From: a virus
Virus record (IMG/VR): IMGVR_UViG_3300046471_000076
Coordinates: 1-28,338 of that record
Length of the DNA stretch: 28,338 bases
Strand: one strand, 5' to 3'
A program made the translations under genes and the position numbers. How positions within the stretch are numbered: the first letter of the stretch is position 1; each line of letters begins with the position of its first letter. This document shows positions 1 to 28,338 of the stretch, one piece after another. The notes under the pieces are model-generated. The model saw only the letters and a program-made list of their open reading frames with translations, did no database searches and was not told the origin of the DNA.

Positions 1-26
1 ATGTGCCCAGCACTACCGGTGGCGGC

Positions 27-131
27 TCAATCCGTGAGCCACCACACCATATCCGCGAACGGCATCGACTGGATCTCGGCGGCGGAAAATCCGGTTTCCG
101 CCGCCAGACGTTTCGCCGCCGACTTGATCAC
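27..131 (-). CDS. GpE/E'-like C-terminal part of tail assembly chaperone (frameshift extension or tiny separate gene)
   Basis: This is a short reading frame directly downstream of the tail chaperone gene, in the +1 (equivalently -2) frame relative to it. From the first possible start (GTG at 129-131) it encodes 34 residues ending FADMVWWLTD. The acidic-aromatic end resembles the small second proteins made by frameshifting in P2 (E') and Mu (gp42) tail chaperone pairs. No Shine-Dalgarno precedes the GTG, and the frame stays open upstream across the stop of the first gene. It is therefore more likely to be a C-terminal extension made by frameshifting near CTTTAAC (138-144). The tape measure gene expected next lies outside the window. 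The family resemblance is by eye, and the independent start is uncertain. Confidence 0.5.
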   Translation of the reverse strand: MIKSAAKRLAAETGFSAAEIQSMPFADMVWWLTD

Positions 132-137
132 GCTGGG

Positions 138-144
138 GTTAAAG
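138..144 (-). promoter_or_regulatory. Candidate programmed frameshift site CTT-TAA-C
   Basis: On the minus strand the tail chaperone ends with CTT TAA followed by C. This matches the form of the +1 shift site of prfB (CTT TGA C), except that TAA replaces TGA. A one-base forward slip on CTT continues reading as AAC CCC AGC, straight into the GpE-like frame at 27-131, and would give a product of about 236 residues. The GGG codon just before CTT could be a weak internal ribosome-binding element, but its spacing is not that of prfB. Frameshifting at this gene pair is established for many tailed phages, including -2 and +1 examples; this specific site is my inference. Confidence 0.4.
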
Positions 145-738
145 CCCGTCGTAGTTGTCCATGCGAAAATAGCCGGCCTGCAAGCGGTTAAAATCCACCA
201 GCTTCAGCCCCTCCAGATCCGCCACCGAAGCGCCGGACAACGCAGCAAACAACACCAGCTCGCGCTGCTCATCGTCGCCACCCACCTCACGGTTGGCCGC
301 TCGCACGTCGCCCACAGTCGGCGAACGCAAGGCCAGCTTGTCGACGGTCACGCCATTGATTTCACTCGGACAGGACAGCGTCACCAGCACCTGATCGGTG
401 GTTAGCGACAACCACGCCGGCATCGAGTCCGAATAATCGGTTTTCGGTACCAGGTGCGAATACGCCGTTTGCACGCGGCGATAATCCGTCAACTTGAGGC
501 CTTCCAGATCCTTCAGTCCGACTTCGGCGAGACCGGCGAACAGCATCAGTTCGCGCTGTTCATCATCGCCGTTGGCAGCACGATCAGCCGCGCGCACTTC
601 ACGCATGGTCGGGTTACGCAGGTTCAACGTCTCGACGTCGACGCTATTGGCTTGGCTTGGACGGGTCAGCGTTACAACAGCGCCGAGCGCACTTAGCGAC
701 AGCCAGGCCGGCAGGTTTTTAGCGATTACTTGAGTCAT
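139..738 (-). CDS. Phage tail assembly chaperone, tandemly duplicated (P2 E / Mu gp41 position)
   Basis: A cytoplasmic chaperone thought to coat the tape measure protein during tail assembly. The family is inferred from its position after the tube gene and before the (off-window) tape measure, and from the domain style. The 199-residue product is two copies of one roughly 88-residue domain, at residues 9-96 and 106-193. Each starts with PAWLSL and shares the motifs VRAA, DDEQREL and DLEGLKL; I count about half of aligned positions identical. Single-domain members are roughly 90-110 residues, so this is a fused duplication. The frame ends GGG CTT TAA C, and a GpE-like frame continues in +1. 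It lies 13 bases after the tube gene and is probably cotranscribed with it. Confidence 0.78.
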   Translation of the reverse strand: MTQVIAKNLPAWLSLSALGAVVTLTRPSQANSVDVETLNLRNPTMREVRAADRAANGDDEQRELMLFAGLAEVGLKDLEGLKLTDYRRVQTAYSHLVPKTDYSDSMPAWLSLTTDQVLVTLSCPSEINGVTVDKLALRSPTVGDVRAANREVGGDDEQRELVLFAALSGASVADLEGLKLVDFNRLQAGYFRMDNYDGL

Positions 739-751
739 CTGGATCTATTCC

Positions 752-1255
752 TTACAGGCCGAGCGCGTTGCGCACTTCGAGCAGTTGGTCTGTGCCGTCG
801 ATCACCTGAATGCCGGCGACCATGTCGATTTCGTACATCAGGCGCCCGTCAATTTCGAGCTTGTAGTACGTGACCGAAACGGCGTGCTTGATCTCGGCCG
901 CATCACCGGCTTTCCAGTCACCGAGATCGACCTCTTTGAGGCGACCGCGCAGAGTGGCAACGACCGCTGTAACCGCGCCCTTTTGGCCCTTGAAGGCACC
1001 TCGGAACGTGGCGTTGAACGCCGTGCCGTCAGCAAGGCCGAAGTACTTCAGCGACTCGCGGCGCACGCCCTTGGTGACAAACGAGGCTTCCATTTTCTCA
1101 AGCCCCTGATCCATATCGATGGGGCCGGCCATGCCGCCGCCACGGTATTCGTCGGTCTTGGTGGTCACCTTGGGCAGCGTCATGCTCGGCACGTCGCCGG
1201 AGAAGTTCACACCGTCGACGAACAGGTTGGTGTTGTACAAAGTCTGAGGAATCAT
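752..1255 (-). CDS. Phage major tail tube protein (P2 FII family)
   Basis: Forms the inner tube of the contractile tail through which DNA passes. The 167-residue product has the usual FII length (P2 FII is 172) and the characteristic opening MIPQTLYNTNLFVDG, with GMAGPIDMDQGLEKMEA further on and the conserved tract near residues 125-150 (VSVTYYKLEIDG). It starts 13 bases after the sheath stop, the standard P2-type sheath-tube order, so the two are almost certainly cotranscribed. The start is fixed by the conserved N-terminus. Nothing is unusual about it. Confidence 0.95.
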   Translation of the reverse strand: MIPQTLYNTNLFVDGVNFSGDVPSMTLPKVTTKTDEYRGGGMAGPIDMDQGLEKMEASFVTKGVRRESLKYFGLADGTAFNATFRGAFKGQKGAVTAVVATLRGRLKEVDLGDWKAGDAAEIKHAVSVTYYKLEIDGRLMYEIDMVAGIQVIDGTDQLLEVRNALGL

Positions 1256-1268
1256 TTGCTACGCCCCC

Positions 1269-2435
1269 TTAGGCTGCTTCAAGCACTTCGGTCATCCACT
1301 GATCGGTGACTTCGAAAAGGAAATTCGGGTTCTCTGCCGGCGGCACGTCGGTGAAACGGATGCGCCAATACACCTTGCCCTGGGCGATCTGGCTGGCCGT
1401 GTTCAGTTCGGTGTCGGCGAACACTTCAAAGTTGATGATCGCGCCCTGGGCTTTCAGGTCGCGCATGAACGCATCCAGACCGTTGGTGACATCGGTCACG
1501 TAGGTCTTGGTGATCGAACGGTCGACCGCCCACTTGTGCCCCGCCTGCACCGCATCCATGAGGATGAACAGCGTGCGAACGCGGGTAACGAAGGCCCACT
1601 TCGGATCGCTCGACAGCGTGCGGTTGCCCCACAGGCGATAACCGTCATCGCGAATGATCGTGGTGATATTGGCGTTGTTGAGCAGGTTGGCCCGGCAGGT
1701 CTCGTCGCCGTCCAGGTACTCGACCGCGCGGCCGGTACCGGTGATTCCGGTCAATTCCTTGTTCGATGGCGAAGCCCAGAAGCCGTATTCAGCATCCGTC
1801 CAGGCAAACAGGCCTGCTGCCCAAGCCGAGCCGGGAGCGTCGACCGTCGAACTGGTGCCGGCGTCCCAATACTTGACGCCCGGGTCGACCATGAACAGGT
1901 TGCGGCTGCCGAAGTTCTCGGCGTAGGCAATAGCGGCCTCGTCGGTCGTACCCGGGCCGTCGATGATGCCGATGGCGCGCAGCTTCTGCGCCACGCTGTC
2001 GAGCGCCGTAGCCACCGCCTGAGTCGCGGTGTGGCCCGGTGCGATCAACAACCGCGGCTGAGCGTTGAACAGGCTTTTACCGTCGAGCAGCGCCTGCAGG
2101 CCGGTACGCTGACCCGAGACCAGTTCACCGCCAATGATCGCCGAGGTTTGCAGCGCCGCGTCTTCCAGCTTGGGTACGCCGATGGCGACGATCACCGCCT
2201 TGGCTTTGACGTAGATCGCCTTACACGCCTTGGTGATTGCCGAATCGGCGCCGAAGGCGGCAATGGCTTCGCGCTCGGTGGTGATCAACTTCAGTTCGCC
2301 GGCTTTCGCCGTGCCACCACCGAGAACGCCCGGGGTGAAGGTGGCACACAGACCGATGATCGACGAAGACGGCAGCGAGATGGTGCGCGCACCAGTGTCG
2401 ACCGACGTGGTCGTGACGCCGTGGAAAAAACTCAT
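1269..2435 (-). CDS. Phage contractile tail sheath protein (P2 FI family)
   Basis: Forms the contractile outer tail tube that shortens to drive the spike and tube through the host envelope. The 388-residue product is close to P2 FI (396). It begins MSFFHGVTTTSVDTGART, the typical FI opening, has a variable middle domain, and ends with the conserved C-terminal region (INFEVFADTELNTASQ, VYWRIRFTDVPPAENPNF) that interlocks sheath subunits. A pair of strong terminators (2457-2538) lies just upstream, so this gene either depends on antitermination or has its own promoter; I could not identify a promoter. Confidence 0.96.
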   Translation of the reverse strand: MSFFHGVTTTSVDTGARTISLPSSSIIGLCATFTPGVLGGGTAKAGELKLITTEREAIAAFGADSAITKACKAIYVKAKAVIVAIGVPKLEDAALQTSAIIGGELVSGQRTGLQALLDGKSLFNAQPRLLIAPGHTATQAVATALDSVAQKLRAIGIIDGPGTTDEAAIAYAENFGSRNLFMVDPGVKYWDAGTSSTVDAPGSAWAAGLFAWTDAEYGFWASPSNKELTGITGTGRAVEYLDGDETCRANLLNNANITTIIRDDGYRLWGNRTLSSDPKWAFVTRVRTLFILMDAVQAGHKWAVDRSITKTYVTDVTNGLDAFMRDLKAQGAIINFEVFADTELNTASQIAQGKVYWRIRFTDVPPAENPNFLFEVTDQWMTEVLEAA

Positions 2436-2456
2436 AAGGGTCAGTCTCCAGAAACG

Positions 2457-2480
2457 AAAAAGCCCCGCATAAGCGAGGCT
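2457..2480 (-). terminator. Intrinsic terminator upstream of sheath gene
   Basis: On the minus strand an 8-bp stem (AGCCTCGC with GCGGGGCT, one G-U pair) with loop TTAT is followed by a run of Ts. It lies 22 bases upstream of the sheath start and downstream of the fibre-chaperone gene, so it acts on late transcripts arriving from the right. Confidence 0.8.
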
Positions 2481-2510
2481 GTGAGGGTGTTCGTGTTACG
2501 CGTAACGGAA

Positions 2511-2538
2511 AAGAAAACGCCCCGTCAGTGCGGGGCGT
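2511..2538 (-). terminator. Intrinsic terminator overlapping the end of the fibre-chaperone gene
   Basis: The stem ACGCCCCG/CGGGGCGT is a perfect 8 bp with a six-base loop (2517-2538). On the minus strand it is followed by TTTTCTTTT. It begins at the stop codon of the 2538-2942 gene and, with the hairpin at 2457-2480, forms a double terminator between the tail fibre block and the sheath-tube block. Confidence 0.82.
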
Positions 2539-2942
2539 CAGGCGATCAGCGCAGTCGCTAACCAGTCGGGCGCTACAGGTCGACCGGCACTCTCGGGGAA
2601 CGCCGAGCCTTCAGGCCAATCGCGCAACCGCTTGCGGTAAACAAGCAACGACGCAAACTGTTCACCCAGCAGCGTCGTCACCTCGCCCATGTCCAACTCA
2701 TCCCGATGCCGCGCCACCAGCCATTCATTGCTGGCCAGCTCGCCGTCCCGCCAGAAGCGCTCGGCGGCGGCCAGGACTTCTGTCGTGACGCCTTCAGGTG
2801 CCGCGAATTTTCCGCCGCTGTATGACCAGCCCATAGCGACATTCGCCGGGCAGGGCTTCCAGATCCACGAAGGATGGAAGCGCCCGGATGGATCAATGTC
2901 GGTCACTTCAATGACTCGATCATTTTCAATATGTGCCCACAT
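2538..2942 (-). CDS. Phage tail fibre-associated assembly chaperone
   Basis: A 134-residue protein encoded three bases after the tail fibre gene, in the position of P2 gene G (fibre assembly). Residues about 38-50 (GWSYSGGKFAAPE) match the short beta hairpin that opens many tail fibre assembly and tail-assembly-chaperone proteins. The C-terminal half carries WRDGELASNEWLVARHRDEL and YRKRLRDWPEG, typical of the small Pseudomonas phage tail assembly chaperone family. It probably helps fold or attach the adjacent fibre. The family assignment is by motif memory; the exact function is inferred from position. Confidence 0.72.
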   Translation of the reverse strand: MWAHIENDRVIEVTDIDPSGRFHPSWIWKPCPANVAMGWSYSGGKFAAPEGVTTEVLAAAERFWRDGELASNEWLVARHRDELDMGEVTTLLGEQFASLLVYRKRLRDWPEGSAFPESAGRPVAPDWLATALIA

Positions 2943-2945
2943 TTC

Positions 2946-4604
2946 TCAGAACCTCACCGTCACACTGCCAGGAGCACCAGCTCCAGAAAAGCCGCCGCTA
3001 TCCATCCGGCCGCCGCCGCCAGAACCGGGAGACTGGCCAGCACGAAGCAGGGATTGGCCGACGCCCGCGCCGTCTACCACCGACCCCGCGCCACCAGCGC
3101 CACCGCCACTGCCAGGGAAGCCGTACGCGGTAGAGCTTGCGCGCCCACCAGAGTGACCATCACCCAACCCGTAATTCAGGGTGCCACCAGAGCCAATACC
3201 GCTCTTGCCCCCGGCGCCACTTGAGCCGCCACCCTCTCCGCCGGTGGCCGACATGTAACCACCGAACGAAGATCCCGAACCGTTCATCCCGGGGCTTCCG
3301 CTTACGCTATAAGACACGCCGGCGCCACCCGCGCCAACCGTGATGGTAATGACGTCGCCCGGCACCAGCGCAACCAGTCCCTCGGCAACTCCACCGGCGC
3401 CACCACCCGGCCCGAACACCTGACTGTTCCGACCGCTACCACCTCCCCCCTTTACGACGACATACGCTTTCGTAACACCAGCAGGAACTGTCCACTGAAA
3501 GACGCCGGGCACAAGCCACGCAAGAAAGCCGCGAAACGGCAGATCCGCCACGGCGGCCCGAGACGGATCCGTGGGGTGAACGTGATCGGTGCGAGCAAGT
3601 CGCTTGCTCGCACCCGGCGCAGCCTGACCATCACCTTTCGGAAGGTCGTCAGAGGCCTGCGCCAAAACAAAGGCGGTTGTCGCAATTTGATTCGTCGCCG
3701 TGTCCTTCGCGGCTGTAGGTGCTTCCGGCACGTCTGTGAACTTGGGTGATTTCAACGGCGCGAAGCCGAAGGTCACATCTTGAAAAGCCAGGGCCGTGGT
3801 GCCCAGCACAATCGCGGCATCCGTAATGAGCTGCCAACGACTGTCCGCCTGCGTTGCGCCCTGTTCCACCGACACCAGCAACGCCGACGTCACCTCAGCG
3901 TTAGTGTCAGCATCTGCGGTGCGCGACCAGTTGCCAGCCGCCGCCGCGTAAAGGCCGTTATCCTTGGCCGTGTTCTGGTTTTTGACCAGCACCCGGTCAC
4001 CCGCCACCAACGTCACGCCGTCCACCACCTGAAGTCCGGACAGCGCGATATTGGCTGTCGTCGCCACCCGCACCGACTGCTTGTTGTCGAGCTTGTACAG
4101 CTCTTCAAGAATCTTCGCGTCGACGTATTCGCGCGTCGCCAACACCACGGCCGGATCGATCTTGAGCGTGATATTGCCAGTACTGGTGACCAGGAAGTTC
4201 ATGCGCACGATCTGCGTGCGGCCCGAACCTTGCGACAGCAAGGGCTTGAAGCTTGGCGCGCAGTTGGCCACCGCCACCAGATCGCCGCCGGCATCGTAGA
4301 GGCCGATTTCGCGGATCCACTTACCACCCTCATCCGCCGGAATGACCTGCTCAGCGATGATCACCGCCGAGTTGTTCGGGTCAATCTTCAATTGATTGAG
4401 CGGCTTGCGGCGCCACTCGTTGAGCAGCTTGGTTTGATCAGCCGTCGGCACCGGGTTTGGCGGGTCAGCCAGCCCATTCGGGTTAGCATCCCCCACGCCC
4501 ATCTGCGTGATCAGCCAGGGAATGCCGAGCGCGTCGGCGTTCGCCTGCTTGGCCATCCCCACGTTCGTGAGGATCGCGAAAAACTGCGAGTTCGCATCAA
4601 TCAT
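2946..4604 (-). CDS. Phage tail fibre with collar-type N-terminus and glycine-rich tip (P2 H position)
   Basis: Receptor-binding fibre of the baseplate. Residues about 1-160 form a tail-collar attachment domain (NSQFFAILTNVGMAKQANAD, LTQMGVGDA-like segment, WIREIGLYDAGGDLVAVAN), followed by shaft segments around residues 190-340. Residues about 360-552 are extremely glycine-rich with many GG and GGG tracts (WTVPAGVTKAYVVVKGGGG, FGPGGGAGGVAEG), ending GSVTVRF. Such tips resemble glycine-rich receptor-binding domains that pack as polyglycine helices with variable loops. The gene overlaps the I gene by 8 bases and precedes the fibre chaperone. Host range is expected to depend on the glycine-rich end. 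Confidence 0.88.
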   Translation of the reverse strand: MIDANSQFFAILTNVGMAKQANADALGIPWLITQMGVGDANPNGLADPPNPVPTADQTKLLNEWRRKPLNQLKIDPNNSAVIIAEQVIPADEGGKWIREIGLYDAGGDLVAVANCAPSFKPLLSQGSGRTQIVRMNFLVTSTGNITLKIDPAVVLATREYVDAKILEELYKLDNKQSVRVATTANIALSGLQVVDGVTLVAGDRVLVKNQNTAKDNGLYAAAAGNWSRTADADTNAEVTSALLVSVEQGATQADSRWQLITDAAIVLGTTALAFQDVTFGFAPLKSPKFTDVPEAPTAAKDTATNQIATTAFVLAQASDDLPKGDGQAAPGASKRLARTDHVHPTDPSRAAVADLPFRGFLAWLVPGVFQWTVPAGVTKAYVVVKGGGGSGRNSQVFGPGGGAGGVAEGLVALVPGDVITITVGAGGAGVSYSVSGSPGMNGSGSSFGGYMSATGGEGGGSSGAGGKSGIGSGGTLNYGLGDGHSGGRASSTAYGFPGSGGGAGGAGSVVDGAGVGQSLLRAGQSPGSGGGGRMDSGGFSGAGAPGSVTVRF

Positions 4605-5205
4605 AATAAACGTCCAGGGTGTCTATGGTGTGTTCGCACCCGACCACGCCAAAGCTGCCGGTGATCTCGATGTCACGCATGACGGGCGGGTAAACGTCGA
4701 TTTCGTCGCCCTCATAGAGGGACACCGCGATGTTTAAATTGCCTTGGGTTTCCAGGCTGATCGCCAGCCCGGAGAGGTGCCGCGTGACGGGTTTGGCGTC
4801 GTCAATCAGGCGCTCAAGCTCCTGATACATTTCCTCGGTGATACCGGTGTCCAGCACGCCCACCTTCAGCGCGAAGGTGCCCGGCACACCCTCGGGCACG
4901 GTCTGGAACCACTCGACGATCTCGATCAGGTAGCCCAACGGTTCAACCACTCTGCGGAGCGCGCCGATGGTGCCTTTGTGCTTGTGGATGTAGTACGACG
5001 CCTTGATGGCCGCGCGCTTGGTCGCCTCAGACCATCGGTAGTCCCAGCGATCGACCGACCACGCCCACGCCAGATGCGGCAGCAGATGCACCGGGCAGGT
5101 GTCGGCGTTGTAGAGGTCGCGCAGTGGGACAATCGTCTTTTCGAAAAACGCGGCCTCCATGGCCCGTTCCAGTTGTGTGCTGTTGAGCGGCAGTAGACTT
5201 TTCAT
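4597..5205 (-). CDS. Phage tail protein I, baseplate (P2 gpI family)
   Basis: A baseplate component that links the J wedge protein to the fibres. The 202-residue product opens MKSLLPLNSTQLERAMEAA and has the conserved LRDLYNADTCPVHLLPHLAW and WDYRWSEATKRAAIKASYY segments of the gpI family (P2 gpI is 176). The C-terminal third (residues about 150-202) is longer than in P2. It starts one base after J ends and overlaps the fibre start, in the fixed P2 order J-I-H. Confidence 0.93.
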   Translation of the reverse strand: MKSLLPLNSTQLERAMEAAFFEKTIVPLRDLYNADTCPVHLLPHLAWAWSVDRWDYRWSEATKRAAIKASYYIHKHKGTIGALRRVVEPLGYLIEIVEWFQTVPEGVPGTFALKVGVLDTGITEEMYQELERLIDDAKPVTRHLSGLAISLETQGNLNIAVSLYEGDEIDVYPPVMRDIEITGSFGVVGCEHTIDTLDVYYD

Positions 5206-5206
5206 A

Positions 5207-6088
5207 TCAGCCCGCCAGCCTCACGTTGTAGCGCGTACAGAACGCCGCCTGAGCCTTGGTCGGAGCCAAGTCCTGCCACCCGACCAACTCAACCCGGGCA
5301 ACGCCGGCAACGTGCAACTGAGCGTCAACAGCGGAGCGGGCGACCTCGACGCCCAGCCGCTTGCGTGGATTGATCCAACCGGCCAATCGGCTTTTCGCTT
5401 CGGCCAAACTGGCATCCGCTTCTGGACCGGCGCTGGACATGTGCAAAATGGCGTCAATCTCGTAGCGGATCACCTGCGCGCTCTGCACGGTCACCCGATC
5501 ACCGACCGGGCGAACGTCATCGTCATCTAGCGCAGCGGCCACCGTCGCCAGCAGCTCCGGCGGCGCTTCACCCTCACCATCAAACCCCAGAACCGTTACC
5601 GTAACGTAGCAAGGCTTCGGGCTTTCGGCCGTGGCGTCTGCCACCAGCCCAGAAGCGTTACGCGCATGCAGGATGTAGCTGTTACGTGGGCCGGCTGTGG
5701 TCAAACCCTCATAGGCCAACTGGATGCGTTCGCGAAACGGGTCGTCGTCTTCCATGACCTTGGGCACCGGCGGCACCGCCAGCAGATCCTCGGCCTGAAT
5801 GACCAGGCGCTGCAGATTGACGTTGGCCCCCAAGTGATCGAGGTCGCCGCGAATGGCGTGCGCCAGCAATAGCGCCTTGCCGGCGTCATTGACCCGGGCG
5901 CGGTTGCCGACCTTGTTGTAAGCCCCGACCTCAAGCACTTTGACCACTGGATCGCTTTCCAGCGCCGCCGTCCAGTTACCGCCCATGTACCCGCGAAACA
6001 CGCTCAACCCGTCCTGATAAACCTCTTCAAAGTCCAGAGGCTCCAGCACGGTCGGCGCCGGCAGCGACAACAAATCAACGGTACTCAT
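5207..6088 (-). CDS. Baseplate wedge protein J (P2 gpJ family)
   Basis: A 293-residue baseplate wedge protein (P2 gpJ is 302). I take the start at MSTVDLLSLPAPTVLEPLDF because it gives an ATGA overlap with the W stop and matches the family N-terminus; the frame is open upstream to 6205 but that would overlap W by over 100 bases. Family segments include GNRARVNDAGKALLLAHAIR, DHLGANVNLQRL, DDDPFRERIQLAYEGLTTAG and ARNASGLVADA. Neighbours W and I support the call. Confidence 0.94.
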   Translation of the reverse strand: MSTVDLLSLPAPTVLEPLDFEEVYQDGLSVFRGYMGGNWTAALESDPVVKVLEVGAYNKVGNRARVNDAGKALLLAHAIRGDLDHLGANVNLQRLVIQAEDLLAVPPVPKVMEDDDPFRERIQLAYEGLTTAGPRNSYILHARNASGLVADATAESPKPCYVTVTVLGFDGEGEAPPELLATVAAALDDDDVRPVGDRVTVQSAQVIRYEIDAILHMSSAGPEADASLAEAKSRLAGWINPRKRLGVEVARSAVDAQLHVAGVARVELVGWQDLAPTKAQAAFCTRYNVRLAG

Positions 6089-6420
6089 GCAGCCACCTCC
6101 AACGTGACGCTGTCGCCCAGGTACGTCCCGACGATTTGCAAATTGATTTGCCCGCCAATGACGGAAATGACGCGCACCTGATCCAACTTCAAACGCGGCT
6201 CCCATCGCCCCAGAGCGCGGGCAATCTCAGCCTGTACGGCGCTTTTCCAGCCTTCGTTGATAGGTAAATCGACAAACCGCCGTAGCTTGCTGCCGTATTC
6301 CATACGGTGCCGGCGACTGCCCAGCGGCGTGCTCAAGATGTCGGCAATGGATTGCCGCAGGTGCTCGATGCCGGATATGGGTAGGCCGGTCTGGCGATCC
6401 ATTCCGATCATCGATGTCAC
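6085..6420 (-). CDS. Baseplate protein W, gp25-like (P2 gpW family)
   Basis: A small baseplate wedge protein of the T4 gp25 / P2 gpW family, 111 residues (P2 gpW is 115). It begins MTSMIGMDRQTGLPISGIEH and carries the family core SIADILSTPLGSRRHRMEYG followed by the EIARALGRWEPRLKL helix. It overlaps the previous gene and J by ATGA, so translation is probably coupled across the three. Confidence 0.94.
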   Translation of the reverse strand: MTSMIGMDRQTGLPISGIEHLRQSIADILSTPLGSRRHRMEYGSKLRRFVDLPINEGWKSAVQAEIARALGRWEPRLKLDQVRVISVIGGQINLQIVGTYLGDSVTLEVAA

Positions 6421-6665
6421 TCCTTTAACGGCTCGTATTCTTCGCTGGCTTTCAGGAACTTGACCGCTTCGATGTCGGAGGCCGGCACCACGACTGTCGC
6501 CTTGTCGACCGGATAGGAACGGTCAGTGCTGGGTACGATCAACAGTCGCGACGTGTAGAGCTTGTCTCGGAATTTCAAGAATTCGGGCGATGAGAACGTT
6601 GAGGATGCAATTGCCGGTTCCGAGGACGCTTGCACCTCGGTGACGGTCGTATCGATCTTGGCCAT
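6417..6665 (-). CDS. Hypothetical 82-residue protein between spike V and baseplate W
   Basis: I do not recognise this family. The start at 6665 (MAKIDTTVTEVQ) follows a GGAG-type ribosome site (minus strand CTGGAGAAATAC then ATG). The upstream open frame to 6755 would run through a terminator hairpin and into V, so I reject the longer start. The product is acidic, with a Ser/Thr/Ala-rich N-terminus and an Ile/Val-rich middle (LLIVPSTDRSYPVDKATVVV), with no cysteine and no membrane segment. It overlaps W by ATGA. P2 has no gene here, so it is an insertion in the P2 order. Confidence 0.7.
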   Translation of the reverse strand: MAKIDTTVTEVQASSEPAIASSTFSSPEFLKFRDKLYTSRLLIVPSTDRSYPVDKATVVVPASDIEAVKFLKASEEYEPLKE

Positions 6666-6682
6666 GTATTTCTCCAGGCATG

Positions 6683-6705
6683 AAAAAGCCCGCACTGGGC
6701 GGGCT
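6683..6705 (-). terminator. Intrinsic terminator after spike gene V
   Basis: On the minus strand a perfect 7-bp stem AGCCCGC/GCGGGCT with a five-base loop is followed by TTTTT. It lies between the V stop (6718) and the next start (6665), inside the late operon. Confidence 0.82.
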
Positions 6706-6717
6706 GTCGTTAATGCA

Positions 6718-7284
6718 TTAATGCGTGTGGTGATTACTGTTGCCAGTGGCGTCAATGATCGCGCCGGCGCTGGTGATGCCCTTGGTAACGTGTAGCGCGC
6801 CGTCGATCATTACCGCCGCTTTCAAATTGATGTTGCCGGTGGTCACGTTCACCGCGCTATCGGTCACGACCGCTTCCGTGCTGGCCACTTTGATGGTGAC
6901 CGTGCCGCTGGGCAGGGTGATGCTGTAGCTCTTGGCCTGCCAGTCGTAGATCAGCGAGCCGCCATCATCAAAACGCCAGACCTCGACGTGGTCGCGGTTA
7001 TCTGGCGGCGGTCCGGCATTGCCATACAAGCCCGGCACAAACGTGCCTTGTGACACGTCACCGCTGGGACTGATCAAACTGCCCTGCTCGCCCAAAGACG
7101 GTGCCCGCCAGTGCCTTGCCTTGCCCGCCGCGATGCTGTGCCACCGCACCCAGGCGCTGACCCATTCACTGCCATCCGAGACGCGACATACCGGCGGCGA
7201 AGCGGACAGATCCACCGCAACCACGTAGCAAGCCTTTACCGCCCCCGCGATCATGCGGTCATGTTGGGCGCTCGCGTAACTCAC
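6718..7284 (-). CDS. Baseplate spike protein V (P2 gpV family)
   Basis: Forms the trimeric needle that pierces the outer membrane. The 188-residue product (P2 gpV is 211) opens with an OB-fold baseplate domain (RWHSIAAGKARHWRAPSLGE, LGEQGSLISPSGD, GTFVPGLYGN), then a repetitive beta-helix stalk (residues about 115-175). It ends NSNHHTH, the histidine-rich tip that binds iron in this family. It is the first gene after the switch from lambda-like head genes to P2-like tail genes. The upstream gene overlaps its start by ATGA. Confidence 0.93.
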   Translation of the reverse strand: MSYASAQHDRMIAGAVKACYVVAVDLSASPPVCRVSDGSEWVSAWVRWHSIAAGKARHWRAPSLGEQGSLISPSGDVSQGTFVPGLYGNAGPPPDNRDHVEVWRFDDGGSLIYDWQAKSYSITLPSGTVTIKVASTEAVVTDSAVNVTTGNINLKAAVMIDGALHVTKGITSAGAIIDATGNSNHHTH

Positions 7285-7796
7285 GGTAGATCCTCGGGCC
7301 TGAATTGCCCGTCACCCGGATCGACTTCAAACACCAACGACCCCGGCGGTTCGTCCGGCCACGGCCATTCCTCAAGGCCGAGATAAACCTGCTGAGTCCA
7401 CTCCACCAGCCACACCGTGTATCCATCCAGGTGCGGCTGGGTCCAGTCCTGCAGCGATTGCACAAACTCGGCGGGTTCAACTGCCAACCCCCACGTTTGC
7501 GAACGCAGCAGCACCGCCAACTGCGTCGCCAATTGCACGGCCTGTTGATGATGGTGCGCCTTGATCGGGTCAACAATGATCCGAGCCTCGAACTTGCACA
7601 CCAGCGAAGTTTCACCGGTGCCAATATCGGTACCCGGCTCGATCTCAGCCACCTCAAGGAACACCGCTGGCAGCAACACGCGATCCTTAATGTCTGGCCA
7701 GGCAGTGACGGCCTGCACGCCAGGCAAGTGGGTACGCAGATGCTGTTCAACCGCCCGATAAAGCTGATCGAGATTGAAAGGTTCGTCGTCAGACAT
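7281..7796 (-). CDS. Putative tail terminator (lambda U position)
   Basis: A 171-residue protein starting MSDDEPFNLDQLYRAVEQHL; I choose 7796 because the longer frame to 7868 lies wholly within Z. It occupies the slot of lambda gpU, directly after Z. The predicted pattern fits a gpU-like fold: an N-terminal helix, then strands (LLPAVFLEVAEIEPG, SLVCKFEARIIVD), then a long helix with an HHH run (AHHHQQAVQLATQLAVLL). If correct it caps the tail at the head junction. Sequence alone does not prove this; a Mu gp37-like or P2 R-type completion protein is equally possible. It overlaps Z by 8 bases and V by 4. Confidence 0.6.
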   Translation of the reverse strand: MSDDEPFNLDQLYRAVEQHLRTHLPGVQAVTAWPDIKDRVLLPAVFLEVAEIEPGTDIGTGETSLVCKFEARIIVDPIKAHHHQQAVQLATQLAVLLRSQTWGLAVEPAEFVQSLQDWTQPHLDGYTVWLVEWTQQVYLGLEEWPWPDEPPGSLVFEVDPGDGQFRPEDLP

Positions 7797-8454
7797 TGCC
7801 GATCCTCTTGAGGTATTTCTGCAGCTCAAAGTTGAGCTCCTGCTTGAGGATCTCCAGCAGGCGCTCATCCGCTTTTTTCACCCAGCTTTCGAAGTGCGGT
7901 CGGGCTTGCTCCAGCGACACCTTGGCCTTGGCCAGCGGAAAACGACTGCCGTTTTCGGCGACCCAACCCGAACTCGGCCCGCGACCGGGGGACACCGTAC
8001 TGTCCGGGTAGTCGTCCCCGTTGAAATGCTTGGAGGCTTTGCGAATCCAGATGTCGGGCTTGTTGCCGTAGACCTTCTTGAGAAAGGCACCTTCGTAACG
8101 CCGCCCCGCCACCGACACACCGCTCCCGGTCTGCCGCGCCCGGCCGATCCGGCTGGATTCGATGGCGTTCAACCCGAACCACAGTTTGCCGCTCGCGGCA
8201 CCACCGGAAACCGGATAGCTGCGCAACCGCTGACGCACCGCTGCAACAGCAACGCGCTCTGATCGGCTGACAGCTCGGGCAATGTGCGTGCGCAACCAGC
8301 CCAACGTCTTGTTGATTGCACGTCGATGCGCCGCAGCGGCCGCTTTCGGCACCACCTTGGCAAAGTCCTGGAACGCCTGAAGATCTGCGGCCGAGGACTG
8401 GATAGAGATCATCCCGCCCCCGGCCGAGGGTTTGAAATAGCTGCCGACACTCAT
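7789..8454 (-). CDS. Minor tail protein Z, tail completion (lambda gpZ family)
   Basis: A tail-completion protein needed for correct head-tail joining. The 221-residue product has the gpZ-family core AAAAAHRRAINKTLGWLRTH near residues 38-57, followed by RLRSYPVSGGAASGKLWFGL and the basic GRRYEGAFLKKVYG region; lambda Z is 192 residues. The start at 8454 gives ATGA overlap with the FII-like gene, though an internal Met (residue 15, MISIQSSAADL) could also serve. Its place after FII and before the U-position gene matches lambda. Confidence 0.85.
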   Translation of the reverse strand: MSVGSYFKPSAGGGMISIQSSAADLQAFQDFAKVVPKAAAAAHRRAINKTLGWLRTHIARAVSRSERVAVAAVRQRLRSYPVSGGAASGKLWFGLNAIESSRIGRARQTGSGVSVAGRRYEGAFLKKVYGNKPDIWIRKASKHFNGDDYPDSTVSPGRGPSSGWVAENGSRFPLAKAKVSLEQARPHFESWVKKADERLLEILKQELNFELQKYLKRIGNV

Positions 8455-8771
8455 GGCCGCAACCTCAGAATCAGGGCGACCAGGCCGTCACCGCTGGGTT
8501 CAAGCTGAATCAGGTCGTAGTCACCGCCGCCATCCAAGGCAGGCAGGTCAACGCTGACCAGCATGCCCTGTTCCAGACCTTGCGAATCGCTGACGCGGAT
8601 CTCGAAGCGAGGCTCGCGCAACCCGGTGTTGAGCTTGCCGAACTTGGGTTGCAGCCAGGGCGCGGCAAACATGCCGAACACTGGCTCTTCGCGACCTTCG
8701 ATCCGCGCGCTGTCACCCAGTGTCTCGAAAACGATGTCGTCAACATCAGTCATCAGCTCGCGAATGCCCAT
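8451..8771 (-). CDS. Head-tail joining protein (lambda FII family)
   Basis: A 106-residue protein (lambda FII is 117) that sits on the head connector and provides the tail attachment surface. I take the start MGIRELMTDVDDIVFETLGD at 8771, two bases after the capsid stop; the longer frame would invade the capsid gene. It shows the family pattern of an N-terminal helix then beta strands (PRFEIRVSDSQGLEQGMLV, DYDLIQLEPSGDGLVALILR). A lambda FI equivalent is missing between it and the capsid gene. Confidence 0.8.
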   Translation of the reverse strand: MGIRELMTDVDDIVFETLGDSARIEGREEPVFGMFAAPWLQPKFGKLNTGLREPRFEIRVSDSQGLEQGMLVSVDLPALDGGGDYDLIQLEPSGDGLVALILRLRP

Positions 8772-8773
8772 GA

Positions 8774-9769
8774 CTACATCTCCAGCAGGATCTGCGCTAG
8801 TGGCCGGGTGCACATGTGCAGCGGGTTGGACTGCGCTTCGCCGGCCATACCCTTGTTGAACGGCAACGGTTCGATCTTGCTGTAGTACGGCACGCCTTCG
8901 GTGTTGACCGTTTCCATGTAGTCGGCGGGGGCGAACACCGAGATGTACAGGTCCGGAACGCCTTCGGGAATCAGCAGTGCTTTGTCGTCGTGCACAAAAG
9001 TGATGCCGGCGATCTTGCCGCGGTAACGCTCCCAGGTGATGCCCCCGTAATCGAAGCTTTCACGTGCGTCACCGCGTAGCGATGCCGCCTGCTGGGTGTT
9101 CAGGTAAGTCGCCTTCACTTCTTTAAGCTTCAACATTGCGTTCCAGAAGTTCTTGCCACAGAACGCTCGCGAACCACTGCGGGTAACGCTTCCCAGAGCG
9201 TCTTCCTGCAAATCCAGGGCATCACCACACTTGATACGGAAGTCCTCGTCCGAGCCTCCAAAGCCCATCGACAAGGTCTTCCGTTTCACGCCAAAACGCT
9301 CATAAAGATCAAGCAACACGGTCTTGCCGTCAGCGTCATAGATCTTGCCGTTCAACGCACCAAGGCGCTGAAACTCGTGAGTGACGTCCAACTGACGGCG
9401 TGCCTTGGCCAGGCGCTTGTTTACCACGTCCTGCACCGACTGAAGCTCGGAGCGCGTACCGAAAGCCCGAATGCCCTGAATCTCGTCAGCCTTGATGGTG
9501 AAGCGTTCCGGCAGGTGCACGGTGTTGAACGGGATCAGGTTGCGCTTGCTGCCCGACACAACGAGGCCGGACGTTCCACGCTCGCCGGCCGGTACCAGGG
9601 TAAGGGTATCGCCGTCTTTTTCGATCTGCACCGTCAGGGTGGTGATGCCCTCTTCCTGAAACAGTCCGAGGCTACCGATGCGTCCAGGTACGTATTCCTG
9701 TTCGTTGATGGCGGCGGTCAACGAGGACACCGAAAACGCCTCGTCGTTGAAGATTTGAATGTCAGCCAT
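8774..9769 (-). CDS. Major capsid protein (lambda gpE family)
   Basis: The main HK97-fold shell protein, 331 residues from MADIQIFNDEAFSVSSLTAA (lambda E is 341). Family features include the N-terminal VSSLTAAINEQEYVPGR arm, the middle FNTVHLPERFTIKADEIQ and QDVVNKRLAKARRQLDVTHE, and the C-terminal YSKIEPLPFNKGMAGEAQSN. The start at 9769 is chosen over 9790 because it matches the family N-terminus and has a GGAG ribosome site (minus strand CTGGAGACTGCTTC). A terminator hairpin lies between it and the decoration gene. Confidence 0.96.
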   Translation of the reverse strand: MADIQIFNDEAFSVSSLTAAINEQEYVPGRIGSLGLFQEEGITTLTVQIEKDGDTLTLVPAGERGTSGLVVSGSKRNLIPFNTVHLPERFTIKADEIQGIRAFGTRSELQSVQDVVNKRLAKARRQLDVTHEFQRLGALNGKIYDADGKTVLLDLYERFGVKRKTLSMGFGGSDEDFRIKCGDALDLQEDALGSVTRSGSRAFCGKNFWNAMLKLKEVKATYLNTQQAASLRGDARESFDYGGITWERYRGKIAGITFVHDDKALLIPEGVPDLYISVFAPADYMETVNTEGVPYYSKIEPLPFNKGMAGEAQSNPLHMCTRPLAQILLEM

Positions 9770-9784
9770 GAAGCAGTCTCCAGA

Positions 9785-9811
9785 AAACAAAAAACCCGCA
9801 CAGGGCGGGCT
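9785..9811 (-). terminator. Intrinsic terminator between decoration and capsid genes
   Basis: On the minus strand a 7-bp stem (AGCCCGC with GCGGGTT, one G-T wobble) and five-base loop (9793-9811) is followed by TTTTTTGTTTT. It lies just upstream of the capsid start, the third such hairpin in the late operon. Confidence 0.78.
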
Positions 9812-9832
9812 GAAAATACTAAGGTGACCGCC

Positions 9833-10177
9833 TTAGCGAACGATCACGTTATGCGCGGCCAGCGCTTTCTCGGCGGCCAGATCCAGACCGGTCAAATGCG
9901 CTTCGCTGACCTCGGCCAGACGAACCACGGCGCGACCGCGACGGACAATGTCGGACGTGCTCAGCGGGCCGAAGAGAATCGCTTGCGCGTTCTCGCTGCC
10001 GTCTTCGGCGGTCGGGTTGTACGGAGCGAATTCGCCGGTGCTGGTGACCAGGCCGAGGATCTGGCCAGGTTCCAGCGCGGGGCCGGCGGCGACGTTGATC
10101 GCTTCGCGGGAAATGGTGCCGGCACCCTCGGACAGGAGGAATTCGCCGGCGTGCATCGGTTCACGTTGAATGTTCAT
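9833..10177 (-). CDS. Head decoration protein (lambda gpD family)
   Basis: A 114-residue protein (lambda D is 110) that trimerises on the expanded shell and stabilises it. Typical segments are the REPMHAGEFLLSEGAG opening, SREAINVAAGPALEPGQILG, TGEFAPYNPTAEDGSENAQA and the C-terminal LTGLDLAAEKALAAHNVIVR. It overlaps the protease gene by ATGA and precedes the capsid gene, as in lambda. Confidence 0.95.
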   Translation of the reverse strand: MNIQREPMHAGEFLLSEGAGTISREAINVAAGPALEPGQILGLVTSTGEFAPYNPTAEDGSENAQAILFGPLSTSDIVRRGRAVVRLAEVSEAHLTGLDLAAEKALAAHNVIVR

Positions 10178-11349
10178 GCATTAGCTCCAGTAAGAGTGGA
10201 TCGTTTGCCCGTTTGCGCCGCTTGGCGTGCGGACCAGATAGAGGGTTGGTCGATTTGCTTGGCCTGCACCTTCGGCGGCGGGTCATCGGCCAGCGGCAAA
10301 CTGTTGTCGATTTCAAAACCCTTGCCGCTACCGACCAGCTTGTCAAAGAGCCGGGCACGAACTGCCGGTGCATCCAAGCCTGCCGATACGTACTCGGCAC
10401 TGAACTCCGGTAAACGCGCAGCGACACACAAGTCGTTGATGGCTTTGGCCTGGGTCAGCGCCGCCTGCACCACCGCTTCGCTTTCCAGCCTGGTGACAGC
10501 GAGCAGCGGCTCAATCAGGTTGCTGATGCCCGCCGCCGTGCAACGCTGGCTGATCAGCACCGCCAGTTGCGCGGCATTGGACGCCGGCGCCGGTGGATCA
10601 TCCGCAATCGGCGGTACCGGTTCCGGTGTTGGCTCAGGTTCCGGCTCCAGTTCTGTGGGTTCATCGAGTTGGGCCAGCAGCTCAGCTGGGGCATGCTGAA
10701 AACGCTGCAACACGGCGCCCTGTCCCAGGCACGCTTTGACCTTGACGCCATCGCCGACCTCGTCGGCCAGTCCCAGCGCCACCGCCTCATTCGCCGTCAG
10801 CCAGGTCTCGGCGGCAACCAAGCGCCGCAGCTCGGTTTCGTCGATGTCCGGCGCCTTGGCCTTGTACGCCGCGATGATGGCTTCCATGGTCTGGTCCAAC
10901 ACATCGGCGACCTTGCGAAAGCTCTCGGCGTCGCCGGCGGCGTAGGTCCACGGGTTGTGAATCATGAGCATGGCGTTGGACGCGATGACCACCCTGTGCG
11001 CACCACATACGGCAACGCTGGCCGCGCTGGCGGCCAACGCATCGACCCGACCAGTGCAGCGCTCGCCCAGTCGCGACAGCGCGTTGTGCATCGCCAGACC
11101 GTCGAACAGATCTCCGCCCACACTGTTGAAGGCGGCGACCACCGGCGACACGCCGTCGTCCATCGCCCGTAGATCCTGAACAAACTGATTGGCGGTGATG
11201 CCCCAAGTACCGATCTCGCCGTAGACGAAAACTTCGATGGTGCGTTGTTCGGATTCGCCATTGGCCTGCATGGCGTACCAGCTCTTGTCCGAGACTTGCA
11301 CGCGCTCGCCGGCCTTGTTGTAAATGCGCGGACGCGCCTGTTTGCTCAT
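10174..11349 (-). CDS. Capsid maturation protease, ClpP/SppA-like, with scaffold-like C-terminus (lambda gpC position)
   Basis: A serine protease that processes the prohead, 391 residues (lambda C is 439). The ClpP-like half (residues about 30-205) has the oxyanion segment FNSVGGD (74-80), the nucleophile in AASAAS (Ser108 by motif) and the catalytic His in MIHNPW (His131). A proline/glutamate linker follows (residues about 231-250, repeated EPEP and TPEP). The C-terminal 130 residues are helical in character and could be a scaffold, as the C-terminus of lambda gpC (also made separately as Nu3) is. No internal ATG supports a separate scaffold start; a GTG or TTG start remains possible. It overlaps portal and D by ATGA. 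Confidence 0.93.
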   Translation of the reverse strand: MSKQARPRIYNKAGERVQVSDKSWYAMQANGESEQRTIEVFVYGEIGTWGITANQFVQDLRAMDDGVSPVVAAFNSVGGDLFDGLAMHNALSRLGERCTGRVDALAASAASVAVCGAHRVVIASNAMLMIHNPWTYAAGDAESFRKVADVLDQTMEAIIAAYKAKAPDIDETELRRLVAAETWLTANEAVALGLADEVGDGVKVKACLGQGAVLQRFQHAPAELLAQLDEPTELEPEPEPTPEPVPPIADDPPAPASNAAQLAVLISQRCTAAGISNLIEPLLAVTRLESEAVVQAALTQAKAINDLCVAARLPEFSAEYVSAGLDAPAVRARLFDKLVGSGKGFEIDNSLPLADDPPPKVQAKQIDQPSIWSARQAAQTGKRSTLTGANA

Positions 11350-12824
11350 GGTTGCTCCTTGTCTTCGAGCGGTTCGATGACATCAAGGGTGTTGTAGTTA
11401 AGACCCAGGCCAACGGCTCGGGCGAGGTCGGCGGCGTTTTCTGCATCGACTGTTTCGGCGTCGTAACCGGTACGTAGCACCATCTCGCTGCGCGAGGCGA
11501 ACCCGGCTTTGACTTCCATCGTCCGCGCCTGCACGTCCTGTACTGGCTGGATGTAGGCCCATCCCTGCGGTACCCAGCGGGTGCGCAGATATTCGCGTCG
11601 ACGCTGGGCGTAATCCTCCAGCACCAACGCACCAGACAGCACCGCCATGTCCATCCACGCTGCACGCACAGGACGACACAGCTGATGCACGTAAACGCTG
11701 AACTGCAGTTGCTCCAGACGCCGGCGAAACTCGTTGAGCACCACGCGCAATGCGCGGTCGTTGATCTCACGCATATCGCCGGTGAGGATCTCGTACGGCG
11801 TACCGGTACCGGCCGCAGCGGCCATCAATTGCTGTCGCATGAAGTCCGGGTAGTTGTTGCCGGCGTCGGGCGGTTTGGAGAATTCAACTTCCTCGCCTGG
11901 TCCAAGTTCCTGCATGGTGCCGGGTTCAAGCGCGACCATCGGCGTGAAGCCATCCCGATCCGTGACCAGGGGAGCACCCGTAACCGGGTCGCGCGGCATG
12001 GGACCCGATTCCGGTGGGGGGCGAGTGATGAAGCCGGCGAACAGGTTGGCCACTTCCTGGCGAAACAGCACCGCGTCGTCATAGTTGTCCAGGCTGCGCA
12101 AGCGCTTGAGCACCGGCGACAAGCGCGGCACGCCACGCAACTGGCCGGGTTCCAGCGGTTCGAAGATATGCAGCACCTGCGTGGCAGGCACGCGCACCAG
12201 TTGGTTGTAACCGGCGTTTAGCGATAAAGGATCACCCGGGTGCGAGCGATACATCCAATACGCCACGCGCTTGCCGATCGGGTTGAACTCGATGCCGGCG
12301 CGGATCACGTTTCCGTCGCGGGTGGTCTCAAACTTGTCGTGCGGCACGAACTCGGGTGCGAGCAACTGCAGTTGCAGCGGCACCGCATGACCATCATCCA
12401 AGCTGCGAGGTCGCAAACGAATGAAGCATTCGCCGGAGGTTTCCACAGTACGTGCAGCGAGCGCTTGCTGGCCGTAAAAATCGGTCAAGTCATCGGCGTC
12501 CGATTCATCGACCCAGTCCTCCCACAGTTCCTGCAGTTGTTTGCGCAGGGCATCGTCGTCCGTCTTCGGCCGTGGATTGATGCCGGTGCCGATCAAGTTG
12601 CTGACACGCTTGTCGATGACGTTGAAGGCATACGGGTCGTTGCGCACTGCGGCTCGAGAACGAGAACGCAGATTGCGTAGCGCCGGAGTGTTGATGGTGT
12701 TCAGGCCACTGTCGGGTGCATCCCAGCCGGCGGATCGTCGGCCTTCCCCGACGCCTTCGTAACTGGCCTTGATGTTCGACGGTAGCAAGAATCCGTTGCG
12801 GGTCAGCGTCGGATAACGGGCCAT
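11346..12824 (-). CDS. Phage portal protein (lambda gpB family)
   Basis: Forms the dodecameric DNA entry ring at one capsid vertex. The 492-residue product (lambda B is 533) has the family N-terminal NLRSRSRAAVRNDPYAFNVI, NLIGTGINPRPK and ARTVETSGECFIRLR, the middle HIFEPLEPGQLRGVPRLSPV, and the C-terminal GTGTPYEILTGDMREINDRA. It overlaps W at its start and the protease at its end by ATGA-type junctions. Confidence 0.95.
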   Translation of the reverse strand: MARYPTLTRNGFLLPSNIKASYEGVGEGRRSAGWDAPDSGLNTINTPALRNLRSRSRAAVRNDPYAFNVIDKRVSNLIGTGINPRPKTDDDALRKQLQELWEDWVDESDADDLTDFYGQQALAARTVETSGECFIRLRPRSLDDGHAVPLQLQLLAPEFVPHDKFETTRDGNVIRAGIEFNPIGKRVAYWMYRSHPGDPLSLNAGYNQLVRVPATQVLHIFEPLEPGQLRGVPRLSPVLKRLRSLDNYDDAVLFRQEVANLFAGFITRPPPESGPMPRDPVTGAPLVTDRDGFTPMVALEPGTMQELGPGEEVEFSKPPDAGNNYPDFMRQQLMAAAAGTGTPYEILTGDMREINDRALRVVLNEFRRRLEQLQFSVYVHQLCRPVRAAWMDMAVLSGALVLEDYAQRRREYLRTRWVPQGWAYIQPVQDVQARTMEVKAGFASRSEMVLRTGYDAETVDAENAADLARAVGLGLNYNTLDVIEPLEDKEQP

Positions 12825-13030
12825 TACAGTCCCTTGCCTCCGTGATAAAGCCGAACTACACGTGACCGTGGGCCGGCGGCATTGAGCAGCGAGGTGCGAA
12901 TTTCTTCACGGGCCTGCAGCAGCTCGTTGATGGTGCGGTACTCGACGGTCCGATCGCCGAAGCGCACGGTTTTTTCACCGCGCGCGATGGCCTTCTCGAT
13001 CACGTCGAGGTGCTGTTGAGTAAAGGACAT
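12824..13030 (-). CDS. Head-tail joining protein W (lambda gpW family)
   Basis: A 68-residue protein, the same length as lambda gpW, which plugs the portal after packaging. The sequence MSFTQQHLDVIEKAIARGEK then VRFGDRTVEYRTINELLQA shows the family layout of helix, beta hairpin, helix. It lies between terminase A and the portal, as in lambda, sharing a base with the portal start. Confidence 0.92.
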   Translation of the reverse strand: MSFTQQHLDVIEKAIARGEKTVRFGDRTVEYRTINELLQAREEIRTSLLNAAGPRSRVVRLYHGGKGL

Positions 13031-13031
13031 A

Positions 13032-15077
13032 TCAGCGTCTCTTGAGATAACCGCTTGTAGAGCTGCGGCGTTGAGATGGTGAAGCTGCAGGTCGCGCGGG
13101 TGCGACAGGAGCAGGTGGTATAGGTGAGGTCATTTGCGCTTGTCTCACGGCCGCCGGAGGTGGCGATGGCTCGGCGGCTGGTGCTTGATCAACACGCTCG
13201 GCCTGCAGAGGCTTGGCCGGTGCATCATCAAACAACCCGGTTTGCGCCAGAGCCTGCCGCACCCGATCCCAGTCATGTTCCTGGTACCGGTTGATGCCCA
13301 GGTAGTGCGCCATGGCCAGGCAATACACCATCAGGTCAAGAGCCTCGTTGCGCTCGGCCTTGCCCTTCACCCACTCGATGCGTTTGTGGCCGCGGATGTA
13401 GCGAGCGACCTTGCGCTCGGCAACGCACTGGGCGAAGAACTCGTTCGGCAAGTCGTTGGCAAAATGCACAGAACCCGGTCCGTCCGGGAACGGGTAACGG
13501 TTGTAGATCCAATCCTTGGCCGTGTCGGTGCCCACGAACCACAGCTCGGCGCCGTGGCGTTCGGTCTGGCCTTTCCAGGTCACGTCAACCATCGACGGAC
13601 GCTGCGCAATCACCGGGCGGCCAGGCTTGCTCGCACCCTTGATGGCGAATATGTTGCGCCAGCGACGCACGCGGCAGAACTGGTAAACCTCATCGGTGTG
13701 GTGCCCGCCGGAGTCGACACCAGTGGCCAGGATCGCCAGACCGACGCCACAAGGATGCCGGTAACGCGCCTTGAGTTTCTCGTCGAGCACCGCCCAGGTA
13801 CGCTCATCTGCAGGGTCGCCCCAAATGATCTGGTGATCGACTACCCAACGCTCCATGCCGATACCGAAGCCCATCACCATCAGTTCTAGGCGGTTGGCCT
13901 GAACGTCGACGGCACCGGTCAACATCATCACGCCGGCCGGCATTGCGCCAAGGCTGTAAGTTTCCAGTCGCGCCCGAGCGATCAAAACTTCGGCTTTGGT
14001 CTGTTCGAGTGCACTGTCCCAAACCTTGGCCAGACGGGTGTTATAGAACACCTGCATGAGGCTGGTATCGCCTTGGGCCTGGGCCTTTTTCGCGTCTTCA
14101 AATTCTATGGCGAGCGATGTCCAGTCCATCCAGCCCATCGGCGAGTACAGGGCGCTGAGATGAAAGCCCACAGTCTTGCCGTCGCCGGTACCGTGCGCAC
14201 GCCACTCACCGCGGGCGAGCATATCGCCCTTATGGTGTTCTTCGATTAGCACATCACAGTCCAGGCCGGACGCCGCACATTTGTAATGCACAACGCTAAA
14301 ATCGGCTGAATACAGCAGGTTTTCCCACTCAAGCACCTGCATGTGCCCACAATGCGGGCATGGCACGTAGTAGTGGCGCTGATCGCTGGACTCGAACAGA
14401 TCGGCGATCCGCGAGGCGCCCTTGATCGTCGGCGAGCTGGAAAAATAGATCTTGGCGTTACGACCGAAGTTGGTTGCACGCGTCTCGGCCAATCGGATGG
14501 GATCACCTTCCTGACCAACATCGTTTTCCCAGCGGTCCACCTCGTCGCCGTAGATGTAACGCGCCGACAACTCGGAAAGGTTAGCCGCAGAACCCGCGGT
14601 GGTGACATACAGCGAGCCACCCTCGAATTCCTTGGTGTCCATCGTGTTGCGCGCATCTCGCGAGCGACTGGTCGCCACGCGCTCGCGCAGGACCGGGGTG
14701 GCCTTGATAGTCTTGCTGATCCGCCCCGACACCCGTTTGGACAGACCAAGGCTGGGCAGCAAGGCAAGGATGTTCGACGGCGCCATGTGAATCAGTCCGC
14801 CCATCCAGTTGAGCGCAATCTGGGTTTTCATCAATTGCGAAGCCACCATGGTGACCACGCGCCTGCAAGGGTGAGCCGGCGACAGGCAACGCATCGGCTC
14901 ACGGGCATAAGGTGTACGTGAGGTTCTGTACTGGCCAGGCTCTGGTGCGCCGGTGTCCCGCGGAATCCGCATGTACTCATCGGCCCATTCATCAATCCAG
15001 AGATCGGGGTCGGGACGCAGCCCACGGAAGTAGTTTTCACGGTACACCTTTGCACCGTCAGAAAATTCCGTGTGCAT
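13032..15077 (-). CDS. Terminase large subunit (lambda gpA family)
   Basis: The packaging motor and cos-cleaving nuclease, 681 residues (lambda A is 641). The ATPase part shows a deviant Walker A VASQLMKT (78-85, Lys84), Walker B YIYGDEVD (174-181) and the coupling motif SSSPTIKG (213-220). A cysteine cluster CPHC (240-243) with later Cys267 and Cys274 suggests a zinc site. The nuclease part begins near GAVDVQANRLELM (Asp391). The C-terminal tail is Pro/Ala-rich. The start MHTEFSDGAKVYRENYFRGL matches the family. It follows the small subunit by four bases. Confidence 0.96.
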   Translation of the reverse strand: MHTEFSDGAKVYRENYFRGLRPDPDLWIDEWADEYMRIPRDTGAPEPGQYRTSRTPYAREPMRCLSPAHPCRRVVTMVASQLMKTQIALNWMGGLIHMAPSNILALLPSLGLSKRVSGRISKTIKATPVLRERVATSRSRDARNTMDTKEFEGGSLYVTTAGSAANLSELSARYIYGDEVDRWENDVGQEGDPIRLAETRATNFGRNAKIYFSSSPTIKGASRIADLFESSDQRHYYVPCPHCGHMQVLEWENLLYSADFSVVHYKCAASGLDCDVLIEEHHKGDMLARGEWRAHGTGDGKTVGFHLSALYSPMGWMDWTSLAIEFEDAKKAQAQGDTSLMQVFYNTRLAKVWDSALEQTKAEVLIARARLETYSLGAMPAGVMMLTGAVDVQANRLELMVMGFGIGMERWVVDHQIIWGDPADERTWAVLDEKLKARYRHPCGVGLAILATGVDSGGHHTDEVYQFCRVRRWRNIFAIKGASKPGRPVIAQRPSMVDVTWKGQTERHGAELWFVGTDTAKDWIYNRYPFPDGPGSVHFANDLPNEFFAQCVAERKVARYIRGHKRIEWVKGKAERNEALDLMVYCLAMAHYLGINRYQEHDWDRVRQALAQTGLFDDAPAKPLQAERVDQAPAAEPSPPPAAVRQAQMTSPIPPAPVAPARPAASPSQRRSSTSGYLKRR

Positions 15078-15081
15078 AGGT

Positions 15082-15672
15082 TCAGTTCACTGTTAAGGCA
15101 TGATCAAGGTCCGCTGATGAGAGCCGCTCGGCTTCTTCCAGCGTTCGACGGATAGTCGCGGTGAGGTGTTTTTCGATCTGCCAGGGATCGGTCATGGCCG
15201 CCAAGTCGTAGGACAGCTGAGGCAGCGGACCAAACAACTGATCCCGTAGCAATCGACCGGCGTCGTAGGCACCGGTCTCGACTGCCTCCCTCGACACCAA
15301 CGAACCTTGAGCCTTACCCAGTTCGATCTCGGCCAGTTTCGCCATGTTGTGCTCGCGCAGTGCGCGGGACTTCTGATAGTCAGGATGCTTGCCATCGACC
15401 TGGATCAGCTGCGGCGGCGCAGCCGTGGAAATCGGTTCGGTCAGCGGGGACAGTTGGCTGTAAACGTCACGCTGAATCCGGTCTTGTTGGTGACGGTCAG
15501 CGACAGCGGCCTTACTGGGGTCGCTGGTTTTATCGAGCAGCGCCTCAGTGGCCTCCAGTTCGATCTTGCCATCTGCGGTGAGCACCAGCCGATCCTGGTT
15601 GGCCAATTTTGAAACATAGGATTTGGCCCAACCGCGCCGGGCCGCAAACTCCGTTTTGCTGATGATTGTCAT
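15082..15672 (-). CDS. Terminase small subunit (lambda Nu1-like)
   Basis: The DNA-recognition subunit of the terminase, 196 residues (Nu1 is 181). The N-terminal 45 residues (ISKTEFAARRGWAKSYVSKL) form a winged-helix DNA-binding segment. A helical assembly region and a C-terminal A-binding helix (EKHLTATIRRTLEEAERLSS) follow. It has a good ribosome site (GGAG eight bases before ATG). The repeat array just upstream (15686-15735) is its likely binding site. Confidence 0.85.
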   Translation of the reverse strand: MTIISKTEFAARRGWAKSYVSKLANQDRLVLTADGKIELEATEALLDKTSDPSKAAVADRHQQDRIQRDVYSQLSPLTEPISTAAPPQLIQVDGKHPDYQKSRALREHNMAKLAEIELGKAQGSLVSREAVETGAYDAGRLLRDQLFGPLPQLSYDLAAMTDPWQIEKHLTATIRRTLEEAERLSSADLDHALTVN

Positions 15673-15685
15673 GGTTAATTCTCCA

Positions 15686-15794
15686 GTTCACCCCACGAGT
15701 TCACCTGTTCACCTCCGTTCACTAAGCTGGTGAACCGTCCGCTAACACAGTCCCGCGGGTTTCCGACCCCGTACCCTCCGAATAACCCTAGGGT
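15686..15794. other. Putative cos site (terminase binding array plus palindromes)
   Basis: Upstream of the small terminase there are direct copies of GTTCACC at 15686, 15699 and 15707, a variant GTTCACT at 15717, and an inverted GGTGAAC at 15729. Beyond them lie two palindromes, CCCGCGGG (15752-15759) and ACCCTAGGGT (15785-15794). In lambda the order is cosN, cosB with repeated R sites, then Nu1; the order here is the same on the minus strand. The repeats are seen directly; their role as R sites, and a nick site in one of the palindromes, is inference. Confidence 0.5.
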
Positions 15795-15805
15795 CCCCAG
15801 CGGTT

Positions 15806-16150
15806 TCAGGCTGGCCCGCCGCCATTCGGCGGGACATCGCACACACCAAGCCGCTTCGCAGCCCAGCGTTCGTACAAGCCGATGGCAACATCCGCGCCGG
15901 CCATCGCCGTCAAACAACCCAAGGCCCCCGCCGTCCAGAGCGACATACCGGCAGCGATCATCAACATCATCGCCGACACCCCACAAACAATGCAGGCCCC
16001 CGACCGAAGCGCGAGCCTGCGCAACAACGCCCACCCCCGCGCCCCATCCTTGTCTGCTCGCCACATCTCCCCCGATACGCCACCGACCAGAGCCAGGACG
16101 ATCACTAACCAGACCGGCATCTCTGCCAGTGCTTGTTGCTCGCTTGTCAT
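15806..16150 (-). CDS. Phage holin, three membrane segments (LydA/holin 3 superfamily)
   Basis: A predicted inner-membrane lysis-timing protein of 114 residues. Membrane segments are near residues 12-29, 50-67 and 70-91. The opening MTSEQQALAEMPVWLVIVLA and the basic stretch between segments one and two (residues about 31-48) are typical of small phage holins placed before terminase in Pseudomonas prophages. It has a GGGG-type ribosome site seven bases upstream. No endolysin is in the window; it presumably lies to the left, after the tail genes. Confidence 0.8.
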   Translation of the reverse strand: MTSEQQALAEMPVWLVIVLALVGGVSGEMWRADKDGARGWALLRRLALRSGACIVCGVSAMMLMIAAGMSLWTAGALGCLTAMAGADVAIGLYERWAAKRLGVCDVPPNGGGPA

Positions 16151-16165
16151 CGTTTATCCCCAATG

Positions 16166-16195
16166 CAAAAACCCGGCGCAATGGCCGGGTTTATT
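16166..16195. terminator. Strong, possibly bidirectional terminator upstream of holin
   Basis: A perfect 8-bp stem AACCCGGC/GCCGGGTT with loop GCAATG (16170-16191). On the minus strand it is followed by TTTTT (16166-16171); on the plus strand by TTTATTG. It would stop leftward early transcripts before the holin and late genes unless antiterminated. Late transcription must either pass it or start within the 20 bases before the holin. Confidence 0.82.
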
Positions 16196-16238
16196 GATAT
16201 CGTCGTGCTTTCAACTCAAGTAAAAAACAGGATGTTAC

Positions 16239-16577
16239 ATGGATATTTCGGGCGTAACCGTGGGCCTTATTACTACCATTATCGGAGGCGCTTTTGTCAC
16301 TTGGCTGTACGGTCCAGCAGATGCGAATCTCAGAGCTTTACGCCGCCTGAAGATCATGGGAAGCATCTTGTATAAAGTTCTGGGGTTGGTCGGTGCCATC
16401 GGAATGGTGATTAGTTGCGCGTTCGAGTTCTACAGGTTTGCGTACTCGGAAGCGCCTATCCAAAGGCTAGAAATTGTTGGCCTGTTTTTCTACATGCTCA
16501 ATTTCTTTGTCTACCTATTGTCGGGCATGGCGATCTTGATGATCTGGATAAACCCAACTCCCCGAAAACGCCAGTAG
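16239..16577 (+). CDS. Small three-helix membrane protein of unknown function (orphan plus-strand gene)
   Basis: I do not recognise the family. The 112-residue product has three hydrophobic segments, near residues 5-24, 40-62 and 78-103, with a basic loop after the first (LRALRRLK) and a basic tail (NPTPRKRQ). It has an AGGA ribosome site seven bases before ATG. It stands alone on the plus strand between two minus-strand blocks, which suggests a moron expressed independently of the lytic programme. Base composition is lower in GC than the neighbouring late genes. It could be a superinfection-exclusion protein or a second lysis-associated protein; nothing in the sequence decides. Confidence 0.65.
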   Translation: MDISGVTVGLITTIIGGAFVTWLYGPADANLRALRRLKIMGSILYKVLGLVGAIGMVISCAFEFYRFAYSEAPIQRLEIVGLFFYMLNFFVYLLSGMAILMIWINPTPRKRQ

Positions 16578-17038
16578 CTCTGGTCGCACCTATCGAAGAT
16601 GACTACTTTTTACAGGTCGATTCCGGTGGCAGCAACCCTGTTTTAATGCCACCCGGTGAATAAGTGGGTAACGCAGGGTGAACGCCTAGCGAATGTCGGC
16701 GAATACACCACCCCGGCATTCTGTTGTTGCTGTGGTGTCCCATACGTCCCACTCTTCGGAATCGAAGTGGGACGCCTGAGAGCGCCTAAATTCGGGGCCT
16801 AGCCCCACTGTCCTACTTATCTTTCTCCTTTCTCGTGTAAAGGAAGAAATTTAAAGAACACGCGTTCGCGCGTAAGCGCGTACTGCTCGCCCGCTACGCT
16901 CACACGGGCGGGAGGCACTACTAGGCGGGACGGTGGGACAACCCAACAACGACAAGGCCCGCACCTGTCCCACTGCATCAAAACGCAGCGAGACAAGACG
17001 GGCCAGTGGGACAACAACAGCCGGACGAATACCTGGGG
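16578..17038. other. Non-coding interval with repeated GTGGGAC motifs; candidate origin or late control region
   Basis: No convincing gene is seen. GTGGGAC or its complement GTCCCAC, including close variants, occurs at 16737, 16746, 16767, 16925, 16933, 16967 and 17006. The pair at 16745-16752 and 16767-16774 forms an 8-bp inverted repeat with an inner TTCG/CGAA stem. A perfect GGGGC-CTA-GCCCC palindrome lies near 16795-16807, and CGCG-rich palindromes near 16860-16885. The interval sits after the primase-helicase and the Q-position gene, so it is a candidate replication origin or late regulatory region. Both roles are inference. Confidence 0.5.
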
Positions 17039-17398
17039 TCACGCAGCCAGCCCCATCAGCACCCAATAGATCTGCAGATGCGCCTCATGCAAACGCTGAT
17101 AATACGTGTCGCGGCCACAACCGCAGTGGGCATACCGCAAGCGCATATCCACATCGAGCGTGCAGTAATGCTCACGCACCACCGTCACCAGCTCCGGCGC
17201 GAGGTGCTTTGTCACGATCAGCTCAATGTCCAACGAACTCTCCAGCGGCGCACGGAAAGCACGCCGCCCCCTGATCAGTTGCCCGTTGCTCTCCATCATC
17301 ATGGCAACCATATTTCCACCAGCCAGCCCTCCTTTCGAATGTTCTGAATGCAGCTCCTGCGCCCATAACCGAAGCAGCGAATCGATCTCCTTAATCAA
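17039..17398 (-). CDS. Small protein in antiterminator Q position
   Basis: A 119-residue protein starting at a TTG (17398) with GAGGAG seven bases upstream; this start overlaps the end of the primase gene by 8 bases (TTGATTAA). The sequence opens with IKEIDSLLRLWAQELHS and ends with a likely DNA- or RNA-binding helix pair (DTYYQRLHEAHLQIYWVLM). Two cysteines (CGCG) precede this. The layout and length resemble Q-like late antiterminators that follow replication genes, and the late operon has several terminators that would need one. The assignment is positional with weak sequence support. Confidence 0.55.
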   Translation of the reverse strand: MIKEIDSLLRLWAQELHSEHSKGGLAGGNMVAMMMESNGQLIRGRRAFRAPLESSLDIELIVTKHLAPELVTVVREHYCTLDVDMRLRYAHCGCGRDTYYQRLHEAHLQIYWVLMGLAA

Positions 17399-19607
17399 AA
17401 CAAGGCTCCTCGAACGCTTCGCGCTGCAATGCCGATGCACCGCCCCACCCTGCCGGCTTCTTGTAAGCCCAAGGCCGCTGTCCACTCTTCACCAATGCAG
17501 GCAACCGCACGCGCCGCCAACCTAGCCGATGCATGATCGCCCCGACCCGCATTTGCTCAGGTTTGCCCCAATGCCCAAAGTCCAACTTAAGCGCATTGGC
17601 CAGCACCTCGCTCCCGGTGGTGGTCTCACCGATCTGCGACTCTTCCAACCAGGTCAGAATCGGCCCTTCCCATTCATCCACAACAAAACGCTCGTCCTGC
17701 TCTTCGCCGAACATTACCGCCTCATCAAGCGTCACCCACCAGAGGTCGCCCGCGTCGTAGCAGAACACCGCCTCAGCCCACAGCTGATCGCGCATCGAAC
17801 GCAGCAGATCCAGATCCACCTTGGTACACGCAACCGGCCAGTAACGCCGGTTGCCGGTGGCGTCCTTGAGGTACTCGTCCTGGTTCGTCGTACCCACGAA
17901 AACACACTGGCGTGGCACGTCCATCGTTCTGCGGCCGTAGCTCTCGCGATAAGTGTCAGTGGACGCCGAAAAGAACTGCTTGGCCTTCGTACTCTCTGCC
18001 TTGTTGAAGCTGTCCAACTCGCCCAGCTCAACGATCCACTTACCCCGGATAGCCTGAAAGCCGTCTTTGTCACCCAGCGCAAACGGCGTGTCCATAAACC
18101 ACTCGCCGCCGAGAATGCTCATCGCCGTCGACTTACCAGCGCCCTGTGCACCTTCCAGAATCATCACCGAGTCGGCCTTGCAACCCGGCTTCATCACCCG
18201 CGCCACGGCCGACAACATCCAGCGCTTGCCGACCTTCGACGAGTAGTCAGTTGCCTTGACGCCCATGACATCCGTTAGCCAACTTTCGAGGCGCGGCACC
18301 CGATCCCACTCCAGCTTACGCAGGTACTGCCGCACTGGATGAAACGCATGGTCGTGCGCAACCACGCTCACCGCCTCGATCACATGCGAGGCCTTGACCC
18401 GCAAGTTGTACTGTTGCGCGAGCCACTTCATCACCCGCACATCGTCAATGTCCGCCCAATCGCCCGTGCCGCCGCCATAAGGCGCCGCACGCAGCTTGAC
18501 GATCTTCGAACTAAACGCGCTGTAACTGATGACCCCGGCCCAACGCTCATCATTGGCCAGGATCAACTCGACATTCTGCATGTGCGCAATCAGCGCGCCG
18601 CTTTCGCTGCGTGCCAGCAGATCCTTCCAACCACCAGCGGCCGGGGGTTTGACCACCGCCAACACCTGACGGCGCACCGCTTCCAAACCTTCAGCGACAT
18701 GCAGGTCGTTGAAGTCGGTCCACTTGGCTTCCCGCTCACTGGAAAAGATCGGCGCAACCACCTGGCCACCGACAATCAGCGCCGCGTTGTTGGCTTTCTC
18801 TTCACCGGGATTCCACGCGTCACCATTCGGCTTCGTGGTCTTCCAGTCATCGTCTCGGCAGATGATCAGCGGGCAACCGGCGAAACGCTCGCGCATGGCC
18901 TTGCAAACCACCAGCAAATTGCCCGCATCAAACGCAACGGCCACGGTCAATGACGTGGCCATATGCAGGCTTGCGCCGGTCGCGTAACCCTCACACACCA
19001 GCACCGGTTCGCCCGGATCCGGGTGCGGCCCGATCAGATGGAAAGCACCCTCTTTGGACATGCCATAAGGCCAATAGGATTTGTCCCGGCCGGTGTCCTC
19101 TTGCTTGGTCGGGAACACCACCTGCAGGCCCACAATCTCGTCCCGCACATTGCTCATTGGTATCAGGAACGCGCCGGAGCGCGGCGCATACCGAACCCCG
19201 AAGCCAACAATCTGTTTGCGATCCAGATAATCGCTACGGCCCTTCTCCGGCATGCGCTTGAACATACCTGACGCCCGCTTTGCCGCACGACGTGCCGCAT
19301 TGGCCGAGATCTCAGCCGCCCGGCGTTTGGCTTCCTCCTGTCGAGCACGCATAACCTCACGCTCTTCCGGCGACATCCGCCCAGCCTTGACCTTGATCTT
19401 CTGCGACTCACCCGAGCGCCAGTCACCGAACGCACCGAAGATCAGCGTCTCGCCTTTCTCCGTGCGCTGTTCATGGACGACATACCAGCCATTCTTTTCC
19501 TTGCCCTTGTCCTGCGAAGTCTTACACCGGGTCAGCTTGCCAAACACCAGCGGCTGCGCAGGCTCAAGACCGTAGTCCGCGAATTGCCCCAACACTTCAT
19601 CGAGCAT
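17391..19607 (-). CDS. Phage primase-helicase, TOPRIM plus VapE-type ATPase
   Basis: Replication initiator enzyme of 738 residues. An N-terminal primase-like region is followed by a charged helix (residues about 78-112). A TOPRIM domain follows at about 150-320, with Glu206 in LVCEGYATGASL and Asp252-254 in CRDDDW. A VapE-type ATPase fills the C-terminal half, with Walker A GAQGAGKST (486-494), Walker B-like WIVELGELDSF (524-534) and TGNRRYWPV (584-592), the family's arginine-finger region. It overlaps the DksA-like gene upstream and the Q-position gene downstream, so translation is probably coupled. It primes and unwinds phage DNA. Confidence 0.93.
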   Translation of the reverse strand: MLDEVLGQFADYGLEPAQPLVFGKLTRCKTSQDKGKEKNGWYVVHEQRTEKGETLIFGAFGDWRSGESQKIKVKAGRMSPEEREVMRARQEEAKRRAAEISANAARRAAKRASGMFKRMPEKGRSDYLDRKQIVGFGVRYAPRSGAFLIPMSNVRDEIVGLQVVFPTKQEDTGRDKSYWPYGMSKEGAFHLIGPHPDPGEPVLVCEGYATGASLHMATSLTVAVAFDAGNLLVVCKAMRERFAGCPLIICRDDDWKTTKPNGDAWNPGEEKANNAALIVGGQVVAPIFSSEREAKWTDFNDLHVAEGLEAVRRQVLAVVKPPAAGGWKDLLARSESGALIAHMQNVELILANDERWAGVISYSAFSSKIVKLRAAPYGGGTGDWADIDDVRVMKWLAQQYNLRVKASHVIEAVSVVAHDHAFHPVRQYLRKLEWDRVPRLESWLTDVMGVKATDYSSKVGKRWMLSAVARVMKPGCKADSVMILEGAQGAGKSTAMSILGGEWFMDTPFALGDKDGFQAIRGKWIVELGELDSFNKAESTKAKQFFSASTDTYRESYGRRTMDVPRQCVFVGTTNQDEYLKDATGNRRYWPVACTKVDLDLLRSMRDQLWAEAVFCYDAGDLWWVTLDEAVMFGEEQDERFVVDEWEGPILTWLEESQIGETTTGSEVLANALKLDFGHWGKPEQMRVGAIMHRLGWRRVRLPALVKSGQRPWAYKKPAGWGGASALQREAFEEPCFD

Positions 19608-19824
19608 GGATGGCCTCCATGATCTCCTCGACCTCCTGGCAGCTCACGCATTGCGTGCAGCCAGGAACAGCTAAACGCCGTCCCTCGGGGATTGGGCTGT
19701 CGCAGTTTTCACAGAATAGAAACGAATGCGCCGCCAATGCAGGTTTAGCGGCGTTGCGCGCAGCGAGGGCCTGATCGATACGTTCTTGCACCAGGTCATT
19801 AGCGAAGTCAGCAATGTCAGCCAC
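19597..19824 (-). CDS. DksA/TraR-type zinc-finger protein
   Basis: A 75-residue protein starting at GTG (19824), which overlaps the CII-family gene by 8 bases; upstream in-frame Met codons lie entirely within that gene and are rejected. The C-terminal half has a C4 zinc finger, CENC then 17 residues then CVSC, with the family's PIPEGRRLAVPGCTQC segment. The N-terminal helix (DFANDLVQERIDQALAARNA) matches short TraR-like proteins, which insert into the secondary channel of RNA polymerase and act without ppGpp. In a phage early operon it may tune host or phage transcription. Confidence 0.9.
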   Translation of the reverse strand: MADIADFANDLVQERIDQALAARNAAKPALAAHSFLFCENCDSPIPEGRRLAVPGCTQCVSCQEVEEIMEAIHAR

Positions 19825-20335
19825 GATCAACACCCCGCGTCGTCTGGTTGACATACGTGGCGCGGTTGAACAACCCCAACAGCCCCTGAATCCCACGAAA
19901 CACCTGCAGGCGAATCGCGGCCAGCTCCTCATCGGAAACAACCCCGTCGCCAATGCTCTTGGCCCAGGTATCTGCCAGATCCGCCACCTGCCGGAAGTAC
20001 TCGGCAATTCCAGTGGTCAACGTCTCTGGCATGTCGTTGGTGTACGCCTCAGCCAGTTCCTGCCAAGTCGTGTCACCGACCAACGCATGCACCGCATCCA
20101 GAATGCGGCGATCCTTGGTCAGCTCCAGAATCTCGCCGAACTCTTGAATGTTCACCGTGTGGCTGGGGTGGGTTGGGGACAGCTTGTGCTGCAGCGTGGT
20201 CGCATTCCGGCCGGTGGTGGCGGCGATAGCAGCGGCGCCGCCGGGGTAGTCCCGAGCGGCATGGTATAGCGCGAGATCGAGCGGCAAAACTTCCCGCTGC
20301 GCCCGCTCAACAGAACTCAGAGCGATACGGCTCAT
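19817..20335 (-). CDS. Phage CII-family transcriptional regulator (CP76 type)
   Basis: A 172-residue regulator. The N-terminal part contains the helix-turn-helix-like segment YHAARDYPGGAAAIAATTGR then NATTLQHKLSPTHPSHTVNI, typical of the phage regulatory CII (CP76) family; the C-terminus is helical. It starts with a good ribosome site (AAGGA eight bases before ATG). It is the first gene of the replication operon after cro, as cII is in lambda, and is expected to favour lysogenic transcription; that role is by family and position only. Confidence 0.88.
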   Translation of the reverse strand: MSRIALSSVERAQREVLPLDLALYHAARDYPGGAAAIAATTGRNATTLQHKLSPTHPSHTVNIQEFGEILELTKDRRILDAVHALVGDTTWQELAEAYTNDMPETLTTGIAEYFRQVADLADTWAKSIGDGVVSDEELAAIRLQVFRGIQGLLGLFNRATYVNQTTRGVDRG

Positions 20336-20666
20336 GGCATTAATCCTTGTAAGTTGCCAGTGCCGCGCGACATGCAGTGGTGATACATTTGCCGCGTGGC
20401 TTGAAGAGGCCCAAACGCCGGCTAGATCTTCGGGATCGATACCGGCACCGTGCCGGGGCGAGCAATCCGTTGCTCACCCCTGGCGCAACAGCTGCCTAAT
20501 CTGTGGTGGAAGAGGCAGCAACACCAAGGCTTCCGAGCCTTGGAAAAGCGCGATAGAGGAAGGTGGTTGCATGTGGTGTGCCCGCCTATCTTTATCGCGA
20601 CCCGACAGCGCTGTGGTGGTGCGTGCCGGGAGGAACTGGGCGGCCTTTGGGTCGCCTTTTTTCTTG
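20336..20666. other. cro-cII interval with strong hairpins
   Basis: 331 bases without a convincing gene. It holds a perfect 7-bp hairpin CCAAGGC/GCCTTGG (20524-20543) and, at the cro end, a plus-strand terminator (20642-20664). On the minus strand it is the leader of the cII operon and could hold an antitermination (nut-like) site. On the plus strand a 132-codon open frame begins at 20334, but its composition is poor and it overlaps cro, so I do not call it. Confidence 0.55.
20642..20664 (+). terminator. Plus-strand intrinsic terminator with no obvious plus-strand gene
   Basis: The sequence GGCGGCC, loop TTTG, GGTCGCC (one G-T pair) is followed directly by TTTTTTC on the plus strand. On the minus strand there is no T run, so it is directional. 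It lies just before the 3' end of the minus-strand cro, so it would stop a plus-strand transcript from the cII side. That implies an antisense or small RNA. Confidence 0.6.
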
Positions 20667-20900
20667 CTAGGCCGCCTCGTCTGCACTATCAGTGTCAGTG
20701 ACACCGAAGTGCTCCAAGACCTCAGCAAGTGATACGTGCCCTTCGCTCTCACGAGCCAAAGCCTTGATCAATGAAACGCTTGGATCCTTCCTCGCATATT
20801 TGACATGCAAACGCATATAGCTTTCAGCAATGCGGCACCGGCTGGCATATGCACTGAGCGATTCGATGGTCAAGCTATTGATGTAACAGCGTAGTTTCAT
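20667..20900 (-). CDS. Cro-type repressor, YdaS-like helix-turn-helix
   Basis: A 77-residue DNA-binding protein, MKLRCYINSLTIESLSAYAS, with a helix-turn-helix across residues about 15-50 (SAYASRCRIAESYMRLHV). The LIKALARESEGHVSLAEVLE segment is typical of Pseudomonas phage Cro/YdaS-like regulators. It has an excellent ribosome site (GGAGG six bases before ATG). It is transcribed divergently from cI across two operators and is the first gene of the rightward lytic arm. It probably represses cI and then the early promoters. Confidence 0.88.
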   Translation of the reverse strand: MKLRCYINSLTIESLSAYASRCRIAESYMRLHVKYARKDPSVSLIKALARESEGHVSLAEVLEHFGVTDTDSADEAA

Positions 20901-20922
20901 GAGTGACCTCCGAACGAAAAAT

Positions 20923-20937
20923 TAACCTATAAGGTTA
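20923..20937. promoter_or_regulatory. CI/Cro operator 1 (perfect palindrome, cro side)
   Basis: TAACCT-ATA-AGGTTA is a perfect 15-bp palindrome. It overlaps a plausible minus-strand promoter for cro (TTGCAA, 17 bases, TAATTT), so a bound repressor would block cro. The core matches the copies at 20963 and 22332. Confidence 0.82.
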
Positions 20938-20962
20938 TTTTTTGCAACACCAAAATGGACAT

Positions 20963-20977
20963 TCACCTAACAGGTTA
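20963..20977. promoter_or_regulatory. CI/Cro operator 2 (one mismatch, cI side)
   Basis: TCACCT-AAC-AGGTTA matches the palindrome at 20923 except for one base in the left arm. It lies 20 bases before the cI start, so it is placed for autoregulation of cI. Centre-to-centre distance from operator 1 is 40 bases, close to four helical turns, which would allow cooperative binding on one face. Confidence 0.75.
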
Positions 20978-20996
20978 ATCCAGCCAGAATTCTTTC

Positions 20997-21644
20997 ATGA
21001 AAATCGCAGATACCCGCCTACAAAATTTCCGTAGAGTCATGGCTGATAAAAGGCTTCGACTAACTGACATAGCTGACCTACTGGGCAAAGCACCCGCGCA
21101 GGTGAGCGCTTTTGGGGGAAAGAACCCTACGAAAGGGATCGGTGATCAGATTGCGAGAGAGATTGAAGCCGCGCTTGGACTACATAGCGGTTATCTGGAT
21201 ATGCCATATGGGATTGGCGAATTCAACAACGCCACGGTGCTAAGTCATACAGGACGCAAACTGCCAGTAATGGGATCAATAAGCGCAGGAGCTTGGTGCG
21301 AATCAGGTGCAACTTTCGACCCGCGTGATGCGGAAGAATGGATCGACGCCCCCGGCCCAGTAGGACCAAGAGCGTTCATCCTGCGCGTTGAAGGTATGAG
21401 TATGGAGCCGAAATTTTTGGAGGGTGACAAGATCGTTATCGATCCTTCTCTTGAAGCTCTCCCGGGCCATTTTGTAGCTGCAAAAAGAACGAGAGATCAA
21501 GCGGCAACTCTTAAGCAATTAAAGCAGGAAGGCGGCGAGCAATACCTGTACGCCCTAAATCCGGATTGGCCTGAACGCATCATAAAAATGACAGAAGAAT
21601 GGACCATTTGCGGCAGAGCAAGATGGAAGATTTCAGACCTTTAA
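20997..21644 (+). CDS. CI-type prophage repressor, LexA/S24 self-cleaving
   Basis: Maintains lysogeny and is inactivated by RecA-stimulated self-cleavage. Of 215 residues, the N-terminal 65 hold a helix-turn-helix (LTDIADLLGKAPAQVSAFGG). The C-terminal S24 domain has a likely cleavage site at Ala97-Gly98 (SISAGAW), nucleophile Ser135 in VEGMSMEP, and general-base Lys173 in ATLKQL. So the prophage should be inducible by DNA damage. No strong ribosome site precedes ATG. It is divergent from cro, and the membrane gene downstream is in the same direction. Confidence 0.95.
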   Translation: MKIADTRLQNFRRVMADKRLRLTDIADLLGKAPAQVSAFGGKNPTKGIGDQIAREIEAALGLHSGYLDMPYGIGEFNNATVLSHTGRKLPVMGSISAGAWCESGATFDPRDAEEWIDAPGPVGPRAFILRVEGMSMEPKFLEGDKIVIDPSLEALPGHFVAAKRTRDQAATLKQLKQEGGEQYLYALNPDWPERIIKMTEEWTICGRARWKISDL

Positions 21645-21673
21645 CCATTTCCGACTAGAGCCAGTATGTCAGT

Positions 21674-22261
21674 ATGACAGAAAGAGAAAATGCACAGGCC
21701 GACGCTCAAGCTGTTGAGTTTTACGCAGCTAGGGTCAATGCCTGGATGGCTACAAAGTTTGAGCTGGATAAAAGCCTTCTAACGCTCAGCGCTGCGGGCA
21801 TTGGCCTAGTGATCACACTGATTTCAACCGTTGGCGTCAAATCTATAGAAAGTCTGATCCTATCAATACTGACGCTTACAAGCTTCGTCTTTTGTTTAGC
21901 TAGCGTTCTCTGCACATTCAAAATGAATGCTGGGCACCTTGAAAAAACAGTTAAAGATCCTAACGTGACGGATGACCCGATTCTCAAAATACTCGATCAC
22001 ATTTCAATGTGGTCTTTTGTTGCCGGAGTTTTGCTGGCATGCATAATCGGGTTTTCAACTGCAATTAATTCCTACATTGAGAAGACAAAGAAAATGACTG
22101 AGCCGACCCTAGTAAACTCCACAGGTATTGAGTCATTGAACGGGATTATGAATATGCAACCACCTCAAAAGAACAACACTCAAGCAAACACCACTCCCCC
22201 AGCTGCGCAACAACCTACCCAAAATCAAACAAAATCAGATGACACCCAAAAGGGTAAATGA
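21674..22261 (+). CDS. Three-helix membrane protein downstream of the repressor (rexB-like position)
   Basis: I do not recognise the family. The 195-residue product has a soluble N-terminus (1-33), membrane segments near 35-53, 60-82 and 111-130, and a long Gln/Asn/Thr/Pro-rich tail (about 150-195). It begins 29 bases after cI on the same strand with no terminator between, so it should be expressed in the lysogen with the repressor, the place of rexA-rexB in lambda. Composition is clearly AT-richer than the structural genes. A superinfection-exclusion or other lysogenic-conversion function is inference from position and topology. Confidence 0.72.
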   Translation: MTERENAQADAQAVEFYAARVNAWMATKFELDKSLLTLSAAGIGLVITLISTVGVKSIESLILSILTLTSFVFCLASVLCTFKMNAGHLEKTVKDPNVTDDPILKILDHISMWSFVAGVLLACIIGFSTAINSYIEKTKKMTEPTLVNSTGIESLNGIMNMQPPQKNNTQANTTPPAAQQPTQNQTKSDDTQKGK

Positions 22262-22322
22262 CAGACGAGTGCTCGTCGGCCTTATAAAGTGCCGACCTGA
22301 ACACCTTCATGGTTATTTTAAT

Positions 22323-22350
22323 TTGACTTGTTAACCTACAAGGTTAATAT
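22323..22350 (+). promoter_or_regulatory. Early promoter (PL-like) with CI/Cro operator 3 inside it
   Basis: A promoter with -35 TTGACT (22323-22328), a 16-base spacer and -10 TAATAT (22345-22350) precedes the gene at 22387. The spacer and start of the -10 are filled by the 17-bp perfect palindrome TTAACCT-ACA-AGGTTAA (22331-22347), the same core as the two operators at cro/cI. Repressor bound here would occlude polymerase, so the plus-strand accessory operon should be silent in the lysogen. Confidence 0.85.
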
Positions 22351-22386
22351 TTGCCTCACTCTTCCACCACAGAGCGAGGCAAAACC

Positions 22387-22563
22387 ATGCACACCACAGC
22401 AACCCTGCACGTCCATCCGGCCGCTGCCACCCCCTTCCAAATTTTTGAGATCCGGCGCCTAGCCCGCCAGTACGGCTGCGAGTTCGCCATCAGCAAGCCG
22501 AAGCTGACAGCACTCGCCACTCCCGCCCCAGTCAATCCGAACGGCGGAGGGCATGCAGCATGA
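22387..22563 (+). CDS. Hypothetical 58-residue protein, first gene of the PL operon
   Basis: A small basic protein of unknown family beginning MHTTATLHVHPAAATPFQIF, with a GAGG-type ribosome site. The middle (IFEIRRLARQYGCEFAISKP) looks like an amphipathic helix followed by a strand; the tail is Pro/Ala/Gly-rich. I take the ATG at 22387 rather than an in-frame one at 22351, which lies right beside the promoter. It overlaps the next gene by ATGA. Confidence 0.65.
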   Translation: MHTTATLHVHPAAATPFQIFEIRRLARQYGCEFAISKPKLTALATPAPVNPNGGGHAA

Positions 22564-23150
22564 TCAAGTACAAAATCGACAACCGCACCCTGCAGTTGCT
22601 CAACGCCCAGGTCAACCTGACCGAGACCTTCAACCACGTACTCCGGACCGCGCCCAAGCGCGAGTGCCTGGCGTTCCGCCTCAAGGTTGAACGCGGCATT
22701 TCGGAAAGCACCTTCGTCGTGGAGTTGGGCAGCGAACGCCACACGCTGACCCTGCCGAACGAAAAGAAGATGCATCTCAAGCTGGCCGACTTCATCGAAG
22801 AGATCGCCAACGGCCCGTTCGATGCGAGCAATACCAGCGACCTGCTCCACCACTCTCACGCCAGCCGCGAATACGGCCGCTTTGAAGTCTCGGACAAGCA
22901 GCGAGTTTTTGAGTTGGTACGCACTGGCGGCGTGCTGAACCTCGACATGGGTTTCGACTACCCGCTAATCGTCGCACTTCATCGCACTCAGTCTCGCTCA
23001 GGTGTCACCACCATCCTGAGCATCGGTAACAAAAGTCCGCACACCCGTTGCTTCACCGTGTACGGCAGCGATGTCGAGATCTACGGCAAGGTCACCGAGT
23101 CCATCAACCACCTCGCTGCAGCGGCAACCCCTGCCGCGCACGCGGCATGA
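22560..23150 (+). CDS. Hypothetical 196-residue early phage protein
   Basis: Unknown family. The start has a GGAGG ribosome site and an ATGA overlap with the previous gene. The N-terminal half is mixed alpha/beta and charged (NEKKMHLKLADFIEEI at residues 67-82); the C-terminal half is rich in strands (RVFELVRTGGVLNLDMGFDY, GVTTILSIGNKS). There are no cysteine clusters, membrane segments or catalytic motifs that I can name. GC-rich codon use matches the core phage genes, so it appears long resident in the operon. Confidence 0.75.
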   Translation: MIKYKIDNRTLQLLNAQVNLTETFNHVLRTAPKRECLAFRLKVERGISESTFVVELGSERHTLTLPNEKKMHLKLADFIEEIANGPFDASNTSDLLHHSHASREYGRFEVSDKQRVFELVRTGGVLNLDMGFDYPLIVALHRTQSRSGVTTILSIGNKSPHTRCFTVYGSDVEIYGKVTESINHLAAAATPAAHAA

Positions 23151-23160
23151 GGGGCACACC

Positions 23161-23445
23161 ATGGAACGCACCCTCGCCCAAGCCGCAACCCACCTCGGCC
23201 TGACTCGCCCGAAGCTCATCGCACGCATGCGTGAAAAAGGTCTCCTCAACGACCGCAACCTACCGGCCTATCCCAACCGTGATCGCGACTATCTGCGAAT
23301 CAAGGACGGCCAGTGGTACCACGATCAGCTCGGCATGCAGTACAGCCAATCGACCCGGATCAAACAGCCCGGTATCCGTTGGCTGGCTGAACAGTTGGGA
23401 ATCGACCTACCCGCCATTCCGGCAGACAGCCGTGACGTGGCCTAG
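23161..23445 (+). CDS. KilAC-domain antirepressor-like protein
   Basis: 94 residues matching the KilAC domain, the DNA-binding C-terminal domain of phage antirepressors: MERTLAQAATHLGLTRPKLI, then RMREKGLLNDRNLPAYPNRD, then GWYHD-like QWYHDQL. The N-terminal Bro/KilA-N/AntA module found in full-length antirepressors is absent, so the protein is KilAC only. The start follows a GAGGGG ribosome site. Placed in the CI-controlled early operon, it could bind DNA and help the lytic switch; function is by family. Confidence 0.85.
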   Translation: MERTLAQAATHLGLTRPKLIARMREKGLLNDRNLPAYPNRDRDYLRIKDGQWYHDQLGMQYSQSTRIKQPGIRWLAEQLGIDLPAIPADSRDVA

Positions 23446-23611
23446 GGAATACGCCCGCCAGATCATAGTCATGCGGACACGAGAGGAGCGCAACGCCGCG
23501 CTCCTCGAAGTGCCCGAACATCTGCGCGAGCTGACCAGAACGCATTGCCTGAACGCCTGGAACCACCCGGCCAGAAAACAACGCAAGGAGGCCCAACAAA
23601 GCCATGAGTAA
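23432..23611 (+). CDS. Hypothetical 59-residue basic protein
   Basis: A small arginine-rich protein, MTWPREYARQIIVMRTREER, from a GTG at 23432 that overlaps the KilAC gene by 14 bases. The WPREYARQI opening, followed by a helix ending VPEHLRELTRTH, looks like a family common in Pseudomonas prophages, but I know no function. A later ATG (23471) has no ribosome site and would lose the WPREYARQI segment. It overlaps the PrtN-like gene by 8 bases. Confidence 0.6.
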   Translation: MTWPREYARQIIVMRTREERNAALLEVPEHLRELTRTHCLNAWNHPARKQRKEAQQSHE

Positions 23612-23921
23612 CACAGCACAAAACCCGCTACGCCTGCACCCAGCGCCGGAATCAGCCACCGTCGAATTGCTTTACCGCATCTTCGGCGACGTCCTGATCC
23701 CGCTCGACAAAGTGCGCGAGCAGTACTTCCGCAACCTCAACGAGCAATCGTTCGTAGCCGAGATCAGCAGCGGCCGCATCCAGCTCCCCATCACCACGCT
23801 GGACACCAGCCGCAAGGCACCGAAGTACGCACACATCCGACACGTCGCCTCGCTGATCGACATCCGCGCCTACAAGGCCGACGAAGACATGCAGCGACAG
23901 CAGGACGACGCAAACGAGTAA
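23604..23921 (+). CDS. PrtN-like (pyocin activator family) regulator, copy 1
   Basis: A 105-residue protein of the family named for PrtN, the activator of pyocin genes. The family signature is present: LYRIFGDVLIPLDKVREQYF, then IQLPITTLDTSRKAPK then YAHIRHVASLIDIRAYKA. It is clearly homologous to the second copy at 26194-26469 (shared PITxL.xS.KxxK and the HI..LA.xxD pattern). PrtN itself acts positively on pyocin promoters after RecA-dependent removal of PrtR; phage members may instead be excision-type or operon regulators. It has an AGGAGG site, though at long spacing. Confidence 0.8.
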   Translation: MSNTAQNPLRLHPAPESATVELLYRIFGDVLIPLDKVREQYFRNLNEQSFVAEISSGRIQLPITTLDTSRKAPKYAHIRHVASLIDIRAYKADEDMQRQQDDANE

Positions 23922-23979
23922 CCACCACAAACCGAATGGCTGCCACCACCAGCCGAAGACATCACCAGGAGCACACCAC

Positions 23980-24411
23980 ATGACTGCAGTTCAAATCTAC
24001 GCAGTGATAGCGATCGTCCTCATGACCGCCGGCGTTTATTGGCTCGCCTACCGGAACGGATTTAGCAACGGCTTCACTGAGGGCCACGCGGAAGGCTACG
24101 GCGAAGGCATAGCAGTTCAGAGCGCTGACAAATCTGAAGAGATCCGCAACCTCACGCTATCGCTCAAGCAGGTTCAAAACAAACACGAACAACTCTACGA
24201 CTTTTACAAACGCGCCGTAGAGGCCTCGCAACTTGGAGAACCTGCACGGATCACCCTTCTGGAGATTGCCGAGAAACTTCGGATCGCGGCCGAGACGTTC
24301 GCCGCCTTCCGCACGGGCAAAAAACTCGAACGCGAAGCCCGCGCCCTGCGCGATGAAGCGCTTGCCATCGCTGCGCTACTGGAGACAGCAGATCAGGAGA
24401 GCGCCGCATGA
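23980..24411 (+). CDS. Membrane-anchored coiled-coil protein, unknown function
   Basis: A 143-residue protein with one membrane segment near the N-terminus (residues 4-24), then a Gly/Glu-rich stretch (GFTEGHAEGYGEGIAVQ). A long charged helical region (about 50-140), probably coiled coil, contains NLTLSLKQVQNKHEQLYDFY and LEREARALRDEALAIAALLE. Topology is predicted N-anchor with a cytoplasmic or periplasmic coil. The ribosome site is AGGAG with normal spacing. Similar proteins are common in Pseudomonas prophage early operons but I know no role. Confidence 0.72.
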   Translation: MTAVQIYAVIAIVLMTAGVYWLAYRNGFSNGFTEGHAEGYGEGIAVQSADKSEEIRNLTLSLKQVQNKHEQLYDFYKRAVEASQLGEPARITLLEIAEKLRIAAETFAAFRTGKKLEREARALRDEALAIAALLETADQESAA

Positions 24412-24950
24412 ATGAAATTCTGACCTCTACCGGCAAACGCTTCGAACTGTTCAAGCCCGACACCATCATGATTGACCCACACGACATCTCGCACGCGCTC
24501 GCTCATCTGTGCAACTTCAACGGTCATGCCCGAGAGTTCTACAGTGCTGCTCAACACAGCTGCATCGTTGCCGACCTGGTGCCAGAAGAACACAAACTCG
24601 CAGCCCTACTTTATGCCGCCGCCGACGCGTATGTGGCGCTCATTGACGAACATCCCAAGGTTCGGATGTTCGTTTACCAGCATTTTGAAGAGCTTATCTG
24701 GCAACGTATTTGCGAGGAGTTTGACCTACCCCTCGAGCCCCCTGACTGCGTGTACCAGGCCAGCCTCGTTGCAATGGCCACCGAGTACCGCGATCTCATG
24801 CCCACCGATACGGCCATCCGGGATTGCCTGATCGGCATCGAGCCCATGAATGAAACGATTCATCCATGGTCCGGGACCGAAGCACGGCTCACTTTTCACC
24901 AGCGCCTGATGGATCAACTTGCTATCGAACATCGGAGGAAAGCGGCATGA
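24408..24950 (+). CDS. HD-family phosphohydrolase-like protein lacking the HD dyad
   Basis: A 180-residue protein of the HD domain (YfbR-like) type common in phages: LTSTGKRFELFKPDTIMIDP, DISHALAHLCNFNGHAREFY, AAQHSCIVADLVPEE. The first metal-binding His (His50 in QHS) is present. At the defining second motif, where family members have LLHDAAEAY, this protein reads LLYAAADAY: His and Asp are Tyr69 and Ala70. It is therefore predicted to be catalytically dead or repurposed. It overlaps the previous gene by ATGA and has a GGAG ribosome site. The family is clear; the present role is unknown. Confidence 0.82.
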   Translation: MNEILTSTGKRFELFKPDTIMIDPHDISHALAHLCNFNGHAREFYSAAQHSCIVADLVPEEHKLAALLYAAADAYVALIDEHPKVRMFVYQHFEELIWQRICEEFDLPLEPPDCVYQASLVAMATEYRDLMPTDTAIRDCLIGIEPMNETIHPWSGTEARLTFHQRLMDQLAIEHRRKAA

Positions 24951-25300
24951 CGCATTCAAAGGACACCACTCAGGTGCAGACCGCTTTGCTTCGCGATGAC
25001 AGTGGGATCGACACGCCTGTAAAAAACAATCTCTGCTGCGCAGCAGCAGGCATTATTGCTCCTTCCAGCACCACCAGTGAGGCGCTTATACCCCGCGAAA
25101 AGCTGCGCGAGGCAACCACACCCAATGTAACGCTAATCGCTCAGAATCGCCCGCCCGCGCAGCCTGTTGTGGAGTACACGCACCCCGTCAGCTTTTCTGA
25201 GTTAAACATCAAGGAGGGGCGGATCGACTACCTCGCTGAGTTCGTAAAAGATATGAACGCTGGTTCCGTCCTGAAGTGCGACGTGTACCCTCACATATCA
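24947..25300 (+). pseudogene. 5' part of an early-operon gene, probably disrupted
   Basis: A frame starting MTHSKDTTQVQTALLRDDSG overlaps the HD gene by ATGA with a GGAGG ribosome site, so it begins like a genuine operon member. Residues about 1-110 look coding (EYTHPVSFSELNIKEGRIDY). Beyond 25301 the frame stays open to 26197 but runs antisense to a well-supported minus-strand gene, and its translation there looks like shadow. I read this as a gene whose 3' part was replaced when the inverted gene arrived; the end given is where the minus-strand gene begins. Alternatively the whole 416-codon frame is translated. No family is recognised. Confidence 0.45.
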
Positions 25301-25891
25301 CTAGTACTCGGCGAATGTTGTGGCAGAGGAGCGGATAATTTCTTTGTTGAACTTCATGCTGATTCCAATGTTCCTCAGCTCTTCGCCTTTAGCTCCAGCA
25401 ATGTAAGCTCGCGAATGTCGAGCCGCACTTTCCATGTTATGGATCAACAAAAGAAATGGTTGGATCATCTCCGCTTTAGGGAGACTTACCAGCTCAATTC
25501 CTTTGATGGTCATCGTGTGCCGCTCGACATACTCAATCCAGCTAACAAACTCGCTCATTTTGTCTTTGACTTGTCCTGTGGAGGCCAACTCAAAAAGACG
25601 CTCAACAGCCATGCTCGTAGATCGGGCAATTTCAGCAATCGAAACGATAATCACCCGATCTTTTTCTTCTTTGTTTCTAATCTGCTCGCTCTGTTGCCTT
25701 CTAGCAACGCTCGCCGTGGCCCAAATGGCGCCTACTGCACCTACAGCTTGCACCCATGCTGGGGCATTATCCTTGGTCAGATACTCGATGCTCGCCCAAA
25801 CCAGACCGAAGCCAATCAACGCTCCGAAGGGGGAGGAAAAAATCTGTGCGACGGCTTTCCGCGGATTGAACGTAACTTTTTCGGGCAACAT
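25301..25891 (-). CDS. Inverted membrane-anchored protein gene inside the early operon
   Basis: A 196-residue protein from MLPEKVTFNPRKAVAQIFSS (25891), preceded by an AGAGAGAAG ribosome site; an upstream in-frame Met (25972) is less likely. Two membrane segments lie near residues 22-38 and 45-63, with the APAWVQAVGAVGAIWATASV hairpin often seen in small phage membrane proteins, followed by a charged helical cytoplasmic domain (64-196). It is transcribed against the surrounding operon and is richer in AT. It therefore escapes PL control and is likely expressed in the lysogen. Family unknown; lysogenic-conversion or anti-phage function is a hypothesis. Confidence 0.7.
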   Translation of the reverse strand: MLPEKVTFNPRKAVAQIFSSPFGALIGFGLVWASIEYLTKDNAPAWVQAVGAVGAIWATASVARRQQSEQIRNKEEKDRVIIVSIAEIARSTSMAVERLFELASTGQVKDKMSEFVSWIEYVERHTMTIKGIELVSLPKAEMIQPFLLLIHNMESAARHSRAYIAGAKGEELRNIGISMKFNKEIIRSSATTFAEY

Positions 25892-25960
25892 TTGAACTTC
25901 TCTCTGGTTAGATTGCTGCCCTCTCCTCTCGGAGTTGCAACGGCGCTTAGACGGAAAGCT

Positions 25961-26197
25961 ATGGCTACTCATAACGTCATAAGCGGCGGGAAAGATAGCA
26001 CTCCGACATTACTCGATGCCATCGCACAAAATGCATTCTGCCTGCTGGCCAGCATCTGCCAGATCGACAATGCGAAAACACCTAGCAGAGAAATTCCGTG
26101 TGACCTTGTGGTTAGCATGGACGCGATGGACTGCTCAAGCGCATACATAATCTACAACTCGTACCTAAATTCAGCGGCCACCCGGGAGGTAGCATGA
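25961..26197 (+). pseudogene. Remnant of a PAPS reductase-like (PP-loop) gene
   Basis: A 78-codon frame starting MATHNVISGGKDSTPTLLDA, with GGAAAG shortly before the ATG. SGGKDST is the nucleotide-binding PP-loop of the phosphoadenosine phosphosulfate reductase family, members of which occur in phages with an N-terminus like HVISFSGGKDST. Here two residues before the loop seem missing, and after about 26 residues the similarity fades; full-length relatives are over 200 residues. It is therefore a truncated remnant. Its stop overlaps the next start (ATGA). The call rests on a short motif. Confidence 0.4.
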
Positions 26198-26469
26198 ACA
26201 CAGCTTTCATCCTGATGGCTCAGTACAATGGCCAGGCCATCATCCCACTGGAACGGGTTTGCAAGGATTACTTCACACACCTGACTACCGATATGTTCCA
26301 GCGCAAGGTCATGGCTGGACAGATCAAAATACCGATCACTAGGCTGGAGTCGAGCCAGAAAAGCGCTAAAGGTATCCACATCACTGATCTGGCGGCTTAC
26401 CTTGATCTGCAACGGGAAGCTGCGGTGAAAGAATTCAACCAGCTCAACGCACACCGCCGAGCCAGTTAA
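26194..26469 (+). CDS. PrtN-like (pyocin activator family) regulator, copy 2
   Basis: A 91-residue protein of the PrtN family, MNTAFILMAQYNGQAIIPLE with the core CKDYFTHLTTDMFQRKVMAG, then IKIPITRLESSQKSAKGIHI and LAAYLDLQREA. It has a strong GGGAGG ribosome site. It ends one base from the convergent integrase stop, the last gene before the attachment site. That place is where temperate phages often keep an excisionase, and small winged-helix proteins of this size can do that job. Activation of excision or of late or pyocin-like genes is inference. Confidence 0.85.
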   Translation: MNTAFILMAQYNGQAIIPLERVCKDYFTHLTTDMFQRKVMAGQIKIPITRLESSQKSAKGIHITDLAAYLDLQREAAVKEFNQLNAHRRAS

Positions 26470-26470
26470 C

Positions 26471-27595
26471 TTACTGCTTACCCCAGGCGCCTAGCTTTAC
26501 CGGCGCCTGAATGATCTTCTCTAACCAAGACCATTCGGCATAGTGATCACCCTTCCCGCGAAGATGGGTGTACCTACGCAACGAGTTCCAGTCCCGATGC
26601 CCGGATACGCTGGCCACCCGCGGAATATCCCAATCCATCTCAAACAATCGACTCACTCCGTCATGCCTCAGATCGTGGAAGTGAAGATCTTCAATCTCCA
26701 GAAACTTGCACGCCTTCGCCCAAGCCGTAGAGATCGACGAAGAGTTGTAGGGGAAAATTTCCGCACGCTCTTTTGGCATGCTTTGCAGAATTCTCCAGGC
26801 TTCGTCGGGTAGGTGGCACCAAACATCATTGCCAATTTTCTGCCCTGGGTTTTTCATATCTCTCACCAGCACCCGCTGATTAGACTCATCGACGTCGTCC
26901 CACACAATTCGGCTTATCTCATCCTGCCGACGTGTGGAAAAAATAGCGAACCCAATCACCTTCAGCATGTTGATCGAACTAGGCCGACGCTGCTGCATGC
27001 TGACGAAGTGCTCCAAAAGTTTATCTAGCTCGTCCTTGGTTGGACGGCGATCGCGCTCCCGGCTCTTCATGCTGTAACCGAGCTTCCTCAATACCTTCCG
27101 AGCGTCCGGCATCGCGTGAGGGTCTACCTCGTACCCCCAAGCGGGACGCGCAATCGAAAGGACAGCCCCAAGGTGCGCCAGATCGTTGCCAGCCGTCTGC
27201 GGCTGGACGCCGCCGCCCTCTTTACTCATTCGCCAGAGTGCAAAATCCACCAATCGTTGACTGTTGACAGCCGAATCAACGGTCTGGCCAAACTCTGTCG
27301 CCGCGATAGCATTTAGAGTGGCCTCCTTGGTTTTACCCAACGGTCGGACTTTCTCCATTTCATCCAGATACTGCTTGATCATGTCCTGAACTGTGACGCC
27401 CTTGCGGTTCGCTCGCTCAATCGCACCAGGCTGATCTAGCTCTGCCTCACGTCGCCGCACCCACGCTTGTGCCGCCTGTTTCCGGGCGAAGGTCTGGCTC
27501 TCTTGGTAGACTTGCGTTCCATCGCGAAACAGGCGTATCTGTGCCGTGTAACTGACTGAGCCATCGGTGCGTTTTCGTGCTCTGATCGTTGCCAT
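26471..27595 (-). CDS. int: Tyrosine-recombinase integrase (dusA-type)
   Basis: Catalyses site-specific integration and excision at dusA. The 374-residue product has an N-terminal arm-binding segment (MATIRARKRTDGSVSYTAQI), a core-binding domain (about 65-165) and a catalytic domain. Its residues by motif are Arg223 (STRRQDEISRI), His307 and Arg310 (HDLRHDGVS), His333 (SGHRDW) and nucleophile Tyr342 (RRYTHL). I take ATG 27595; in-frame starts at 27631 and 27715 exist, but none has a clear ribosome site. TGGTACA repeats directly upstream may control it or serve as arm sites. Confidence 0.95.
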   Translation of the reverse strand: MATIRARKRTDGSVSYTAQIRLFRDGTQVYQESQTFARKQAAQAWVRRREAELDQPGAIERANRKGVTVQDMIKQYLDEMEKVRPLGKTKEATLNAIAATEFGQTVDSAVNSQRLVDFALWRMSKEGGGVQPQTAGNDLAHLGAVLSIARPAWGYEVDPHAMPDARKVLRKLGYSMKSRERDRRPTKDELDKLLEHFVSMQQRRPSSINMLKVIGFAIFSTRRQDEISRIVWDDVDESNQRVLVRDMKNPGQKIGNDVWCHLPDEAWRILQSMPKERAEIFPYNSSSISTAWAKACKFLEIEDLHFHDLRHDGVSRLFEMDWDIPRVASVSGHRDWNSLRRYTHLRGKGDHYAEWSWLEKIIQAPVKLGAWGKQ

Positions 27596-27602
27596 AGTCG
27601 AC

Positions 27603-27638
27603 TGGTACAATTCCGAAAGTGATTGGTACATTGTACCA
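27603..27638. repeat. TGGTACA repeats upstream of integrase
   Basis: TGGTACA occurs at 27603-27609 and 27624-27630 in direct orientation and is mirrored at 27632-27638, giving the perfect 15-bp palindrome TGGTACA-T-TGTACCA. A related TGGTACC overlaps the dusA start (27699-27705). They are candidates for integrase arm-type sites, an excisionase site, or an operator for int. Confidence 0.6.
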
Positions 27639-27649
27639 GTGCCATCGAA

Positions 27650-27679
27650 AAAACGCCTGAAAACGCCTAAAAACACGCT
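27650..27679. repeat. Three 10-bp phased A-tract repeats near the attachment site
   Basis: Three consecutive 10-base units of the form AAAACGCCTG, AAAACGCCTA and AAAACACGCT, each starting with an A-tract, are in exact helical phase. Phased A-tracts bend DNA; bent or protein-bent DNA is usual between arm and core sites of tyrosine-integrase attachment regions. Confidence 0.6.
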
Positions 27680-27697
27680 ATAAATACGTTGAGCCAA

Positions 27698-28338
27698 ATG
27701 GTACCAAACACCCACTCTAGCCCAGTAAACTCAAGCCCTTCGCTATCTCGGCGGTTCTCCGTTGCGCCCATGATGGATTGGACCGACCGCCATTGCCGTT
27801 TCTTCCTACGCCTCCTGTCGAAGAACGCCCTGCTCTACACCGAAATGGTCACCACCGGCGCGCTGCTCAACGGCGATCACGAACGTTTCCTCCGTCACAA
27901 CGAAGCCGAGCACCCTCTCGCGCTGCAGTTGGGCGGTAGCGTTCCGTTGGATCTGGCAGCCTGCGCGCGCATGGCCCAGGACCACGGTTACGACGAGGTC
28001 AACCTGAACGTCGGCTGCCCAAGCGATCGTGTGCAGAACAACATGATCGGCGCCTGCCTGATGGGTCACCCACAGTTAGTGGCGGATTGTGTGAAGGCAA
28101 TGCAAGACGCTGTGTCGATTCCAGTAACGGTAAAGCACCGCATCGGCATCAACGGTCGGGACAGTTACGCGGAGCTATGCGATTTCGTCGGCACAGTGCG
28201 CGATGCCGGGTGCACGAGTTTTACCGTGCATGCGCGGATTGCGATTCTGGAGGGGTTGTCGCCGAAGGAGAATCGTGACATTCCGCCGTTGCGCTATGAC
28301 GTGGCGGCGCAGCTGAAGGCGGATTTTCCTGAGTTGGA
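27698..28338 (+). CDS. dusA: tRNA-dihydrouridine synthase A, 5' part (runs off the window)
   Basis: A host flavoenzyme that reduces uridine to dihydrouridine in tRNA D-loops. 213 residues are visible, from [20 protein letters not shown], then the conserved [16 protein letters not shown] and [11 protein letters not shown], catalytic Cys107 in [17 protein letters not shown] (146-150) and His178 in FTVHAR, then [15 protein letters not shown]. The first 20 or so codons are poorly conserved and lie against the phage, so they are probably supplied by attP, restoring a start codon after integration. The ribosome site is weak, and the upstream TATAAAT could serve as a phage-derived -10. Confidence 0.95.
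27750..27800. other. Probable attachment site (attR) in the 5' end of dusA
   Basis: The segment encoding [13 protein letters not shown] is the well-known target used by dusA-specific integrases. The integrase reads away from it and sits 102 bases upstream of the gene. The matching attL copy would lie beyond the left edge, and no second copy of this segment is in the window, so the core boundaries cannot be fixed here. Confidence 0.65.

Follow-up and report, generated by a model that had tools for sequence, protein, structure and literature searches.

The stretch of DNA analyzed here, referred to as the window, comprises all 28,338 bases of the virus record IMGVR_UViG_3300046471_000076. Immediately behind its cI repressor gene it encodes, in a single open reading frame (21674-22261, plus strand, 195 amino acids, ATG start), a membrane protein with three transmembrane (TM) segments (residues 1-140) fused to a motif-bearing tail (residues 141-195). 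Judging from sequence and genomic setting, it appears an even prospect that this gene is lysogeny-expressed cargo and constitutes an undescribed two-part anti-phage module of the superinfection-exclusion or abortive-infection type. A defence role in general is probable from the same kind of evidence, the tail very likely represents a distinct second protein within the family, and that the gene is real is virtually certain. An earlier note on this DNA had proposed an undescribed exclusion gene at this place, a candidacy strengthened by the hotspot character of the slot and by homologues that belong to a type I R-M operon or sit in integron cassettes. Its reading is incomplete, since the fusion of two genes, the conserved tail motif and the conserved internal start were missed.

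The gene and its place in the prophage

The window prophage is contractile-tailed and encodes tail sheath, baseplate, major head, portal and large terminase as well as primase/helicase, a CII-like activator and an integrase; it is a Pseudomonas-type myovirus and its host a Pseudomonas-like bacterium. The early region opens with the cI gene (20997-21644, plus strand), which harbors an HTH and an S24 peptidase-like domain (PF00717, E 5.4e-22; phrog_4, E 2.8e-31) and whose product is a genuine S24/LexA-type repressor. The gene under study begins 29 nt past the cI stop codon on the same strand and no terminator-like site is found between the two, as the earlier note had stated; its AT-richness is likewise borne out by a GC content of ~43-46% compared to ~60% in most of the prophage. 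On the far side of the slot lies a conserved early gene (22560-23150, plus strand, phrog_15582, function not assigned), which serves as a marker.

Elsewhere in the window, an AT-rich ORF of 112 amino acids with apparent membrane helices (16239-16577, plus strand) runs against the direction of the late genes through a local drop in GC content (16.0-16.9 kb) and is possibly another moron gene. An ORF of 443 amino acids (24866-26197, plus strand) is located in a low-GC stretch (48-52%) immediately ahead of the integrase gene and gives no PHROG match at E<=1e-5.

The operator-like palindrome TAACCTNNAAGGTTA occurs on both sides of cI and the cargo. Upstream of cI it is found at 20923-20937 (as TAACCTATAAGGTTA, with equivalents in 64 of 66 related loci) and in a weaker copy with two mismatches at 20963-20977; the third palindrome, TAACCTACAAGGTTA, lies just 3' of the cargo at 22332-22346, and 62 of 66 related loci have a palindrome of this kind downstream of cI. 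In total, six matches on both strands of the window compare with 0.11 expected by chance. The third palindrome overlaps a sigma-70-like promoter site, TTGACT-16-TAATAT (22323-22350, plus strand), for the early operon that follows the cargo, and most simply this promoter would be repressed by CI. Because the palindromes bracket cI together with the cargo and the third one coincides with the next promoter, the cargo probably shares a transcript with cI and hence is likely expressed in the lysogen, in agreement with the earlier expectation of a product made by the dormant prophage.

Hydropathy places TM1 at residues 35-53 (21776-21832), TM2 at residues 61-79 (21854-21910) and TM3 at residues 110-128 (22001-22057), all on the plus strand, and three TM segments are also seen in most homologues. 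An AlphaFold2 model of moderate quality (pLDDT 66.5, pTM 0.49, computed from a three-row alignment) contains helices 2-53, 58-92 and 102-142 followed by a disordered tail (143-195); the three membrane helices of the first description thus reappear in both analyses. TM1 is preceded by the conserved residues T27, E30, D32 and K33 within the stretch T-x-x-E-x-D-K-S-L-L-T-L-S. The lysine and arginine counts favor an N-in orientation with the N-terminus and the TM2-TM3 loop in the cytoplasm. This topology poses a difficulty for the two-part reading: it would put a fused tail into the periplasm, and tail protein made on its own would stay in the cytosol.

The window protein could not be assigned to a known family, as had been stated before: Pfam, PHROGs, PADLOC and NCBIfam return sub-threshold chance matches only, a PDB profile search returns nothing, and a Foldseek search with the model gives no match at E<=0.001. 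The helical-bundle folds that came up (PA28, CRAC Orai) are not significant and were dismissed as not meaningful. Nine homologues were found, which makes a family of ten with the window protein; their core identity is 26-56%, and 13 core residues are invariant in an alignment of eight sequences, which identifies the ORF as more than a chance reading frame.

Variable cargo in the slot of related prophages

When 2.9 million viral contigs were queried with the repressor, 80 related loci emerged; the phrog_15582 gene as query gave another 80. Measured from the cI stop codon to this next conserved gene, the slot ranges from 265 bp, i.e. empty, up to 3.4 kb. Three relatives (L055, L058 and L071) have an empty slot, and in alignments to these sites the homology of the window ends exactly at the cI stop (21644) and restarts at 22303-22332. 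The cargo of the window is thus a discrete insert of ~0.66-0.69 kb (21645-22331, plus strand, with its right edge between ~22303 and 22331).

In the relatives the cargo is AT-rich (mostly ~37-46% GC), lies on either strand and falls into ~46 clusters. Of 20 cargo proteins scanned one at a time with PADLOC, members of ten clusters match defence models, namely PD-T7-3, PARIS-like AriA, PDC-S59, AbiTii, PDC-M01A/B, the DRT UG17 reverse transcriptase, PDC-M34B, the SIR2/ThsA-like PDC-S25, PD-T4-2/NsnA and AbiC. Pfam adds SLATT_1/3/5, GmrSD, HEPN, cytosine DNA methylase and putAbiC domains. From this variety of cargo and the defence matches the slot emerges as a defence hotspot, with a fixed locus, conserved flanks, a variable insert, known defence genes elsewhere and empty sites. 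In this sense the notion of a "rexAB position" occupied by protective genes is well founded. About half of the clusters scanned individually have no PADLOC match, so that residence in the slot is no proof of defence.

The commonest cargo among the slots, found in nine loci (L007:4677-5702, L023, L034, L035, L042, L045, L046, L047 and one more), is a protein of ~320-365 amino acids with hydrophobic N-terminal segments and without PADLOC match, a candidate for another undescribed defence protein. Individual scans also leave without PADLOC match a slot membrane protein (L032:4682-5518, L054, L075, L077), a protein of 484 amino acids (L008:4649-6103, L031, L059) and one of 539 amino acids (L020:4689-6308). 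A two-gene cargo is present in L060:4678-7192, L065 and L066, and its first gene, which was scanned, has no PADLOC match either.

A place where prophages carry differing anti-phage cargo at a fixed position has been described for P2 and P4 prophages of E. coli (PMC9122126). The hotspot reported here differs in its location, as in Pseudomonas-type myovirus prophages it separates cI from the early promoter.

Homologues and the tail as a second gene

The homologues are located on the conjugative plasmid pSBAL17502 of Shewanella baltica (L001), in S. nanhaiensis (L002) and two further genomes of the same genus (L166/L172 and L167/L173), in two Pseudomonadaceae (L170, L171), in two other genomes from a Pseudomonadota sample (L178/L180 and L179/L181) and on one viral contig (L165), the last being caught by a hand-made pattern of the TM1 signature. 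They are sparse: 2 of 398 Pseudomonadaceae genomes contain one, as do 1 of 369 gammaproteobacterial and 3 of 117 Shewanella-genus genomes, where the search employed a shallow two-row profile that may miss distant homologues. A tblastn search of plasmids gave a single match, on one Shewanella plasmid; tblastn against 50,697 phage records gave nothing for either the window protein or the L171 homologue, and pattern scans of viral contigs derived from the protein likewise gave nothing.

Several of these settings are informative. In L179/L181 the gene closes an HsdR-HsdM-HsdS type I R-M operon with a 4-nt overlap to HsdS, and an AAA_15/AAA_21 ATPase is encoded near the homologue (L181). Two to three genomes carry the homologue as an integron cassette: L173 contains a cassette array in which a relaxed consensus scan finds four attC-like sites, together with a tyrosine integrase resembling integron integrases; in L170, attC-like repeats of 80 nt stand on both sides of the gene, detected as direct repeats although the relaxed scan misses them; and an attC-like stretch in L172 was judged by eye. 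A scan with the strict attC consensus gave nothing. Integron cassettes often hold anti-phage genes (reviewed in PMC12409362); the two to three homologues at hand correspond to such anti-phage cassettes in being small cassettes of attC arrays, and differ in having no PADLOC match. Some integron and plasmid neighbours of the homologues have no known defence role. Taken together, the settings suggest defence or mobility. The earlier note had held that homologues outside prophages with an unrelated role would speak against exclusion; homologues outside prophages do exist, but rather than an unrelated role their surroundings indicate association with defence or with mobile elements.

On the viral contig L165 (1124-3482) the homologue is immediately preceded by a gene for a Ser/Thr protein kinase (Pkinase, E 1.6e-25), which is a possible further defence pairing.

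Comparison of the homologues alters the picture of the tail. Previously it had been described as a long Gln/Asn/Thr/Pro-rich extension; a disordered tail is indeed present, but it is not simply of low complexity, as it corresponds to a second small gene and bears a conserved motif. In L178 and L179 the membrane gene stops right after TM3, and a separate small gene with a good ribosome site begins 10-20 nt further on, encoding a protein of 61 or 74 amino acids (MTKEQSKGQPMATKSFDEIGNLDL... and MSEKKSGVVPLRESVDGLGNMRP...RSVDGLGNLRP...). In L001 and L002 the small ORF lies in the +1 frame, overlapping the membrane gene, and one or two further copies come after it. The window, L165, L166, L167, L170 and L171 have the small gene joined in frame to the membrane gene, with an ATG retained at its old start; L171 in addition possesses a further motif ORF, which starts in an ATGA overlap where the first gene ends. 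In the window the counterpart of the separate small gene is a nested ORF of 55 amino acids starting at the internal ATG of Met141 (22094-22261, plus strand, MTEPTLVNSTGIESLNGIMNMQPPQ...).

Every tail bears between one and three copies of the motif S-phi-x-G-[AIMLV]-x-x-[LMI] or of a sequence close to it, most often with [QKR] and proline behind. The copy in the window, SLNGIMNMQP (residues 154-163; 22133-22162, plus strand), conforms to the full pattern S-phi-x-G-[AIMLV]-x-x-[LMI]-[QKR]-P, and its residues S154 and G157 are invariant in the alignment of eight sequences. The motif is scored in 9-10 of 11 tails compared to 0.013-0.017 expected in shuffled sequences; this tally is an undercount, as the small ORF of L001 was scored motif-free although its correct frame has the motif. 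In the other cargo of the slot the S-phi-x-G motif was not found.

An ATG is present at the position of the tail start in all eight members first aligned, in L001 and L002 in the +1 frame. In seven of the eight the SD energy before this ATG amounts to -4.2 to -5.9 kcal/mol. The site of the window is weak with -2.7 kcal/mol, a value reached at 25% of the positions within the gene. Separate production of the tail in the window prophage is somewhat favored. In the topology suggested by the charges, and as a matter of speculation, the internal start may have been kept as the sole route by which a fused gene can provide a cytosolic motif protein.

At its very end (region 22245-22290) the gene of the window has its stop codon in an ATGA overlap behind AAAAGGG, which opens an ORF of nine codons. 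The same kind of overlap opens the real second motif ORF in L171, so the short ORF of the window may be a remnant of such a gene.

Proposed mechanism and alternative readings

The two-part module may be pictured as follows. Part one would be an inner-membrane effector with three TM segments (residues 1-140) and part two a small disordered protein in which the motif occurs one to three times; here this protein is fused as a tail while its own start Met141 is kept. In the lysogen both products would be made from the cI transcript, and the motif protein would bind the membrane part and keep it inactive or tune its activity. Infection by another phage would alter this interaction, upon which the membrane part would assemble and damage or depolarize the inner membrane, so that the infection is stopped. 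Separate production of the tail and the defence activity are what we infer; permeabilization of the membrane and a regulatory role of the motif protein are guesses, and the latter may act as inhibitor, sensor, scaffold or amyloid-like template. Membrane damage under regulation by the motif protein is proposed by analogy with RexAB, in which the membrane effector harms the infected cell once its partner signals that a phage has entered; it is a tentative mechanism, somewhat more doubtful than probable.

Among known systems, a RexAB-type pair (RexABpp of prophage P1) is located downstream of the CI repressor in P. putida (PMC12894663). With RexAB of lambda and RexABpp the module shares the prophage-borne position 3' of the CI repressor in a likely lysogenic transcript and the combination of a membrane protein with a soluble partner. 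In contrast to RexB with its four TM segments, the window protein has three, and the RexB profile PF15968 gives no match in the window with the threshold at E<=10. No gene for a RexA-like partner is present between cI and the ORF or between the ORF and the early promoter; in place of the DNA-binding RexA, the soluble part here is a short, disordered protein with the motif, whose coding sequence follows that of the membrane part or is joined to it. The SLATT/S-4TM effectors of CBASS-type and RT-associated modules are small helical membrane proteins of defence systems as well, and some related prophages carry a SLATT protein in this very slot. Here, a cyclase, SLOG or RT partner is missing, and neither the SLATT profiles nor S_4TM (PF18159, E<=10) match in the window. 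The distant similarity to RexB or S-4TM-like effectors that the earlier note had suggested looking for is thus not observed.

The nested start resembles the layout of SieB/Esc of P22 and lambda. The P22 sieB/esc gene reportedly encodes a membrane protein with an in-frame internal start that gives rise to a C-terminal product, as Ranade and Poteete are said to have found in 1993. By analogy, the full-length protein of the window could exclude other phages, with the Met141 product as an in-frame inhibitor that frees the phage's own lytic growth. Such self-immunity would fit the size class of ~195 amino acids, the in-frame internal start with its predicted product and the retention of the internal ATG in eight of eight members. 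The SieB profile PF14163 gives no match in the window at E<=10, however; sieB belongs to the early left operon, whereas the window gene follows cI; and the internal product is a free-standing gene in other genomes. Moreover, self-immunity of a phage would be pointless in integrons, on a plasmid or in an R-M operon, where the small protein nevertheless stays conserved and is sometimes present in several copies. We consider this explanation quite improbable. With the profiles failing, three TM segments in place of four and RexA absent, the module belongs to neither the RexAB nor the SieB/Esc family. A different analogy is provided by HK97 gp15 and P22 SieA, exclusion proteins which block entry. 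The membrane protein might correspondingly hinder DNA injection or the docking of the tail to the membrane without killing the cell, and the motif tail would be a specificity part that may act in the periplasm, where the charge distribution would put it when fused. An inner-membrane protein likely expressed in the lysogen would suit such a role, but the separate small proteins have no signal peptide in their sequences and the cargo of the related slots is mostly of intracellular or abortive kinds, which leaves an entry block unlikely.

The sharing of a short motif between the tail and neighbouring small ORFs, its Q/N-rich context and its occurrence in one to three copies would be explained if S-phi-x-G were an oligomerizing, amyloid-like signal common to the effector and the adjacent small proteins. 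Bacterial amyloid signalling sequences are a class found via motifs common to neighbouring NLR and effector genes (PMC8086366), as in the pairs known as BASS; the motif of the module recurs in neighbouring small ORFs of L001, L002 and L171, where no NLR was seen. Against such templated signalling, which we regard as highly improbable, stand the absence of an NLR or Bell-type partner and a core of ~10 residues as compared to 20-40. Finally, the sparse distribution among the genomes searched would also be expected of a non-defence membrane protein, a mobile accessory serving housekeeping or stress functions (toxin-antitoxin-like or in envelope stress, for example), that happens to travel on integrons and a prophage. 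The defence-rich slot, membership in the R-M operon and the integron cassettes in two to three genomes argue against this explanation, which we rate as rather unlikely.

Within the two-part reading preferred here, a still broader generalization would be a new class of membrane defence, in which an effector with three TM segments is controlled by a tiny disordered S-phi-x-G-repeat protein, the two genes repeatedly fuse or overlap, nested starts deliver tethered as well as free motif, and the module is mobile among prophages, integron cassettes, plasmids and R-M operons. At present the existence of such a class must be called doubtful.

If the gene is protective, it would represent a compact membrane exclusion family of less than 600 bp that has been missed by profile libraries, and an apparent low-complexity tail would turn out to be a second functional protein. 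Beyond the window gene, this slot of the Pseudomonas-type prophages can be read as a catalogue of candidate defence genes, in which several common cargo families lack a PADLOC match, such as the nine-member L007 and the four-member L032 clusters.
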